NCBI GenBank assembly: GCA_024275485.1
Contig: JAJRZA010000050.1
Location: forward strand, 1 to 64,000
Length of the DNA stretch: 64,000 nt
Origin: Candidatus Krumholzibacteriota bacterium
Lineage (GTDB): Bacteria > Krumholzibacteriota > Krumholzibacteriia > LZORAL124-64-63
Direction: 5' to 3'
Shown here piece after piece: positions 1 through 64,000 of this stretch (position 1 is its first letter; each line of letters begins with the position of its first letter). The notes under the pieces were generated by a model. It did no database searches. It was not told where the DNA came from and saw nothing but the letters and a program-made list of their open reading frames with translations. A program made the position numbers and the translations under genes.

Positions 1-145
1 CGTGGAAATGGTCATGCCTGGTGACAACATCAAGATGACCGTGGAATTGATCACACCGATCGCCATGGAAGAGGGCCTGCGCTTCGCCATTCGCGAAGGT
101 GGCCGAACCGTTGGCGCCGGTGTAGTGGCCAAGATCACCGAGTAG
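1..145 (+). CDS. tuf: Elongation factor Tu, C-terminal end (partial)
   Basis: The last 47 residues and the TAG stop of EF-Tu are present; the rest lies left of the window. The frame opens at base 2. Domain III motifs [12 protein letters not shown] and [14 protein letters not shown] are near-invariant in bacterial EF-Tu. EF-Tu with GTP brings aminoacyl-tRNA to the ribosome. A tuf gene directly before rpsJ is the usual str/S10 junction. A hairpin just after the stop may partly separate tuf from the S10 operon. Confidence 0.97.
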
Positions 146-153
146 TGTTTCGA

Positions 154-197
154 GCGGGGATGGCTTTGGTCATCCAATCAGTGATCCCCGCAGTTTT
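154..197 (+). terminator. Hairpin after tuf, possible weak terminator
   Basis: A perfect 8-bp inverted repeat (GCGGGGAT at 154-161 with ATCCCCGC at 184-191) begins 9 bases after the tuf stop and is followed by AGTTTT. The T-run is short and the loop long, so termination is probably partial. The remaining 140 bases up to rpsJ hold no promoter that I can assign with confidence. Confidence 0.5.
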
Positions 198-336
198 GAT
201 CAATGATTGAAGACGCCCGAAAGGGTAAGCGACAGGTGAGCAGACGCTGGATTGGTTCAGAGTTTTTAGTTTCCGGCAACGGTGCCAAACCGAACCTGCC
301 TGGCGACGCTGGAGTAACCATCGCAAAGGAGTGAAC

Positions 337-645
337 GTGGCTCGACAGAAAATAAAAATCAGGTTGAGGGCTTACGAGCCCGCGGTTCTGGATCGATCGG
401 CTGAGGTCATCGTTTCGACCGCCTTGAAGACCGGAGCCCTGGTGCGGGGGCCTATTCCTCTTCCCACCAAGAAAAGCATCTACACGGTTTTGCGTTCACC
501 TCACGTGAACAAGAAATCACGTGAACAGTTCGAAATGAGAATCCACAAGCGGCTGATCGAGATCGAAAATTCGACTCCTCAGACCATGGAATTCCTGAAG
601 AAGCTGACCCTCCCGGCCAGCGTGGACGTCGAGATCAAGGTCTGA
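337..645 (+). CDS. rpsJ: Ribosomal protein S10
   Basis: S10 is a 30S head protein and also the antitermination factor NusE. The 102-residue product begins [15 protein letters not shown] and carries the conserved GPIPLPTKK and [13 protein letters not shown] stretches. Of two in-frame GTG codons, the one at 337 is chosen because AAGGAG ends 5 bases upstream and this gives the usual N-terminus; the GTG at 331 overlaps that ribosome-binding site. It is the first gene of the S10 cluster, 38 bp before rplC. Confidence 0.97.
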
Positions 646-683
646 TTCCACTGCGTGGAGCGGTTGCAAGGGAGTAAGTAAAA

Positions 684-1304
684 ATGATCGGTTTGATCGG
701 CACAAAACTCGGTATGACCCGACAGTTCAACGAGGATGGCCGCAGCATCCCCGTTACGGTAATTCAGGCGGGACCCTGCGTGGTTACCCAGGTCAAGAAC
801 GAGAAAACGGATGGCTACAGCGCTGTGCAAATTGGTTACGGCGCCAAAAAAGCCAAAAATACGCCCATGCCTATGCAAGGGCACTTTCGCAAGGCCAAGA
901 CTGACCCTCTGCGGACTGTCATCGAGTATCGTGTTGATGGAAAACACGAATACAACCTCGGTGATTCCGTGGATCTGTCGGTCTTCGCCGAGACCAAAAC
1001 GGTTGATGTGACGGGCACCACCAAGGGACGCGGTTTCGCCGGCAGAATCAAACGCCACGGACAGCACCGCGGTCCCGACGGTCATGGTTCCCAGAATGTT
1101 CGCGACATGGGCTCAATCGGTATGCATACCTTTCCTGGTCGAGTGACCAAGGGAAAGCCAATGCCGGGGCACTATGGCGCCAAGCGTGAAACCAAGAAGA
1201 ACCTTGAGGTTGTCGCCATTGATCAGGAACGCAACCTGATTTTGGTCAAAGGCAGCGTACCAGGGCACAAGAACGGAATCGTTTTTATCCGGGCCAGCCG
1301 GTAA
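684..1304 (+). CDS. rplC: Ribosomal protein L3
   Basis: L3 is an early-assembling 50S protein that reaches toward the peptidyl transferase centre. The 206-residue product starts MIGLIGTKLGMTRQF. It contains the L3 signature around TKGRGFAGRIKRHG followed by GPDGHGSQNVRDMGSIG, the loop that contacts 23S rRNA. The length is normal for bacteria. AAGGGAG precedes the ATG. It lies in normal S10-operon order between rpsJ and rplD. Confidence 0.97.
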   Translation: MIGLIGTKLGMTRQFNEDGRSIPVTVIQAGPCVVTQVKNEKTDGYSAVQIGYGAKKAKNTPMPMQGHFRKAKTDPLRTVIEYRVDGKHEYNLGDSVDLSVFAETKTVDVTGTTKGRGFAGRIKRHGQHRGPDGHGSQNVRDMGSIGMHTFPGRVTKGKPMPGHYGAKRETKKNLEVVAIDQERNLILVKGSVPGHKNGIVFIRASR

Positions 1305-1340
1305 TAGGTCTGCAGGACCGGAAAGCAACGAGGTAGGGAA

Positions 1341-1970
1341 ATGGCAACGGCAAAACTCTACAGCGAAAAGGGACAAGAGAAGGGCACGGTGGATCTTCCC
1401 GCCAGCCTCTTCGAACAGCCCATTCGCAAGCAAGCTCTTTATGATACCGTGCGGAACTACATGGCCAACAAGCGGCAGGGAACGCACGATACTCAGACCA
1501 GGGCGGAAGTGAATTATTCGACGGCAAAGCTGTATCGGCAGAAAGGCACGGGCCGTGCTCGTGCCGGTAGTGCAGGCAGCCCCACTCGTCGTGGTGGTGG
1601 AGTCGCTTTTGGTCCGCACCCACGGGACTATAGCTACACCATGCCTAAGAAGCTCAAAAGGATTGCTTTGAAGAGTGCCTTGAGTGATCGCGCCAATCAC
1701 GAGCGGGTGTTGGTTCTGGAGGATTTCGATTTCGAAACGCCCAAAACCAAAGACATGGCTGTTGTGCTGGCGGGGTTGAATCTGGAAGGTCGCCATACTT
1801 TGGTGATTTTGCCCGAAGACAACAAGAACCTGTATCGCTCGGCCCGCAACATTAAAGGTGTTCGGGTTCTGCGCTCCAACGAGTTGAATGCCTACACGAT
1901 TCTTTGGGCCGACAACCTGGTCTTCACTCAGAAGGCCCTCAGTGCAGCCGAGGAGGTGTTCGGATCATGA
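1341..1970 (+). CDS. rplD: Ribosomal protein L4
   Basis: L4 lines the nascent-peptide exit tunnel, and in gamma-proteobacteria it also regulates the S10 operon. The 209-residue product has the extended tunnel loop (KGTGRARAGSAGSPTRRGGG) and the globular part ending in AEEVFGS. The usual length and order are kept. Its TGA overlaps the rplW start codon (ATGA at 1967-1970), so the two genes are probably translationally coupled. No E. coli-type S10 leader could be recognised upstream of rpsJ. Confidence 0.96.
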   Translation: MATAKLYSEKGQEKGTVDLPASLFEQPIRKQALYDTVRNYMANKRQGTHDTQTRAEVNYSTAKLYRQKGTGRARAGSAGSPTRRGGGVAFGPHPRDYSYTMPKKLKRIALKSALSDRANHERVLVLEDFDFETPKTKDMAVVLAGLNLEGRHTLVILPEDNKNLYRSARNIKGVRVLRSNELNAYTILWADNLVFTQKALSAAEEVFGS

Positions 1971-2257
1971 AAGACCTGAGCAAAGTCATCAAGCGTCCCA
2001 TGATTACCGAGCAGGGTGCCATGATGCGGGAGATGAATAACCAGTACATCTTCCAGGTGGCGCCTGAGGCGAACAAACTGGAAATCCGTCAGGCCGTGGA
2101 GCATTTCTTCGGCGTCAAGGTTCTCCAGGTTCGCACCATGAACTACCGTGGCAAGATCAAGCGCATGGGTCGGTTCTCCGGCAAGCGCGCCGATTGGAAA
2201 AAAGCAGTCGTGACCTTGGCAAAAGAAGACACGATCGATTTGTTCGACATCGTCTAG
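1967..2257 (+). CDS. rplW: Ribosomal protein L23
   Basis: L23 sits at the tunnel exit and is the docking site for trigger factor and SRP. The 96-residue product begins [16 protein letters not shown] and contains [17 protein letters not shown] and the basic [13 protein letters not shown] segment. The ATG at 1967 is chosen over upstream in-frame codons because it forms the ATGA overlap with rplD, has AGGAGG at 1951 and gives the family N-terminus. Confidence 0.96.
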
Positions 2258-2276
2258 ATCGGGAGTTGGAAGTAAA

Positions 2277-3110
2277 ATGGCAATCAGAAAACTCAGGCCC
2301 GTAACACCGACTCAGCGTTTTCGCACGGTGGCGGACTTCAGTGAAGTGACTCGGACCGAGCCCGAGAAATCGTTGCTCGAGCCCTTGAAAAAATCCGGCG
2401 GTCGTAACAACCGCGGCCGGATCACTATTCGTCACCGTGGTGGCGGACACAAGCGGCGTTACCGGATCATCGACTTCAAACGCACCAAGCACGGTGTGCC
2501 CGCCAAGGTGTTCAGCATCGAGTACGATCCCAACCGGAGCGCTCGCATCTGCCTGTTGCACTTTATTGATGGCGAAAAACGATACATTATCTGTCCCAAG
2601 GGCATTCAGGTTGGCGACCCTATCGTCTCCGGCCCCGAATCCTCTTTCGAGGTGGGCAATGCTTTGCCTTTGTCCCAGATTCCCCTGGGAACCCTGGTGC
2701 ACAACATCGAACTGACCATCGGCAAGGGCGGCCAGATGGCTCGCAGTGCCGGCAGTTTTGCCCAGGTGATGGCCAAAGAGGGCAACTACGTGACCCTGCG
2801 TCTTCCCAGTGGTGAAGTTCGCATGGTTCACCACAAGTGTTATGCCACCATCGGTGAAGTCGGCAATGCCGAGCATGAAAACATCGTCAGTGGCAAGGCT
2901 GGTCGTTCGCGGTGGCTGGGACGTCGTCCAAAGGTACGTGGTGTGGCCATGAACCCGGTAGATCACCCTCACGGTGGTGGCGAAGGCCGCACCAGTGGTG
3001 GCCGTCACCCGGTCAGCCCCTGGGGCTGGAAGACCAAGGGTTTCAAGACCCGGACCAAGAAGCCGTCCGACGCCTTTATTGTGCGTCGCCGCAAGAGTAA
3101 AAATAAGTAA
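2277..3110 (+). CDS. rplB: Ribosomal protein L2
   Basis: L2 is a core 50S protein needed for subunit joining and peptidyl transferase activity. The 277-residue product matches the family length. It has the central [10 protein letters not shown] block and the C-terminal [18 protein letters not shown] loop, with the histidine that approaches the catalytic centre. The C-terminus is rich in Lys and Arg. It follows rplW by 19 bp and precedes rpsS by 60 bp. Confidence 0.97.
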
Positions 3111-3170
3111 TCACCGGCTGGAACTGCGGTCTGGTTATTCCGGACCGGCTTTACGGAGGAATTAGAAGAC

Positions 3171-3434
3171 ATGGCTAGATCAATAAAGAAGGGACCGTTC
3201 ATTGACGCGCACCTTATGGCCAAGGTCGAGGCAATGAACGATAAAAACGAAAAGCGGGTTCTCAAAACCTGGTCTCGTCGTTCGACAATTGTTCCCGACT
3301 TCCTGGGCCACACAATTGCCGTGCACAACGGCCGCCAGTTCGTGCCCGTGTACATTCAGGAAAACATGGTCGGCCACAAGCTCGGTGAGTTCGCACCCAC
3401 GCGCACTTATCGCGGCCACACCACCAAGAAGTAG
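3171..3434 (+). CDS. rpsS: Ribosomal protein S19
   Basis: S19 is a 30S head protein that forms a dimer with S13 near the A-site tRNA. The 87-residue product begins [15 protein letters not shown] and has the signature [19 protein letters not shown] and the ending [32 protein letters not shown] precedes the ATG. Length and position between rplB and rplV are normal. Confidence 0.97.
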
Positions 3435-3448
3435 CGGAGGTAGTCCTG

Positions 3449-3796
3449 ATGCAGGCACGTTCATTAGTCCGGTTTGTCCGGGTTTCACCCCGCAAGACAC
3501 GCATTGTCGCCAATCTGATTCGGGGTAAGAGTATTGATGAGGCGCTGGGTATTTTGGCCCTGACGCCCAAAAAGGCTTCGCCGATTTTGGCAAAAGCCAT
3601 TCTCTCGGCTGCTGCCAACGTTCAAGTAAAGAACGACGGGGCAGTTGCCATTGACAATTCGAACATCTTCATCTCGGAGATTCGGATTGATGAAGGCCCC
3701 ACGCAAAAACGGATTCGTCCGCGCGCCCAGGGCCGGGCTTTCCGCATCAACAAGCGGACCAGCCACATCAAGGTAATAGTCGAGTCCAATAGCTGA
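3449..3796 (+). CDS. rplV: Ribosomal protein L22
   Basis: L22 spans the 50S subunit and its beta-hairpin lines the exit tunnel. The 115-residue product has [20 protein letters not shown] near the N-terminus and the hairpin region [19 protein letters not shown] near the C-terminus. The hairpin loop is the site where macrolide resistance changes arise in other bacteria. CGGAGG precedes the ATG, and rpsS ends 14 bp upstream. Confidence 0.96.
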
Positions 3797-3831
3797 GGAT
3801 CCTTCGGGACCAGGCACAAGAAAGGTTGACC

Positions 3832-4506
3832 ATGGGTCAGAAGACACATCCGATCGGATTCCGTTTGGGAATCGTGAAGGACTGGAACTCCACGTGGATC
3901 ACGAACAAGCATTTTGCTGATTGGCTTAACGAAGATCAGCTTCTGCGCAAGTACGTGATGGCCAGAGTCGGCAATGCCGGTGTGGAATCCATCAAGATCA
4001 AGCGTTTCCGTGAAAAGGTGACCATTGTCATCGCCACCAGCCGCCCCGGCGTGGTGATCGGCCGCAAAGGCACCAAGGCGGATCAACTTCGCGCTGAACT
4101 GCAGAAGATGGTCGGAAAGAGCGTCAAGCTTGACGTGGAAGAGGTCAAGAAGCCCGAGTTGAGCGCTCCGTTGGTCGCCGACCACATTGCGGCCCAGCTG
4201 GTGGGGCGTGTCGCCTTCCGCCGGGCCATGAAGAAAAGCATCGCCACGGCCATGCGCATGGGTGCCAAGGGCATCAAGGTGCGTTGTGCCGGCCGCCTCG
4301 GAGGTGCGGAGATGGCCCGCATTGAGACCTACCACGACGGCAGTGTGCCTCTGCACACCCTGCGTGCGGATATCGATTATGGTGTGGCCACGGCTCGCAC
4401 CCAGTACGGTGCCATCGGTGTGAAGGTCTGGATCTGCAAGGGCGAGATCTTCCCTCACGAATTCAAAGAGCAGCTGCGCAAGCAGGTTGTGGAGCAACGG
4501 GCCTAA
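3832..4506 (+). CDS. rpsC: Ribosomal protein S3
   Basis: S3 lines the mRNA entry channel and helps unwind structured mRNA. The 224-residue product starts [13 protein letters not shown]. It holds a type II KH domain with the GXXG loop GRKG (in [12 protein letters not shown]) and the C-terminal domain with [13 protein letters not shown]. The ATG at 3832 is preferred over the TTG at 3826 because AAAGG ends 6 bases upstream and the family begins at MGQK. Confidence 0.96.
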
Positions 4507-4573
4507 CGGTCGGTTTTGGAATGCAAGGCCTGGCTCGGATTCACTAGCCGGCAAATGAAGAGGACGACGAATC

Positions 4574-4987
4574 ATGTTGATGCCGAAGCGCACCAAATTC
4601 AGGAAGATGTTCAAGGGCAAACGGCGGGGTATGGCCCTCCGTGGCGCAACCATCGCCTTCGGTGATTACGGACTCCAGGCCCTGGACTGCGGCTGGATTA
4701 CCAGTCGGCAGCTCGAGGCCACCCGTGTTGCCATCACGAGGAAGATGAAACGTCAGGGTCAGGTTTGGATCCGGGTTTTTCCCGACAAGCCCATCACCTT
4801 GAAGCCAGCCGAGACCCGCATGGGTAAAGGTAAGGGCGCACCCGAATACTGGGTGGCCGTGGTCAAACCGGGCCGGATCCTTTTTGAGATCAACGGTGTC
4901 GATTTGACTGCAGCCAAAGCCGCTCTGACCCTGGGCGCAGCCAAGCTGCCTTTCAAGACGCGCATCATCAGCCGTCAGGGAGATTAG
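4574..4987 (+). CDS. rplP: Ribosomal protein L16
   Basis: L16 organises the A-site region of the 50S subunit. The 137-residue product begins [11 protein letters not shown], then has the conserved Arg/Gly-rich start and the [19 protein letters not shown] signature. In many bacteria the arginine near that motif is hydroxylated. The gene lies 67 bp after rpsC and only 4 bp before rpmC, so L16 and L29 are probably coupled. Confidence 0.96.
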
Positions 4988-4991
4988 TGGA

Positions 4992-5189
4992 ATGAAAGCT
5001 CACGAACTGCGTGATCAATCCCTCAAGGAACTCAAGGGTATCGAGAGGGAAAAAGCCGAAGAGCTGATGCAGCTGAAAATCAAACTCAGTATGCGCCAGT
5101 TGGATAACCCGCTTCAGGTTCGCGAATTGCGTCGCGAAGTGGCCGTTATCAAGACAGTCATCACTGAAAAGCGGGCGGCCGCCAAGTAG
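4992..5189 (+). CDS. rpmC: Ribosomal protein L29
   Basis: L29 is a small helical protein at the tunnel exit beside L23. The 65-residue product has the two-helix pattern MKAHELRDQSLKELK and ELMQLKIKLSMRQLDNPLQV, and ends in the conserved RELRREVAVIKTVITEK. Length is typical. It lies between rplP and rpsQ, as in most bacteria. Confidence 0.95.
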   Translation: MKAHELRDQSLKELKGIEREKAEELMQLKIKLSMRQLDNPLQVRELRREVAVIKTVITEKRAAAK

Positions 5190-5223
5190 AGTATTGGCGA
5201 CTAAAATTCGCCAGGGAGTTGGA

Positions 5224-5490
5224 ATGATGGATAACACCGAAAGAAACATGAGAGCGGTCAGGATCGGCGAGGTCGTCTCCGATGCCAGCGACAAAACCGT
5301 TGTGGTTCGGATTCGTCGCCGTTTCCCGCATCCTCGTTACAAGCGCATTGTAACCAGGACAGCGAAGCTTGTGGCTCACGACCAGGAAAACGAATGCAAG
5401 GTCGGCGATACCGTGAAGGTTATGGCCACTCGTCCCCTCTCCAAGACCAAGCGTTGGCGCGTGGCGGAGATTCTGGAACGGGCCAAATAG
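5224..5490 (+). CDS. rpsQ: Ribosomal protein S17
   Basis: S17 is an OB-fold primary binder of 16S rRNA in the 30S body. The 88-residue product has GEVVSDASDKTVVVRIRR and the signature HDQENECKVGDTVKVMATRP. The frame is open from a TTG at 5194, but the ATG at 5224 (or 5227) is chosen because AGGGAG lies 5 bases upstream of it. The gene follows rpmC by 34 bp. Confidence 0.95.
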   Translation: MMDNTERNMRAVRIGEVVSDASDKTVVVRIRRRFPHPRYKRIVTRTAKLVAHDQENECKVGDTVKVMATRPLSKTKRWRVAEILERAK

Positions 5491-5528
5491 CTTAGGAATA
5501 GTTTGAAGCATTCCGGAGGAATGGTGCA

Positions 5529-5900
5529 ATGATTCAGGAAACAACAAGACTCAAAGTCGCGGACAACTCGGGTGCCAAGGTGGTCGAATGCTTCCGCGTA
5601 TTGGGAGGAACCGGTCGGCGTTACGCTCGTGTCGGTGATGTTATTGTCGCTTCGGTGAAGTCGGCGATTCCCAATGGCAATGTCAAAAAGGGCCAGGTTG
5701 TCCGTTGTGTAGTCGTCAGGACTACCAAGGAAATTGGTCGCAAGGATGGTTCCTACATCCGCTTCAGCGACAATGCCGCAGTGATTCTTCAGCCTGAGAG
5801 TGTGGATCCCATCGGGACCCGTATCTTCGGCCCGGTAGCCCGGGAACTGCGCGGCAAGAGGTTCATGAAAATCGTCTCGCTGGCGCCGGAGGTTCTGTAA
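5529..5900 (+). CDS. rplN: Ribosomal protein L14
   Basis: L14 sits at the subunit interface, forms bridge B8 and binds the silencing factor RsfS. The 123-residue product begins [17 protein letters not shown] and has the conserved [16 protein letters not shown] stretch and the ending [22 protein letters not shown] precedes the ATG. Its TAA shares one base with the rplX ATG (TAATG), indicating coupling. Confidence 0.97.
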
Positions 5901-6214
5901 TGCGGATTCGCAAAAACGATAAGGTCCGCGTTATGAGCGGTAATGACCGTGGCAAGGAAGGCAAGGTTCTTAAAGTCTTCCCTGTCCAAAACCGGATTAT
6001 TGTCGAGAAGATCAACATGATCAAACGTCACACCAAGGCGAGTAAAGATATGCCTCAGGGTGGCATCTTAGAGCAGGAAGCCCCCATTGAGGCCTCCAAT
6101 GTATTGCTGGTCTGCCCCAATACAGGGAAGCCGACCCGTATTGGCAAGCAACTCCTGTCCGACGGCAGCCGCGCTCGTGTGAGCAAAAAAAGCGGCGAGA
6201 TGCTGAACGACTAG
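5900..6214 (+). CDS. rplX: Ribosomal protein L24
   Basis: L24 starts 50S assembly and lies near the tunnel exit. The 104-residue product opens with a KOW motif (VRVMSGNDRGKEGKVLKV) and has the IVEKINMIKRHTK segment typical of the family. Its start overlaps the rplN stop by one base. It ends 22 bp before rplE. Confidence 0.96.
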   Translation: MRIRKNDKVRVMSGNDRGKEGKVLKVFPVQNRIIVEKINMIKRHTKASKDMPQGGILEQEAPIEASNVLLVCPNTGKPTRIGKQLLSDGSRARVSKKSGEMLND

Positions 6215-6236
6215 TCGTCGGTGAGAGGAAAAGACA

Positions 6237-6785
6237 ATGGCTGCTGAAAAGCCCCGTTTGCGAGAAAAATTTGAGCAGGAAGTTGCTCCGGCCCTGCAGG
6301 AAAAATTCGAGTTTTCGAGCTCGATGGAAATTCCCAAGCCGGTCAAGGTTGTGCTCAACATGGGGTTGGGAAAAGCTCCCACAAACCCCAAAATCCTGGA
6401 ATCGGCCGTGGCCGAGCTGGAAACCATCACTGGTCAGAAAGCCGTCAGGACCAAGGCCCGCAAGTCCATCTCGAACTTCAAGCTTCGTGAAGGAATGGAC
6501 ATTGGTGCTCGAGTCACTCTGCGTGACGCGCGCATGTGGGAATTCCTGGATAGATTCATCAACTTCGCTCTTCCCCGTATCAGGGATTTCCGTGGTGTTT
6601 CCACCCGGATGAGCGGTGGCGGTGACTATACTCTCGGTTTGAAAGATCAGCTGGTCTTCCCCGAGATTGAATACGATAAGGTTGATGAGCACCGTGGTAT
6701 GAACATCACTATTGTTACCACGGCCAAAAATGATGAAGAAGGACGCGAGCTGTTGTTGCAGCTTGGAATGCCGTTCCGGCGTTAA
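6237..6785 (+). CDS. rplE: Ribosomal protein L5
   Basis: L5 binds 5S rRNA and contacts the P-site tRNA and S13. The 182-residue product has the family motifs [36 protein letters not shown] and the C-terminal [19 protein letters not shown]. The length is as expected. It precedes rpsN by 14 bp in the standard spc order. Confidence 0.97.
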
Positions 6786-6799
6786 CCGAGGAGTTTGAA

Positions 6800-6985
6800 G
6801 TGGCCCGAAAAGCATTAATTGCCAAGGCCAAGCGTAAGCCCCGCTTTCAGGTGCGAGCTTACAACCGTTGTCGTCGCTGTGGACGACCCCGGGGTTACAT
6901 CCGGAAGTTCGGCGTTTGCCGTATTTGCTTTCGCCAGTTGGCTCTCAACGGCGATATACCCGGAATCACCAAGGCCAGTTGGTAG
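6800..6985 (+). CDS. rpsN: Ribosomal protein S14, zinc-binding type
   Basis: S14 is a small 30S head protein next to S3 and S10. The 61-residue form is the short zinc-binding version: two CXXC pairs (CRRCGRPRG and CRICFRQLA) form a zinc ribbon, unlike the long zinc-free form of E. coli. The GTG start at 6800 follows GAGGAG. The ending [11 protein letters not shown] is typical. I saw no second S14 in this window. Confidence 0.96.
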
Positions 6986-7006
6986 AGCGAACCAGGAGTT
7001 TGTGCA

Positions 7007-7414
7007 ATGAGCATGACTGATCCCATTGCGGATATGCTGACCCGCATCCGGAACGCCACACAGGCGGGACACCGGAAAGTATTGGTACCGGCTTCGAACA
7101 CGAAGCGGAACATGGCCTAGCTGTTGATTCAGCAGGGTTACATCGAGAGGTTTGAAGACCTGGATGAAACCGCCCAGGGCACCCTTCGGCTGACCCTCAA
7201 GTTCTACTTGAAGGACGGAGTGCGCACAGGCGTCATTGAAGGTATCCAGCGCGTGAGTCGCCCTGGTCGCCGGGTTTTCGCCAGCAAAGACAACATTCCC
7301 AAGGTTTGTGGCGGTTATGGTATTTCCATTCTGTCCACAAATCAGGGCTTACTGACCGGGCACCAGTGCCGGATGCGTGGCATCGGTGGCGAAGTGCTCT
7401 GCGAAGTGTGGTAA
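7007..7414 (+). CDS. rpsH: Ribosomal protein S8, interrupted by an in-frame TAG
   Basis: S8 is an essential 30S platform protein. The ATG at 7007 follows AGGAG and opens [19 protein letters not shown], a perfect S8 start. Codon 38 (7118-7120) is TAG. The same frame then runs unbroken to the natural TAA through [20 protein letters not shown] and GGEVLCEVW. Spacing around the stop fits the family exactly, so a single codon is altered rather than bases lost. It aligns with a variable residue after the IA/MA pair in helix 2. Restart at CTG 7121 or TTG 7124 would lose the N-terminal RNA-binding helix. All other spc genes look intact. A base error, a real mutation with another copy elsewhere, or suppression are all possible. 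Confidence 0.9.
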
Positions 7415-7468
7415 TAGCCGTTCCATTCGGACCGGTCGTTGATTGAAATAATCGCGGAGGAAGATTCA

Positions 7469-8008
7469 ATGTCGCGCATAGGCAAAGCCCCAATTACCAT
7501 TCCCGCCGGGGTGACCGTCAAAATTGACGGCAACAACTCGGTGGTCAAAGGACCCAAGGGCGAACACACGCAACACATTCCTTTAGGCCTCGAATTCGAG
7601 GAAAAAGATGGTGTGTTGACCGTAATGTGCCCAGACAATTCAAAACCTGCCCTGGCCAAACATGGTTTGGTGCGAGCTTTGATTGCCAACCAGGTTACCG
7701 GCGTCACTGAAGGCTTCATGAAGAAGCTGGAGATCCACGGTGTGGGTTATCGTGCGGTCGTCAAGGGAAAGATTCTTGACCTTCAACTGCAGTTCAGCCA
7801 TCCCCTGGAGTACTCAATTCCCGAAGGTATTGCAATTGAATGCCCCGATGTCACGCATATCAATGTGTCCGGCATCGACAAGCAGCAAGTAGGACAGGTT
7901 GCTGCCGAGATCCGCGCTTTCCGCAAGCCGGAGCCCTACAAGGGCAAAGGTATCCGGTACGTGGGTGAGAACATCATCAGGAAGGCCGGCAAGGCGGCCG
8001 GTAAGTAG
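7469..8008 (+). CDS. rplF: Ribosomal protein L6
   Basis: L6 sits at the base of the L7/L12 stalk near the sarcin-ricin loop. The 179-residue product begins MSRIGKAPITIPAGVTV and shows the two repeated L6 folds, with HGVGYRAVVKGKILDL and the C-terminal signature KPEPYKGKGIRYVGE. GGAGGA at 7456 fixes the ATG at 7469. The frame is open further upstream, but those codons overlap the ribosome-binding site. Confidence 0.97.
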   Translation: MSRIGKAPITIPAGVTVKIDGNNSVVKGPKGEHTQHIPLGLEFEEKDGVLTVMCPDNSKPALAKHGLVRALIANQVTGVTEGFMKKLEIHGVGYRAVVKGKILDLQLQFSHPLEYSIPEGIAIECPDVTHINVSGIDKQQVGQVAAEIRAFRKPEPYKGKGIRYVGENIIRKAGKAAGK

Positions 8009-8036
8009 GACCGCCTAGGTCGGAAGGTGAAATGAA

Positions 8037-8411
8037 ATGAAGAGCATTAGTGCCAAACGGCGCCAGACAAGGGCCAAACGAAAAATTTCAATCCGTAAAA
8101 AGCTGAACGGCACTGCCGAACGGCCCAGGGTTGCCATTTTCCGGAGCCACAAAAACATTTACGCGCAGATTGTGGATGATGACGAGGGTAAAACCTTGTT
8201 TTCCAACAACGGGGAAAAAGCGGCAGCCGCCGAACTTCCCGAGGGTCTGAGCGGCAAGTGCGCACTGGCCTACCATGTTGGACGAGCCCTGGCCGAAGAA
8301 GCCAAGGGAAAGGGTATCAACGCCATGGTCTTTGACCGTAGCGGGTATCTCTACCATGGTCGTATCGCGGCCTTGGCCCGTGGGCTGAGGGACGGCGGAG
8401 TGAAGGTCTGA
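8037..8411 (+). CDS. rplR: Ribosomal protein L18
   Basis: L18 anchors 5S rRNA in the central protuberance together with L5. The 124-residue product has a basic N-terminus (RRQTRAKRKISIRKKL), the RPRVAIFRSHKNIYAQIVDD strand and the ending GRIAALARGLRDGGVKV. It is followed by a 106-bp gap with hairpins, unusually long for this part of the operon. Confidence 0.96.
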   Translation: MKSISAKRRQTRAKRKISIRKKLNGTAERPRVAIFRSHKNIYAQIVDDDEGKTLFSNNGEKAAAAELPEGLSGKCALAYHVGRALAEEAKGKGINAMVFDRSGYLYHGRIAALARGLRDGGVKV

Positions 8412-8420
8412 TAGGTTCGG

Positions 8421-8448
8421 CTAGATTAGTCCGACTAGATTAGTCCGG
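8421..8448 (+). repeat. Two tandem 14-bp copies upstream of rpsE
   Basis: CTAGATTAGTCCGA at 8421-8434 is followed directly by CTAGATTAGTCCGG at 8435-8448. The two copies differ only at the last base. They lie in the rplR-rpsE gap, outside coding sequence, and look like a recent slippage duplication. Confidence 0.8.
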
Positions 8449-8498
8449 ATATTTCATCCGGAGAATGATCGAAAAAGTCCCCCGGCTCTGCCGGGGAC
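8444..8498 (+). promoter_or_regulatory. Two consecutive hairpins in the rplR-rpsE leader
   Basis: The first hairpin is TCCGGAT (8444-8450), loop ATTTC, ATCCGGA (8456-8462), a perfect 7-bp stem. The second (8477-8498) pairs GTCCCC with GGGGAC and GGC with GCC around a TCT loop, with one bulged C. Neither is followed by a T-run, so termination is unlikely. They sit just ahead of the AGGAG of rpsE and could control S5 translation or mRNA processing. The function is inference. Confidence 0.55.
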
Positions 8499-8517
8499 AA
8501 GACAGGAGCAATTTCAG

Positions 8518-9264
8518 ATGGCGGATTTCTCAAACAATCAAAGGCCCGGCGGTCCTGGTGGACCCGGTGGCGGGCGTGGACCTGGTGGCCCTGGCGGACG
8601 TGGACCCGGCGGCCCTGGCGGACGGCGTGGCCCTGGTGGTCCCGGCGGTCGTGGTGGTCGTAGTCCTGGTGGACGCGATAATCGGAGCCAGGGCGATGGG
8701 ATGCACGAAAACGTGATCAACATCAACCGCGTGGCCAAAGTGGTCAAGGGTGGTCGTCGCTTCAGTTTCAGCGCCATTGTGACGGTGGGAGATGGTAAGG
8801 GAACCGTCGGCGTTGCTATGGGCAAAGCCAATGAAATTGCCGATGCCATTCGCAAGGGCAGCGAAGGCGCCCGGGCGGTGCAATACAAGGTTCCAATGCT
8901 CGGTGATACCATCCCTTACAAGGTGATTGGTCGTTTTGGCGCCAGCCGTGTGCTATTGAAGCCTGCCAGCCCTGGTACGGGCGTTATTGCTGCCGGTGGT
9001 GTTCGCGCCATTCTGGAAGCTGCAGGTGTCAAAAATATTCTGACCAAACAGTTGGGTTCCCGTAATCCCAACAATGTGGTCAAGGCCACAATGGACGGAC
9101 TCAAGCAGCTTCGCACGGTGGATCAATTTGCCGCCAAGCGGGGGTTGACCGTTGCTGAGGTTTTCGGCCTGGAAAAACGGATCGCCCCGGTGGAGGAGAA
9201 GGTTGAAGAGACCGCAGCCCCGGAAGCTGTCCAGGACCAGGAGGAGACTCAGGACAATGAGTGA
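8518..9264 (+). CDS. rpsE: Ribosomal protein S5 with Gly/Arg-rich N-terminal extension
   Basis: S5 is a 30S protein important for decoding accuracy and mRNA unwinding. The core (about residues 61-220) is normal, with [20 protein letters not shown] and KTMDGL-like C-terminal motifs ([19 protein letters not shown]). The 248-residue protein is much longer than the usual 160-175. Residues 9-55 are GGPGGR/RGG-type low-complexity sequence, and the last 30 residues are Glu/Gln-rich. The extension stays in frame with many Gly and Arg codon choices and lies behind a good AGGAG, so it is probably translated. Its last 8 bases overlap rpmD. Confidence 0.95.
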
Positions 9265-9445
9265 CCAAAAATTGAAAATCACCCAGGTGCGTAGCCTGAT
9301 CGGCCGTCCGGCCAACCAGCGCCGCATCATCGAGGCCCTCGGACTGAAGCGCCACCAACGCTCGGTCTTTCATAACGATACTCCCGCGATTCGGGGCATG
9401 GTGTTCAAGGTTCGCCATCTTGTGAACGTGGAAGAGGTGAAGTAG
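9257..9445 (+). CDS. rpmD: Ribosomal protein L30
   Basis: L30 is a small non-universal 50S protein. The 62-residue product has [18 protein letters not shown] and [20 protein letters not shown], both classic L30. The ATG at 9257 overlaps the end of rpsE by 8 bases and has AGGAGGAG upstream. The longer open frame from 9152 lies inside rpsE and is not used. The gene ends one base before rplO. Confidence 0.96.
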
Positions 9446-9446
9446 A

Positions 9447-9896
9447 ATGCTGAAGTTGAATACTATCGGTGCGCCCAAGGGCGCCAACCGGGACAAAAAA
9501 CGACGCGGTCGTGGTCCCGGATCCGGAATCGGTAAAACTGGTGGCCGGGGACACAAGGGACAAAAGGCTCGCAGCGGCGGTGGCATTCCACCCTGGTTTG
9601 AAGGTGGCCAGATGCCCCTCAACCGGCGGTTGCCCAAGCGCGGATTTACCAACATTTTCAAGAAGGTCTTCCAACTGGTGAACCTGGATGAACTGGAGGC
9701 ACGCTTCGAAGGCGGCGCCACCGTTGACGGTTCTGCGCTCAAGGAAGTCGGGCTGGTCAAGTACTCTGACCGTCCCATCAAGCTTCTGGGTCGTGGAACG
9801 GTCGAAAAATCATTCACGGTCAAGGTCGCCAAGGCCAGCAAGTCGGCCATCAGCGCGGTTGAAGCCGCCGGTGGAACCGTTACGGTCAACGGATGA
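9447..9896 (+). CDS. rplO: Ribosomal protein L15
   Basis: L15 is a late-assembly 50S protein. The 149-residue product carries the Gly-rich GRGPGSGIGKTGGRGHKGQK start, GGGIPPWFEGGQMPLNRRLP and the KASKSAISAVEAAGGTV ending. It begins one base after rpmD, with GAAGAGG in the upstream gene as the likely ribosome-binding site. It precedes secY by 59 bp, as in most bacteria. Confidence 0.96.
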   Translation: MLKLNTIGAPKGANRDKKRRGRGPGSGIGKTGGRGHKGQKARSGGGIPPWFEGGQMPLNRRLPKRGFTNIFKKVFQLVNLDELEARFEGGATVDGSALKEVGLVKYSDRPIKLLGRGTVEKSFTVKVAKASKSAISAVEAAGGTVTVNG

Positions 9897-9955
9897 TCGC
9901 CCGGCCGGTTTCTGGAACCGGTCGAGGTTAACCTTCAGCCAAAGGAAACTCAGCT

Positions 9956-11260
9956 GTGAATATTGCCGGCAGCTATCAAAGTATGTTCCGGATCCCCGAG
10001 CTTAAACGTAGGCTCCTTTTCACCGGTATGATCCTGTTGATCTACCGTTTGGGTGGTCACTTTCCCACCCCGGGGATCAACAGGGCCCGACTGGCGGACC
10101 TTTTTGCCCAGCAGTCCGGATCCCTGATGAATCTGTATGATATGTTCTCGGGTGGTAACCTGAGCCAGGCCACGATTTTTGCCCTGGGAATCATGCCTTA
10201 CATCAGTGCCTCGATTATTTTCCAGCTTCTGCAAGCGGTTGTGCCTTATTTCGAGAAACTCGCCAAAGAGGGTGAAGCCGGTCGCAAGAAAATTACCCAA
10301 TACACTCGTTTTGCCACCGTTGGCCTGGCCATGGTTCAGAGCTTTGGTATGGCTGCGGGTTTGGAGAGTGCCAGCACGGGCATCGTCATCGCACCGGGTA
10401 TCGGCTTCAAGCTGATGACCATGATCACTTTGACCGCCGGTACGATTTTCGTCATGTGGTTGGGTGAGCAAATCACCGAACGGGGCATCGGAAACGGTAT
10501 CTCATTGATCATTTTCATTGGTATTGTTGCACGCTACCCGACGGATATCCTGAACACTGGTCAGATGCTCGTCAGTGGCGATATGCACATTATCATGGCC
10601 GTATTTATCGGATTGTTCATGCTTGGGGTTATCGGCGGTATTATTGCCATCACCCAGGGTCAACGCAAAATTCCGGTACAATACGCCAAAAAGATCGTGG
10701 GACGAAGGGTCTTTGGCGGCGCTTCCACCTTTATTCCTCTGAAGGTCAACACCGCTGGTGTTATTCCCATCATCTTTGCCCAGTCGATTATCATGTTCCC
10801 CGCTACCTTGGGTGGCATGTTTCCTGAGAATCAATTTTTCATCACGCTGAGCATGCTGTTCCGTCCGCCGCATCCGGTGTACGTCCTGGTTTATTCGGCT
10901 TTGATTATTCTGTTTGCCTATTTCTACACTGCGGTGATCATGAACCCCGTGGATCTGGCGGACAACATGAAGAAGCAGAGTGGTTTTATTCCCGGCGTGC
11001 GTCCGGGTAAGAAAACCGCTGAATACATTGACCGGGTGCTCACGCGCGTCACCCTGCCGGGAGCGGTTTTCCTGGCCTTGATAGCGGTTCTTCCGGACAT
11101 GATGATCGCCATTCTGAATGTGCCCTTCCGCTTTGGTGGCACCGGCCTGTTGATTGTTGTGGGTGTGGCTCTTGATACATTGCAGCAGATTGAATCCCAT
11201 TTGGTCATGCGTCACTACGACGGATTTATGACCAAGGGACGACTGCGGGCTCGGAGGTAG
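9956..11260 (+). CDS. secY: Protein translocase subunit SecY
   Basis: SecY is the channel of the SecYEG translocon in the inner membrane. The 434-residue protein has the ten-helix pattern: TM1 LLFTGMILLIYRLGGHFPTP, the plug region after GINRARL, TM5 loop QGQRKIPVQYAKK and the C-terminal cytoplasmic loop before LPGAVFLALIAVLPDM. It starts with GTG at 9956 behind AAAGGAAA. The adk ribosome-binding site lies within its last codons. Confidence 0.97.
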   Translation: MNIAGSYQSMFRIPELKRRLLFTGMILLIYRLGGHFPTPGINRARLADLFAQQSGSLMNLYDMFSGGNLSQATIFALGIMPYISASIIFQLLQAVVPYFEKLAKEGEAGRKKITQYTRFATVGLAMVQSFGMAAGLESASTGIVIAPGIGFKLMTMITLTAGTIFVMWLGEQITERGIGNGISLIIFIGIVARYPTDILNTGQMLVSGDMHIIMAVFIGLFMLGVIGGIIAITQGQRKIPVQYAKKIVGRRVFGGASTFIPLKVNTAGVIPIIFAQSIIMFPATLGGMFPENQFFITLSMLFRPPHPVYVLVYSALIILFAYFYTAVIMNPVDLADNMKKQSGFIPGVRPGKKTAEYIDRVLTRVTLPGAVFLALIAVLPDMMIAILNVPFRFGGTGLLIVVGVALDTLQQIESHLVMRHYDGFMTKGRLRARR

Positions 11261-11263
11261 ATG

Positions 11264-11929
11264 ATGAATCTAGTCATCATGGGCCCACCGGGGGTTGGTA
11301 AAGGGACTCAGTCCCACTTGATCCTCGAAAAACGCAAACTGATTCACATCAGCACGGGCGATATCCTCCGCATGGCGATCCGCAGCGGATCGGATCTGGG
11401 CAAAAAAGTCCAGGCTGTGATGAACAGCGGGGATTTGGTCTCCGATGATTTGATGATGGAGTTGATCAAGGACCGCCTCAGTCAGGATGATGTCCAAAAC
11501 GGCTGGCTTCTGGATGGGTTTCCCCGTACTCCGAAGCAAGCTGAGGGCTTGGTGGAAATTCTGGATGGAATCGGAATTGGAATTGATGCGATCCTGGTGC
11601 TAAGAGCGCCGGCTGAGGAAATTATTCGCCGCCTTGCGGGTCGTATCACCTGCCGGGCCTGCAATGAGGTAATGAACCTTATTGGGCTCGGTGGTGTTTC
11701 GCCTGTTTTTTGTCCTTTCTGTGGTGAGAGCAAAGACCCTAAAAGATCGAAACCGGCTCTTTATCAGCGTGCTGATGATAAGGAAGAAACCGTCCGGCAT
11801 CGCCTGGAAGTTTTCCGCAAGAAGACCCTCCCGGCGGCCTGGATTCTGGAAGATCGGTATCCTCTGCACGAAATCGATGGGAATGGACGGCCGGGAGAGG
11901 TCACCCAAAGGATCGAAAGTGTCCTTTAG
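11264..11929 (+). CDS. adk: Adenylate kinase, zinc-finger lid type
   Basis: Adenylate kinase interconverts ATP + AMP and two ADP. The P-loop is GPPGVGKGTQ near residue 8; AMP-site motifs STGDILR and DGFPRT are present. The lid has four cysteines (about C130, C133, C150, C153), indicating a long-lid enzyme with a structural zinc, though the segment between the pairs is divergent. Two adjacent ATGs occur; 11264 has GGAGG at 6 bases, 11261 only 3. The 221 residues match the long-lid family. It overlaps map by 11 bp. Confidence 0.96.
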   Translation: MNLVIMGPPGVGKGTQSHLILEKRKLIHISTGDILRMAIRSGSDLGKKVQAVMNSGDLVSDDLMMELIKDRLSQDDVQNGWLLDGFPRTPKQAEGLVEILDGIGIGIDAILVLRAPAEEIIRRLAGRITCRACNEVMNLIGLGGVSPVFCPFCGESKDPKRSKPALYQRADDKEETVRHRLEVFRKKTLPAAWILEDRYPLHEIDGNGRPGEVTQRIESVL

Positions 11930-12719
11930 AAAACAGAAGATTTTGCTGAAATCGGCCGATCAGGTTGACAAAATGCAAGCCAGCGCCGAGATTTTGGCTT
12001 CTGTCTTTGTTAATATCAGAAAAATGGTGAAACCGGGGGTGACCACCGGGGCCATTGATGAAGCCATAGAGACAATGATTCGCCAGGCCGGTTGTTTCCC
12101 CTCCTTCAAGGGATACCACGGTTTTCCTGGTTCTGCGTGCATTTCGGTAAATGAAGAAGTGGTGCACGGAATACCCTGTGAGCGGGTCTTGAACGACGGG
12201 GATATCGTTGGAATCGATGTTGGGGTCATCAAGGATGGCTGGCACAGTGACAGTGCCGAAACCCTTCCGGTGGGGCAAATCAATTCTGAAGCGGTGGATT
12301 TGCTCAAAAATACTGAAGAATGCCTGAATCTGGCTATTGCGGCCATCAAACCGGGCAAACGACTTTCGGTGATCGGCTCTGCAGTGGAAGACCACGCCAA
12401 AGCCCACGGCTATTCGGTGGTCGAAACCCTGGTCGGGCACGGCATTGGCCGGGATCTGCACGAAGATCCGCAGGTGCCCAATTACAGGTGTTTCACCATG
12501 CCCGACCCAATTATTGAAATTGGGCTGGTGATCGCCATCGAACCAATGATCAACGGCGGGACCAAAAGAGTGGTCACTGCCAGGGATGAGTGGACAATCC
12601 GAACCCAGGATCGCCGCCTCTCAGCCCATTTTGAACATACCGTGGCCGTCCTGAACGACGGGGTACGGGTGCTTACTCGTCGGCCGTCTGGCATCGCCAG
12701 TCTGTACAGTACGCAGTAA
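11919..12719 (+). CDS. map: Methionine aminopeptidase, type I
   Basis: This enzyme removes the initiator methionine from nascent proteins. All five metal ligands are visible: the aspartates of GIDVG and WHSDSAET, the histidine of GHGIG, and the glutamates of AIEPM and HFEHT. The GTG at 11919 is chosen because it lies within the last codons of adk behind AAAGGAT and gives a 266-residue product. The frame is open further upstream, but only inside adk. The secY-adk-map-infA order is common. Confidence 0.96.
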   Translation: MSFRKQKILLKSADQVDKMQASAEILASVFVNIRKMVKPGVTTGAIDEAIETMIRQAGCFPSFKGYHGFPGSACISVNEEVVHGIPCERVLNDGDIVGIDVGVIKDGWHSDSAETLPVGQINSEAVDLLKNTEECLNLAIAAIKPGKRLSVIGSAVEDHAKAHGYSVVETLVGHGIGRDLHEDPQVPNYRCFTMPDPIIEIGLVIAIEPMINGGTKRVVTARDEWTIRTQDRRLSAHFEHTVAVLNDGVRVLTRRPSGIASLYSTQ

Positions 12720-12751
12720 GATTCTGATTGATATCGAAGGGATCAGTTCGC

Positions 12752-12970
12752 ATGGCCAAGGAAGAGGGAATCAGCGTAGAGGGAACGGTCATTGAGGCCT
12801 TGCCCAACGCCATGTTTCGAGTGGAGTTGGAAAACCAGCACGTAGTGTTGGCTCATGTCTCGGGCAAGATGCGTATGCATTTCATTCGCATCCTTCCGGG
12901 TGATAAAGTGACGGTGGAATTGTCGCCCTACGATTTGAAGCGGGGCCGCATTACCTATCGTTACAAGTAG
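12752..12970 (+). CDS. infA: Translation initiation factor IF-1
   Basis: IF-1 blocks the A site during initiation. The 72-residue product is a single S1-type OB domain: [20 protein letters not shown], then [16 protein letters not shown] and the ending [11 protein letters not shown]. The ATG at 12752 behind GAAGGGAT gives the standard N-terminus. It is followed by rpmJ after 38 bp. Confidence 0.97.
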
Positions 12971-13008
12971 ACGGTCGGGCCGGTAAATGGCACCGATAAG
13001 GAGTGATC

Positions 13009-13122
13009 ATGAAAGTTCGCAGCTCGGTCAAAAAAATGTGTCCGAAATGCAAGCTGATCAGGTGTCATGGTGTTGTTCGGGTGATTTGCGTCACTCGTCG
13101 GCACAACCAGCGTCAGGGTTAG
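13009..13122 (+). CDS. rpmJ: Ribosomal protein L36
   Basis: L36 is the smallest 50S protein. The 37-residue product begins [17 protein letters not shown] and has the zinc ligands Cys11, Cys14, Cys27 and His32 ([12 protein letters not shown]). This is the zinc-containing form. AAGGAG lies 7 bases before the ATG. The infA-rpmJ-rpsM order is classic. Confidence 0.96.
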
Positions 13123-13200
13123 TTGACAAGGATCTGGATGGGACGACGGCGCTAGTTAGTGTTGTTCCAAAGGGTCCAAAACAGGACGAGAGGAGCCATA

Positions 13201-13572
13201 GTGGCACGTATTGCCGGTGTGGATATTCCCAACAACAAGAGAATCAGCACGTCGTTGACGTATCTCTTCGGTATCGGTAACCACCATGCCAATGAGATCT
13301 GCAAAAAGGCCAGCATTGATCCCGAGGTGAAAACCCGGGACCTGACCGAAGAGCAGACACGTTCGATCATCAGTATTCTTGACAAGGAATATTCCGTGGA
13401 AGGTGCCTTGCGCACCGAGATTTCCATGAACCTGCAGCGTCTGATGGATATCGGATGCTACCGTGGTCTTCGGCACAGGCGCAAGTTGCCTTGCCGGGGC
13501 CAAAACACGAAGAACAACGCACGGACTCGCAAGGGTCCAAAGAGCCGTCCAGGCGGCAAGAAGAAAATGTAG
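13201..13572 (+). CDS. rpsM: Ribosomal protein S13
   Basis: S13 is a 30S head protein that contacts the P-site tRNA and L5. The 123-residue product begins [15 protein letters not shown], has the helix-two-turn-helix [14 protein letters not shown] and the basic tail [20 protein letters not shown]. The GTG at 13201 follows GAGGAG. The upstream in-frame TTG has no such site. Confidence 0.96.
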
Positions 13573-13600
13573 GAAGACTTGATCTTCCAGGAGGTTTGAC

Positions 13601-14005
13601 GTGGCGACAGCCAAGGACAAAAAGGGTAAGGCCCGCAAGTCCAAGAAGAAGAAGCTTGATAGTGTGGGCGTTGCCCATGTGAAGAGCAGCTTCAACAACA
13701 CACTCATCACCATGACCGACCTGCAGGGAAACGTCATTACCTGGTCGTCCGGCGGACACCAGGGTCGTTACAAGGGCAGCCGCAAGAGCACCGCTTTTGC
13801 CGCTCAGCTCGCCGGTCGGTTCTGTGCGCAGGAAGTCCTTCAGGGCGGCATGCGCAAGGTTGAAGTGTGGGTCAAGGGTCCCGGTTCCGGTCGTGAAGCT
13901 GCTGTTCGCAGCCTCAAGGCCGAGGGCCTCGAAGTGACCCGGATCAAGGACTGCACAGCCATTCCACACAACGGATGCCGGCCCACCAAGCGGCGCCGGA
14001 TGTAA
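13601..14005 (+). CDS. rpsK: Ribosomal protein S11
   Basis: S11 lies on the 30S platform next to the mRNA exit. The 134-residue product has [20 protein letters not shown], the [15 protein letters not shown] signature and the conserved ending [11 protein letters not shown]. It starts with GTG at 13601 behind AGGAGG. A short Lys-rich N-terminus is within family range. Confidence 0.97.
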
Positions 14006-14084
14006 TCACGGGTTTGGTCAAACAAACCCAATTTCAAGCCGTGTGACCCGGAAAGAGAACCCGGTCACGCAGGAGGTTCGATTC

Positions 14085-14714
14085 ATGGCCAGGTACACAG
14101 AGGCAAAGTGCAAACTCTGCCGCCGTGAGGGGATGAAGCTCTTTCTCAAAGGCGAGCGTTGCTATAGCAGCAGCTGTGCCATGGACCGCAGGCCTTATGG
14201 CCCCGGTCAGCATGGTCGTCGTCGCGGGCGTAAACCCTCGGACTACAAACTTCAGCTTCGTGAGAAGCAGAAGGTCCGCTCAATCTATGGTGTTCTCGAG
14301 AAGCAGTTCGTTCTTTATTTCAAGGAAGCGAACCGGCAGACCGGGGCCACTGGCGAGAACCTCTTCAATCTCCTGGAGAAGCGTCTCGATAATGTGATCT
14401 ACCGTATGGGTTTTGCGCCCAGCCGCTCTTCGGCCCGTCAGCTGATTCGACACAAGCACGTGACGGTCGAAGGCGTCGGTTGCGACATCCCCAGCCGCCA
14501 GGTGCGCGTTGGTCAAACAGTTGCTATCCGGACCAAGAGCCACAACATCCCTCAGATCGTTGCTTCCTTAAAGGACAACGCCAAGCGCGATCGTCTGCCC
14601 TTCGTGGAGGCTGACGAGAAGAAGCTGACCGGCAAATTGTTGACTGAACCCCAGTTGACGGATCTGCCGATTCCTATTCAGGAAAACCTGATTGTGGAGC
14701 TCTACTCGAAGTAA
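14085..14714 (+). CDS. rpsD: Ribosomal protein S4, zinc-binding form
   Basis: S4 nucleates 30S assembly and in many bacteria represses the alpha operon. The 209-residue product has an N-terminal zinc knuckle (CKLCRREG with C and SSSC further on), the RPYGPGQHGRRR block and an S4 domain (SRSSARQLIRHKHVTVEG). AGGAGG 8 bases upstream fixes the ATG at 14085 over an upstream in-frame ATG at 14043. It lies 32 bp before rpoA. Confidence 0.97.
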   Translation: MARYTEAKCKLCRREGMKLFLKGERCYSSSCAMDRRPYGPGQHGRRRGRKPSDYKLQLREKQKVRSIYGVLEKQFVLYFKEANRQTGATGENLFNLLEKRLDNVIYRMGFAPSRSSARQLIRHKHVTVEGVGCDIPSRQVRVGQTVAIRTKSHNIPQIVASLKDNAKRDRLPFVEADEKKLTGKLLTEPQLTDLPIPIQENLIVELYSK

Positions 14715-14746
14715 GCCCAGGCTGAAACCAAGGGATGGTGGAAATA

Positions 14747-15742
14747 ATGAAGTGGATCAACATGATGATGCCCGATGGTGTAAAGGTCGCCGACCAGAGC
14801 GGAACCTTTGCCGAACTGGAAATCGCTCCCCTGGAGCGAGGTTTCGGTCACACCCTGGGCAATGCCTTGCGACGCACGCTGCTGTCGTCCATTCATGGAC
14901 ACGGTATAGGTGCGGTGCAAATTGAAGGTGTCAAACACGAACTTAGCACTCTGCCGGGCATCCTTGAGGATGTTACGGACATTGTGCTGAACTTGAAACA
15001 AGTGGTGTTCAGTCTGTCCGATGCGCCGTCCGGGTGGGCTTCCATAGAATCCAGTGGTCTTGGTCCTGTGACTGCTGGCGATATTCAGGGAATTCCCGAA
15101 CTGGAAGTTGTGAACAAAGAGCACATGATCTGCACCATCACTGAAAGTGGTGCCAAGTTCAGTGCACGCTTGTACATCAACACCGGCCGTGGATACGTGG
15201 ACCGCGATACGCATAACATCCCGGACTAAGTGATCGGGATCATCCGCATGGATACGAATTATTCGCCTGTGCGGAAAGTCAGCTTCCGGGTGGAAGACAC
15301 CCGGGTCGGTCAGCGCACCGACTTTGATAAGCTAGTGCTCGGAATCACCACCAACGGTGCAGTCAAGCCCGAGGATGCCATCGGCTTCTCGGCCAAGATC
15401 CTCAAGGATCAGTTGCAAATGTTCATCAACTTCGACGAAGCGCCTATTGACGCTCAAGAGGTAGAAGTGAATCAGGAGCACGAACGCCTTGTGGAACTGC
15501 TGTCCCGCAACGTGGAGGAGCTCGAACTTTCGGTTCGCAGCGCCAACTGTCTGAAATCCGGGCACATCAAGACCCTGTTCGATCTGGTTACCAAGTCAGA
15601 GCAGGAAATGCTGAAGTTCCGTAACTTTGGCCGTAAGAGTCTGAACGAGATCACCGAGATCCTCAGTGGAATGGATCTGGACTTCGGCATGGCTTTCGAG
15701 CCCGAAGTCTGCGATAAGGTCCGGGAGAGAACCGGTTCCTGA
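14747..15742 (+). CDS. rpoA: RNA polymerase alpha subunit, interrupted by an in-frame TAA
   Basis: Alpha nucleates RNA polymerase assembly and contacts promoters and activators. The start MKWINMMMPDGVKV lies 5 bases after GGTGG; an ATG at 14735 is the alternative. The N-terminal domain has ERGFGHTLGNALRRTLLSS. At 15227-15229 the frame meets TAA, then continues at once (GTG ATC GGG) through YSPVRKVSFRVEDTRVGQRT, the linker, the C-terminal domain SVRSANCLKSGHIKTL and NFGRKSLNEI, to a natural TGA. Comparison with the usual ...EDQPIG... stretch places the stop exactly at one residue, often Gln, so CAA to TAA would explain it. The break falls inside the N-terminal domain. A split subunit restarting at GTG 15230 or ATG 15248 is conceivable but has no visible ribosome-binding site. 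Confidence 0.92.
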
Positions 15743-15806
15743 CCGGGCACACCAGTTTGGTGGTAGTTACGCCAACGGGTGATATATTTGAAGGATGGAA
15801 TAAGTC

Positions 15807-16373
15807 ATGCGACACAATGTCAAGGGACGCAAGCTCAACCGGACTGCGGCCCACCGTAAAATGCTTTACCGGAACCTGGTGACCTCGCTTTTCAAGCATG
15901 AGCGAATCACCACCACGGTGCCCAAAGCTAAAGAAGCCCGCATCGTTGCCGAGAAGATGATCACCTTCGCCAAGAAGGGCGATCTGCACTCTCGGCGGAT
16001 GGCTGCACGCAAAATCATGGAACCGGCAATTCTGCAAAAACTTTTTGCGGAAATCGGTCCTCGTTACGTTGATCGTCCCGGTGGCTACACCCGCATAATG
16101 CGGTTGGGTCCCCGCAAGGGCGACAACGCTGAACTGGCGATTCTGGAGCTGGTGGACAACACCGCCCGCCCCAAGAGTCTCGATAGCAAGAAGCGCACTC
16201 GTGCCCGCCGGGTCCTCAAGGCAGAGGAAAAGGCCGAGGCTTTGGCTGCAATGACCGAAACCACTGATGACGTTGCAAAAGAAGTTGCTGAAGAAGTGAC
16301 CGAAGCTGTGACCGAAGAAGCGGAAGAGGTCGTTGAAGCCAGCGATGCGGACGAGGAGAAGAAGGAGGACTAG
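15807..16373 (+). CDS. rplQ: Ribosomal protein L17 with acidic C-terminal extension
   Basis: L17 lies at the tunnel exit. The first 120 residues are standard: [38 protein letters not shown] and [18 protein letters not shown]. The protein is 188 residues long; the last 60 are Glu/Ala/Val-rich ([16 protein letters not shown]) and acidic. It ends the alpha operon 100 bp before a strong terminator. Confidence 0.96.
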
Positions 16374-16673
16374 TTCGCCCTCCTCTTTGACCTTCCGACG
16401 TCTCCGGGGTGGAAAGGAAACGCTGCTTATTCACCCGACCGAACCGTCTGTGGTACTCGTCCCAATTCAAAATGCCCCCCATTGAACCGGCTTTCCGGGA
16501 AAATTGGGGGGTATTTTTGTGGGAAACCGGATAGCCGCCATGTCAGCCTGCAATCATTGGTTGATCCCTCTCTCATTTTCACCTAACTTGAGCCAATCTT
16601 CAAAGCTTCCCGAGGGATGCCGTAGAATGGTTCTACCTTATGCCCGATTGTTACCATCCCATGGAGGATACCC
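16374..16673. other. Intergenic region between rplQ and fabH
   Basis: The 300 bp hold the rplQ terminator and, at 16622-16636, the perfect palindrome GTAGAA-TGG-TTCTAC about 40 bp before the fabH start. I see no open frame of note and no clear -35/-10 pair. The palindrome could be an operator for the fabH transcript; that is inference. Confidence 0.4.
16472..16519 (+). terminator. Intrinsic terminator of the ribosomal superoperon
   Basis: CCCCCC (16475-16480) pairs with GGGGGG (16506-16511), flanked by AT/ATT pairing. A smaller inner CCGG-CTTT-CCGG hairpin lies inside, and TATTTTTG follows. It is the only convincing terminator after rplQ. Confidence 0.8.
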
Positions 16674-17681
16674 ATGGCCGTAAGATCTTTGCTCACCGCT
16701 GGCATCACCGGCGTTGGTATGAGTTTTCCTGAAAAACGCCTGACCAATGCTGATTTGGAAAAGATGGTCGCAACCAATGACGAGTGGATCGTCGAACGCA
16801 CGGGCATCCGCGAGCGCCGCATTTGCGAAGAAGGCATCGGTGCTTCCTTCCACGGTGCCAAAGCTGCCGAGGCAGCCTTGGAACACGCCGGCATCAGGCC
16901 GGACGAAGTGGACCTGATCATAGTCCCCACCGTCACTCCCGATATGATGTTTCCGGCCACGGCCTGTCTCATCCAGGAGATGATCGGTGCCACCGATGCT
17001 TGGGGCTTCGATCTTGAAGGTGCCTGCAGCGGATTTCTCTTTGCCCTGCAAAACGCCCGTGCCCAGATTGAAGCCGGTCATGCCAAAAAAGTTTTGGTCA
17101 TCGGCACCGAAGTCATGTCTTCAATTCTCGACTGGACCGACCGCAACTCCTGCATCCTTTTTGGGGACGGAGCCGGCGCAGTGGTAGTCGAAGCGGTGGA
17201 CGAATCCCGCATCGGCATCTTCGACGCCATCAACGGCATCGACGGTGCGGGAGGCAAATTCCTGCACATGAAAGCCGGTGGCAGCCTGATGCCCGCCAGC
17301 CAGGAAACCATCGACAACAAACTCCATACGGTTTTCCAGGCCGGTCGTGATGTTTACAAATTCGCGGTCAAGGGCATGGCCAAGGTGACCAAGGATATCG
17401 TAGATCGCAATGGTTTTATTGGGTCGGATGTTGATCTCTTTGTTCCTCACCAGGCCAACATCCGGATCATCGAGGCGGCCCAACGGCGAGTGGGGTTGGA
17501 GGACAGCCAGGTGGCCATCACCATCGATCGCTTCGGTAATACCACCGCCGCGAGCATTCCGTCCGCCTTGAGGGTTGCCTATGAAGATGGACGCCTCAAG
17601 GAAGGCTCTTTGGTGGTCTTGTGCGCCTTTGGCGCCGGGTTCACCTGGGGCTCCTGCATTTTGCGCTGGACAGCACCCTAA
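16674..17681 (+). CDS. fabH: Beta-ketoacyl-ACP synthase III (FabH-like)
   Basis: FabH condenses acetyl-CoA with malonyl-ACP to start fatty-acid synthesis. The 335-residue protein has the full thiolase-fold triad: Cys118 in EGACSGF, His259 in PHQANIRI and Asn289 in FGNTTAAS. It also has the N-terminal TNDEWIVERTGIRERR motif and the C-terminal GAGFTWGS. The length is right for a housekeeping FabH. No plsX, fabD or acpP lies nearby; the next gene is an ABC ATPase 20 bp downstream. A specialised KAS III feeding another lipid is possible. Confidence 0.93.
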   Translation: MAVRSLLTAGITGVGMSFPEKRLTNADLEKMVATNDEWIVERTGIRERRICEEGIGASFHGAKAAEAALEHAGIRPDEVDLIIVPTVTPDMMFPATACLIQEMIGATDAWGFDLEGACSGFLFALQNARAQIEAGHAKKVLVIGTEVMSSILDWTDRNSCILFGDGAGAVVVEAVDESRIGIFDAINGIDGAGGKFLHMKAGGSLMPASQETIDNKLHTVFQAGRDVYKFAVKGMAKVTKDIVDRNGFIGSDVDLFVPHQANIRIIEAAQRRVGLEDSQVAITIDRFGNTTAASIPSALRVAYEDGRLKEGSLVVLCAFGAGFTWGSCILRWTAP

Positions 17682-17701
17682 ACGGTCGCTTTATATACGC
17701 T

Positions 17702-18694
17702 ATGATTAAAGTTGAAAAACTGACTCGCCATTTTGGCACGACAAAGGCCCTTAGCGACCTCAGCTTTCAGGTGGCCCAGGGCCAGATTGTTGGTTTTTTG
17801 GGCCCCAATGGAGCCGGCAAATCCACCACCATGAAAATCCTCACCGGTTCTCTTGCTCCTACATCGGGCACCGCCTCGGTAAGCGGCTACGATGTGATGG
17901 ATGAGCCTTTGGCCGTGCGCCGGATGGTGGGATTCATGCCTGAGAATGTTGCCTTGTACCAAGACGATACCGTTTGCGCCTTCTTATACTTCGTGGCCGA
18001 TTTGAAAGCCGTTCCCCAACAGGGGTTGGACGACCATCTTGATGAAATTTTCAGGCAATGCGGACTGGAACAGGTTCGAAACAAGCTGGTGGGCAACCTC
18101 AGCCACGGTTTTACCAAGCGGCTGGGTTTGGCCCAGGCCCTGGTGGGCGATCCGCCGGTGTTGATTCTGGATGAACCCACCAGCGGGCTGGATCCCCATC
18201 AAATCGTGGGGATTCGCGAGCTGATCAAAAGTTTCCGCGGCAAGCGCACGGTGTTGATCAGCAGTCATATCCTTTCTGAAATCAGCGCCACCTGCGATCG
18301 GGTGCTCATTCTCAACCAGGGCCGTCTGGTTGGGGAAGACACCGCCGAACATTTGGCATCTGGAATGTCGACTGGGCAGCAGGGCTCAAACCTGGGGTCC
18401 ACTGGGCAAAGAGTTGTTTTGTCCTGGGATGGGGACCGTCTGGCTGTGGCCGACGCATTACGGCAGGTGACCGGGGTTGAAGACGTGGTAATCACCGACG
18501 TTGGTGCCGAAGTCCTGGTTGCCGGCAATCCTGTGGAAGTCAGGCCCAAACTGGTTGAATCGGTTTTGCGGTCGGGTGGCCGTCTGCAGACCATCCAGGA
18601 CAAGGGCCCGAGTCTTGAGGAAATGTTCCTGCGCCTGACCGGGGCGGACTCTGCACCGGATAAATCCGCTCCCGATGCCGGAGAAAAACCATGA
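17702..18694 (+). CDS. ABC transporter ATP-binding protein, GldA-like
   Basis: This is the cytoplasmic ATPase of an ABC-2 type exporter. Walker A is GPNGAGKST (about residues 34-42), the signature is the degenerate LSHGFTKR typical of the GldA/YbhF/NosF group, and Walker B is VLILDEPTSGLD with ISSHIL as the switch histidine. The 330 residues include a C-terminal extension of about 100 residues. The ATG at 17702 gives the standard MIKVEKLTRHFG start. It overlaps the fused permease gene by 4 bp (ATGA), so the two form one complex. The substrate is unknown. Confidence 0.92.
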   Translation: MIKVEKLTRHFGTTKALSDLSFQVAQGQIVGFLGPNGAGKSTTMKILTGSLAPTSGTASVSGYDVMDEPLAVRRMVGFMPENVALYQDDTVCAFLYFVADLKAVPQQGLDDHLDEIFRQCGLEQVRNKLVGNLSHGFTKRLGLAQALVGDPPVLILDEPTSGLDPHQIVGIRELIKSFRGKRTVLISSHILSEISATCDRVLILNQGRLVGEDTAEHLASGMSTGQQGSNLGSTGQRVVLSWDGDRLAVADALRQVTGVEDVVITDVGAEVLVAGNPVEVRPKLVESVLRSGGRLQTIQDKGPSLEEMFLRLTGADSAPDKSAPDAGEKP

Positions 18695-20838
18695 GGCAGT
18701 TCAACGCCATCGTACGCCGCGAAGTGGGGGCCTTTTTTCACGGCAGCATGGCTCCGATCCTGCTGGGTGGTTTTCTGGTATTGGTGGGTTTAATCTTCAC
18801 CAAGCTGATGATGGGCTACAGCGATCTGAGTACCAATGCCCTGCAGAGCGCCCGCAGCGGAAACTACATCAACCTGGCGGAGACGGTATTTCGCCCCATG
18901 GTTTCAACCATGCTGCTTTTGGTTGTGCTTCTGATGCCTTCTTTGACCATGAGGCTTTTTTCACCCGAATACCGTTCAGGTCGTTTCAACCTGCTGGCCA
19001 GCTGGCCGGTGCCGGACCACATCTGGGTCCTTGGGAAATGGTGGTCAGCCCTGGTCTCTGCCTCGGTGATGCTGCTGGCCACCCTGGTTCTGTTTGTTTC
19101 GGTTTGGTTCTTCGGCGACCCGGAGCCCGGTCCCTTGTTCACGGTTTTTCTGGGTTTGTTTCTGCTGGCCTCCAGCCTTGTTGCTTTCGGAACCCTGGCT
19201 TCGGTGGCTTTCAGTCATCAGATCCTGGCCTATTTTGTGGCCCTGATTTATGCCATGTTGCTCTTTATGGTGCAGCTTTTGGAGCGTTTTCTTCCAGGTA
19301 TCCTGGGACAGGTCGCCCATGAAATGTCCCTGTTGTTGCACTTCGAACGCTTCAGCCGGGGGGTGCTCGATAGCCGGGATGTCCTGTTCTTTCTCTTGAT
19401 GACCATGCTCCCATTGACGGCTGCAACCTCGATTCTGGCCGGCCGCCGTTTGCCTGCCCGGCGCCGTCTGGCCCAATGGTTGCCTACCTTGCTGATGCTG
19501 ATTCTCGTGGTGGTGATTTATTTGCTGGGTATGTATTTCCCGGTCACTTTGGATTTGACCGGCAACAAGAGGTACAGCCTGGCGCCCCAAACGGTGAAAA
19601 TCCTGAAAAATCTGGGTCAGGATCTCGACACCATCGAGGGAGTGGACAAGGTCACGGTGTATTCATTCCTGCAACGTTACGACCCCGCTTACGATCTCAC
19701 CGAAGTCTTGCTTAAGGGCTGCAGCCAGCAATCGCGTCATTTTCGTTACGAGATGGTGGATCTGGAAACCGACATTGAAATGGTGAAAAAGTATGGAGTG
19801 AGGGTGGCTCGTTCCATGGTTGTGGAGGTGGGCGACCGCACCACCACCATTCTGCAACCCGAAGAAAGCGGTTTGATCAACGCTGTCTACCGTCTGGTCG
19901 TGGGCAAACGGCCGGTCATTGGCTATTTGATGGGGCATGGAGAGCATCGCTTTGATGATCTTGAGATGGCTGGTTACGCCACCCTGGAGTTGGTACTCCA
20001 GGAGCAGGGTTACGATGTCAGGCCATTGGTGCTTGGCGAAACAGGTGGTGTCCCGGAAGCGTGCGATGTGTTGATCATTGCCGGACCGCGCACTGATCCG
20101 CTGGGTCTGGAAACTGAAGCGGTGGACCGGCATTTGGCGAGGGGCAAAGCAGTGCTGATCATGTTGGATCCCATCACACCTCCGGGTTGGGTCGCCTGGC
20201 TGGAGCAATACCGGGTTCATCCGACCGGGAAGGTGATCATCACTCCCACGGGGCAGGGAAAGATCAGTCGTCTGATGGAAGTTCTGGATGAGTATGGCGC
20301 CCATGAAATATCACATTCGATGCAGGGTGTGCGAACGTTGTTTCCCTTTGCCCAGGCTTTGGGTGTGATGGCTGATGACGGCTCGGGCATCAAGGGGGCC
20401 GTCCTGTTGTTGAGCAACAACGTGAGTTGGGCCGAGTTGGATCCCGAGACCCGCTTCAGCGGTCCGGCCCAATTCGATCCGGCCACCGATACGGCCGGTC
20501 CTGTGCCGGTTGCCCTGGTCCTGGAAACGCCGCCCGTAGAGGCGGACGCGCGTCCAGGCCGTATGGTGGTGGTGGGGAATTCCGAGTTCGTCAACAACAG
20601 CATGATCAATCGTGATGGCAACCGGGATTTGCTGCTGAATATGGTAGGATGGTTGGCCCGCGAAGAGAACCTGATCGAATTGAGGGGGCGCGATCCCCTC
20701 AGTCAGCCGATAATCCTGACTACCAACCAGAAAAACCTGATCCAATGGGGGGCGGTGGTTCTGTGGCCGTTGCTGGTCGTTAGCCTGGCGGTGGGGATCA
20801 TGATTCGCCACCGCCGCCGCACCGAGGAGAAATCTTGA
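18691..20838 (+). CDS. Fused ABC-2 permease and GldG-like auxiliary protein
   Basis: The 715-residue protein joins two parts that are separate genes (gldF, gldG) in Bacteroidetes. Residues 1-250 form an ABC-2 permease with about six hydrophobic segments. A further membrane segment (LLMLILVVVIYLLGMYF) leads into a periplasmic GldG-like region starting TGNKRYSLAPQTVKIL, with the GHGEHRF-like motif and a fold related to ABC_transp_aux. A last membrane helix (VVLWPLLVVSLAVGIMI) ends the protein. Coupled to the ATPase by ATGA and to the next gene by TTGA. A gliding role cannot be inferred from sequence alone; this module occurs in many non-gliding bacteria. Confidence 0.88.
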   Translation: MRQFNAIVRREVGAFFHGSMAPILLGGFLVLVGLIFTKLMMGYSDLSTNALQSARSGNYINLAETVFRPMVSTMLLLVVLLMPSLTMRLFSPEYRSGRFNLLASWPVPDHIWVLGKWWSALVSASVMLLATLVLFVSVWFFGDPEPGPLFTVFLGLFLLASSLVAFGTLASVAFSHQILAYFVALIYAMLLFMVQLLERFLPGILGQVAHEMSLLLHFERFSRGVLDSRDVLFFLLMTMLPLTAATSILAGRRLPARRRLAQWLPTLLMLILVVVIYLLGMYFPVTLDLTGNKRYSLAPQTVKILKNLGQDLDTIEGVDKVTVYSFLQRYDPAYDLTEVLLKGCSQQSRHFRYEMVDLETDIEMVKKYGVRVARSMVVEVGDRTTTILQPEESGLINAVYRLVVGKRPVIGYLMGHGEHRFDDLEMAGYATLELVLQEQGYDVRPLVLGETGGVPEACDVLIIAGPRTDPLGLETEAVDRHLARGKAVLIMLDPITPPGWVAWLEQYRVHPTGKVIITPTGQGKISRLMEVLDEYGAHEISHSMQGVRTLFPFAQALGVMADDGSGIKGAVLLLSNNVSWAELDPETRFSGPAQFDPATDTAGPVPVALVLETPPVEADARPGRMVVVGNSEFVNNSMINRDGNRDLLLNMVGWLAREENLIELRGRDPLSQPIILTTNQKNLIQWGAVVLWPLLVVSLAVGIMIRHRRRTEEKS

Positions 20839-22433
20839 TCCCCCGGATTTTTATTGATCGCACCGGAAAGGTACCGCGTTCCGCGAGTATTCTTGGGGTA
20901 GTCCTGGTTGTGGCAGCGGTGGCCCTGTTTTTTGCCAGCCGTCGGGAAACATCCGATGACTTGATTCTGGGCGGCCATCTCTTTGATCTCGATAATTCCA
21001 GCATCGAAGGTTTTCTGCTGACCCATGATGGTGCTCAATTCCGATTCGATCGCGACACCGTTGAAAATAACCACGGCTACTGGACGCTGCGAGGCGCCAC
21101 TTCGGATTTCCTGAACCAGGGAGCGGTGGCCCAATTCCTGGTGCAGTTGAAGGAGGCCCGGGGCGGCCGTGTTCTGCCCGGCACTGAACCGGAAGATCGT
21201 CGGTACGATTTTAATGGCCCGGAATCCTTGCGCCTGACCATCTTCACCTCCGACGGCCGGCGGCAATCCCTGGCCGTGGGCAGCTCCAATCCAGTCACAG
21301 GCCATTATTATGCTTCCGGCGTCGGGCGTCCCGGCTGTTTTCCGGTGACTGAAGTCATTCAGCACCGACTGGCGAGTTTGCCTGCGTCTCTGCAGCTGCA
21401 TGTTTTATTGCCCCGCTTTGAACGCGATCTGATCCAGAAAATTGATCTTCAATATGGTCAGGAAACCCACCTTTTGCGCCGGATGGATCAACGTTGGTGG
21501 ATACGGCAACCGGCTAAAGGTTCCATTGCCCTGGGCAGCGCTGCCGGGGCTTATCACCAGCAGTATGACGATCGCCGCATGATGGATGATAATCAGGTTT
21601 GGTTGCTGGGCAACGATTCCGCCATCAGCCGACTTCTTTACGAAACCAGTGAAATGGTCGTCAACGATATTCCAGCCACGAGGTGGGCCCAGCCTCGTCT
21701 TCAGGAATTGGAGTTGGACCCGCCCTGGCGACGAGTGACGCTGCATGGGGCGGGAATCAACCCCGACTCCACGGAGGCGTCGGGTGATCTGCTGGAAATC
21801 GGTTTTGGCCCAGCCCTGGACAACGACCGTGTGCCGGCCCTGCGTCGTGGCAACGTTCTGATGACCGATGCGGAATCCCTGCGAAGTCTGGGGGCTCCCC
21901 TGGGAGACTTTCTGGACGTGGGTGCTGTCTCCTTCCTGGTGGCTGCCTCAGATTCCCTTCGGATTTGGCGGAGTGGCGAGTTGCTCATCCGTGGTTTCAG
22001 GGGAGAAGCATCCGAGATATTGGACATGTCGCGCAAGCGTCCCATGGTGGAATCCTGGGTTACCACCTTCCCCACTCGCGATATGCGTCCAGGGATGACG
22101 GAACTGGCATACCAGGGGTTGGTGCGCTACATGATTACCAACTTGGATCGATTGGAAATCCTGGCCGTTTTGCCTCCGGTGATGGACCGACGTATTCTGT
22201 CCAACGAGGAGCGGGTGGTGATGGAAATTTATACGCCGCAGGGGAATCAGAAACTGGAATTCGGCTATTTGAATGCCGATTATTTGCCGCACGGTTCGCG
22301 CTCACCGGTGGGTACCGAAGATTCCATGGCGCCAGTGGCTCTTTGGCGGCCGCAGACCGGGCAGTTGTTGCAGGTGCCCGGGCATATTCTGGTGACTTTG
22401 CGGAATCATGCCTCGGCGATGGTTCGACGTTAG
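20835..22433 (+). CDS. DUF4340-like membrane-anchored protein
   Basis: The 532-residue protein has one N-terminal membrane helix (ASILGVVLVVAAVALFFAS) and a large exported part. The layout and position after a GldA/GldFG pair fit the DUF4340 family, and the start of the soluble part (WTLRGATSDFLNQGAVAQFL) resembles its repeated domain. The start is a TTG whose last two bases are the first two of the upstream TGA (TTGA), with GAGGAG 6 bases before. The function of DUF4340 is unknown; association with the exporter is the best clue. Confidence 0.75.
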   Translation: MIPRIFIDRTGKVPRSASILGVVLVVAAVALFFASRRETSDDLILGGHLFDLDNSSIEGFLLTHDGAQFRFDRDTVENNHGYWTLRGATSDFLNQGAVAQFLVQLKEARGGRVLPGTEPEDRRYDFNGPESLRLTIFTSDGRRQSLAVGSSNPVTGHYYASGVGRPGCFPVTEVIQHRLASLPASLQLHVLLPRFERDLIQKIDLQYGQETHLLRRMDQRWWIRQPAKGSIALGSAAGAYHQQYDDRRMMDDNQVWLLGNDSAISRLLYETSEMVVNDIPATRWAQPRLQELELDPPWRRVTLHGAGINPDSTEASGDLLEIGFGPALDNDRVPALRRGNVLMTDAESLRSLGAPLGDFLDVGAVSFLVAASDSLRIWRSGELLIRGFRGEASEILDMSRKRPMVESWVTTFPTRDMRPGMTELAYQGLVRYMITNLDRLEILAVLPPVMDRRILSNEERVVMEIYTPQGNQKLEFGYLNADYLPHGSRSPVGTEDSMAPVALWRPQTGQLLQVPGHILVTLRNHASAMVRR

Positions 22434-22437
22434 TTCT

Positions 22438-23883
22438 CTAATCCAACCTAATCCCCGCCGGCAGCTCCACCGCAGAAACCAGGGGACCCTCCCAAGCGGC
22501 CAACTCAGCCACCATCAAAGGTGGAATCACCACGGGCTGACCATCCAATTCCAGCTCCTGCAAAATAGAAAGATAAACTTGGGCCTGGCCCTTGAAGCTA
22601 GCCATCAATTCCTTGCCCACGGGAGCCGCCGCCGGTAGTTTCAAACTGCGCGGATTGACAAACCTACCGTTCCGCTTGACCCGATAATCGAGATGCGGCC
22701 CCGTGGCATAACCAGTGGCCCCCACATAGCCGATAATCTGTCCCTGATCAACCGTCGAACCCTTGTGGATGCCTTTGGCATAACTGGAAAGATGCAGATA
22801 AAAGGTCTCGTATTCGGCGTTGGTATGCCGAATCTGAATGTAACGGCCGTTGCCTTTTTTCTTGGTGCGGGCCACAACCACACCATCGCCGCCGGCACGC
22901 ACGGGAGTGCCCAACGGAGCGGCGTAATCCACACCGAGGTGAGGCATCCAGCGTTTGAGTACGGGATGAAAGCGCCGGTGGCTGAACTTGCTGCTGATGC
23001 GACTGTACTGCAGGGGCGCCCGCGAAAGTTGCTTCTGCAGATTGTACCCGTCGGCATCGTAATAATGGATTCGTCCGTCGGCCGAAGTGAACTGGAAGGC
23101 TTGTCGGGCTCTGCCGCGGTTCATGATTTCCACACTTAAAATGGATCCGGTACGGATGCGTTTGCCTTCCTTGTAAACTTCTTCATAAAGGATGCTGAAG
23201 GTGTCGCCTTTGCGCAGATCCCGGTTGAAATCCAGGTCCCAGCCCAGGATGTCGTTCATTTTTGGCGCCAGGGCCAAGGGCGCATCGAGTTTTTGCAGAC
23301 TGGTGTAGAGGCTGTTGTTGATGGTGCCACTGATGGCCTTGAGCCGCCGTTCCACTGGATAAGTGCCGTCGATGCGCTCGTATGTGTCGCCCTTGCGCAC
23401 CCAGGTAATGTAGCTTTCTTCATCCAGGTCGAAACCAAGGGCTTCCAACCCGCCGTCGTCGGTTACTTCAAGGCGGAAGACTTCCCCGGCGCGAACGGTC
23501 TTCAGGTTGCGAAAGGACTTGCAGGCCTTGACCAGGGCCATGATGTCGTCATGCCCAACATGCCGCCCCTGGAGAGCTTCGTAAAAAGTTTGGCCGCGGG
23601 TGATGATCATGTTCTTGGGACCGCAGCCCGGCTGGGCAACCGGACCCAGCATTTCCTGGGGGACCGCGTTGTAGCCGGGAGATTTCAAGAAAGATGTCGT
23701 CAGGTCCAACGACTGCAGTTGCTGCACCCTGCTGAGAGGAGGTTCGGAAGGTCCGCCCATGCCATTTTGGGGCACCGGTGAGGTATCGGCGTGATTGAGG
23801 ATGCCCACACCCCAGATCATCAGGGAGGCTCCGGACAGGGCAACAAGGGCCAGACCGCCATTTTTTAGAATAATTTTCAGCAT
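22438..23883 (-). CDS. M23 family murein endopeptidase (MepM-like)
   Basis: This is probably a peptidoglycan DD-endopeptidase acting in the periplasm. An N-terminal anchor (LALVALSGASLMIWGVGI) is followed by an OapA/LysM-like region (about residues 110-290) and the M23 domain with zinc motifs HLGVDYAAP and GPHLDYRV plus the YLHLSSY catalytic histidine. The 481 residues match MepM-like proteins. The ATG at 23883 lies 19 bases from AGGAGG, whereas an in-frame CTG at 23895 lies 7 bases from it and may be the real start. It is convergent with the DUF4340 gene, 4 bp apart. Confidence 0.9.
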   Translation of the reverse strand: MLKIILKNGGLALVALSGASLMIWGVGILNHADTSPVPQNGMGGPSEPPLSRVQQLQSLDLTTSFLKSPGYNAVPQEMLGPVAQPGCGPKNMIITRGQTFYEALQGRHVGHDDIMALVKACKSFRNLKTVRAGEVFRLEVTDDGGLEALGFDLDEESYITWVRKGDTYERIDGTYPVERRLKAISGTINNSLYTSLQKLDAPLALAPKMNDILGWDLDFNRDLRKGDTFSILYEEVYKEGKRIRTGSILSVEIMNRGRARQAFQFTSADGRIHYYDADGYNLQKQLSRAPLQYSRISSKFSHRRFHPVLKRWMPHLGVDYAAPLGTPVRAGGDGVVVARTKKKGNGRYIQIRHTNAEYETFYLHLSSYAKGIHKGSTVDQGQIIGYVGATGYATGPHLDYRVKRNGRFVNPRSLKLPAAAPVGKELMASFKGQAQVYLSILQELELDGQPVVIPPLMVAELAAWEGPLVSAVELPAGIRLD

Positions 23884-24020
23884 TGTCGAATTCAGTTTGA
23901 TTCCTCCTGAACGGATTCCATTTCCCTAGGCAAGGCCAAAATGCACTGTTTGCCATCTTGCAGGCAAGGGTTTTTTGTGACTCCGGTCAAGCATTGAGCA
24001 TACAAAGGTGACCCGGTACA

Positions 24021-24029
24021 TGCTATAAT
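24021..24029 (+). promoter_or_regulatory. Extended -10 promoter element
   Basis: TGCTATAAT is a perfect extended -10 (TG-N-TATAAT). The hexamer 17 bases upstream (TACAAA) is a poor -35, as is common for extended -10 promoters. It would start transcription near 24036, ahead of the FG-GAP gene. Confidence 0.6.
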
Positions 24030-24120
24030 ACACAGCAAGCCATGCAATTTGCACGTTGAAACCCCCCTGTCGGAATCCAGGTTCTTTAAGAAGGGGCTTA
24101 ATCGGCGAAAACCGAAGACT

Positions 24121-26199
24121 GTGAGGCCGCCCTTGTCAAGAATCCCATCCTACGCCGCTAGATGCAACAGCTGTGCCGTATTTGGCCTTCTGGTGTTGTT
24201 TTCCGTCTTATTCATCCCGGTCATGGCTCATGCCGATGCGGTGTTTCTGACCGATCACGCTTCCGGTTTCACCGGACAGGATTTTGGTGCCGCCGTGTGT
24301 GGGCTGGGCGATATCGACGGTGACGGCAACAATGACCTGCTCGTGGGCGCCCCGGGTGACAACTCGAGTGGTTCTGAAGCAGGCGCGGCTTTTCTATGGT
24401 ACGGCAATTCCGCGGTGACCCACTCCGCGAACGAGGTCTGGTACGGGGTAGCGGGAGAAAAATTTGGTTATTCCGTCGCCGCCATTGGTGACGTCAACAA
24501 CGATGGGAATCCCGACTTTGCCGTGGGCGCACCATTGTCCAACACCGGGGGCACCGGAAAAGGGCGAGTTTGTATTTTTTATGGCGGCAGCTTTCTTTCC
24601 CCAACTCCGGACCTGATCATTCTGGGTGCCAATGGTGGCGACCAGTTTGGCTTCTCGGTAGCCGCGGCCGGCGATTTTAATGGAGACGGCAAAGACGATT
24701 TCATTGTGGGCGCACCATACTCCAACACTGGCGGGACGAACATTGGCGCCGCCTATGTCATTTATGGAAATACCGGCGACCCCAGTACTGATTTGGTCGA
24801 TGCAACCACGCTGACGGGTGAAATTGGCGGCGATTTTTTTGGCTGGTCGGTGTGTCCGGCGGGCAATTTCCTTGGTGGCAACGAAGTGAGTGTAGCGGTG
24901 GGCGCCCCGGGCAACGATTCCCACTGGGGACTGGATGCGGGCGCGGTTCATATTTTCAAGGGCTCATTGTTTCCAGCCACTCCCGACGCCACGGCAGATC
25001 ATCTGATCGGAGTTGGGGGTACTTCCCAGGCCGGCAGTCAATACGGATGGGTGGTTAGAAACGCCGGTCGTTGGGACAACGTCGCCTATGACGATCTGGC
25101 AGTCGGCGCTCCCACCAATAACCAGGCCGGCAGCGCCGCCGGTCGGGTGGAAATCATTTTCGGCGGGCTCAGTCCCTCGACAACCGGCGATCGTTACGCG
25201 ACCGGTAGCTCCGGCGGCGACAACCTGGGCTACGCCCTTGCCCCATTGGGCGATTTCACCAATAGCGGCCGGGACGATATTTTGATTGGTGCCCCTTTCT
25301 ACGCCGGTGATGGAACCGACGCGGGCCGGGCCTACATTTACGAGGGAAACAGCAGTTCGGGTGGCGTCTCCGTATTGGCAGCCATTGTTGTTGATCCTCT
25401 CATGCCCAGCACCCAGGCCTTTGACCGTTTTGGTTTCGCGGTGGCCGGAACCGGAGATTTCGACGGTGACGGTTTCATGGACTACGCGGTGGCAGCCCCT
25501 TCGGGCAACATCGCCAACAATGCGCCAGCCGGATTTTGCCGATTGTGGGCTACTGACAACCAAACCGTAGCCACTTTCCGTTTTCAAGCCGTCTCCACCT
25601 GGACAGACGACGGCCAGGTGCAGTTGCGGCTGATCCTGCCGGTGGCTCCCGAAGATATCGTCAACCTGGAAATCCGTCGTCAGGGTGCTTTTGGTCAGGA
25701 AACAGTGTTTGATGGCCCTGTTGAAGATTTGGTTGTTCCCGGATTTTTCCCCGACGGAGAGCATCATTATCAGCTGATCGACGCTGGTCCTTTCGATCAG
25801 GGTATACCCGACCGAATGATTTCCTATCAGGCCACCTTGAACCTTCGCAACGGCGGCATGATCGAACTTTCGGATCCTTACGTTTGGGAGCCGCTGTCCC
25901 TTGAACAGCAACCTGCCTTGCGACCACTGATGGCCCGGCAGGCTTGGCCCAACCCGGCCAATCCCCGCTCAGCCCTGGAATACAAGGTTGCCCAGGGACT
26001 TTCCTATAGCTTGACCATCGCCGATATCCGGGGACGCCGCATCCGCCAACTGGTTGAAGGCAGGGGAACCGGCCAATGGGAGCAAAAAAGCTGGGACGGA
26101 AAAGATGACCTGGGACGGGCCCTGCCATCCGGTCTTTATTTGTTCCGCCTGCGCACCAATGGTCATATCGAAATTCGAAAGGTGATCCTGGCACGATGA
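24121..26199 (+). CDS. Secreted FG-GAP seven-bladed propeller protein with FlgD-like tail
   Basis: After a signal peptide (FGLLVLFSVLFIPVMAHADA) come seven FG-GAP/integrin-alpha repeats, each of the form FGxxVxxxGDxNxDGxxDxxVGAP, with calcium loops such as DIDGDGNND and DFDGDGFMD. The C-terminus is an Ig-like FlgD-type tail (YSLTIADIRGRRIRQL, LPSGLYLFRLRTNG) of the kind on exported proteins in FCB-related phyla. The frame is open from TTG 24049, but that lies about 13 bases from the predicted transcription start; GTG 24121 gives a standard signal peptide. Neither has a strong ribosome-binding site. Adhesion or ligand binding is inferred. Confidence 0.82.
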   Translation: MRPPLSRIPSYAARCNSCAVFGLLVLFSVLFIPVMAHADAVFLTDHASGFTGQDFGAAVCGLGDIDGDGNNDLLVGAPGDNSSGSEAGAAFLWYGNSAVTHSANEVWYGVAGEKFGYSVAAIGDVNNDGNPDFAVGAPLSNTGGTGKGRVCIFYGGSFLSPTPDLIILGANGGDQFGFSVAAAGDFNGDGKDDFIVGAPYSNTGGTNIGAAYVIYGNTGDPSTDLVDATTLTGEIGGDFFGWSVCPAGNFLGGNEVSVAVGAPGNDSHWGLDAGAVHIFKGSLFPATPDATADHLIGVGGTSQAGSQYGWVVRNAGRWDNVAYDDLAVGAPTNNQAGSAAGRVEIIFGGLSPSTTGDRYATGSSGGDNLGYALAPLGDFTNSGRDDILIGAPFYAGDGTDAGRAYIYEGNSSSGGVSVLAAIVVDPLMPSTQAFDRFGFAVAGTGDFDGDGFMDYAVAAPSGNIANNAPAGFCRLWATDNQTVATFRFQAVSTWTDDGQVQLRLILPVAPEDIVNLEIRRQGAFGQETVFDGPVEDLVVPGFFPDGEHHYQLIDAGPFDQGIPDRMISYQATLNLRNGGMIELSDPYVWEPLSLEQQPALRPLMARQAWPNPANPRSALEYKVAQGLSYSLTIADIRGRRIRQLVEGRGTGQWEQKSWDGKDDLGRALPSGLYLFRLRTNGHIEIRKVILAR

Positions 26200-27173
26200 A
26201 CAAAGACCTGCCGGGTGTCGAGCTGCACACTCATTTGGAAGGGTCGATAACTCCGAAGCGTCTGATCGCCCTGGCCGATCGCCATGGTCAACCGGGTTTG
26301 CCCGCCAACTGCCTTAACAAGGAAGGCACGGCATATGTTTTTGACGGGTTTCAGGGCTTCCTGGATTTGTTTCGCAAAGTTACCCTGCTGCTGAAAACAC
26401 CTGCCGACTTTCACGAGTTGGCCCTGGACCTGGGCAAAACCCTGTACGACGATGGCGTGGGGTACGCTGAAATAAGTCTTTCGTATGGTGTGATGCTGAT
26501 GCGAAACCTCGACCCTCTGGCCATTCAACAGGCGCTGTCCGACGCCGCCCACCAGGTTCACGAAACTCATGGGGTACGCATGCGCTGGTTGCCCGATGCG
26601 GTGCGCCAATTGGGTGTGGATCAGGGCTGGCATGCTTTTGAAGCCGCCGCCCGGGCCGGTCGTTCTTTGGGTGTGGTTGGTTTTGGTCTTGGTGGCGACG
26701 AGACCACTGGACCTGCCCGCAACTTCGCTCGGCTTTTTGCCGATGTGAAAGCCGAAGGTCTGGGCGTGAGCATTCATGCTGGAGAAGCTCCCGCCAGGGG
26801 TCCTGCCGCTGCCGAATCCGTCCGACAGGCCGTGGAAGATTGTGGAGCCCAACGCATTGGTCATGGTCTCGGGGCGGTTGCCGATCCTCGGGTTATGGCT
26901 TTGTTGAAGGCTCGAAACATTTTTGTAGAGCTCTGCCCGGGGTCAAATTTGCGTACCGGCGCCTTGGAAAGCTTGGCTGATCATCCGTTACAGGATTTCT
27001 TGGCCGCCAAAATACCCTGCGGATTGAACCCGGATGACCGCAGCTTGTTTGGCCTCGATCGAAAGGGAGAACTGGAAAGGGCCCGGCAAGAGCTTGACCT
27101 TCGGGAAGACCAGATTATGATGATGGATGAGTGGGCACGGGAGGCAACTTTTTCTTTCTTGGGTGAGGGCTAG
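26196..27173 (+). CDS. add: Adenosine deaminase family protein
   Basis: This metal-dependent hydrolase probably deaminates adenosine or a related purine. It has the zinc motif HTHLEGS (residues 11-17), SIHAGE, RIGHGLG and the C-terminal LNPDDRSLFG, where the family usually has NTDDP or NSDDP. The 325 residues are normal. The changed residues after DD could shift specificity toward another adenine compound. It overlaps the FG-GAP gene by 4 bp (ATGA). Confidence 0.88.
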   Translation: MNKDLPGVELHTHLEGSITPKRLIALADRHGQPGLPANCLNKEGTAYVFDGFQGFLDLFRKVTLLLKTPADFHELALDLGKTLYDDGVGYAEISLSYGVMLMRNLDPLAIQQALSDAAHQVHETHGVRMRWLPDAVRQLGVDQGWHAFEAAARAGRSLGVVGFGLGGDETTGPARNFARLFADVKAEGLGVSIHAGEAPARGPAAAESVRQAVEDCGAQRIGHGLGAVADPRVMALLKARNIFVELCPGSNLRTGALESLADHPLQDFLAAKIPCGLNPDDRSLFGLDRKGELERARQELDLREDQIMMMDEWAREATFSFLGEG

Positions 27174-27176
27174 AAT

Positions 27177-27430
27177 ATGACGAAACAACCAAGTTTAATG
27201 TTTGAACAATTCCTGGTCGATGAAAGGCGGGCCTGGGTTTATCACCTGAGCGGAAAATTTGTGGGTACTTGGTTTGCTACTCTTTTCTGGAAGATACCGA
27301 GGACAACATCACGGACGAAACTCTCCAGGTGGTGCTGGTCATGTCCGATCTGACTTTTAACAACAGCAAGGGCTTAGGCATTGTTGCTTCGCTGTTGACC
27401 ATTTCGACGATTCTGGTTCTGGTTCTCGGA
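27177..27430 (+). pseudogene. STAS-domain gene, frameshifted and truncated
   Basis: An ATG at 27177, three bases after add, opens MTKQPSLMFEQFLVDERRAW then VYHLSGKFVGT, a typical STAS strand, but that frame soon becomes senseless. In the frame one base later, FLEDTEDNITDETLQVVLVM and SDLTFNNSKGLGIVASLL continue the same domain. With one base added near 27268, the distance between GKFVG and VMS is 27 residues, the same as in the intact STAS gene at 39220. The last STAS helices are missing; the frame instead runs into the hydrophobic signal sequence of the next gene. Confidence 0.65.
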
Positions 27431-28105
27431 GTCACCACCAATGCTGCGGCAGCAGAAGGCGAAGGATCGTGGTTCCAGGTCTCCCTGGGCTATCTCGGCA
27501 TGGCCATGGATGATATCAATGAAGCGGATTTTCGTTGGCACGATGATTCCCCCGACGGCTTTAATCTGGGAAAGATGAATTCCGGCATGGCCTTGTCTTT
27601 CGGATTAGGTTATGACATGTCGCCATCTCTGGGTTACGGCCTTTTTTGGGAGCATCAATACGCCTCAACCAGTGGCACGGACGGAGACTTGACTGCCGAT
27701 GTCAACCTGGCTGCCGATACTTTTTCCGGCCGTCTGAATTACAATTTTGTAACGCAGAAGAGCTGGCGTCTGGGTTTGGCCGGATCCCTGGGTTATTTGG
27801 TCGTCGGTGGAGATGTCAACAAAACCACTTCCGGTGCCAGTTTCGGCGAGACTGATTTGGCGGGCAACACCTGGGCTCTGGAAGGCATGGCCGTTCTGGA
27901 ATTTGTGGTTGGCGAATCTTCCACCTTGCAGGTCACCGCCGGCTGGCGGGATGCGAAGGTGACGTCCTTCAGAAGCGGATCTGCCACCGTGGTGAAGGAT
28001 GATGGTCAGGACATGAGTCTCGATTACACAGGCTTCACTGCCCGGGTGGGGTGGAAATATCGTTTTGGCAGTTTGGACGATCAGACGGTGCCGGATATCA
28101 AGTGA
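27341..28105 (+). CDS. Outer-membrane beta-barrel protein
   Basis: The 254-residue product has a signal-like start (SLLTISTILVLVLGVTTNAAAA) and a body of alternating polar/hydrophobic strands with aromatic ends (WFQVSLGYLG, SGRLNYNFVTQ, TGFTARVGWKYRFG), ending in an aromatic-rich strand typical of a small OmpA/OmpX-like barrel. The ATG at 27341 follows AGGTGG. The frame is open further upstream because it is shared with the decayed STAS gene, so the N-terminus of this protein is made from STAS-derived sequence. Function unknown. Confidence 0.7.
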   Translation: MSDLTFNNSKGLGIVASLLTISTILVLVLGVTTNAAAAEGEGSWFQVSLGYLGMAMDDINEADFRWHDDSPDGFNLGKMNSGMALSFGLGYDMSPSLGYGLFWEHQYASTSGTDGDLTADVNLAADTFSGRLNYNFVTQKSWRLGLAGSLGYLVVGGDVNKTTSGASFGETDLAGNTWALEGMAVLEFVVGESSTLQVTAGWRDAKVTSFRSGSATVVKDDGQDMSLDYTGFTARVGWKYRFGSLDDQTVPDIK

Positions 28106-28172
28106 ATTTGACTTCATGCTGGTTGGTCATTCGGATCCGGAGATGGATCGGGTTATTTCCCGCGCTTTATTC

Positions 28173-29876
28173 CTATTTCCCCAACATTTCCTGCAACCGG
28201 TCAATCTCTACCTGAATTGCTTCCTGTTCAAGTTTGGGGAACAGAATTTCCTGTTTACCCAGTTGCCGACCCGAAGGGATATTCCGGTTCCCCTCTTGCC
28301 AGCCACCAACCCACAAATCGCTTTCCATTCCCAACCACCCCCACAATTTTTCCATTCCGAATGGCACAACTGGCGCCAGCATCATGCACAGTTGGCGGAG
28401 AATCTGGATGGTCACACCGAGACTGTGGCCGCAGCGTTCCATATCGGTTTTACGACTCAAAAAAGGTGCGGAATCGGTGAAATACGTATTACCCACATTG
28501 CCAGCATGGAAACAAGTTTCCAGGGCAGCCTTGATTTCAAACTTTTCCATATGGCCGGCCCATTTTTCGAGGTCAGTGGCCACTTCTTCCAACGCGTCGC
28601 GGTCCAGATCGGTCATCATCTCTTCGGACCACTCGGGAACCCGACCTCCAAAATATTTGTGGATGAAGGTGAAAATCCGGTTGATCAGATTGCCAAAATT
28701 ATTTCCCAACTCGCCGTTGTTGCGGGCCAGGAAAACTTCCCAGGTGAAGTTCATGTCTCGGGATTCAGGCAGGTTGCGGGCCAGGGTGTAGCGCAGGGGA
28801 TCTGGACTGAACTTCTCCAGGTAGTCAGGCAACCAGACGGCAAAACCGCGGCTGGTGGACAGCTTTTGTCCTTCGAGATTCAAAAACTCGTTGGCCGGGA
28901 CATTGTCCGGTACGATGTAGTCCTCGCTGTGGGCCATGAGAATGGCAGGAAACAGCAGGGCGTGGAAAAAAATGTTGTCCTTGCCGATGAAGTGGACCAA
29001 GCGGGTGTCCGGGCTCTGCCACCAGGTTCTCCAGGCTTCCGGTTTTCCGTTTTCGGCGGCCCATTCGATGGTGGCGGAGATGTAGCCGATGGGAGCTTCG
29101 AACCAGACAAACATGACCTTTCCCTCATGATCGGGGAGAGGCACCGGCACGCCCCAGCCCAGATCACGGGTCATGGCCCGGTCCAGCAGACCATCGGCAA
29201 ACCAGCCATGGCAGTATCGTAAAACATTGTCTTTCCACTCGGGATGGCGGCCGAGAAAGTCTTTCAGTTTCTCCTGCCAATCACCAAGGGGCAGGAACCA
29301 GTGGGTGGTTTCGCGCAACTCCAGAGGGCTGTTGTCCAGAACGCTGCGAGGGTCGATCAGTTCGGTGGGGTCGTGGGTTGACCCGCATTCTTCGCATTGG
29401 TCGCCGCGGGCCTCTTCATTGCCGCACTTGGGACAAGTGCCTTCAATGTAGCGGTCGGCCAGGAACCGCTTCTGGCTGGAACTGTAGAATTGTTCGGTGG
29501 TTTTCTGGATAAAAACGCCCTGGTCATGCAGGTCCGTGAAGAAGGCTTGGGCTGTCTGGGTGTGGACCTCACGGCTAGTTTGACTGAAATTGTCAAAGCT
29601 CATGCCGAAGCCCTCAAAGCTCTTTTTGATGGATGCGTAATTGCGATCCACCAGTTCCTTGGGGCTGATGCCCACCCTTTCCGCCGTCAGGGTGATGGGC
29701 ACGCCATACTCGTCACTGCCGCAAATATACAGCACCTCCTCGCCACGCAGGCGCAGGTAACGCACATAAATATCGGCAGGCAAATATGCCCCGGCCAGAT
29801 GACCCAGGTGGATCTCACCGTTGGCATAAGGCAGGGCGCTGGTCACAAGGGTCCGTTTGAAGCTGGCGGAACTCAC
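28173..29876 (-). CDS. metG: Methionyl-tRNA synthetase
   Basis: MetG charges tRNA-Met. The HIGH box is HLGH (residues 23-26), the KMSKS loop is KLSTS (338-342), and a zinc knuckle is formed by C148, C151, C161 and C164. The 567 residues end in a helical anticodon domain. The C-terminal tRNA-binding (EMAP-like) domain of the E. coli enzyme is absent. It starts with GTG at 29876, 7 bases after GGAGG. It is convergent with the barrel gene. Confidence 0.97.
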   Translation of the reverse strand: MSSASFKRTLVTSALPYANGEIHLGHLAGAYLPADIYVRYLRLRGEEVLYICGSDEYGVPITLTAERVGISPKELVDRNYASIKKSFEGFGMSFDNFSQTSREVHTQTAQAFFTDLHDQGVFIQKTTEQFYSSSQKRFLADRYIEGTCPKCGNEEARGDQCEECGSTHDPTELIDPRSVLDNSPLELRETTHWFLPLGDWQEKLKDFLGRHPEWKDNVLRYCHGWFADGLLDRAMTRDLGWGVPVPLPDHEGKVMFVWFEAPIGYISATIEWAAENGKPEAWRTWWQSPDTRLVHFIGKDNIFFHALLFPAILMAHSEDYIVPDNVPANEFLNLEGQKLSTSRGFAVWLPDYLEKFSPDPLRYTLARNLPESRDMNFTWEVFLARNNGELGNNFGNLINRIFTFIHKYFGGRVPEWSEEMMTDLDRDALEEVATDLEKWAGHMEKFEIKAALETCFHAGNVGNTYFTDSAPFLSRKTDMERCGHSLGVTIQILRQLCMMLAPVVPFGMEKLWGWLGMESDLWVGGWQEGNRNIPSGRQLGKQEILFPKLEQEAIQVEIDRLQEMLGK

Positions 29877-29942
29877 AGGCTGGCCTCCGGGTCAGGCGTT
29901 TTACAGTTCTGAATATGAAGGGAATCTAACTCAACACGGGAA

Positions 29943-31586
29943 CTATATCAACTGATCCAACGGGGCCAGGTTCCGCGTCCCGTAAACAAATTTCTCCAGC
30001 CATGGCCTACAGTCAACACCAGTGACGGCCAGCACGGCTTCTTCCAGGGCCAACCTGCTGAACCCCTCATCACTCCGGTTCTCATAGAGATAGCGTAATA
30101 CCTCATCAAGAGGTCGCACCATACTGCTCTGCCGGGACAACCACTGGTCCAGGGCCACGCTCGCGGCCACCCCACCAGCGTAGGCGAAACGCACCAGTTC
30201 CGGGTCGCCCATGACATCGGCAGCCGCATCGGCAATGGAAATCTCCCCTCGCCAGGGGCTCTTGACATAGTCCCGGTTCAAGCGATCGGTCAGAACCTGT
30301 CGGGCATGTTGTGGTGTCCAAATCCCGGCGGCGGAGAGCATGCGCGCCGAATACCAGGTGGTGGCTCCTTCGGTGAACCAAAGTGTGGATGGGTCTACCT
30401 GGGTGATGGCTTCACCCAGCCAGCCATGGAACATTTCGTGGGCGATGACGCTGGCTGCTTGCTCTTCGAGCATGCCCCAAGTGGTTTCCGGGCTGATCAT
30501 GACCAGAACCGAGCTGCCGGTGTGAACACCATAAACATCAAATCCCTCGGCTGCCCGGATCTCGTTGGCCGACAACAAAACGGTGATTTGCTCCGTGGGA
30601 GAAGAACCAAAAAACCCCATTTCCGTGCGTGCGATCCGGCGGATCAAGTCGAGGGCGTCGTGGTCGCTGAAAAGCCAGTTTTGATCGGTGGCGAACTGAA
30701 TCACGCATTCCTTGGCCTGGCTGTTGAGGGTTCGGATGTTGCCGCAGACCATCAGTGCGTTGTTCAGGTCCGCCAGGTCATGGGGATGGTAGAACAGGTT
30801 CATGGGGACGGGTGCTACCGCGCCGGAATGGTTCTGTGCCCCGTCGTCCCGAGAACTTGCCGTTATCAGGCCTGGAGCAGGGTTGTATCCTTGACCATAC
30901 CCCAGGTGGGCGTCGGCAAGAGGTCCCGCTGAATGGTTGCTTTCCCGGGGGGTGTTCTTGACCAAAGCCGGCCAAGGCACCAAAACCGACAATCTTGCGG
31001 GATTGTAAACTGAAACAGTGATGTCTTTCACCTCGGCGTTGGTCGGTTGCAGAAAAACCTCGAACCCGGCAAATCGCACGCCGCCACTTACGGGAGTGGA
31101 AATGAATTTCCGAATGTCCATTTCATTGGACTTGGCCTTGGTCAGGTCCACGCGGTAGATGAATCCAGCCCGGGTCAAGCCTCGGGTGCCGAGACGCCAG
31201 CCGTTGGAGGTTTGGTCCACGGTCAGGGGGCGGCCAATCATTCCGTTTTCTTCCAGGGCATGGGCCGAGGGGCGCAGAAGTTTTCGGCCATACTGGGCAA
31301 TGCCGAAAATACCGGGTGGGTATTCAAGATCCATTTGGGGGGGCAATTTACCTTCGGCAATGAGAGTTACAATGACCGTCCCTTGGGCCGCTTCGCTCAA
31401 ATCAATTTCATAAGTCAGCACCAGGGGGTCTCCCGGCAGTTGTTGGTAAGCTCGCCAACCAAAGACGCCCAGGGCCGGCAACAGCAACAAAAGCAGCAGC
31501 CCGCGAAGAGCCAGGCTATTGCCTTGATGCTGGTCTTGTGAGCGGGAAGGGAGCCTCGTTTCCTCTTCGTCAACAAAGGTTCCCAT
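29943..31586 (-). CDS. M61-like membrane-anchored gluzincin peptidase
   Basis: The 547-residue protein has a short cytoplasmic N-terminus, one membrane helix (LALRGLLLLLLLPALGVFGW) and a periplasmic part. HEMFHGWLGE followed about 20 residues later by WFTEGATTWY is the HEXXH...E zinc site of gluzincins, as in M61 (PDZ-containing glycyl aminopeptidases) and M1. The ATG at 31586 is chosen over 31700 because it gives a compact anchor and has AAGG 8 bases upstream. Substrate unknown. It is divergent from the SDR gene. Confidence 0.8.
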   Translation of the reverse strand: MGTFVDEEETRLPSRSQDQHQGNSLALRGLLLLLLLPALGVFGWRAYQQLPGDPLVLTYEIDLSEAAQGTVIVTLIAEGKLPPQMDLEYPPGIFGIAQYGRKLLRPSAHALEENGMIGRPLTVDQTSNGWRLGTRGLTRAGFIYRVDLTKAKSNEMDIRKFISTPVSGGVRFAGFEVFLQPTNAEVKDITVSVYNPARLSVLVPWPALVKNTPRESNHSAGPLADAHLGYGQGYNPAPGLITASSRDDGAQNHSGAVAPVPMNLFYHPHDLADLNNALMVCGNIRTLNSQAKECVIQFATDQNWLFSDHDALDLIRRIARTEMGFFGSSPTEQITVLLSANEIRAAEGFDVYGVHTGSSVLVMISPETTWGMLEEQAASVIAHEMFHGWLGEAITQVDPSTLWFTEGATTWYSARMLSAAGIWTPQHARQVLTDRLNRDYVKSPWRGEISIADAAADVMGDPELVRFAYAGGVAASVALDQWLSRQSSMVRPLDEVLRYLYENRSDEGFSRLALEEAVLAVTGVDCRPWLEKFVYGTRNLAPLDQLI

Positions 31587-31802
31587 ACGGCGGGCCTTGT
31601 AACGTTGCAATGCGGTTTGCGACTTCCCAGCCAAACTATAACTTCCTCTGCACGGTTCGGCGGTGGCGCCGGTTCCTTGTTGTTCCTTGTTGTTCCCCAT
31701 TGTGCCTCAGGGTGTCTCTGATCAAAAAACGATGCAACAGACGTGCCGCAGTGGTAAGGTCTTGCAAAACAGGATAGGTGTTTTTGGGAAAGGGAATACG
31801 CA

Positions 31803-32615
31803 ATGGATTTAGGACTCAAGGGAAAGACGGCCTTGGTCATGGCGGGCAGCCGTGGATTTGGTCGGGCCGTGGCATTGGAGTTGGCAGCTGAAGGTGCCAA
31901 GGTGGCTCTGTGTGCGAGGAACGCCGAAGACCTGGCCACCACTGCAGAGGAGGTTCGCTCTGTGGGCCAGGAGGCCTGGGGGGAAATGGCCGGAGCGGTG
32001 TTGGCGCAACCCCTTGATGTAACCGATGACCAGGCCGTGCGGGACTTTGTAAGTCTCACCCAATCCGACTTGGGCTCGGTGGACATCATGCTGGTCAACG
32101 CCGGCGGGCCACCCGCTGGAAATTTCGAAGATCTGGATGAACATGACTGGAAGGTTGCCTACGAACTGACTCTCGAAAGTTCGGTGCGGCTTTGCAAACT
32201 TGTTTTGCCAGGGATGAAATCGAGGGGTTGGGGGCGAATTGTCCAGATCACTTCCGTGAGTGTGGTGCAGCCGGTGGAAAACCTGATGCTTTCCAGTGTC
32301 CTGCGTCCGGCGGTGCATGCTCTCACCAAAACTCTTTCCGATGAAGCGGCGCCCTTTGGAGTGACCGTCAATTCCATTGCGCCGGGGTTTCACAACACCA
32401 GTGCTGTGCAGCGTCTGATCGCTAAGAAAGTGGAGCAAACGGGATGCGCCCCTGAGGATGTGATTGCCGGCTGGACCAAGGAAATTCCAGTTGGGCGTTT
32501 GGGGGAACCCGAAGAGTTGGCAGCTCTTATCCTGTTTCTGATGTCCAAACGGGCGAGTTATCTCACGGGACAATGCCTGGTTTCGGACGGCGGGTGGGTC
32601 AAAAAAACATTCTAA
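31803..32615 (+). CDS. SDR family oxidoreductase with degenerate catalytic site
   Basis: The 270-residue Rossmann protein has a cofactor loop GSRGFGRA and an NAGG motif, so it likely binds NADP(H). The usual YXXXK pair is not visible: after ITSVSV the expected position reads MLSSVLRPAVHAL, with Arg near the Lys position. This pattern recalls the FabG-like SDR subgroup lacking the classic Tyr. The C-terminus (YLTGQCLVSDGGW) is typical. The reaction cannot be assigned. Confidence 0.8.
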   Translation: MDLGLKGKTALVMAGSRGFGRAVALELAAEGAKVALCARNAEDLATTAEEVRSVGQEAWGEMAGAVLAQPLDVTDDQAVRDFVSLTQSDLGSVDIMLVNAGGPPAGNFEDLDEHDWKVAYELTLESSVRLCKLVLPGMKSRGWGRIVQITSVSVVQPVENLMLSSVLRPAVHALTKTLSDEAAPFGVTVNSIAPGFHNTSAVQRLIAKKVEQTGCAPEDVIAGWTKEIPVGRLGEPEELAALILFLMSKRASYLTGQCLVSDGGWVKKTF

Positions 32616-32641
32616 ATAACAAAATAATGCCTCTGGTCGGC

Positions 32642-32669
32642 TTGACAGAAGAAGTTCCTTTCCTATCTT
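32642..32669 (+). promoter_or_regulatory. Candidate sigma70 promoter
   Basis: TTGACA (32642-32647) is a perfect -35; after 16 bases comes TATCTT (32664-32669). It lies 80 bp before a 27-residue membrane peptide gene and would also drive the FmdB-like gene. Confidence 0.5.
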
Positions 32670-32748
32670 ACTATCAATAAAGTATGCAATTAAATAATCT
32701 CGGTGTTGGCAGTTTTAATTCCTTCACAGGGTATCAGGGAGTTCGTGC

Positions 32749-32832
32749 ATGAAAGAACTGATCATATTTGTGGTCTTCTACTTCGTCTTGGTGAAATTTA
32801 TTTTTCCCAAGATGGGATTGAAGCCCGGTTGA
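32749..32832 (+). CDS. 27-residue hydrophobic membrane peptide
   Basis: A good AGGGAG stands 7 bases before the ATG. The product MKELIIFVVFYFVLVKFIFP plus KMGLKPG is one membrane helix with a basic tail. After the TGA the same frame stays open for about 33 codons of Pro/Ser-rich sequence ending APEPQKLD, so the gene may really be longer and the TGA an error or a mutation. The FmdB-like gene begins 119 bp after the TGA. No function can be assigned. Confidence 0.5.
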   Translation: MKELIIFVVFYFVLVKFIFPKMGLKPG

Positions 32833-32951
32833 GGTCCAAATGCGTGCTCGATCGGTGATCGAGATTCGTCGGACCCAACCCCAGGTTCCTCAAAAACCGC
32901 AGGTTCCGCTCCGGAGCCCCAAAAACTGGATTGAAAGCTGGAGGTGGCGCA

Positions 32952-33164
32952 GTGCCGCTTTACGAATTCACCTGCAAAAAATGCGGGCAAAATTTTGAAG
33001 AGCTGATGACCTTGGCTGAATTGAACGACGGCAAGTTGAAGTGTCCTGCCTGTGATTCGAAACGCCTTGAGCGGGGATTCTCGGCGTTTGCCACTGGAAG
33101 CAGCGGTGTCGGTGGGAGTTTTGCCGGCGGAAGCCCAGATTGCGGCAGCGGCGGATTCACCTGA
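32952..33164 (+). CDS. FmdB-type zinc ribbon protein
   Basis: The 70-residue product starts MPLYEFTCKKCGQNFEELM and has the paired CKKC and CPAC motifs of the FmdB regulatory-protein family (CxxC_CXXC_SSSS), then a Gly/Ser-rich tail. The GTG at 32952 follows GGAGG. The family was named from a formamidase operon but its general role is unclear. It ends before a bidirectional terminator. Confidence 0.85.
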   Translation: MPLYEFTCKKCGQNFEELMTLAELNDGKLKCPACDSKRLERGFSAFATGSSGVGGSFAGGSPDCGSGGFT

Positions 33165-33214
33165 GGCTAGAAAAATTCTGGTAGCCGTGTGTTGCCGGAA
33201 AAAATAATGATAAT

Positions 33215-33249
33215 AACTCCACAGCCTCTTGGCTCTGGAGTTTTATTTT
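33215..33249. terminator. Bidirectional intrinsic terminator
   Basis: AACTCCA (33215-33221) pairs with TGGAGTT (33236-33242), with an inner GCC/GGC pair, followed by TTATTTTG on the + strand. On the - strand the stem is followed by ATTATCATTATTTTTT. It serves both the FmdB gene and the convergent PAP2 gene. Confidence 0.7.
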
Positions 33250-33253
33250 GAAT

Positions 33254-34177
33254 TCAACACGGTCGGTTTTTCAGGCGATCACGGGCCACATCTCCCAACC
33301 GGCTGCCGAAGTACATCACCAGCCAGCCGAGGAGCAGTCCGGCAAATACGTCGACCACATAATGATACCGGTTGTAAACGGTGCTCATGCAAAGGAGCAC
33401 GAAAATCGTTGTCATCCACCAACGATGCCGTGGGAAAAGTTTCCAGGTGTGCCACCAGGGAACCATGGAAGCGGCTACATGACTGCTGGGGAAGGCAGCC
33501 CCCAGAATGGCTCCATTTTCGTGAATATGTCGCATGATGTCAGTGAAAATCCAACCGCCCACATCCACATATCCTGCCTTGAAATACTTGGGGCCCCAGG
33601 CGGGGAACAGCGTGTAGAGCGTATAGCAGATGAGCATGGTGGTGCCGAGATCGCGAACGAAAGCCCGCACCGCATCCCACCGCTGGTCATCGGCCAGACC
33701 CTTGGCCCGCAAGGCAAGGGCGATAAATGAAACAGCAAGGAAGTAGTAGGAAAAATAGGCAAACTCCATCAACTCGTGAAACCAGGCCCAAGGCCATACC
33801 CGCGACCATTCCAGGCTGGGTTGGAAACCGAATATTGCCTGTTCAATTTTGATCAGGGCCGGATCAAGGCTGTTCTCGAATTCAAAAAATACCAATCCCA
33901 GGTATTCCATTTCGCCATAGAAAAATGGGAAGAGCAGCGGCAGGTAAATTTCCCCCAGCAGTCGCAATACAAAGTGACGGCTGCAACGCAGCATGGGTGG
34001 GAGGAACCAAACCCCCAGGGATAGACCAGCATGCACAGCCATGTTAACCCATGGTTTGGGAGAAACGCCCGGTCGCAGGAAGGGATAAAAGGCACTGACC
34101 AGAAGATAGACCACCACCCAGCGGTCCATGTTCATGCGCCGGAGGGAAAGTTCAACAAGGGTTCGTCGCCAGGTCAA
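33254..34177 (-). CDS. PAP2/AUR1-like membrane phosphatase or phosphotransferase
   Basis: The 307-residue protein has about six membrane helices and the PAP2 active-site pieces AAFPSSHVAAS and YNRYHYVVDVFAG (H-x3-D), plus LFPAWGPKYF, which resembles the inositolphosphotransferase (AUR1) branch more than classic PAP2. It is the last gene of the ceramide cluster, so it may add or remove a phosphorylated head group on ceramide. The TTG at 34177 overlaps the upstream TGA (TTGA) and has AGGA 6 bases before; the next candidate is ATG 34135. The substrate is inference. Confidence 0.82.
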   Translation of the reverse strand: MTWRRTLVELSLRRMNMDRWVVVYLLVSAFYPFLRPGVSPKPWVNMAVHAGLSLGVWFLPPMLRCSRHFVLRLLGEIYLPLLFPFFYGEMEYLGLVFFEFENSLDPALIKIEQAIFGFQPSLEWSRVWPWAWFHELMEFAYFSYYFLAVSFIALALRAKGLADDQRWDAVRAFVRDLGTTMLICYTLYTLFPAWGPKYFKAGYVDVGGWIFTDIMRHIHENGAILGAAFPSSHVAASMVPWWHTWKLFPRHRWWMTTIFVLLCMSTVYNRYHYVVDVFAGLLLGWLVMYFGSRLGDVARDRLKNRPC

Positions 34178-35181
34178 AGCCAATCCTGTTCCTTGAAGAA
34201 GTCCATGGTGTTGGCAAATCCGGTGAGAGCCGAGTATTTGGGTTGCCAACCGGTTGTGGTGCTCAAAAGGGAACCGTCACAAACCCAGCCGGAGGTTTCC
34301 AGGTCCCTGATCCGGTCCGGGTTCAGGACGGGAGACGAGATGGCTCGGCCGCGACCCAGCAAAGAGCTACTGATTTTCAACAACACCAACGGCACCTGGA
34401 GAGTTCGGATTTTTTTCCCCGTGGTCGAACTCAGGATATCGGCCAGCTCCTGCCAATTGTATCCGGTGTGGAGGTCATCCACAAAATATGTTCCTGTAGC
34501 CTGGTCACACTGCATCAGGGCCACGGCGGCGGCGGCGGCATCCCAACCATGAACCAGACTCAATCCGGTCATTGATTTTCCCAGTCTGGCAGTGATGCCT
34601 CTGGTTGCTGCCTTGAAAAGGGGCAGGAATTCCTTGTCACGGGGGCCATAAAGTGAGGGCGGACGCAATATGGCACGGCGGAAACTCCATTCGGACCCGT
34701 TTACGGCCAACTCTGCGGCCAATTTGCTGCGCCCGTAGGCGGTGATGGGAGCTGGGGAGTTGCTTTCCACGGCCGGGTTATCCAGGCCTGCAGGTCCGTG
34801 GGCGGCCATGCTGGATATAAGTACAAAAGCAGGGTCGTCGCACTGCTCTTTCCAGGTCAGCTCGGCTCGGGCGAGCAAATTTTCGGTTGTTCGAACATTG
34901 GCACGTTGGTACTGCTGCTCACCGGTAGCAGTGACCAAGCCGGCACAGTGGATCAATCCGCTGCTGCCGGACAAAAATGAATCGCAGGATTTTGCATTCT
35001 CAAGATCCACTATAGTCGTCTCAATGTCTTTGCCTTCTAGCCAGCGAAGATTGCTCGTTTGCCGGATAGAGGCCCGAACGGCAAAGCCCTTGGCCAGCAG
35101 AATGTCGGCAACATGACTGCCCAAAAACCCCGAGGCCCCGGTCAGGGCGATCACGGGTTTGCTTCCGGAATGCCCGCTCAT
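34174..35181 (-). CDS. cerR: NAD-dependent epimerase/reductase, candidate ceramide reductase
   Basis: The 335-residue extended SDR has the GASGFLGSHVADIL nucleotide loop, VDLENAKS strand and the YGRSK catalytic Tyr/Lys. In Caulobacter the CerR enzyme of this superfamily reduces 3-oxo-ceramide to dihydroceramide. Assignment here rests on the neighbours: it is coupled by ATGA to the GNAT gene, which follows serine palmitoyltransferase. By sequence alone it could be any NAD-dependent epimerase/dehydratase. Confidence 0.78.
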   Translation of the reverse strand: MSGHSGSKPVIALTGASGFLGSHVADILLAKGFAVRASIRQTSNLRWLEGKDIETTIVDLENAKSCDSFLSGSSGLIHCAGLVTATGEQQYQRANVRTTENLLARAELTWKEQCDDPAFVLISSMAAHGPAGLDNPAVESNSPAPITAYGRSKLAAELAVNGSEWSFRRAILRPPSLYGPRDKEFLPLFKAATRGITARLGKSMTGLSLVHGWDAAAAAVALMQCDQATGTYFVDDLHTGYNWQELADILSSTTGKKIRTLQVPLVLLKISSSLLGRGRAISSPVLNPDRIRDLETSGWVCDGSLLSTTTGWQPKYSALTGFANTMDFFKEQDWL

Positions 35182-36302
35182 GCCAGGGGCATCTCGTATA
35201 TGCGATAAGTTTTGTAGACCTGGGCGCCATAACTCTCAAGAATGCGATTCATGGTCCTGTTGTCATCCAGGATCCAGGACAATTCTCCTGAGGTGATGCC
35301 TTTGGCAAACGTGGCCTGCATGGCGGTGTAGACCAGGGCCAGGTCCACACCCTTTCTTCGATACTCGGGCAGTACACCCATCAACGGCATGCGTGCATAG
35401 TTGATATGGCGTTTGGCGAGCAGAAATTTCAGCCAACCGAAAGGATACATTTTTCCCTTCATGGGTTGAGTGGCCTGATTGAAATCCGGGAGGGTCAGGG
35501 CGAAACCGATGGGTTTATCGTCCATCTCAGCTATCAGGACAAATTCCGGGTCAACCATGCTTTTCATATCCTTGGCGCTATAGGCAAAATCTTCGTCATC
35601 CATGGGGATGAAGCCCCAGTTTTCACTCCAGCTGCCGTTGTAAAGGGCCCGAATCAGGCTGGCTTCCTCCTGGAAGTTTTTCATGTCCAAGGGACGAATC
35701 TTCAGGCCGGGTAGGTTGATGATGCGGTCAATAAAACGTTGAATTTTCTCAGGCAGGATGCCGTCGGTCTCCAAGTGCCAGGCCAGAAGATCCTTGGCTT
35801 GGCTCATGCCGAATTCCTCAAAGTTTGTGGGGTAGTATTCCGGATTGTAGGGCATGCCCACCACCGGACGGTTGCGCAGGCCTTCAATCTGCACACCAAA
35901 CCAGTCATGATTGGAGGTGAAACAACCAGGACCGCGCATGGTGGTCATGCCTCTGGCGGCAATCCAGTCGCAGGCTGTTTGCAACAGCAGGCCGGCCAGC
36001 TGGGGGTTGTCGTCAGCTTCATAGAAACCGAAGAACCCTACTTTTTCATGGTGATGGTCGTTGTGGTACTTGTCCACCGCAGTGGCGATGCGCCCGACCA
36101 CTGAGCCGGCGTTGTCGCGAGCCACCCAGAGTTCGGCTTCGGCATGGTTGAAAAAAGGGTTCTTCTGACGATCGAAGAAGTGTTTCAAATCGTCCAGCAG
36201 GGGGTAGACATAGTTTGGATCGTCATGGTAAATGTGGTAGGGAAGTTGCAGGAAATCATCAAGCCCCTGTTTGTTTTGGACCTTGGAAATGGTGAACGAC
36301 AT
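35178..36302 (-). CDS. bcerS: GNAT-fold N-acyltransferase, candidate bacterial ceramide synthase
   Basis: The 374-residue protein has a GNAT acyl-CoA site near the C-terminus (GVLPEYRRKGVDLALV) and a long N-terminal half with FNHAEAELWVARDN, MRGPGCFTSNHDWFG and PYNPEYYP. This large GNAT type matches what is known of bCerS of Caulobacter, which acylates 3-ketosphinganine. AGGAGG 6 bases before ATG 36302 fixes the start. It lies 84 bp after the serine palmitoyltransferase gene, across a hairpin with a T-run. Function is inferred from family and context. Confidence 0.8.
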   Translation of the reverse strand: MSFTISKVQNKQGLDDFLQLPYHIYHDDPNYVYPLLDDLKHFFDRQKNPFFNHAEAELWVARDNAGSVVGRIATAVDKYHNDHHHEKVGFFGFYEADDNPQLAGLLLQTACDWIAARGMTTMRGPGCFTSNHDWFGVQIEGLRNRPVVGMPYNPEYYPTNFEEFGMSQAKDLLAWHLETDGILPEKIQRFIDRIINLPGLKIRPLDMKNFQEEASLIRALYNGSWSENWGFIPMDDEDFAYSAKDMKSMVDPEFVLIAEMDDKPIGFALTLPDFNQATQPMKGKMYPFGWLKFLLAKRHINYARMPLMGVLPEYRRKGVDLALVYTAMQATFAKGITSGELSWILDDNRTMNRILESYGAQVYKTYRIYEMPLA

Positions 36303-36326
36303 GTTGCCTCCTGAATCCTTCTTTTG

Positions 36327-36354
36327 CAAAAATGGGCGGCCCATTGGACCGCCC
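36327..36354 (-). terminator. Hairpin with T-run between spt and bcerS
   Basis: Read on the - strand, GGGCGGTCC-AAT-GGGCCGCCC (36354-36334) forms a 9-bp stem with one G-U pair and a 3-base loop, followed by ATTTTTGC. It is a textbook intrinsic terminator inside a same-strand gene pair, 25 bases before the bcerS start codon. It may attenuate transcription rather than end it, because no promoter fits in the remaining space. Confidence 0.7.
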
Positions 36355-36386
36355 GAAATTCCCACTGACCGCAGAAAGGGCGGAGT

Positions 36387-37571
36387 CTAGCTCTCCACAA
36401 TTTCCAGCTCGCGGCCCACACGGGCCATGATGTCCATGGCTTTGTGGATCTCATCTTCGGTGTGGGTGGCCATCAAACTCAATCGGATCAGGGCGTTGCC
36501 TTTTTCCACCGCCGGGCTGACCACCGGGTTTACAAAAACACCTTCTTCGGCCATGCGGCTGCACATCTGGAAGGCAGCCATGTCGTCGCCGACCACCGCC
36601 GGGATGATGGGTGTCTCGCTGGGACCAGTATCGAAGCCGGCTTCCTTCAGACGCTCGCGCATGAGGTCGTTGTTGTGCCAGAGGGCATCGTGCCGCCAGG
36701 TTTCTTCAATCATCACATCAATTGCCGCAGATACCGAAGCCACCGATGCGGGGGGCATGCTGGCCGAGAACATCAGGGCCCGGCTGTGGTGCTGGATGAA
36801 ATGCATGACATCTTCGTCGCCTGCAACAAAGCCACCCACGGAGGCAAGAGACTTGCTGAAGGTTCCCATAATCAGACCAGCTTCGTCGGTGAGCCCGAAG
36901 TGGTTGCAGGTGCCACGGCCGTGGTCGCCCAATACGCCAACACCATGGGCGTCGTCCACCATCAGGAAAGCATCGTATTTTTGGCAAAGTTTGACGATTT
37001 CCGGGAGTTTGGCAATGTCGCCCTCCATGGAAAAAACACCGTCGACGATGACCAGCTTGTTGGAATCATTCTCGCTTTTGAGGACCAGCTCCAGGTTTTC
37101 CATGTCGTTGTGACGGAATTTGCGCACATCGGCAAAGCTGAGGCGGGCGCCGTCGATGATTGAAGCATGATCGGTGCGATCGACGATGATGGTTTCCTTG
37201 CGGGTCACCAAAGAGCTCAGCACTCCCTGGTTGACCATGAAACCGGTGGAGAAAACCAGGGCTTTTTCTTTGCCCACCAGATTGGCCAGCTTTTCTTCCA
37301 GCTCGATATGAATGTCCAGGGTTCCATTGAGGAAGCGGCTGCCCGCACAACCAGTGCCGTATTTTGCCACAGCGGCGGAGGCGGCTTCCTTCACTTTGGG
37401 ATGGTTGGTCAAACCCAGGTAGTTGTTGCTACCCAACATGATGATTTCCCGCCCTTGATACTTGACGGTATTTTCCTGGGCAGATTCAATTACTCGAAAA
37501 TAATTGTAGAAATCAGCAGCCATCAAATCCTTGGCTGTCGTGAAGTTGTTGACCTTGTCCAGCAGACCCAT
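36387..37571 (-). CDS. spt: Serine palmitoyltransferase (alpha-oxoamine synthase family)
   Basis: This PLP enzyme would join serine with a fatty acyl thioester to give 3-ketosphinganine, the first step to sphingolipids. Lys240 in GTFSKSLASVGG is the PLP lysine; DDAHGVGVLG and DRTDHASIIDG are cofactor contacts. LGSNNYLGLTNHPKV and GTGCAGSRFLNGTLDIH match Bacteroidetes-type SPT closely. Kbl and BioF belong to the same family, but the N-terminal FYNYFRVIES start and the downstream genes favour SPT. ATG 37571 is preferred (394 residues) over upstream codons. Confidence 0.87.
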   Translation of the reverse strand: MGLLDKVNNFTTAKDLMAADFYNYFRVIESAQENTVKYQGREIIMLGSNNYLGLTNHPKVKEAASAAVAKYGTGCAGSRFLNGTLDIHIELEEKLANLVGKEKALVFSTGFMVNQGVLSSLVTRKETIIVDRTDHASIIDGARLSFADVRKFRHNDMENLELVLKSENDSNKLVIVDGVFSMEGDIAKLPEIVKLCQKYDAFLMVDDAHGVGVLGDHGRGTCNHFGLTDEAGLIMGTFSKSLASVGGFVAGDEDVMHFIQHHSRALMFSASMPPASVASVSAAIDVMIEETWRHDALWHNNDLMRERLKEAGFDTGPSETPIIPAVVGDDMAAFQMCSRMAEEGVFVNPVVSPAVEKGNALIRLSLMATHTEDEIHKAMDIMARVGRELEIVES

Positions 37572-37641
37572 GGGCACCATTCCTTGCAATACAAAACCAG
37601 CGAGGGCAATGGATGCCCCGCGCGATGGTAACAGGACTTTG

Positions 37642-37670
37642 AAAATAGCTTCTAACCTTAGATACGACAA
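37642..37670 (-). promoter_or_regulatory. Candidate promoter of the ceramide cluster
   Basis: On the - strand TTGTCG (37670-37665), a 17-base spacer and TATTTT (37647-37642) match the sigma70 pattern at 4 of 6 bases each. It lies about 70 bp before the spt start, in the gap after amrA. Weak but well spaced. Confidence 0.35.
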
Positions 37671-37681
37671 CTAGAAATCAC

Positions 37682-38242
37682 CTAAAAGATTTGGGCCTCG
37701 AATACCCTGAACTTAGCTCCCTGCTGCCATTCCAGGCGGCCCAATCCTGCTTTGAGGGCCAACTGGGTCAGGGTGGTGTCCAGATCCCATCCCTGTTCCG
37801 TGGCCACCTGGGGTAAAAATACCGCCTGTCGACCATTTTTCTCCATCAAGATACCGTGCCTCCCAACCTGAATTTCCAGGTATGACGGCACATCCCGCAG
37901 GGGGGTGAGCACTGAAACCTCGATCTCCAGACCGGATAATTCATGGACTTGAAGCGGTGGAAATCGGGGATCACCCACCGCGGCGCTGCGCCCGTTGTCG
38001 GCCACGGCCGTTGCCAGGGGTTTGAAACCCTCGATGTAGCCGATGCATCCCCTCAGCCGTTTCTGTGAAGTCAGAGTTACAAAGGCTCCTCGATTTTCCG
38101 TCAAAAGGCCATCAAGAGGCAATCCGGCTGCATCAGCTAGGATTTGCACATCAGGGGGAGGGTCGCCAATGGCTGCGGCGGCCACCGCCTGCCGGGCCAC
38201 TTCCTGCAGAAATGTCTGTTGTTGTTCGGTCAGTTGGCTCAT
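37682..38242 (-). CDS. amrA: AMMECR1-domain protein (AmmeMemoRadiSam system protein A)
   Basis: The 186-residue product is a single AMMECR1 domain with the hallmark LRGCIGYIEG, then DPRFPPLQVHELSGLEIEVS and VFLPQVATEQGWD. The biochemical role is not established; the family often travels with a MEMO protein and a radical SAM enzyme. ATG 38242 overlaps the amrB TGA by 4 bp. No radical SAM partner is in this window. Confidence 0.9.
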   Translation of the reverse strand: MSQLTEQQQTFLQEVARQAVAAAAIGDPPPDVQILADAAGLPLDGLLTENRGAFVTLTSQKRLRGCIGYIEGFKPLATAVADNGRSAAVGDPRFPPLQVHELSGLEIEVSVLTPLRDVPSYLEIQVGRHGILMEKNGRQAVFLPQVATEQGWDLDTTLTQLALKAGLGRLEWQQGAKFRVFEAQIF

Positions 38243-39108
38243 GTGATCTGCTTTCCATCGGTCAGCAACAAGGTTGCGTAACTGACACTGAATGAGTAGT
38301 CGCCATCTTTGTCTGCGCTGCGGCCATAATCCAGCAGAGCTGCTTCGTATCCCGAAGGTGGCCCGTCGCCAAGGGCCACACAGCAGGCGGCCAGGCCACA
38401 CATGGTGATGCCCGTGTCCCGTCCATATTGCAACAGTCCGTCCACATCGCCGCCCAAAATTTTCAGGATGGCACCGGAATCAAGCCTTTCCAAGGCCATG
38501 GGAACATCTTCGGTGAATGGAACATAGCCAAAAGAGGGGCCGTAGTGGGTGAAATCGCTGGAGACCAGAAGCAGGTTGTTTTCACCCATGGTTTGCTTCA
38601 AAACCAGGCCGGCTCGGGTCAGGGCGGCTGGGCTCGACATGGGCACGAGCATCGGCACAATGGTCGGCGAAACATCAGACCAGGTCCGTTGGATAAAAGG
38701 CAGGACAATTTCGATGGCATGTTCTTCGGCGTGGGCGGCAGGGTTCAGGGAAAAACCGGTTTCTTTGGCTAATCGGTTCACCATTTCAGTGTCGATGAGA
38801 ACCTCCCCGAGAGGGGTGGCAAAGGCTGATTCCTCCGGCAGGGCTATTTCATTCAAGGCAACCCGATGATTTGGCGCCAGAATGATGATGTTGTCAGGCC
38901 GCCAATCCCCCAAAAGACCAAACAAGCGCCCGGCCACAGGGCCGCAGTGTACATGTCCTGCGTGGGGTGTGACGGCCAGCCAAGGCTTCCCAACAGGCAT
39001 TTGGGCGGGATCTGATCCTGCGAGGAAGCGATCCACCGAAGCGGACAAATCATTTGGATCAGCCGGATACCAGGAGCCGCTCAAGACGGGAGGTCGTACC
39101 ATTGTCAT
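38239..39108 (-). CDS. amrB: MEMO-family protein (AmmeMemoRadiSam system protein B)
   Basis: The 289-residue product has the MEMO pattern: RPPVLSGSWYPADP at the start, TPHAGHVHCGPVAGRLFG with conserved histidines, FTHYGPSFGYVPF and the C-terminal DYSFSVSYATLLL. The fold resembles extradiol dioxygenases. GGGAG 6 bases before ATG 39108 decides the start over the longer open frame from 39159. It is coupled to amrA. Confidence 0.9.
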   Translation of the reverse strand: MTMVRPPVLSGSWYPADPNDLSASVDRFLAGSDPAQMPVGKPWLAVTPHAGHVHCGPVAGRLFGLLGDWRPDNIIILAPNHRVALNEIALPEESAFATPLGEVLIDTEMVNRLAKETGFSLNPAAHAEEHAIEIVLPFIQRTWSDVSPTIVPMLVPMSSPAALTRAGLVLKQTMGENNLLLVSSDFTHYGPSFGYVPFTEDVPMALERLDSGAILKILGGDVDGLLQYGRDTGITMCGLAACCVALGDGPPSGYEAALLDYGRSADKDGDYSFSVSYATLLLTDGKQIT

Positions 39109-39219
39109 CAATCTCTCCCTATTTGGAGTTGTTGTGAAAAATCCCTGTTGGAAACCCACGGTTTGGACTCTATCATATATTCAAGTGCACACAACACCCA
39201 CTGCCACAAGGAGGGCAAG

Positions 39220-39564
39220 TTGAAAATCAAGCAGTCACTGCAGGGCGAGATCATGATTTTGCATGTTTCAGGTAAAATCATGGGTGGTCCCGATCACGAG
39301 AAATTCCAGGGTGAGATCAAGGAACTGATCTCCCAGGGTCATGTGGATGTCCTGTTGAACATGTCCAAGGTCAGTTGGGTCAACTCCACTGGTTTGGGCA
39401 TTTTAGTTTCGGCTTTCCATACCCTGAAGAAAAATAGTGGCCGGCTAAAGATTTGCGAAGTGAATGATCGCATCGACAACATCCTGAACGTGGCCCAGTT
39501 GAAACTGGTCTTTGAAACCTACGAAAAATGCGATGAGGCTTTGGCTTCCTTCAGTCAGGATTAA
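39220..39564 (+). CDS. STAS-domain anti-sigma factor antagonist
   Basis: The 114-residue protein is one STAS domain: IMILHVSGKIMGG, DVLLNMSKVSWVNSTGLGIL with the phosphorylatable Ser of NSTGLG, and INDNILNV-like helix near the end (IDNILNVAQLKLVFETY). Such proteins bind anti-sigma kinases. No RsbW-like kinase is nearby. The TTG start at 39220 has AGGAGG 5 bases upstream. It runs into the Nudix gene with a TAATG junction. It is the intact relative of the broken STAS gene at 27177. Confidence 0.9.
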   Translation: MKIKQSLQGEIMILHVSGKIMGGPDHEKFQGEIKELISQGHVDVLLNMSKVSWVNSTGLGILVSAFHTLKKNSGRLKICEVNDRIDNILNVAQLKLVFETYEKCDEALASFSQD

Positions 39565-40058
39565 TGGTCGTGGGTGAAAGCACTGAACAATTCAGCCAGG
39601 CAGGCCAGGAACAGGGAACCATCTACCGCAATCCTGCCCTGACGGTGGATGCTGTGGTTCTGCATCGGCAAAACCACTTCCAGGACAGCGAGGCCTGCAG
39701 TGTCCTGTTGATCAAAAGAGGGCAGGATCCTTTTCAGGGTCGCCACGCCCTTCCCGGTGGGTTTGTGGACTATGGCGAAGACATCGACTTGGCCATCAGT
39801 CGGGAAATCAAAGAAGAAACCGGATTGGAAGGATTGCCTTTTCGGCAGTTCCGAACCTTCGGTAAACCTGGTCGCGATCCCCGCGGGCATACGGTCTCGG
39901 TGGTCTATGTGGCCATGGTCATTGGCGAACGGCCCGAGGTTGTCGGTGGCGACGATGCTGCCGAAGCGGAATGGTTCCCTATTTCGCGGTTGCCGGACCT
40001 GGCCTTTGATCACGCCCAGATTCTGGAAAAGGTGTTCGAGGCACTTAAAATCTGTTGA
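39564..40058 (+). CDS. Nudix hydrolase
   Basis: The 164-residue protein has a full Nudix box: GGFVDYGEDIDLAISREI followed by KEETGL, with the REXXEE metal ligands. YVAMVIGERPEVVGGDDAAE is like that of ADP-ribose or NADH pyrophosphatases, but the substrate cannot be set by sequence. Its ATG shares a base with the STAS stop. Confidence 0.9.
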   Translation: MVVGESTEQFSQAGQEQGTIYRNPALTVDAVVLHRQNHFQDSEACSVLLIKRGQDPFQGRHALPGGFVDYGEDIDLAISREIKEETGLEGLPFRQFRTFGKPGRDPRGHTVSVVYVAMVIGERPEVVGGDDAAEAEWFPISRLPDLAFDHAQILEKVFEALKIC

Positions 40059-40128
40059 TTCAATTTGTTCGATAAATGTCTGTCCCTGAACAGTGAAAAG
40101 ATCCTTATGGGATCCGGAGGAAGTGATA

Positions 40129-41196
40129 GTGAGTTCCAAACTCAATACAGGCGTGGTGATGGAGGCTCTAAAGCAGGTTATGGTGCCCGGGACCCAGGTA
40201 AGCGTGGTTTCCATCGACCTGATCGGTGAGGTAAAAGTCACCGGTGGCGAGGTCTACGTCACGGTAGTGCGCACCAGCGAAAAAGAAGAAACCATCAACC
40301 AGGTTCGCCAGGAAGTGGCCGACAAATGCAGCGCCTTGCCGGGAGTATTGTCGGTGAAAGTGGAGATTGACGACCGTGGTGGAAATAAGGCTCCCGCCGG
40401 TCCCCACGGGCACTCCACCGATCCTTTTGCCGACCGTGCCGGCTTGCCCGGCGTCAAGAAAATCATTGCCGTGGCCAGTGCCAAGGGTGGCGTGGGCAAG
40501 AGTTCCGTGGCCGTGAATCTGGCTTTGGCGATGCGGGACAAGGGTCACAAGGTGGGACTGATGGATGCCGATGTCTACGGACCCAGCGTACCGACCATGC
40601 TGGGTACCAACGAAGCCCCCGCAGCCACCGCCGACCGCAAAATTCATCCCATCAATAGCCACGGGTTGCAGGTTATCAGCATGGGCATGCTGATGCCTCC
40701 GGAACAGGCTGTGATCTGGCGCGGTCCGCTGGTCATGTCCGCCATCAAGCAGTTCCTGCAGGATGTGCTTTGGAACGACCTGGATTTCCTGATTATCGAC
40801 ATGCCTCCCGGAACCGGCGACGCCCAGTTGACCCTGGTGCAAACCGTGCCCCTGAGCGGGGTGGTCATGGTCACCACTCCCCAGGAAGTGGCCCTGGCCG
40901 ACGTTCGTCGCGGCATCACAATGTTCGTCAAGGTAGAGGTGCCGGTGCTTGGTATTGTGGAGAACATGAGTTACTTCATCTGCCCTGAAACCGACAAGAA
41001 ATACGACATCTTCGGCAGTGGCGGCGGCGCGGCGGTGGCCAAGCAATACAACCTGCCTCTGCTGGCCGAAATCCCCATCGACCCTGCCATTCGCATCGGT
41101 GGCGATGAGGGTAAACCCGCAGTGGAGATTGATGGGTCATCTATTCAGAAAGCGTTCCACCAGTTGGCTGTCAAGGTGGCGGAATTGGCTGGCTAG
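40129..41196 (+). CDS. apbC: Mrp/NBP35-type iron-sulfur carrier ATPase
   Basis: The 355-residue protein joins an N-terminal DUF59 (MIP18-like) domain, residues 1-85, with a P-loop ATPase. The deviant Walker A is SAKGGVGKSS; IIDMPPGTGDAQLT and a late MSYFICPETD with Cys follow. The family carries Fe-S clusters to apoproteins. The usual CXXC near the C-terminus is reduced to a single visible Cys. The GTG at 40129 is favoured because GGAGG lies 8 bases upstream; GTG 40123 is too close. Confidence 0.92.
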   Translation: MSSKLNTGVVMEALKQVMVPGTQVSVVSIDLIGEVKVTGGEVYVTVVRTSEKEETINQVRQEVADKCSALPGVLSVKVEIDDRGGNKAPAGPHGHSTDPFADRAGLPGVKKIIAVASAKGGVGKSSVAVNLALAMRDKGHKVGLMDADVYGPSVPTMLGTNEAPAATADRKIHPINSHGLQVISMGMLMPPEQAVIWRGPLVMSAIKQFLQDVLWNDLDFLIIDMPPGTGDAQLTLVQTVPLSGVVMVTTPQEVALADVRRGITMFVKVEVPVLGIVENMSYFICPETDKKYDIFGSGGGAAVAKQYNLPLLAEIPIDPAIRIGGDEGKPAVEIDGSSIQKAFHQLAVKVAELAG

Positions 41197-41240
41197 TTGG
41201 CTGGATGATTCAGCGTAAGTTGGTTTTGTGGAATGATAAA

Positions 41241-41271
41241 AGCAGTGCCTCTTTTGGGGTGCTGCTTTTTT
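41241..41271 (+). terminator. Intrinsic terminator after the Mrp gene
   Basis: AGCAGTGCC (41241-41249) pairs with GGTGCTGCT (41258-41266) using two G-U pairs, then T-run to 41271. It ends the STAS-Nudix-Mrp unit. Confidence 0.8.
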
Positions 41272-41307
41272 GGTGGGATGGAATTGGTATTGCGTTGATT
41301 CGGTTGG

Positions 41308-42849
41308 CTAGTCTGAATACCCAAGATCCCGCAACCGTTGGCGCACCGTATCGTCAAGATCATCCCAACTCTCATCAGAAGAGCTACCACCGTCAGCGCC
41401 GGTTCCCGAATCCTGCCATAGGGTGAGCACACCCTGGAGTCGAACCACCACTTCGGAGTTGGAGGATTGAACATCCGATTTTTCATCGGGGTCGCCCTGC
41501 AAATCAAATAGGGCAAGGACAAACCCATCCCGTCGGGCGATCATCTTCCAATGCCCCTGGCGAATGGCCACCAGATCAGGACCAAAGGCGATGGCTTCGG
41601 CCAGGATAATACGATTGTTTTCATCGGCACCTGACAAGTGGCTGAATGGTGAATCCGCAGCCTGGGAACAACCCTGGAGCAAACCCGCCAGATTGCCGGA
41701 AAGCGACTCCAACCGCGTCTGCAAAACCGGCTGTTGCAAAGGCGGCAACTTCAGCCAGTCCAGTACGGTGGGGGTGAGGTCGCAAAGGGAAATGGGCTCC
41801 TGGCATTGTACACCCGCCTGCACTCCAGGACCCCAGGCCGCCCAGGGTACATGCAGCAACTCCTGAAAATGCGAGTGACCGTGCCCAATACCCCGGATTT
41901 CCCGTGGGTCATGATTCCATTGGCGGGCAAATTCCGCGTGGTCCAGGAATTCTTCCCCGTGGTCCGAAAAAACCGAAACCAGAGTCGAGTCGGCGAGCCG
42001 CCAATTTTCCAATTGCTCCTGAATTTGTCCAATGACGCGGTCAACACCACGGATGGTGGCATCGTATATGGCCAGCTTTGTTTTGACGGAATTTTGAGAC
42101 ACCGGTGAATCCGGATCATCCAGAAAACCCAGGTGTTGGTGGGGCGGCTCACCCCAGCGGGCAAAGGCTGCCAATTTTTCTGGATGGCTCAATTCCTCTT
42201 CGGTCAAGAACTTGGCCAAATCGTCCGCAGTCGGAGTGGTTGGTTCGTGCGGATCATTGAACAGGACAAAACAGAAAAATGGCTGATCGGCGTGGCGACG
42301 AATCCAGTCCTGGGCCATGCCAGCCAGATCTATGGCGGGCAGATTTTGGTACTCGTGGTGGTCAAAACTCTCGGCCAGCCCAAAGGCAAAAAACTGATTG
42401 GAGTAGAAAGCTGCCGTGCGGTAACCCAGTTTTTTCAGATGAGCCGCCAAAGTGACGATGCCGTCGTTCAACCGTCCGGGGGGTTGTTGATCCATGTTCC
42501 GCACTTCACCGGAGAGAACTCCTCCGTGCAAACCGGGCATCACTCCGGTCAAGGCACTGGTGAACGATGGCAGGGTCCAAGGCGCGGGGGCGGTGACCTC
42601 GGTGAAGATGGTGCCCCCGCCGGCCAATCGATCCAGATTTGGGCTGATGGGGCCGCCGCCGTATCCGCCAAAACCCAGGTGGTCGGCCCGCAGGGTATCA
42701 ATACCCAGCAGCAACAGATTGGCCGGACCCGGTCGCTCGGGCACAATTCGACTGGGCCGAAAAGCACGGCCCAGAGCCAGCTTCATCCTAAACAAACGAG
42801 CCTTGATCCTTGTTTTGCGAGTGAGTTTTTCAAACGGGTTGACGGGCAT
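41308..42849 (-). CDS. Sulfatase-superfamily hydrolase, Thr at the nucleophile position
   Basis: The 513-residue protein has the alkaline-phosphatase/sulfatase core: LLLLGIDTLRADHLG (metal Asp), the nucleophile region APWTLPSFTSALTG, FSDHGEEFLDH and GHGHSHFQELLHVP. True sulfatases have Cys or Ser in CXPSR; here Thr (TLPSF) occupies that site, as in phosphoethanolamine or glycerol-phosphate transferases. No signal peptide is visible, so it may be cytoplasmic. ATG 42849 is chosen; the open frame upstream to 42891 lacks a ribosome-binding site. Substrate unknown. Confidence 0.82.
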   Translation of the reverse strand: MPVNPFEKLTRKTRIKARLFRMKLALGRAFRPSRIVPERPGPANLLLLGIDTLRADHLGFGGYGGGPISPNLDRLAGGGTIFTEVTAPAPWTLPSFTSALTGVMPGLHGGVLSGEVRNMDQQPPGRLNDGIVTLAAHLKKLGYRTAAFYSNQFFAFGLAESFDHHEYQNLPAIDLAGMAQDWIRRHADQPFFCFVLFNDPHEPTTPTADDLAKFLTEEELSHPEKLAAFARWGEPPHQHLGFLDDPDSPVSQNSVKTKLAIYDATIRGVDRVIGQIQEQLENWRLADSTLVSVFSDHGEEFLDHAEFARQWNHDPREIRGIGHGHSHFQELLHVPWAAWGPGVQAGVQCQEPISLCDLTPTVLDWLKLPPLQQPVLQTRLESLSGNLAGLLQGCSQAADSPFSHLSGADENNRIILAEAIAFGPDLVAIRQGHWKMIARRDGFVLALFDLQGDPDEKSDVQSSNSEVVVRLQGVLTLWQDSGTGADGGSSSDESWDDLDDTVRQRLRDLGYSD

Positions 42850-42930
42850 GAATCTCTCTTTTTTGCGGGAGGTGGGGCTATTCAAACACACTTACTGGAC
42901 TCTGCCCATCGTGAACACTACCATTCGGGA

Positions 42931-43398
42931 ATGAAGTTGCTGGACTATACAACAGATAATGGCTTCCTGCCTCATATCAAGTGCACAAGTGTGGACGAGG
43001 CGGTGGCCCAGTTGGTTGAGGTGCTGGAAACATCCGGTGCGGTGACCGATGGAAAGAACCTGGCTGTGGAGGTCATGCGAAGGGAAAGGGAGGGCAGCAC
43101 CGCCATTGGTGGTGGCTTGGTATTACCTCATGCCCGCCATCAAGGAGTCAAAAGCATGAAGGTGGCGGTGGCCACTTTGGCTGAGCCCCTGGATATTCCG
43201 TCCGAAGACCACCAGCCTGTGGATATTGTCATTCTGTTGGTGGGGCCCGCCCATGACCCCCGTTTGATGCTCTGGGTGTTGGCCCGCTTGGCTCGGCTTG
43301 TAAAAAACAGAGATTTTCTGGATGATTTGCGGGGTGCCGAGACAGGTGTGGATCTCAGGAAAGTATTTGCCATGGCGGATGATCAGCGCAATGACTGA
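42931..43398 (+). CDS. PTS EIIA type-2 domain protein (orphan)
   Basis: The 155-residue product is a PtsN/fructose-type EIIA domain with the phosphorylation-site context GGGLVLPHARHQGVKSM and the ILLVGPAHDPRLMLWVLARLA strand-helix. No EI, HPr or EIIBC gene is nearby, suggesting a regulatory role. The frame is open for 266 codons upstream, but that part is antisense to the sulfatase-like gene and ignored. Confidence 0.85.
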   Translation: MKLLDYTTDNGFLPHIKCTSVDEAVAQLVEVLETSGAVTDGKNLAVEVMRREREGSTAIGGGLVLPHARHQGVKSMKVAVATLAEPLDIPSEDHQPVDIVILLVGPAHDPRLMLWVLARLARLVKNRDFLDDLRGAETGVDLRKVFAMADDQRND

Positions 43399-43444
43399 TG
43401 CAAAGCTGTGGGCGATCCCCGGGGCTTGGCCAGTTGTTCAGATA

Positions 43445-43978
43445 TCAAGAGTCTGTCGTAGACTCAAAGAAACTGGCTTTCACAACCGAAAAAATTATCC
43501 CGGACAATCCTAGAACACATAGGCCCGCACCTGGAATCGCCATAAAGGCGAGGGACTCCTTGGCAGCCCCGGTGCTGCCCAACCCGGGGGCGGTGAGTCC
43601 GGCAAAGAGCCAAAAAAGGGAATAAATGAGTGACCCGGAGCCAAAAGCCAATGCACTCAGTTTGGCAACCATTCCCAGTCGCCCAAAAAGAATCAGGGCC
43701 ATGATCGAAACCAGGGCAGAGGACCCAATTGCCCCGCCGTGGAGGTGGGCCCGCTTCAGGTATGACCACGATTTGTTGACAACCTTGTCCTTGGCGGAAA
43801 CATCTCCGTGATAAGCAGTCTGCAATGCCGAGGTTCCGGAATCATCCAGGTGAGCTTTGATTGAACTTTCTTTGGCACCAAAAGAAAGACCCAGGACAAA
43901 TCCAAAAAGAATCGTCATCAAGGCCAGACTAATTCCCATGGCCATGGTTTTGGGAATGTCCGAAACTATGGTGTTCAT
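43445..43978 (-). CDS. Small multi-pass membrane protein, unknown function
   Basis: The 177-residue product has four likely membrane helices: MAMGISLALMTILFGFVLGL, SALVSIMALILFG, LAFGSGSLIYSLFWLFAGL and GAGLCVLGLSGIIFSVV. The loop between helices 1 and 2 has SYLKRAHLHGGAIG. AGGAGG lies 9 bases before the ATG. I do not recognise a family with confidence. Confidence 0.75.
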   Translation of the reverse strand: MNTIVSDIPKTMAMGISLALMTILFGFVLGLSFGAKESSIKAHLDDSGTSALQTAYHGDVSAKDKVVNKSWSYLKRAHLHGGAIGSSALVSIMALILFGRLGMVAKLSALAFGSGSLIYSLFWLFAGLTAPGLGSTGAAKESLAFMAIPGAGLCVLGLSGIIFSVVKASFFESTTDS

Positions 43979-44287
43979 TGTTGTTGGTCCTCCTGCGGTT
44001 TGTTTGATTTGAGAAAGACGGTCAATCCACTCGACAATGGGTAGAGTAACGTGTTGACCCCCTTCACGTCACGATCATTTTTATCTTCATAGTTGAAGCT
44101 GATTTTCAATTACAAAATTATTCCAGACCGACTTGATTCCAATAATTTCCAAGAAAATGCCCAGGTGATCAGCCTGCTTCTTGACAAGAATAATCCACAC
44201 TTGAACCGCGCGTGATCCTGGGCTACTTTCTCTCTTCTACCCTGAAGTTGAACTTCATGCTAATTCCCCTTGAAGGGAGCTCTCTCA
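43979..44287. promoter_or_regulatory. Divergent intergenic region with palindromes
   Basis: The 309-bp gap separates the membrane protein gene from the lamin-tail operon. A perfect 7-1-7 palindrome TGAAGTT-G-AACTTCA lies at 44243-44257, 30 bp before the operon start, and a related CTTCA-TAGT-TGAAG lies at 44085-44098. TTGACA at 44181 has no matching -10. The shared TGAAG/CTTCA core suggests an operator; the binder is unknown. Confidence 0.4.
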
Positions 44288-46669
44288 ATGACCGGTTATC
44301 CTAAGGGTGCCACCAAGGCGCTGGGTTGGATGCTGACGTTGGCGGCCTTTGTAGGTGTGGTACCACCAACCATGGCCCTAGACGCCGACCACTTGATCCT
44401 AAGCGAGATCGTGGCTGAAACCCATCCCAACTTTATCAGCACGGGCAGTTCGTACATTCAGGTGGTCAACCCCACCGGCAGCCCTGTGACTATGGACCAG
44501 GTGTACATTACAAACGGTACATTCTTCAGTGCGGTCTATTATTACAACCTGCCTCTTGGCGATCCTGCCACCCACAATCCAGGCGGAGGCACAGGCGGGT
44601 CTTTCCACGCACGTTTTCCTTCAGGGTATGTGCTGGCTGCGGGGGACTCCCTGGCTATCTCCATTGATGGAAGTGATCATTACCTGGAAAGGTATGGTCG
44701 GTTGCCCGATTTCGAACTCTTTGAAGATGCAAATGCACCGGATATGGTGCCAGAACTGCTGGAGGTCTTTCCCGGCTCCATCAATGCCGGCAGCATCGTG
44801 GGTGGGACCAATACTCCTGCCCTGGGAATTTCATCCGGAACTGTAATTCTTTACACCTGGGATGGAGCTTCCGATCTGGTTCAGGACCTGGATTACCTGA
44901 TCTGGGGGACCAACACTGGTGTGCGCGCGGATAAAACCGGGGTGACAATCGGGTCGGAAACATACCTGGACGACACCCCCGTTGCCGACCAGGAACAAGT
45001 TCCAGGTGATGGGCCAAGATTGCGTCACTCCCTGCGCCGTATCAGCGCCGATGAAGGTTCTGAAAGCCTCAGTGGTGGCAATGGTGTCGATGGGCATGAT
45101 GAAACCAGTGAGAATCTGGCAACCACCTGGCGAGATGTGGACTTTACGGTGGAAGGCCATGGTGTTCCTTCAGCACCCGGTAGCTTTCATCCTGCTGCCC
45201 CTATTTTTGTTGCCACCGGCATGAGCCCGGCCGCCCCCTCCGATGGACAGGAAGTTGTGCTGAGCGCGACCTTGGTCAGCAACAGCACCATCAGCAACGT
45301 TACTTTCCACTACACCGTTGATGGTGGCTCGTTGATTGATCTTGCAGGTGCCAACACCACTGGCGACGAATACGTCGCCACCGTTCCCGCCCAGGTTGCA
45401 GGTTCTGTTCTGGTTTGGTACGTCACCAGTGGGAACGCCGACGGTGGAATTGCTGTTTTTCCAGCGGCCGCACCTGCCTACTCTGGAAACTGGACCGTGG
45501 CCGAAGCCCCGAATCCCAGTGACTTCCCCGCCAAGCTCCTGATCACCGAGGTGGCTACTGTTGGCTCCGCCCAGGAATTTGTGGAGATTTACAATCCGGG
45601 CACCGAAGACGTCGACATGGGTAACTATTACCTGACCGACGCCAACTATTCCCCAGGCGGTCAATACTACTGGCGCATCACCGAAGGGACTCCTAATTCG
45701 GGAACAATCGGTGGTGGTGCCTTCAGCGATTTCCACAGCCAATTCCCCGAGGAATTCATCCTGGCGGCCGGAGATACCATTGTGGTTTCCGTGGCCGGCA
45801 GTCAGGACTTCTCGGCTTTCTATGGTTTCCTGCCCGACCTCGAATTGTATGAAGACGACGATTTCCCGGATATCGTTCAGGATATGCGCTGGGTATTTGG
45901 TGATGAAGTGGACAACAGCATCATCAACCGGACCGGCAGCATCCCCTCGACACCGACCTTGTCCAACGGTGCCGAAACAGTGATTCTGTACCACTGGGAC
46001 GGCACCAGCGATGGTATCACCGACATCGATGTCTTCCACTGGAAAGACTCGGAATCGACTACAACAAGTCACTTCTTCAACAAGACCAACGTGACTATCG
46101 GCAGCCATAGCTACCTGCCTGAAGTCGGAACCGGACTATCGACAACATTCCCTCTTGAGGCTTCCTTCGGACTGTCCTATCACCGCATTGATGCCACCGA
46201 AGGCAATCAATCGCCCTCCGGCAGCAATGGTGTCCTGGGTCGAGACGAAACCTCCGAAGATCTGTTTAACACCTTCGAACTTGCTGAATACGATCCAAGT
46301 CGCCCCAGCGAATCCGAAGGTGGCGGCGGCGGCACCATGGAACTGGTGGTGGAGGCCAAAACCTTCATCCCGACCATGGGTGAGTTGATGCCCATCCGCT
46401 TTGTCTCCAATGCCCGAAGTGAAACCAGGCTGCGCCTCTTTGACATGGAGGGCCGTCTGATATTCACTCTGTGGGACAGTCGGCGCAACGGCCCCCCCTC
46501 GGTTGTTCCCGGCGCCTACACCATCGTGAACTGGGACGGCAGGGATAATCATTACGAACGTGTGAGGGCGGGGTTGTACATCCTGCACCTGTCGGTGGTT
46601 GACAACCGCACCGGCGAAGAAGAAGTCCAAACCGCGCCCGTGGTCGTTGCCACGCGGCTCAGCAAGTAG
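44288..46669 (+). CDS. Secreted lamin-tail-domain protein with FlgD-like tail
   Basis: A signal peptide (ALGWMLTLAAFVGVVPPTMA) leads to two related copies of a lamin-tail (LTD)-like module (about residues 27-280 and 400-670). Shared segments are ILSEIV/LITEVA, FHARFPSGYVLAAGDS/FHSQFPEEFILAAGDT, YGRLPDFELFED/YGFLPDLELYED and GNGVDGHDETSE/GSNGVLGRDETSE. An Ig-like segment lies between them. The C-terminus is a FlgD-like tail (RLRLFDMEGRLIF, RAGLYILHLSVVD). ATG 44288 follows GGGAG by 8. LTD modules are found on surface and nuclease-associated proteins. First gene of a five-gene exported operon. Confidence 0.82.
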   Translation: MTGYPKGATKALGWMLTLAAFVGVVPPTMALDADHLILSEIVAETHPNFISTGSSYIQVVNPTGSPVTMDQVYITNGTFFSAVYYYNLPLGDPATHNPGGGTGGSFHARFPSGYVLAAGDSLAISIDGSDHYLERYGRLPDFELFEDANAPDMVPELLEVFPGSINAGSIVGGTNTPALGISSGTVILYTWDGASDLVQDLDYLIWGTNTGVRADKTGVTIGSETYLDDTPVADQEQVPGDGPRLRHSLRRISADEGSESLSGGNGVDGHDETSENLATTWRDVDFTVEGHGVPSAPGSFHPAAPIFVATGMSPAAPSDGQEVVLSATLVSNSTISNVTFHYTVDGGSLIDLAGANTTGDEYVATVPAQVAGSVLVWYVTSGNADGGIAVFPAAAPAYSGNWTVAEAPNPSDFPAKLLITEVATVGSAQEFVEIYNPGTEDVDMGNYYLTDANYSPGGQYYWRITEGTPNSGTIGGGAFSDFHSQFPEEFILAAGDTIVVSVAGSQDFSAFYGFLPDLELYEDDDFPDIVQDMRWVFGDEVDNSIINRTGSIPSTPTLSNGAETVILYHWDGTSDGITDIDVFHWKDSESTTTSHFFNKTNVTIGSHSYLPEVGTGLSTTFPLEASFGLSYHRIDATEGNQSPSGSNGVLGRDETSEDLFNTFELAEYDPSRPSESEGGGGGTMELVVEAKTFIPTMGELMPIRFVSNARSETRLRLFDMEGRLIFTLWDSRRNGPPSVVPGAYTIVNWDGRDNHYERVRAGLYILHLSVVDNRTGEEEVQTAPVVVATRLSK

Positions 46670-46681
46670 AGAGGGTGAGCG

Positions 46682-47572
46682 ATGTTTCGGAAACTAACTA
46701 TTATCTGCATTCTGGCGGCGCTTGGCCTCAACAGCAGCACCGCACTGGCGGTTTTTGAGGATATTGCCGTCAGTCCGCGTGCGCGGGCCATGGGCGAAGC
46801 CGGTTCTGCCGTCGTCGATGGTGCTTACGCCACCTACCTGAACCCGGCGCACCTGGGTTTGACCACCACGGGTTCCATCGCCGCAAGCTATGTGAAACCC
46901 TTCCAGCTGACTTTCAACGACTACTACCACCTGGGGGCAGCCGTGCCCATCAGTCCCGGCAACGGGGCTTTCGGCATCAGCCTGACCCAGTTCAAGGTGG
47001 AGCACGAGAATGTCAAATTGCTGGAAGAAAACCGTATCAGTTTGGGTTATGGAAGAGCCCTGTACAGTGACATGCACTCCCAGGTCGATCTGGGAGCTTC
47101 GGTCAACATGTACCACCTGAAATTCGGCGAGACCACTTCGGGTCTCGACCCGGGCAATGATTCCGCCCTGGGTATTGATCTAGGCCTTTTGGTGACGGTT
47201 CACAAGCGCACCAGGTTGGGTGTGATGGTCAAGAACCTGAATAATCCCCAGATCGGTATCGACCAAGAAGAACTCGCCCATCGTGTGATTGGGGGCGTCA
47301 GCTACGAACCCTATGATGGCGTGATCACCACTTTTGAAATCGACAGCGAGCTCGGTCAGGATGTTCAGTACCGGGGTGGTGTCGAATTCTATGCGGCCCA
47401 GGGTTTTGCCCTGCGAGCCGGTATCGTCACCAAGCCCAACAAACTGACCGCGGGCTTTGGTTACACCCTGGATCGTTTCTCCCTGAACTATGGTTTTTCC
47501 ACCGGCGGCGGGACCTTGGATAGCACTCACCAGTTCGGGCTGAACATTGCCTGGGGCGGTGAGACACAGTGA
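46682..47572 (+). CDS. PorV/PorQ-like outer-membrane protein
   Basis: The 296-residue protein has a signal peptide (LTIICILAALGLNSSTALA) and the family start FEDIAVSPRARAMGEAGSA with YATYLNPAHLGL, seen in PorV, PorQ and UPF0164 proteins. The rest is barrel-like (GGVEFYAAQGFALRAGIV, FSLNYGFSTGGG). PorV-type proteins serve the type IX secretion system in Bacteroidetes, but relatives occur without it. It starts 12 bp after the lamin-tail gene and overlaps the next gene. Confidence 0.85.
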   Translation: MFRKLTIICILAALGLNSSTALAVFEDIAVSPRARAMGEAGSAVVDGAYATYLNPAHLGLTTTGSIAASYVKPFQLTFNDYYHLGAAVPISPGNGAFGISLTQFKVEHENVKLLEENRISLGYGRALYSDMHSQVDLGASVNMYHLKFGETTSGLDPGNDSALGIDLGLLVTVHKRTRLGVMVKNLNNPQIGIDQEELAHRVIGGVSYEPYDGVITTFEIDSELGQDVQYRGGVEFYAAQGFALRAGIVTKPNKLTAGFGYTLDRFSLNYGFSTGGGTLDSTHQFGLNIAWGGETQ

Positions 47573-50145
47573 GAAAAAACAATCACAGCAGCGGAGAAAT
47601 CCGCCTGCGCGGGCTGCTGACCATGGGCTTTGTGCTCGTGGTGGCGCTGTCTGGTTTGCTGGCTTTGCCCAGCTTGCCCGGTGGCGGGGCAGCTTGGGCC
47701 GCGCAGGGTGGCAGTCCTCCCGTGGATTTGAATTCGGCCTCCCTGGAAGAGGTGATGACCCTGCCCATCAGCGAAGAAGTGGCGCGCAACATCGTTCACT
47801 TCCGCACCTATATTCGTTTCTTCAGCAACGTTTACGAGCTGAGGGATGTCGATGGCGTCACGGTGGAGGTATTGAATACCCTCAAGCCCCTGGTGTCGAC
47901 CATGCCACCACCTGACCAGGACGCTTCCATCGCCCGCCTGAGTGCAAGCTACCGCCAGGTGCAGCGCTATCTTGGGCAGGAAGGATCCAACGAGGGATTG
48001 GCTGATGAGTATCTGGACCGCATGCGTAGCCCGGGCAACGTCAACAACATGGACCTCTACGACCTGATGTCGTATCAAAATGTCTCGCCGGTGGATGCAA
48101 CCAATATCCTAAAGGCTCGAGATCGACTTGGTCGTTTCGATAGCGCCCGCCAGCTCAGGCGCAGCGAAGGTTTGCGCTACTGGGCATTCCGCAACATGCG
48201 CGACTTCGTGGTTTATGACGATGAGGAGGTCCACAGCGAGAAATCCAGCAACGTCAAAGGTTATTACCAAATCCGCTACCACGAAACTCCATTCAGCAAC
48301 GATGACGACGAACTGGGAAAATTTGCCACCGGTGTGCCGCGAGGGCGTTTTGCCGTGGGGGATTATTATCTCTTCAAACCCGGCCTGCTGAATAAAATTC
48401 GCTTCCACACCAAAGAGGGTGTGGTGGGTGGTCTGCTGACCAACCGCGAATTTGGTGAAAAAAACTGGGATGAAACGGTCAAGGGATTTGTCGGCATTAC
48501 CAACCTGCGCAACGAAAACGGCGGGATCAAGGGCATGTACTTCGGCAACTACCGCGTGGCTTTCGGTCTGGGTCTGGTTATGGACAACACCGATTACATC
48601 CACTACCGCAAAACCGGTTTCGGATTCAACAAACGGCTGCTCGGCGTGCACGGCGATTTGAGTCGCAGTCACGAATACGCCCTGACCGGAGCCGCCATCG
48701 AAGGCTGGCTGGGCCCGGTGAACGCAACCTTCTTTGCCTCCAGTGGCAAGAAGGACGGTATCATGAATCCTGACGGAACCATCAACCGTTATGTCAACAT
48801 GCAGCCCCGACCCAATGCCGACTGGCTGATTGAGCGCACCGTCGATATTGGGGAACCGGATGAAAGGCCCACTGACCTGCGCCGCGACGCCTTCAGCGAA
48901 AGTCTCATCGGCGGCAACGTCAAACTGATGCTCGCTCCCGGAACCTTCATCGGTTTGACCGGCTACGAGGCCCGTTACGACAAGGCCTGGCGCGCCGACG
49001 AAACCACGCTGGTTATGGCGTCGAACCTGGACCTTCTCGAAGCCCGGGACAGCGAAATCTGGAACTCCTACACCAGCAGCTTCGAAAACGAAGACGGCAC
49101 GGTGGACGAGTACAAGTGGCGTCGCGTGATGGGTGCCGAAGCCCAGGCTGTTTTCAATAACGTTTCAATTCAGGGGGAGTACGCTTTCCTCCAGGATCCT
49201 CGCAACAAGTTTTTCACCACCAGGAACCCCGATGCCTACCTCATCAACGCTTTCAGCCAATGGAACAATCTGCACCTGCTGGCGATCTACCGCGATTATG
49301 ATGTTGGCTTCGACAACCCGTACAACCGGGCCTTCAGCAACGACAACCGTTATGAAATGACGTTGCTGGATGCGCCTTATCGTTTGAACGACGATTTGTA
49401 CACCTGGGTGGAAACCAATACGCCCGCGCCCAAACCCGAAAAGGGTATTTTTCTGGAGGCGCGTTACAGGATCAGTAGCAAGCTGATTCTCAGCGGGCTG
49501 CAATTCGACCAATGGACCCGCAAGGCCGATGGTGCCGATCTGATGCGATACACCATCAAGGGCGAATACCAGCCCAAGTTCAATCTGCGTTTCCGAGTGC
49601 GGCACCGTTTCAGCAGCCGCACTGAAAACAACCCGGATGATGTGAGAACATTCAAAAACTGGGAAACGCGCTGGCAAATGATTGCCCTGTTGAGCAATTA
49701 CAACCGGTTGGGCTTCACCTACATGACCAGCAACGTGATGTTCCCGCCCCGGCCCCGTCTGGGGGGAACCCCCGTTCCTGGTGGCCTTCCTGCCGTGGGA
49801 ACAGCCGGCAGTCCAGCCAGCGCTTTTGAGGTCCGCTACGAGCACAACATCACGCCGGGACTGAAATTCACCTTTGCTTCGTCGGTCTATGACGGGTTCC
49901 TCTGGAACTTTGAAGGCAACGAATTCGTGCTGCTGGATGGCAACGGATTCCGCAACTGGTTCAAGATTGAGAGCCGCGTTTCCGAACGCCTGCTTTTTCA
50001 ACTGAAGATCACGCGCGATCACAACCTGCCCAAAACCTATGTGGATGTGCGTCGGTTCGGCGAACCTTCGGGACTCGACCCCGACGCCAGCTACGTACCC
50101 CAGGATGACACCATTGTCCGTCTGCAGATGGATTACACGTTCTGA
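47569..50145 (+). CDS. Outer-membrane barrel with N-terminal helix-hairpin-helix domains
   Basis: After a signal peptide (residues 1-45) comes a ComEA-like HhH motif, VDLNSASLEEVMTLPISEEV then NIVHFRTYIRF, and a second HhH-like segment (DLMSYQNVSPVDATNILKAR). The remaining 600 residues are strand-rich with aromatic ends and finish RLQMDYTF, typical of a large barrel. HhH domains bind DNA without sequence preference, so a surface DNA-handling role is plausible but inferred. The GTG start overlaps the previous TGA (GTGA). Confidence 0.8.
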   Translation: MRKNNHSSGEIRLRGLLTMGFVLVVALSGLLALPSLPGGGAAWAAQGGSPPVDLNSASLEEVMTLPISEEVARNIVHFRTYIRFFSNVYELRDVDGVTVEVLNTLKPLVSTMPPPDQDASIARLSASYRQVQRYLGQEGSNEGLADEYLDRMRSPGNVNNMDLYDLMSYQNVSPVDATNILKARDRLGRFDSARQLRRSEGLRYWAFRNMRDFVVYDDEEVHSEKSSNVKGYYQIRYHETPFSNDDDELGKFATGVPRGRFAVGDYYLFKPGLLNKIRFHTKEGVVGGLLTNREFGEKNWDETVKGFVGITNLRNENGGIKGMYFGNYRVAFGLGLVMDNTDYIHYRKTGFGFNKRLLGVHGDLSRSHEYALTGAAIEGWLGPVNATFFASSGKKDGIMNPDGTINRYVNMQPRPNADWLIERTVDIGEPDERPTDLRRDAFSESLIGGNVKLMLAPGTFIGLTGYEARYDKAWRADETTLVMASNLDLLEARDSEIWNSYTSSFENEDGTVDEYKWRRVMGAEAQAVFNNVSIQGEYAFLQDPRNKFFTTRNPDAYLINAFSQWNNLHLLAIYRDYDVGFDNPYNRAFSNDNRYEMTLLDAPYRLNDDLYTWVETNTPAPKPEKGIFLEARYRISSKLILSGLQFDQWTRKADGADLMRYTIKGEYQPKFNLRFRVRHRFSSRTENNPDDVRTFKNWETRWQMIALLSNYNRLGFTYMTSNVMFPPRPRLGGTPVPGGLPAVGTAGSPASAFEVRYEHNITPGLKFTFASSVYDGFLWNFEGNEFVLLDGNGFRNWFKIESRVSERLLFQLKITRDHNLPKTYVDVRRFGEPSGLDPDASYVPQDDTIVRLQMDYTF

Positions 50146-50167
50146 TAGATCCGAGGAGTTTGGAGAG

Positions 50168-51508
50168 ATGCGTAAAAGAATTTCAATCAAAGCAATGACC
50201 GGAGCCATGGCTGCTCTGGCATTGTTCGGTCTACTGGTGAGCGCCGTGCCCGCAGGTGCGGTTCCCCAAATAATGGCTGAATACGGTGATCAAATGGCCT
50301 GGCGTGGCGCCGACATCAATGCCATGGGTGGAACCGGTGTGGCCCTTTATCGGGGTGCCATATCCAATATCTACAACCCAGCCATGCTGACGGGCGGCCC
50401 CAGTGATGGGCGTCTGGATATCAGTTTGTCCATGGACCAGGAGCACGAAGACCGCTTTCAGCCCCTGTTTGATTCCTTCCAGAGTTGGGTGGCCGACGCA
50501 GCCATCGCCAGCAATCGCAACCATTACTGGCAGACGGGTTTCGGTATTGCCGGCGCGCCCCTGGGTGGGGAAACTCCCATCCGTGTGGGTCTGTCCCTGG
50601 TGGACCGCTACCCCTTCCAGTACAATTTCGATGAGGAACTGCGCAATCCCAGCCCGTTCAATCCTGGTGACGACGAGCCCGCCCGCGACCAGATCATCGA
50701 AATGCGCCAACGGGAAGTTCGCGGTACCCTGCGCACCCTCTCTTTGGGTGTGGGTGCCGATGTTGACGATGAAATCGCCATCGGAATGGCCCTGCACTAT
50801 GCCTTCGGCAGCCGGGAAGAAACCAACACCGTGCGCGACTACGTGACCGAGGCCAACAGCTACCACAACGTCACCAAATATGACATGAACGGAGTCAATT
50901 TCTCCCTGGGCGTGCGTGGCAAGATAAGTGAACGGGTGGAGTTGGGCCTGGCCTATGAAAGCCAGCTCGCCACCACCGGTGACTACAGCGAATCCCTTTA
51001 CGATCCCAGCCTCACCGCCGCGGATGAGACCACATGGGGCGGCTACTTGCGCTATCCCAACATATATCGGGCAGGCCTGACATTCATGCCGCAGACCGAT
51101 CCTCGCACCATCTTCACGGTGGAGATGGAGTATTCGGCCTGGAGCGAGCTTGCGGACAGCGAAAATCCAGGGTACGATAACCCGCAAAACCTGCAGGATA
51201 CCATGGATGTGCGCATTGGCCTGGAGCATCGTTTCTACAACGGTCTTCCCCTTCGTTTCGGGTTCCGTCATTACGACAGCTACGCCGATGCCGAAGCCTC
51301 CGCATCGGTATTTTCAGCCGGCACCGCTTTTGCCATTGGGCGGGGTGAGTTGGCGGTGTCCATGGAGTTGAGCAAGCTCACCTCCATACAGTCCCACCAG
51401 TTCCCGTACCCGGACAATTACTTCGGCGACAATTTCACGTCCGATCCCGATGCCAGGGTAGAGGACACGAGATTCCGGATCGGTGTGGGCTACACGCAGA
51501 ACTTTTAG
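50168..51508 (+). CDS. FadL/OmpP1-like outer-membrane transporter
   Basis: The 446-residue protein has a signal peptide ending VPAGAV. The start (MAWRGADINAMGGTGVALYR, IYNPAMLTGG) fits the hatch region of the OmpP1/FadL/TodX family, and long alternating strands end in FRIGVGYTQNF. FadL proteins admit hydrophobic compounds; some relatives have other substrates. ATG 50168 follows GAGGAG. It lies between the HhH barrel and the 5'-nucleotidase, which suggests uptake of a product of the latter. Confidence 0.82.
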   Translation: MRKRISIKAMTGAMAALALFGLLVSAVPAGAVPQIMAEYGDQMAWRGADINAMGGTGVALYRGAISNIYNPAMLTGGPSDGRLDISLSMDQEHEDRFQPLFDSFQSWVADAAIASNRNHYWQTGFGIAGAPLGGETPIRVGLSLVDRYPFQYNFDEELRNPSPFNPGDDEPARDQIIEMRQREVRGTLRTLSLGVGADVDDEIAIGMALHYAFGSREETNTVRDYVTEANSYHNVTKYDMNGVNFSLGVRGKISERVELGLAYESQLATTGDYSESLYDPSLTAADETTWGGYLRYPNIYRAGLTFMPQTDPRTIFTVEMEYSAWSELADSENPGYDNPQNLQDTMDVRIGLEHRFYNGLPLRFGFRHYDSYADAEASASVFSAGTAFAIGRGELAVSMELSKLTSIQSHQFPYPDNYFGDNFTSDPDARVEDTRFRIGVGYTQNF

Positions 51509-51548
51509 GAGTTGAGAGCTGTTGAAAGCAGCTGAAAGCGAGAATGAG

Positions 51549-53267
51549 ATGAGCATCAAACGCGGCACGATTTTTGGTTTCCTGCTGCTTTCCCTATGGA
51601 TGTTGGCCGGCGTTGCCGGTGCGGCCGATGACAAGAATGACGGCATCTTGCGGCTAAACCTCATATGGACCAATGATCTGCACGGGCACATCGCCCCGGA
51701 ACCTGCCCGCTTCATGAACCCCGAATTCCCGCCGCCACTGGGTGGCGGCGCTTCGGCGGCTCGTTACATCAAGGAAATCCGCGCCAGGGCCGAGGCCAAC
51801 GGCGAAGCTTTCCTTCTGGTTGATGTGGGTGACATGTTCCAGGGCACACCTATAGGATCGAAGACCAAGGGCACTGCGGTCATCGAATATTTCAACGCCA
51901 TTGGTTACGATTTTGCCGTTCCCGGCAACCATGATTTCGACATGGGTAGGGAGAACACCGAGCGTCTGGCCCGCATGTCCAACTTTCCCTGGGTCTGTTG
52001 CAATCTGGCGGAGACCGAAACCGGCGAATTGGTTGATTGGGTTTTGCCGGACCTGATGCTCGATATGCAGGGCATCAAGATCGGAGTGGTGGGCATCATC
52101 ACTCCATCCACCAAGACCATGAGTTTTCCCAAGAACGTCAATGGTTTGGACTTTATGAATATGCCCGAGCAGATTTCGGAACGCCGGGATATTCTACTCA
52201 GCGATGGCGCTGATTTGATCTTTCTGGCCATCCACGAGGGTTTGCCCTACGACCCGGACAGAGGCTGGAAGCGCATTGCAGGTGCCACCGAAACCGAAAC
52301 CGCCGGGGAGAACCAGGGAACCTTCGGCAGCAACTATTCGGCCAATGGCATGAACCTGATGGAGCTGGTGAATGAAGTACCTGGTATCGATTTTGCCGTG
52401 GGAGGGCACACGCATCGCGGGTATCATCTCCCCTGGATTGATCCGGTCAACCATACCATGTGCTTTGAGAGCTTTGGCAACGGCAGCAGCATCGGGCACG
52501 TCATTTTGTTGATCGACCGGGAGACCAAATCCCTGGTGGGATACGAAGGGTCTCACGATCGCGGCACTCTCATCACCCTCTTTGAAGATGAAATCTGGCC
52601 TGACGAGGAAATTGCCGAAGTCATTCGTCCTCACCAGGAAAAAGCCCAGGAGGCCATGCGCAAAGTCGTTGGTACTTCGGCTTTCCCCCTGGGACGCGGC
52701 GGTCCTGGAGCCAATCTGGTGGGCAACCTGGTGACCGACGCCATGGTCGCCTATTTTGAAGCTGATTTCAGTTTCCAGAATATGGGTGGATTGCGGGCCG
52801 ATTTACCAGGCGGCGATTTGACCAGCGGCGACATTTTCAGCGTGCTGCCCTTCGGCAACGAACTGGTGGTGGTGGAGATGGACGGCCGCCTGGTGCGCCG
52901 GATCATCGAACAAAAACTCGCTGGCCGCAGTGGCGGTATCTGCACCGGAGGTGCGAAAATCTTTTTCGACAAAACCCGACCCGATTTTGATCGGGTTGTG
53001 GAGTTGGAAATTGCCGGTGAACCCTGGAGTCCGGACCGGATTTACAAAGTGGTCTGCACCAGCTTTCTCATGGAGGGAAACAGCAACCTGGGATTCCTGA
53101 CTGCCATTAGTCTGGATAAGGTCATGCCTACCGGTATTATCACTGCCGAGGCGGTGGAGCACTATCTCTCGGAGAATGACCCGGTGCGTCCCAAGGTGGA
53201 TGATCGCTGGGTTGAAAAAACAGGGATGGCCCAGAAAGCTTATCTGGGTGTAGAGTATTTGCAGTAA
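51549..53267 (+). CDS. Secreted 5'-nucleotidase/UshA-like metallophosphatase
   Basis: After a signal peptide (FLLLSLWMLAGVAGAADD) the calcineurin-like domain shows all metal motifs: NDLHGH, DVGDMFQGTP, GNHDFDMG and GGHTHRGYH. The C-terminal 5'-nucleotidase domain has FQNMGGLRADLPGGDLT and SVLPFGNELVVVEMDG, the substrate-binding part. It likely releases nucleosides from nucleotides outside the inner membrane. The frame is open to TTG 51522, but ATG 51549 starts the signal peptide. It ends the operon before a terminator. Confidence 0.92.
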   Translation: MSIKRGTIFGFLLLSLWMLAGVAGAADDKNDGILRLNLIWTNDLHGHIAPEPARFMNPEFPPPLGGGASAARYIKEIRARAEANGEAFLLVDVGDMFQGTPIGSKTKGTAVIEYFNAIGYDFAVPGNHDFDMGRENTERLARMSNFPWVCCNLAETETGELVDWVLPDLMLDMQGIKIGVVGIITPSTKTMSFPKNVNGLDFMNMPEQISERRDILLSDGADLIFLAIHEGLPYDPDRGWKRIAGATETETAGENQGTFGSNYSANGMNLMELVNEVPGIDFAVGGHTHRGYHLPWIDPVNHTMCFESFGNGSSIGHVILLIDRETKSLVGYEGSHDRGTLITLFEDEIWPDEEIAEVIRPHQEKAQEAMRKVVGTSAFPLGRGGPGANLVGNLVTDAMVAYFEADFSFQNMGGLRADLPGGDLTSGDIFSVLPFGNELVVVEMDGRLVRRIIEQKLAGRSGGICTGGAKIFFDKTRPDFDRVVELEIAGEPWSPDRIYKVVCTSFLMEGNSNLGFLTAISLDKVMPTGIITAEAVEHYLSENDPVRPKVDDRWVEKTGMAQKAYLGVEYLQ

Positions 53268-53326
53268 TATCTGACAATATTGCAATCTGATGCCGTAAAT
53301 GCAGTTACAAAATAATATTCATGCTT

Positions 53327-53374
53327 AAGCCCGCCTCACAGTGACCGAAACCTTGGTCAGAGGCGGGTTTCTTT
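53327..53374 (+). terminator. Intrinsic terminator of the lamin-tail/5'-nucleotidase operon
   Basis: AAGCCCGCCTC (53327-53337) pairs with GAGGCGGGTTT (53360-53370); an inner TGACC/GGTCA hairpin sits between, and TTTCTTT follows. It lies 60 bp after the nucleotidase stop. Confidence 0.8.
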
Positions 53375-53502
53375 GGGGACGGATCCTCAACCGAAAGCCA
53401 GTTTCTTCGCCGGTGGATCTTTTTCATGACAGGATCCACCGGAGGGACAAGGAAGTCCTAGGGCGGCACCAGGATAGTGCCAGAATCAAGGCGGACACGG
53501 AA

Positions 53503-54741
53503 GTGAAGATTCTCAAAAAAGACAAACGCAATGAACAGCTCATTCGGTTCACAACCCATATGAACAAGATGGTGGTTGGTCAACCGGTTGCCATCGACAA
53601 ACTCACCGATAGTTTCAGCAGGCTGATCGCCGGGGTTCACGATCCCGAGTCGCCCCTGTTGACAATGATGTTCATGGGACCAACCGGTGTGGGAAAAACC
53701 GAAACAGTGCGCGCTCTGGCCGAAACAATCTTCGGCAACAAGCGGGCCTACACCCGGGTGAACTGTCAGGAATATTCCGCCCATTACAATATCAGCAAAC
53801 TGCTGGGCTCGCCTCCCGGCTATGTGGGCGGAGAAATCCGGCCTCTGCTGGCTCAGGAAAATATTGATCGCCACCACCGAAAGGCCCTGGAGAACCAATC
53901 GGGTCTGGTGAGTGAACCGGGAAGCAAGCTGAGCTCAATGTACTCTCCGGAAGCCGAAAAAAATCTTTCCATCATCCTCTTCGACGAAATCGAAAAGGCG
54001 CACCCCAAGCTGTGGAATCTGCTGCTGGGTATGCTGGAAGATGGAACCGTGGTCCTGGGGAACAATGAAGAAGTGGACTTCCGCCAGTCCATCATTATCC
54101 TGACGACCAACGTGGGCAGCGCCGCCATGGGAGCCCACCTGGCGCAGAACAACATTGGCTTCTCCTCGGGCATCAGCGAAGAGACCATGGATCACGACAT
54201 CGAAGAAGCGGCCATGCGCGAGGCCAAAAAAGTATTTCCCTTTGAATTCATCAACCGCTTTGACGACATCATCACCTATCACACTCTCAAGGAAACGCAC
54301 CTGTACAGCATTCTGGACATCCTGATCGCCCAAATCCACCACCGTTCACTCATGTGCTCGGAGCCCTTCCTTTTGGAAATCACCCAGGATGCAAAGACCA
54401 AACTGGTGAAGGCAGGCACCGATATTCAATACGGCGCCCGTCCCCTGAAAAGAATTGTGGAGAAGGAAATCGTCACTCCCATTTCCCATTACATTTGCAG
54501 CGACCAGATTCGCAAAGGCGATTTGATCACGGTGGACCTGGAGGAGGGGGAATTCCTGTTCCGCAAGGAAACCGGCGTTACCAGTTGGGAAGAGCTGGAA
54601 GGCCTCGGACCATTCCCGGAAGCCAAGTGGGCCAAGGAAGATCTGGGGGTCAAGGATGACGGTGGCGAGAAAAAACAGATCGTCGAGGAGATTGTCCAGG
54701 TGGTTGCTAACGCAGGGGCCTTGACCGGGGCAGAGGATTAG
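53503..54741 (+). CDS. Single-domain ClpB/ClpA-like AAA+ ATPase
   Basis: The 412-residue protein corresponds only to the second ATPase ring of ClpB: MVVGQPVAIDKL, Walker A GPTGVGKTE, pore loop SPPGYVGG, Walker B IILFDEIEKAH, sensor 1 TTNVG, Arg-finger region FPFEFINRFDDI and sensor 2 GARPLKRIVE. The Clp N-domain, first ATPase and middle domain are missing. Between pore loop and Walker B it has about 45 residues where ClpB has about 15, and an acidic tail of 50 residues follows. The start is uncertain; GTG 53503 is chosen because upstream codons run into a terminator hairpin. Confidence 0.82.
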   Translation: MKILKKDKRNEQLIRFTTHMNKMVVGQPVAIDKLTDSFSRLIAGVHDPESPLLTMMFMGPTGVGKTETVRALAETIFGNKRAYTRVNCQEYSAHYNISKLLGSPPGYVGGEIRPLLAQENIDRHHRKALENQSGLVSEPGSKLSSMYSPEAEKNLSIILFDEIEKAHPKLWNLLLGMLEDGTVVLGNNEEVDFRQSIIILTTNVGSAAMGAHLAQNNIGFSSGISEETMDHDIEEAAMREAKKVFPFEFINRFDDIITYHTLKETHLYSILDILIAQIHHRSLMCSEPFLLEITQDAKTKLVKAGTDIQYGARPLKRIVEKEIVTPISHYICSDQIRKGDLITVDLEEGEFLFRKETGVTSWEELEGLGPFPEAKWAKEDLGVKDDGGEKKQIVEEIVQVVANAGALTGAED

Positions 54742-54754
54742 GACCACCTGGTTG

Positions 54755-54785
54755 AAAAAACCCCCCAGCCAAAAAGGCCGGGGTT
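54755..54785 (-). terminator. Intrinsic terminator of the EIIA/zinc-ribbon genes
   Basis: On the - strand AACCCCGGCC, loop TTTTT, GGCTGGGGGG, then TTTTTTC. It stands between the AAA+ gene and the convergent zinc-ribbon gene. On the + strand the stem is not followed by a T-run. Confidence 0.65.
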
Positions 54786-54875
54786 GAAAATGGATTCCGC
54801 GACAAAACAATTATAAAACTTCATTGATCAATCGATTCGCAATGCGATTCGGTAAAGCGTTGGCCTGATGGAATT

Positions 54876-55214
54876 CTAGGGCCAGTACAGAATGCGCCCG
54901 CAACTTTCACATTTCTGAACCCTGTTGGCGTTCGTCTTGCTGACAAACTGAGCAGGAATGTTGGCAAAGCAGCCGGTGCAAAGATTGTTCACAACCGGAA
55001 CAACCGCATGGCCAAATTTGTCGGTCAGCCGGCGATACCAGCTCATGTGGCGCGGATCAACTTTTTCCGCCAGTTGATCACGGGCTGTTTTCAAATCATC
55101 AATCCCGCCATGCTTGAAGCCCATACCCTCGAGTTCATCACCCTGGGTTTCCACTTCCTTGAGCATGCCTTCCATATCCTGCAGGGCAACCAGAAGCTGG
55201 AGTTGTGGATTCAT
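54876..55214 (-). CDS. Coiled-coil protein with C4 zinc ribbon
   Basis: The 112-residue product has a helical first half (LQLLVALQDMEGMLKEVETQ) and a zinc ribbon with CTGCFANIP and CESCGRILYWP, the pattern of the C4-type zinc-ribbon family (zf-RING_7). The family is widespread and often lies near basic cell functions; the exact role is unknown. It starts 2 bases after the EIIA gene ends, so the two are co-transcribed. Confidence 0.85.
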   Translation of the reverse strand: MNPQLQLLVALQDMEGMLKEVETQGDELEGMGFKHGGIDDLKTARDQLAEKVDPRHMSWYRRLTDKFGHAVVPVVNNLCTGCFANIPAQFVSKTNANRVQKCESCGRILYWP

Positions 55215-55216
55215 GC

Positions 55217-55678
55217 CTACTCCCCTTTCATGGCGGTGCAGAAAGATTCATAGTCTTCGGCGATCATCAGGCTTTCCCGCAAATCAGCATCCTGGATGCG
55301 ATCGATGAGGGCAGCCAGGCTTTTGATGTACTGATGGCCGGAGTCCTGGGGTGGTGCGATCAAAACAAAGAAGAGCTTGGTGGGATTACCGTCTTCCGAA
55401 TCGAAATCCACGCCTTCAGGGCAGCGGCCAATCAGGATGGTCAGGCGTTGCACCGAGAGGGTACGACCGTGGGGGAAGGCGATGCCGGGGGCCACTGCCG
55501 TGCTGCCCAGGTTTTCCCGGCTCTGCAGCATCTGCATGATGTTGTCGGCGTTGTTGATTTCGGTTCCGCTGATGAGGCCCTTGACCAGTTCGGCCAAAGC
55601 GCCATCCTTGTCGGTGGCCTGAATGTTGGGAAGAAATAGATCGGATGAGGTGTGTTTGAGAACCTCGACAATATCCAT
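55217..55678 (-). CDS. PTS EIIA type-2 domain protein (orphan, second copy)
   Basis: The 153-residue product begins MDIVEVLKHTSSDLFLPNIQ and has the active-site context APGIAFPHGRTLSVQRLTIL, the FPH histidine being the phosphorylated one, and FFVLIAPPQDSGHQYIKSLA. As with the EIIA at 42931, no PTS permease is present, so regulation is more likely than sugar uptake. ATG 55678 is preferred over upstream codons. It is divergent from rsgA. Confidence 0.88.
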   Translation of the reverse strand: MDIVEVLKHTSSDLFLPNIQATDKDGALAELVKGLISGTEINNADNIMQMLQSRENLGSTAVAPGIAFPHGRTLSVQRLTILIGRCPEGVDFDSEDGNPTKLFFVLIAPPQDSGHQYIKSLAALIDRIQDADLRESLMIAEDYESFCTAMKGE

Positions 55679-55806
55679 TGCGTTGCACCGCCTTGAGAAT
55701 GCCACCAAATTGTGTTAGGACTGATTCAATGAAAAGCTAACCGATCCCTGGACGATCCACAAGTTTCAAAGTGTACGATGGGCCTGGAAAACCGGTTCCA
55801 GGAGCG

Positions 55807-56796
55807 ATGGAGGCTGATATTTCCAAAAAGATGACCATCCCGGACGATTCTTTCCTTGAAGGCATCGTCATTCGGTCAACCGCAGGCCACTTGCAGATAT
55901 CCCTGGACTCCGCCATCTGGCGCTGCCAAATACGGGGACGTCTGAAAAAAGGCCCCCGCACCTGTCAGACCCTGGCGGTCGTGGGCGACCGTGTCCGATT
56001 CTCTATTTTGGACGAAGCAGCCGATCCTCCCACTGGGGTGGTGGAGGAAGTTCTGGCCCGTCGCAACCGCATTTCCCGCATGGCAGCCAAGCGCAGTGGA
56101 GGCAATGTGGAGCAGGTCCTGATGGCCAATCTTGATCAGGTCGTGGCAGTTCAATCGGTCTTGGAACCCGCCCCACAAACCGGGTTTGTGGATCGTCTGC
56201 TGGTGGCGTCGGAACGTTTTGGGGTGGCGGGGATTCTGGTGCTCAACAAGTGGGACCTGGTGGAGGATGGGCAGTATCGGGAAAAGTGGGAATATTTTGA
56301 AAAGCTGGACTACCGGGTCCTGTTCACCAGCGCCGAAACGGGACAGGGAGTGGAGGATTTTCGACAGATGTTGAAGGACCGGATCTCCCTGCTGATTGGT
56401 GCTTCGGGAGTGGGTAAAAGCACCCTCCTGAACGCCATTCAACCGGAGCTGGGGTTGCGGGTGAATGAAGTCGCCAATAAAACCGGATTGGGTCGCCATA
56501 CCACCACGCGGACCGAATTGTTCCCCCTGGACACCGGCGGTTTTATCGCCGACAGCCCGGGTATTCGCGGATTTGATCCCTGGGACATTGATCCGCTGGC
56601 GGTGCGTGACTATTTTCCGGACTTCAGGGAAGGACAGTCGGAGTGCCGATACCGGACCTGCATGCACCGGGACGAACCCGCCTGCGGGGTAAAAGAGGCT
56701 GTGGCCCGGGGAATAATTCCCGGTTGGCGGCATGACGCCTACCTTGCTCTTTTGGGCGATCTGGAAGAGCGAAAGAAGAGATTGGGATATCGTTGA
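55807..56796 (+). CDS. rsgA: Ribosome small-subunit maturation GTPase RsgA
   Basis: RsgA is a circularly permuted GTPase that checks late 30S assembly. An OB domain (residues 20-80) is followed by G4 LNKWDLV, G5-like TSAETGQG, G1 GASGVGKSTLLNAI, G2 GRHTTTRTEL and G3 DSPGIRGF, then a zinc site with CRYRTCMH and EPACGVK. The frame is open from GTG 55771; ATG 55807 follows AGGAG but only 2 bases away, and ATG 55831 is also possible. Confidence 0.95.
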   Translation: MEADISKKMTIPDDSFLEGIVIRSTAGHLQISLDSAIWRCQIRGRLKKGPRTCQTLAVVGDRVRFSILDEAADPPTGVVEEVLARRNRISRMAAKRSGGNVEQVLMANLDQVVAVQSVLEPAPQTGFVDRLLVASERFGVAGILVLNKWDLVEDGQYREKWEYFEKLDYRVLFTSAETGQGVEDFRQMLKDRISLLIGASGVGKSTLLNAIQPELGLRVNEVANKTGLGRHTTTRTELFPLDTGGFIADSPGIRGFDPWDIDPLAVRDYFPDFREGQSECRYRTCMHRDEPACGVKEAVARGIIPGWRHDAYLALLGDLEERKKRLGYR

Positions 56797-56802
56797 GGGT
56801 GG

Positions 56803-57042
56803 TCAGCCAAACAAACCATAGAAACGAAGGGCTTCTTCGCCTTCGTGTAGAAATTTGTCCAGGGGTAAAATTCCCGTGGGCGGGTTCCAGGGAGTTGATC
56901 TTTCCACAAGTTGGGTTTTTTGCCAACCGGGTAAAGGATTACCCAGCAGCAGGTGCGATTTGGCGGTAACTTCGTAAAGACCCAGCAGGTCCGTAGTAAT
57001 GGCAATGAGGCAGATACAAGCAAAAGGCAAGGGGCGCATCAT
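56803..57042 (-). CDS. Small exported protein, unknown
   Basis: On the - strand AGGGAG precedes two adjacent ATGs (57042 and 57039; the second has the better spacing). The 79-residue product starts like a signal peptide (LPFACICLIAITTDLLGL) and continues with no recognised motif. It fills the gap between rsgA and the glycosyltransferase on the opposite strand. A competing overlapping frame exists at 56739-57023 but lacks such a start. Confidence 0.45.
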   Translation of the reverse strand: MMRPLPFACICLIAITTDLLGLYEVTAKSHLLLGNPLPGWQKTQLVERSTPWNPPTGILPLDKFLHEGEEALRFYGLFG

Positions 57043-57137
57043 TCTCTCCCTGGTCAGGTTTTTCCAGGTCGACGCAAAGCGTATGCCAGATGCCAGGGGC
57101 CAAGCCGACTCAACAGTTAAAATGGAGATTCTGGATT

Positions 57138-58256
57138 TTGAAACGTTGGCTTAGCAAAACCGTGGCCAGGCTTGTGCGGCGACCTCACCTGAAACCGGAA
57201 CAATTGCTGTTCATGCAGCCGGGCCGAATTTTGGTGGTCCGTCAGCAAAACCAGATGGGCGATATGGTTTGCGCCACCCCGGTGTTTCGAGCCCTGCGGG
57301 AAACTTTTCCCGATGCTCGCATCGCCCTGGTCACTTCACCGGTCAACATGGCAGTGGTGAGGCACAATCCCCATTTGGACCAGGTGTTTACCTTCGACCA
57401 AAAGATGTGGCGCAATCCTTTTCGATTGCTGCCCTTCTTGATGGAATTGCGGTCTTACCGTGCGGATGTTGCCTTCGTGCTTTCGAGTGTCTCCTTTTCG
57501 GTGACGAGCGCTGCATTGGCCCTTATCTCGGGTTCACCATATGTGGTTGGTGCCGACAGTCGTCCTTTTGGTTTGGACGTCAGTCATCATGCTTTTTCCC
57601 TGGAGATGCCTTCGGTACCGGAGCAGGACCGTCACACGGTGCTGCACAATTTGGCACCGCTTCAGGCCATCGGTATTACCACCAACGACTTCTCCACCGT
57701 GGTTGTACCGTCGGCAGGGGAGCAGGAGGCCGCCCGGAGAATTCTCGACGACCTCGGCTTTTCTCCAGGGTTTTGGGCCTTGCATCCGGGTGCGGGGAAA
57801 ATGCAGAATGTCTGGCCTGCAGCCGATTTTGCACAAGTGGCCCAGCGGGGTGCAGCCATGGGGTACCAGATTCTGATCCTTCATGGTCCGGCCGATGCTG
57901 GGCCGCTGGCGGAGTTGGAATCAAACCTGGAAGATCTGCCTGATGATAGTCAGAAAGATCACATCAAAGTGGCTCCGCCATGCAGTATAGGGGTGGGGGC
58001 GGCCCTGCTTCAGCAAGCTGACCGCTTCCTGTGCAACGATACAGGAGTGATGCACATGGCTGGTGCCCTGCCCATTGCGACCTTGGCCCTCTTTGGCCCC
58101 ACCAATCCGGAATTCTGGAAACCATCCGCGCCCGAAGTGGTGGCTCTCTGCAGTCCAAGGCAATCTGCCGACGACCGGGGTGAAGAGTTCGGGTGGATGC
58201 AGAATATCACTCCCACAGAAGTATGGAATGCCTGGCAGAACTTGCCGGGAAGATAG
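57138..58256 (+). CDS. GT9 family glycosyltransferase (heptosyltransferase-like)
   Basis: The 372-residue protein has the GT9 pattern: RILVVRQQNQMGDMVCATPV in the N-domain, and WALHPGAGKMQNVWPAADFA and FLCNDTGVMHMAGAL in the nucleotide-sugar C-domain. Family members add heptose or related sugars to LPS core. TTG 57138 follows GGAG by 10 bases and gives a natural MKRWLSKTVARL start; ATG 57090 is the alternative. No other LPS gene is next to it. Confidence 0.87.
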   Translation: MKRWLSKTVARLVRRPHLKPEQLLFMQPGRILVVRQQNQMGDMVCATPVFRALRETFPDARIALVTSPVNMAVVRHNPHLDQVFTFDQKMWRNPFRLLPFLMELRSYRADVAFVLSSVSFSVTSAALALISGSPYVVGADSRPFGLDVSHHAFSLEMPSVPEQDRHTVLHNLAPLQAIGITTNDFSTVVVPSAGEQEAARRILDDLGFSPGFWALHPGAGKMQNVWPAADFAQVAQRGAAMGYQILILHGPADAGPLAELESNLEDLPDDSQKDHIKVAPPCSIGVGAALLQQADRFLCNDTGVMHMAGALPIATLALFGPTNPEFWKPSAPEVVALCSPRQSADDRGEEFGWMQNITPTEVWNAWQNLPGR

Positions 58257-58266
58257 GAATTTTGAT

Positions 58267-58971
58267 ATGGCCATGGAAATGGTGGCGATTCGATTGTTGG
58301 TTTTGGTGTTCTCGGTGGTGGTGCATGAAGTGGCCCACGGCTGGACTGCCCTGAAGCTGGGCGATACAACCGCCAGGGATGCCCAGCGGCTGACCCTCAA
58401 TCCCCTGCCTCATATTGACCCCGTGGGTTCCATCATCCTGCCGTTAGTCCTGGCTGTCACCGGCAGTCCGATCATGTTCGGTTGGGCCAAACCAGTACCT
58501 GTTCGGGTGGGAATGCTCAACGATCCGAAAAATGATCATGCCAAAGTTGCGGCCGCCGGTCCGGTGAGCAACCTGCTTCTGGCTCTGATTTGCGCTGTTC
58601 TGTTGGGAGTGTTGATCCTGGTGGCCAGCCTTGTACTCAGTGATGATTCCAACATCGCCCGGCAGACGAATTCGCCATTGTACTTTCTGGTGCATCTGCT
58701 GGAGACGGGAATCCTGTTGAACGTGGCTCTGGCCGTGTTCAACCTCTTGCCCCTGCCGCCGCTGGATGGCAGCTGGATTATTTCCAGGTTTTTGCCCTAC
58801 CAATACCGATGGCGCTATGAAAACCTTCGCCGCTACTCGATGGTGATGATTCTCGGCTTTCTACTTCTGGTGCGTTACACAGTCGTTGGCCAGTTATTCG
58901 TGGGACTGATTTTCTTCGGTTCCGGGATCATGCATCGGGTCACCGGTAGCATCATCGGTCTGCTTGGCTAG
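58267..58971 (+). CDS. M50 family site-2-protease-like metallopeptidase
   Basis: The 234-residue membrane protein has the zinc motif HEVAH in its first helix (VFSVVVHEVAHGWTALKLGD) and the third ligand in NLLPLPPLDG. This is the short FpvB/SpoIVFB-like M50B type without PDZ domain. NPLPHIDPVGSIILP and GWAKPVPV are characteristic. AGGA lies 9 bases before the ATG. Its substrate is unknown. Confidence 0.92.
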   Translation: MAMEMVAIRLLVLVFSVVVHEVAHGWTALKLGDTTARDAQRLTLNPLPHIDPVGSIILPLVLAVTGSPIMFGWAKPVPVRVGMLNDPKNDHAKVAAAGPVSNLLLALICAVLLGVLILVASLVLSDDSNIARQTNSPLYFLVHLLETGILLNVALAVFNLLPLPPLDGSWIISRFLPYQYRWRYENLRRYSMVMILGFLLLVRYTVVGQLFVGLIFFGSGIMHRVTGSIIGLLG

Positions 58972-59002
58972 GCCAGGTCAACCCGATGGATCTGTTGCAC
59001 GG

Positions 59003-59428
59003 CTATTGCATCCCTATCCTGGATTCATCTTCAGGCCCATAATAGTTGACTGCAGCCCAGGCGCTCTCGTTGCCGGTTTCATCCAGGGCGGTCACCAAAT
59101 AGGTGCAGGCCACATTGACGGGATGATCATCGATCCAGATGGTATCCTGAGTGGGCAGATCCAACATTGGATAATGATCTCCCCAGACAACCCGGTAGAC
59201 CATGAATCCGTGGAAGTCTTCATCCACGACGTTGGCGTCCCAGGTGACCTTTACGTTGTCATTGGAAGTTGAGGCCGCCAGCCCGGTTGGTGCGGCAGGG
59301 GGGGCCGTGTCCGCCACGGTCTCGGGAACAACGACCGGTGCCAGGGCATTGTCGCTTTCACAACCTGTCAGGACCAGGGCTCCGATAATCATGGCAAACA
59401 GGGCAAACATCTTCAGAGTGGGTTTCAT
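59003..59428 (-). CDS. Lipoprotein with Fn3-like domain, copy 1
   Basis: The 141-residue product has a lipobox (MIIGALVLTGC) and one fibronectin-III-like domain: PAAPTGLAASTSNDNVKVTW, EDFHGFMVYR and TYLVTALDETGNESAW. It is a paralogue of the next gene upstream on the same strand. GAGGAG stands 7 bases before ATG 59428. Surface display is likely; function unknown. Confidence 0.82.
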   Translation of the reverse strand: MKPTLKMFALFAMIIGALVLTGCESDNALAPVVVPETVADTAPPAAPTGLAASTSNDNVKVTWDANVVDEDFHGFMVYRVVWGDHYPMLDLPTQDTIWIDDHPVNVACTYLVTALDETGNESAWAAVNYYGPEDESRIGMQ

Positions 59429-59463
59429 TATGCTGCTCCTCAACTCCACGGTTGTTCAAATCC

Positions 59464-59497
59464 GGCAAGGCCCTCCGCAGGAGCGGAAGGCCTTGTT
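59464..59497 (-). promoter_or_regulatory. Hairpin between the two lipoprotein genes
   Basis: On the - strand AAGGCCTTCCG, loop CTCCTG, CGGAGGGCCTT forms an 11-bp stem with one G-U pair; on the + strand the same position is an A-C mismatch, so the structure suits - strand RNA. No T-run follows. It may protect the upstream message or reduce readthrough. Confidence 0.5.
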
Positions 59498-59534
59498 GTG
59501 CTACCCAGCGAAGGGGATCACTATTCCGGAATTC

Positions 59535-59954
59535 CTAGTCATGCAGGTTTTCATCTTCAGGGTGACGACCGCTCAGATTATAATCGACGCTGGCGACGGC
59601 GCTGGCGTTACCGACCAGATCCACACTGTAGACCTGATAGGTATTCAAACCCATGGCAGGGCTGTCTTCAAAGCTCTGAATGATGCTGGGGCTGGCAACC
59701 AGAGATGTCATCACGCCGTAGTTGTCCCGGCTGACAATAAAGCCGGCCAGATCAGCGTCGGTGGTGTTTGCATCCCAAGTCAGGGTGATCAAACCATCAA
59801 CATAAGCGGCACCCAGGTTCGAAGGAACGGCGGGCGGAGCAGTGTCAACAACCGGGGGGTCGACGATGCTGGTGGTGTCGTCGCTGCAGCCAATGCTGAC
59901 CAGAGACAGTGTGGTAATCAGTGCGAGAGTTACGATGAGTTTGATGCTGGACAT
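59535..59954 (-). CDS. Lipoprotein with Fn3-like domain, copy 2
   Basis: The 139-residue product has a lipobox (LSLVSIGC) and an Fn3-like domain: PAVPSNLGAAYVDGLITLTW, ADLAGFIVSRDNYG and TYQVYSVDLVGNASAV. The shared APPAxPxxLxA, TWDAN and DxxGF pattern makes it a tandem paralogue of the gene at 59003. AGGAGG stands 7 bases before ATG 59954. The frame is open far upstream but without a start of note. Confidence 0.82.
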   Translation of the reverse strand: MSSIKLIVTLALITTLSLVSIGCSDDTTSIVDPPVVDTAPPAVPSNLGAAYVDGLITLTWDANTTDADLAGFIVSRDNYGVMTSLVASPSIIQSFEDSPAMGLNTYQVYSVDLVGNASAVASVDYNLSGRHPEDENLHD

Positions 59955-60460
59955 GAGTGGTCCTCCTTGTTTCGCTAAGTTGCCCAATGGCTTTATTGTT
60001 GGGCGGCCGGACGGAATCGGTTGCAGTGGCACAGTTGTTTTCTTGCTGCCCATCCGGCCGCGTCCACGTCCAGTCAAAAGCAAACAGGATGCCACTTGTT
60101 GAGTGGTAAACCGGAAACCAGTAAAGCCTATGTTTTTCAAGGAATTAGGAGTGCCAATAACCCCTGCCTTGGCACAACGGGATACAATGGGATGCAATTT
60201 GACGTTTCGTCTTGCGATGCCTGGCCCCCGAGATGTTGCAAGATGCCCGAGACAGACAACCATCAATAGTTTGGATTGGTCCAAAAACGGATAAGACCCT
60301 TGACAAACCACCATTTATGCCGGATGATGTAATCCACAAACCAATTCTGCGGTGATTCTTCCATTGATTTAGGGAATTGGTTCTGTTTTTGAATTGGTTT
60401 GACTAAATTGGTTGAACTGAATTGGTTGGACTGAATTGGTTGGACACTAGGAGGCACGTC
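59955..60460. other. 506-bp intergenic region between lipoprotein and HU genes
   Basis: No credible gene is seen. The sequence is divergent-promoter territory for the lipoprotein (-) and HU (+) genes. AACCAATTC near 60335 and GAATTGGTT near 60374 form an inverted pair, and four 14-bp tandem repeats occupy 60391-60446. No clear -10 box could be assigned. Confidence 0.5.
60391..60446 (+). repeat. Four 14-bp tandem repeats upstream of the HU gene
   Basis: Copies are GAATTGGTTTGACT, AAATTGGTTGAACT, GAATTGGTTGGACT and GAATTGGTTGGACA, without gaps, ending 14 bases before the HU start codon. A partial fifth copy (GAATTGGTT) lies at 60374. They would form the 5' leader or an operator array. Confidence 0.85.
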
Positions 60461-60739
60461 ATGACCAAAGCCGATATCGTTGAGGACATTGCCCAAAAAA
60501 CCGGCCTGACCAAAAAGGAAGTCGCCGAGACCGTGGACCTGTTCCTGGTCAAGATTGGTGATCTCCTGGTGGAAGGACGCCATTTGGAAATTCGTGGCTT
60601 TGGAACCTTTAAGGTCAAAGAGCGCAAAGAACGCATGGCCCGGAATCCCAGGACCGGAGAAGCGGTGCCCGTGCCCGCTCGCAAAGTTCCTGTTTTCAAG
60701 GTTTCCAAAATGCTCAAGGACAAGGTGGCCGGGCAATAG
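60461..60739 (+). CDS. HU/IHF-family DNA-binding protein
   Basis: The 92-residue protein is a typical HU: MTKADIVEDIAQKTGLTKKE, the GFGTFKVKERKERMARNPRT core with the RNPRTGE minor-groove arm, and the VFKVSKMLKDKV end. It would bend and compact DNA. TAGGAGG 6 bases upstream fixes ATG 60461. It is a single gene with its own terminator. Confidence 0.95.
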   Translation: MTKADIVEDIAQKTGLTKKEVAETVDLFLVKIGDLLVEGRHLEIRGFGTFKVKERKERMARNPRTGEAVPVPARKVPVFKVSKMLKDKVAGQ

Positions 60740-60814
60740 CAACCAGGCAATAGCATCCCGGCCCGGGCCCAAACCCCGACCGGGCCCCGTGAGCCAATCA
60801 ATTCCATATTGAAA

Positions 60815-60850
60815 CCGGTGACCCGACCACAATTCGGGTCGTCGGTTTTT
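60815..60850 (+). terminator. Intrinsic terminator after HU
   Basis: CCGGTGACCCGA (60815-60826) pairs with TCGGGTCGTCGG (60834-60845) over 12 bp with two G-U pairs, then TTTTT. It ends 26 bases before the threonine aldolase start. Confidence 0.85.
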
Positions 60851-60876
60851 GTTTGTAACCAAACAGGGAGGCAGGC

Positions 60877-61908
60877 ATGAAAGTAATAGATATGCGAAGT
60901 GATACCGTGACTCGTCCCACCGCGGCCATGCGAAAGGCCATGGCAGCAGCTGAAGTGGGGGACGACGTTTTTGGAGATGATCCCACCGTCAACCAATTGC
61001 AGGAAAGAGTGGCCGATCTGCTGGGAAAGCAGGCTGCCCTGTTCGTTCCCAGCGGAACCATGGGCAATCAACTCGCCCTGAAGGCCCAAACCCAACCAGG
61101 TGACCAAATCATCCTGGAAGACGGCGCCCATATCTATAGGTATGAAGGTGGTGGGTCCGCTGCCGTATCGGGTGTTCTGAATACCTGCGTGCATACTGAG
61201 GGAGGGCAGATAACCTGGTCACACATTGCCAATGGCCTCAATCCTCGGGATGTGCACAGCGCGCCTACCTCGTTGATTTGTCTGGAAAACACCCACAATC
61301 GGGCCGGTGGCCGTATTCTGGCCCAGGACCAGGTCATCGAAATTGGCCAATGGTCCCACGATTTGGGTTTGCGGGTCCATTTGGACGGAGCCCGGATCTG
61401 GCATGCCTATATTGCCACCGGGTTACCCCTTTGCGAGTTGTGCGATCCCGTCGATACCATCAGTGTTTGTTTTTCCAAGGCCCTCGGGGCACCCGTGGGG
61501 TCTATTCTGGCGGGAGATTCGGAAACCATCACCCGGGCCCACCGCTTCCGGAAAATGCTTGGTGGTGGCATGCGTCAGGCAGGAATACTGGCTGCCGCTT
61601 GCATTTATGCCCTGGACCACCATCTTGAGCGGCTGGTCGAAGACCATCAGCAGGCAAATTTGCTGGCCACAGGGCTTGACCATCCGGCTTTGAGGGTCAA
61701 TCATCCGGTGGAGACCAACATCGTGATCATGGATGTGGCTGGAGTCGGCAACGATCAGTCCCTGTTGAAGCACCTTACTGACAATGGTGTGCTAGGGGTG
61801 GGGTTCGGTCCCGGCCGGGTCAGGCTCATTCCCAATCTGGACACCAGCAATGCCGATGTGCAGCGGGTTCTGGATGTGTTGAATTCCTTTGCGGGAGAAG
61901 TGAATTGA
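60877..61908 (+). CDS. ltaE: Low-specificity L-threonine aldolase
   Basis: This PLP enzyme splits L-threonine or L-allo-threonine to glycine and acetaldehyde. The 343-residue protein has the start [41 protein letters not shown] and the PLP-lysine motif [19 protein letters not shown] is upstream of the ATG. Its stop overlaps the trkA TTG. Confidence 0.95.
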
Positions 61909-63251
61909 AAATCGTCATTGTGGGAGCCGGATCCGTAGGCTTTGAGCTGGCCAGAACCATCAGTCGCCGGGAACACGATGTGATCCTGGTGGAACGTGAT
62001 GTGGATATTGCCAACACCACCGCCGAAAGCCTGGACTGCAGTCTGGTGGTGGGCAGTGGAGTCAATCCGCAGGTCCTGTGCAATATAGGCATGCGCGACT
62101 GTGACCTCTTTGCGGCGGTCACCGATCGGGACGAGATCAACATCATCGCCTGCCAGACGGCCCACGCCCTGGGGGCCAAGGTCAAGGTGGCCCGGGTGCG
62201 GCAGGAAGAATATTACTTGGACCACCGGCTGGTGCTCGACGGCATTGATTTGGCCATCAACCCCGATCACGAAGCCGCGCATGCCATCCGCAAACTGCTT
62301 TTTCAGACAGAAGCTGCCGAGGTGCACGAATTCGCCGGTGGCAAGGTTCGGGTGGTGGGAGCCAGGGTTGTGGCCAACTCCGATGTTGATGGCCAGAGCC
62401 TGGCGCAGTTGCATGGTCGACTGGGAGAAAATATCGCCCTGGTCATCACCATCGTACGAGGCGAAGAAACTCTCATACCCAAGGGTGATACAGTGATCCA
62501 GGCCGAGGATATGGTCTATCTGGCCGGGCCTCGCAGCGTGGTGAATAAGAGCCTCATGCATTTCCGTGCACCGGGTCGCAAGCTCACCAAGGTGATGATT
62601 GTCGGTGCCAATGCCATGGGGCGGGAGCTGGCCCGCGATCTGGCGGCGGCCCGGGTCAAAGTCAAGCTTATCGACCGCAACGAAGAGAAATGCCGGAGGG
62701 CCAGCGAGTCGCTCAAAGGGGTCCTGGTGCTCCACGGCGAAGGAACCGATGCCGACTTGCTGGAGAGCGAAGGTGTGGCCGAAATGGACGGCTTCGTTTC
62801 GGTGAGCAACGACGAAGAGACCAACGCCATGGCCTGCCTGCTGGCCCATTATCATGGGGCAGGAAAAACTGTTTGCCTCGTCAACCGTCCCGACTATGTA
62901 CCTCTGTTGCCTCTGCTGGGTGTGGATTCTGTCATCTCGCCTCGCCTATCCACTTCGGCCTGGATTGCCCGCTTTGTCAAAAGAGGGGCCGTCATCAGCT
63001 CGGAAAGCTTGGGCTACAGCGGGTCGGAAATCCTGCAGTTGCGTGTGCAAGAGGGATGTTCGTGGCTTGGCAAACCATTGTCGAAACTCAGTTTTCCCGT
63101 ACATGCGGTCATCGGCGCGGTGCTCAAAAGAGGTCGGGTGTTGACACCCCGGGGCGATACCGTGCTCTCGGTTGGTGATGAAGTTGTTGTTTTTGCTCTT
63201 TCGGACGGAGTGACGGCTGTGGAAAACTTTTTTTCCGGTGGTAAACGTTGA
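61905..63251 (+). CDS. trkA: Trk potassium uptake regulatory protein TrkA
   Basis: TrkA is the NAD-binding gating ring of the Trk K+ channel. The 448 residues form two RCK_N/RCK_C pairs: first Rossmann loop [10 protein letters not shown], second [10 protein letters not shown]. The start is a TTG overlapping the ltaE TGA (TTGA) with GGAG 7 bases before. Its own TGA overlaps the TTG start of trkH in the same way, so the two subunits are translationally coupled. Confidence 0.95.
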
Positions 63252-64000
63252 ATTATCGTTCCGTCATCAAGGTTCTCGGCTTCCTGCTGCTGGTGACATC
63301 GGCTTGCCTGGTTTTGCCGGCCCTGGTTTCGTTGGCCTACCGGGAGACCGACTGGCCGTATTTTCTGGCTGCCACCGGGATTGGCGTTCTGCTCGGTGGC
63401 GGAACACTGCTGGTTCTGCGTGATGCTCCCGATCTGCGGGTCCGCGAGGGATTTGCCGTGGTGGCTTTCGGCTGGATCTGTGTGGGACTGCTGGGGGCCT
63501 TGCCCTTCTGGCTCAGCGGACAGGTTCCATCTTTCACAGATGCCGCCTTTGAGTCCATCAGTGGATTCACAACCACCGGAGCTTCCATCCTGACCGACAT
63601 TGAGGGTTGCAGTCATGGGATGCTCTTTTGGCGGGCCATGACCCACTGGCTGGGAGGCATGGGCATTGTCCTGTTGGCCCTGGCCATTTTGCCGCTGTTG
63701 GGTGTGGGTGGAATGCAGCTTTTTCGGGCCGAAGTGCCCGGGCCGGTGGCTGAACGCCTGACGCCCCGCATTCGCGAGACGGCAAAAATTCTCTGGGGTG
63801 TTTATGTGCTGCTGACGGCAGCTGAGATATTGGCTCTGCTGCTGGCCGGGATGGGACTCTTCGATGCCGTTTGCCACAGCTTTGCCACCATGGCCACCGG
63901 GGGATTCAGCAACCACAACAGCAGTGTGGGAGGATATGCCTCACCAGCCGTTGAATGGGTGATCATCGTTTTCATGTTTCTTGCCGGCGCCAATTTCTCC
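63248..64000 (+). CDS. trkH: Trk potassium transporter subunit TrkH (partial)
   Basis: The first 251 residues of the K+-translocating subunit are present; the frame is open at the window edge. Visible are TM helices LGFLLLVTSACLVLPALVSL and FAVVAFGWICVGLLGALPFW, the first selectivity-filter segment SGFTTTGAS, MTHWLGGMGIVLLALAI and the second filter MATGGFSNHNSS. TTG 63248 forms a TTGA overlap with trkA; GGTGG lies 6 bases before. Confidence 0.94.
   Translation, partial: MNYRSVIKVLGFLLLVTSACLVLPALVSLAYRETDWPYFLAATGIGVLLGGGTLLVLRDAPDLRVREGFAVVAFGWICVGLLGALPFWLSGQVPSFTDAAFESISGFTTTGASILTDIEGCSHGMLFWRAMTHWLGGMGIVLLALAILPLLGVGGMQLFRAEVPGPVAERLTPRIRETAKILWGVYVLLTAAEILALLLAGMGLFDAVCHSFATMATGGFSNHNSSVGGYASPAVEWVIIVFMFLAGANFS

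Follow-up and report, generated by a model that had tools for sequence, protein, structure and literature searches.

Ceramide is the core of sphingolipids, and in yeast its head group is put on by Aur1, the fungal inositol-phosphorylceramide synthase. Among bacteria, a close comparison for the locus described here is offered by the ceramide genes of Caulobacter and Escherichia coli BL21 (aasR, cerR/epi, acpR, spt and bcerS/aca = yghO), which encode a serine palmitoyltransferase (SPT), an N-acyltransferase and an SDR of the same families. The BL21 gene yghO (ECD_02850) is the counterpart of Caulobacter CC_1154 (bCerS), and ECD_02852 is that of CC_1164 (CerR) (PMC9386255); the order of acylation and reduction is an open question in the field (PMC11087976). 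In Caulobacter, a ceramide kinase route leads to phosphoglycerate head groups (PMC11324152). Bacteroides thetaiotaomicron makes phosphoinositol dihydroceramide with the AUR1 homologue BT_1522, encoded within the inositol-lipid genes BT_1522-1526 (PMC8791184, PMC9246714). Ceramide producers have been predicted in 38 Black Sea phyla and in about 40 phyla in all (PMC11334938), and the head groups of these predicted producers are mostly unknown.

The first-pass annotation of the window, the whole analysed stretch of 64,000 nucleotides, had placed a compact ceramide biosynthesis cluster of four genes between positions 33,254 and 37,571. The cluster is present at this place, and a check of the reading frames found all four open and intact on the minus strand, running from 37571 to 33254:

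36387..37571, minus strand: spt, serine palmitoyltransferase of the Bacteroidota (CFB) type, ATG start, 394 aa
36334..36354, minus strand: terminator-like hairpin GGGCGGTCC-AAT-GGGCCGCCC followed by ATTTTTG, between spt and bcerS
35178..36302, minus strand: bcerS-like gene for a tandem-GNAT N-acyltransferase (ceramide synthase, YghO/aca family), ATG start, 374 aa
34174..35181, minus strand: cerR-like gene for an atypical SDR, an NAD-dependent epimerase-type reductase, ATG start, 335 aa
33254..34177, minus strand: gene for a PAP2_3 membrane enzyme resembling AUR1, predicted to transfer a head group to ceramide, TTG start, 307 aa

Three of the four genes are coupled by 4-bp overlaps as had been described, with ATGA at 35178-35181 joining the GNAT and SDR genes and TTGA at 34174-34177 joining the SDR and PAP2 genes; spt does not overlap the GNAT gene and is separated from it by 84 nt. 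The N-terminus that follows the TTG start of the PAP2 gene (MTWRR...) is kept in relatives. The observations that bear on the function of the locus are its gene order, homology, active-site residues, cross-genome linkage and predicted folds, and with a probability of roughly 85% the first three genes form a dedicated ceramide pathway. In such a pathway, SPT would join serine and a fatty acyl thioester to give 3-keto-sphinganine, the tandem-GNAT protein would perform the N-acylation and the SDR would reduce the 3-keto group, in either order, yielding dihydroceramide. At the membrane, the AUR1-like PAP2 protein would then use a His-Asp / His relay to transfer a phospho-head group from a phospholipid to ceramide. 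All of these functions are predicted, and we infer the substrates, the reaction order, the head group and the actual production of lipid.

The presence of sphingolipid genes in this little-studied lineage is borne out, but is no longer new for such phyla (PMC11334938); the route to ceramide is already known from many bacteria, to which the locus adds another well-supported example of limited novelty. It is less expected that the gene for the head-group enzyme is so closely linked to the ceramide genes. The proposed equivalence with the Caulobacter enzyme set is supported for the three protein families, which were identified via the E. coli BL21 orthologues rather than the Caulobacter sequences (35%, 35% and 31% identity for SPT, GNAT and SDR, respectively). 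It does not extend to the rest of the system, as the window SPT is of the Bacteroidota type, no dedicated AcpR, AasR or LptF/LptG-like genes lie beside the cluster, and the order is spt-bcerS-cerR followed by the AUR1-like gene. The GNAT loci of Sphingomonas, Roseomonas and Diaphorobacter found in a plasmid search contain genes for SPT, an acyl carrier protein and LptF/LptG, a set similar to that of Caulobacter-type loci (PMC11324152). Plasmid clusters of Rubrobacter and Streptomyces have the same three families directly adjacent and in the window's order, SPT-GNAT-epimerase, but are without a PAP2 gene and carry LTA synthase family and condensation domain genes downstream instead. Bacteroides thetaiotaomicron shares the SPT subgroup of the window, and BT_1522 is the bacterial precedent for the AUR1-like gene; in Bacteroides, however, the ceramide and head-group genes do not form one cluster, whereas in the window the AUR1-like gene overlaps cerR.

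Related genomes contain 19 cluster loci, of which 14 have SPT-GNAT-SDR-PAP2 in the same order, and because this order recurs so often the arrangement is beyond chance. Four of the other five loci are cut by contig ends. The one real exception (G001, from the same genus; L036 5443-7848) keeps the SPT and GNAT genes, but an 801-aa ORF occupies the position of SDR and PAP2, and no strong PAP2 homologue was found elsewhere in its genome. The GNAT gene occurs in 20 of the 38 related genomes; 19 of these have an SPT scoring 499 bits or more, and in the 20th the GNAT gene lies at a contig end. In the 18 genomes lacking the GNAT, no SPT scores above 380 bits. PAP2 is matched strongly (E < 1e-40) in 19 of the 20 GNAT genomes and in a single genome without the GNAT (G020); in G021, whose cluster contig is cut, the strong match lies only at another place. 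Almost all GNAT carriers belong to one family, so that much of this co-occurrence reflects shared descent, but the linkage is repeated in a second family (G034) and in distant phyla. A scan of named genomes, covering the best 80 GNAT loci of a list limited in length so that the fractions are not frequencies, found within about 6 kb an SPT gene at 54, an SDR gene at 42 and a PAP2 homologue at 17 of these loci, which come from many phyla. The same four-gene order is present in an Acidobacterium (L071), an Eisenbacterium (L101) and a Gemmatimonadales MAG (L136), and the order in Solibacterales is SDR-PAP2-GNAT-SPT. A PAP2 gene following the ceramide genes is thereby observed in the window's family (G001 excepted), the second family, Acidobacteriota, Eisenbacteria and Gemmatimonadota.

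The literature searched, which excludes most subscription journals, contained no report of a close and recurrent linkage of AUR1-like and ceramide genes for bacteria other than Bacteroidota, and no priority is claimed. It can be proposed tentatively, at somewhat less than even odds, that several phyla other than Bacteroidota share, as a unit of ancient origin, a complete ceramide-to-phosphosphingolipid operon in which the gene for an AUR1-type head-group transferase overlaps that of the reductase. In that case, the envelopes of uncultured lineages would commonly contain inositol-phosphoceramide or a related phosphosphingolipid. The linked head-group enzyme provides a specific and testable prediction for such lineages, namely a phosphosphingolipid that is perhaps inositol-phosphoceramide, and bears on the distribution of eukaryotic-looking AUR1 enzymes among bacteria. 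Two loci of Cloacimonadota (L123 5995-7986 and L134 5995-8091) have a bCerS-like GNAT gene followed directly by an AUR1-like PAP2 gene, with no SPT gene within 6 kb. As SPT without bCerS nearby is described for the same phylum (PMC11334938), its ceramide genes may be split.

For the fourth gene product, the proposed PAP2/AUR1-like character is borne out by the fold search. Pfam assigns the protein to PAP2_3 (63.9 bits), and its invariant FPSxH (H233) and HYxxD (H272, D276) motifs supply the C-terminal catalytic His, His and Asp. When the predicted model (pLDDT 86.8) was searched with Foldseek, the best two matches among PDB structures were fungal Aur1 (9ivc, E=5e-5, TMq 0.60) and an inositol-phosphorylceramide synthase (9vj4, E=9e-5, TMq 0.61), followed by a PAP2 phosphatase at 0.01 and, in fourth place, human SMSr (sphingomyelin-synthase-related, with ceramide) at 0.011. 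The protein most likely transfers a head group to ceramide, with the odds moderately in favor of this function. An ordinary lipid phosphate phosphatase acting on ceramide-phosphate, PA or undecaprenyl-PP, and merely sitting in the operon, would also account for the PAP2_3 and PAP2 domains, which are common to phosphatases, and YodM is the best PDB match of the sequence profile (2e-5). Plain phosphatases (YodM/PgpB) outscore AUR1 by sequence in the PAP2 core only, the YodM match being confined to the last 70 positions versus 180 positions (104-283) for the weak match to AUR1 (E = 4e-4). By fold, the two AUR1 structures come ahead of the phosphatases, and several phyla repeat the linkage to ceramide genes, all of which makes a phosphatase rather unlikely here.

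With head-group transfer as the preferred function, phosphatidylinositol may be the donor, since the genome encodes an inositol-phosphate synthase (MIPS, 316 bits) together with an enzyme resembling PI-phosphate synthase (126 bits against a cut-off of 170). Both genes lie away from the cluster, in contrast to the Bacteroides inositol-lipid genes BT_1522-1526, and most if not all of the 38 genomes have them. Because genomes without the cluster carry them too, the inositol genes are only permissive and were rejected as a specific sign of inositol-phosphoceramide. Contig C18 of the same genome also contains a compact trio of genes (L148 234-2960), whose products could synthesize a CDP-activated head group and put it to use: a PLP enzyme similar to HisC, a CDP-alcohol phosphotransferase and an NTP transferase.

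The resemblance of the second gene product to bCerS is supported by a full-length match to YghO of E. coli BL21 (E=1e-79, with 35% identity across 377 columns) and by its occurrence in SPT loci of many phyla. Full-length relatives with 25-39% identity were found in the plasmid search, many of them beside SPT, and the protein is 32-39% identical to GNATs in the SPT loci of Sphingomonas, Roseomonas, Rubrobacter and Streptomyces. SPT adjoins the GNAT gene here and in most loci. These comparisons support membership in the bCerS (CC_1154 / YghO) family, assigned via the named orthologue and not the Caulobacter sequence. Pfam detects only a GNAT domain, and a sequence search of the PDB returned nothing useful. 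The predicted model (pLDDT 94.8) has a tandem GNAT fold; as its fold search matched only generic tandem GNATs, it backs the fold and not the substrate. In Myxococcota, two bCerS-family GNAT paralogues lie close together at five loci (L072, L077, L106, L089 and L135).

The third gene product, for which a CerR-like function had been proposed, matches the CerR orthologue of E. coli BL21, ECD_02852 (31% identity, E=2e-41), and conserves the TGxxGFxG motif, S124 and YxxxK (Y149, K153). The only Pfam domain seen is Epimerase (80 bits). Membership in the CerR (CC_1164) family is thus likewise supported through the named orthologue and not the Caulobacter protein itself. Caulobacter CerR is periplasmic; the N-terminus of the window SDR, MSGHSGSKPVIALTGASG, has no obvious hydrophobic signal, as judged by eye only.

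The first gene product is predicted from sequence comparisons to condense serine with a long-chain acyl thioester. Its best NCBIfam model is SerpalmtaseCFB (582.7 bits), with the Kbl-type glycine C-acetyltransferase model at 410.7; the NF047600 SerpalmtaseCFB equivalog cut-off of 640 is above this score and is reached by no relative either. The best solved structure in a PDB sequence search is the Sphingobacterium SPT 3a2b (E=6e-133), and identity to the E. coli BL21 SPT is 35% (9e-82). In a quick IQ-TREE phylogeny of 84 sequences, with SH-aLRT as the only measure of support, the protein grouped with SPT as had been claimed, in a set that includes 3a2b and SPTs from Parabacteroides and elsewhere (98 SH-aLRT), while Kbl, BioF and HemA were on the opposite side of a branch with support of 99. 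The PLP lysine K240 and the catalytic His, Asp and Arg residues (H135, D206, H209 and R363) are all present. Ala270 and Ser365 occur in all complete SPTs of the alignment, that of the window included, while the eight non-SPTs (Kbl/BioF/HemA) have Thr or Asn at position 270 and Gln, Thr, Asn or Ala at position 365.

Use of alanine, glycine or cysteate by this enzyme would lead to 1-deoxyceramides or sulfonolipids in place of ordinary ceramides. The Black Sea, in which clusters of this kind are present, is rich in 1-deoxyceramides (PMC11334938), and the window SPT has Gly (G210) directly after the catalytic His, where the S. multivorum SPT has Ser. Residue 210, however, is G, S or A among GNAT-adjacent SPTs, with Gly also in the Parabacteroides SPT, and SPT 3a2b scores 447 bits versus 242 for 28eh, a cysteate acyltransferase of solved structure, leaving an alternative amino acid improbable. 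A Kbl or BioF of primary metabolism with unrelated neighbors, which would belong to the same alpha-oxoamine synthase superfamily as SPT, has practically no chance of being the first gene product, as it is ruled out by the tree together with A270 and S365, the linkage of SPT to its neighbors is conserved, and the genome carries its own Kbl as a second superfamily member on another contig (C79, L002 / L146; grouping with Kbl at 100 SH-aLRT and 57% identical to E. coli Kbl).

For spt and the genes that follow it, equal expression of all four should not be assumed, because the terminator-like hairpin, which the first-pass annotation had not mentioned, separates spt from the GNAT gene. Its stem has 9 pairs, 8 of them G-C, and is followed by the ATTTTTG tail, features that argue against simple co-expression of the four genes. 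For the four hairpins tested, folding energies beat those of shuffled sequences only modestly (z -1.4 to -2.2), and a leaky terminator is therefore a lead and not a finding. Absent from other relatives, comparable hairpins of different sequence with T-rich tails occupy the same gap in eight loci (L033, L034, L035, L038, L039, L041, L042 and L043).
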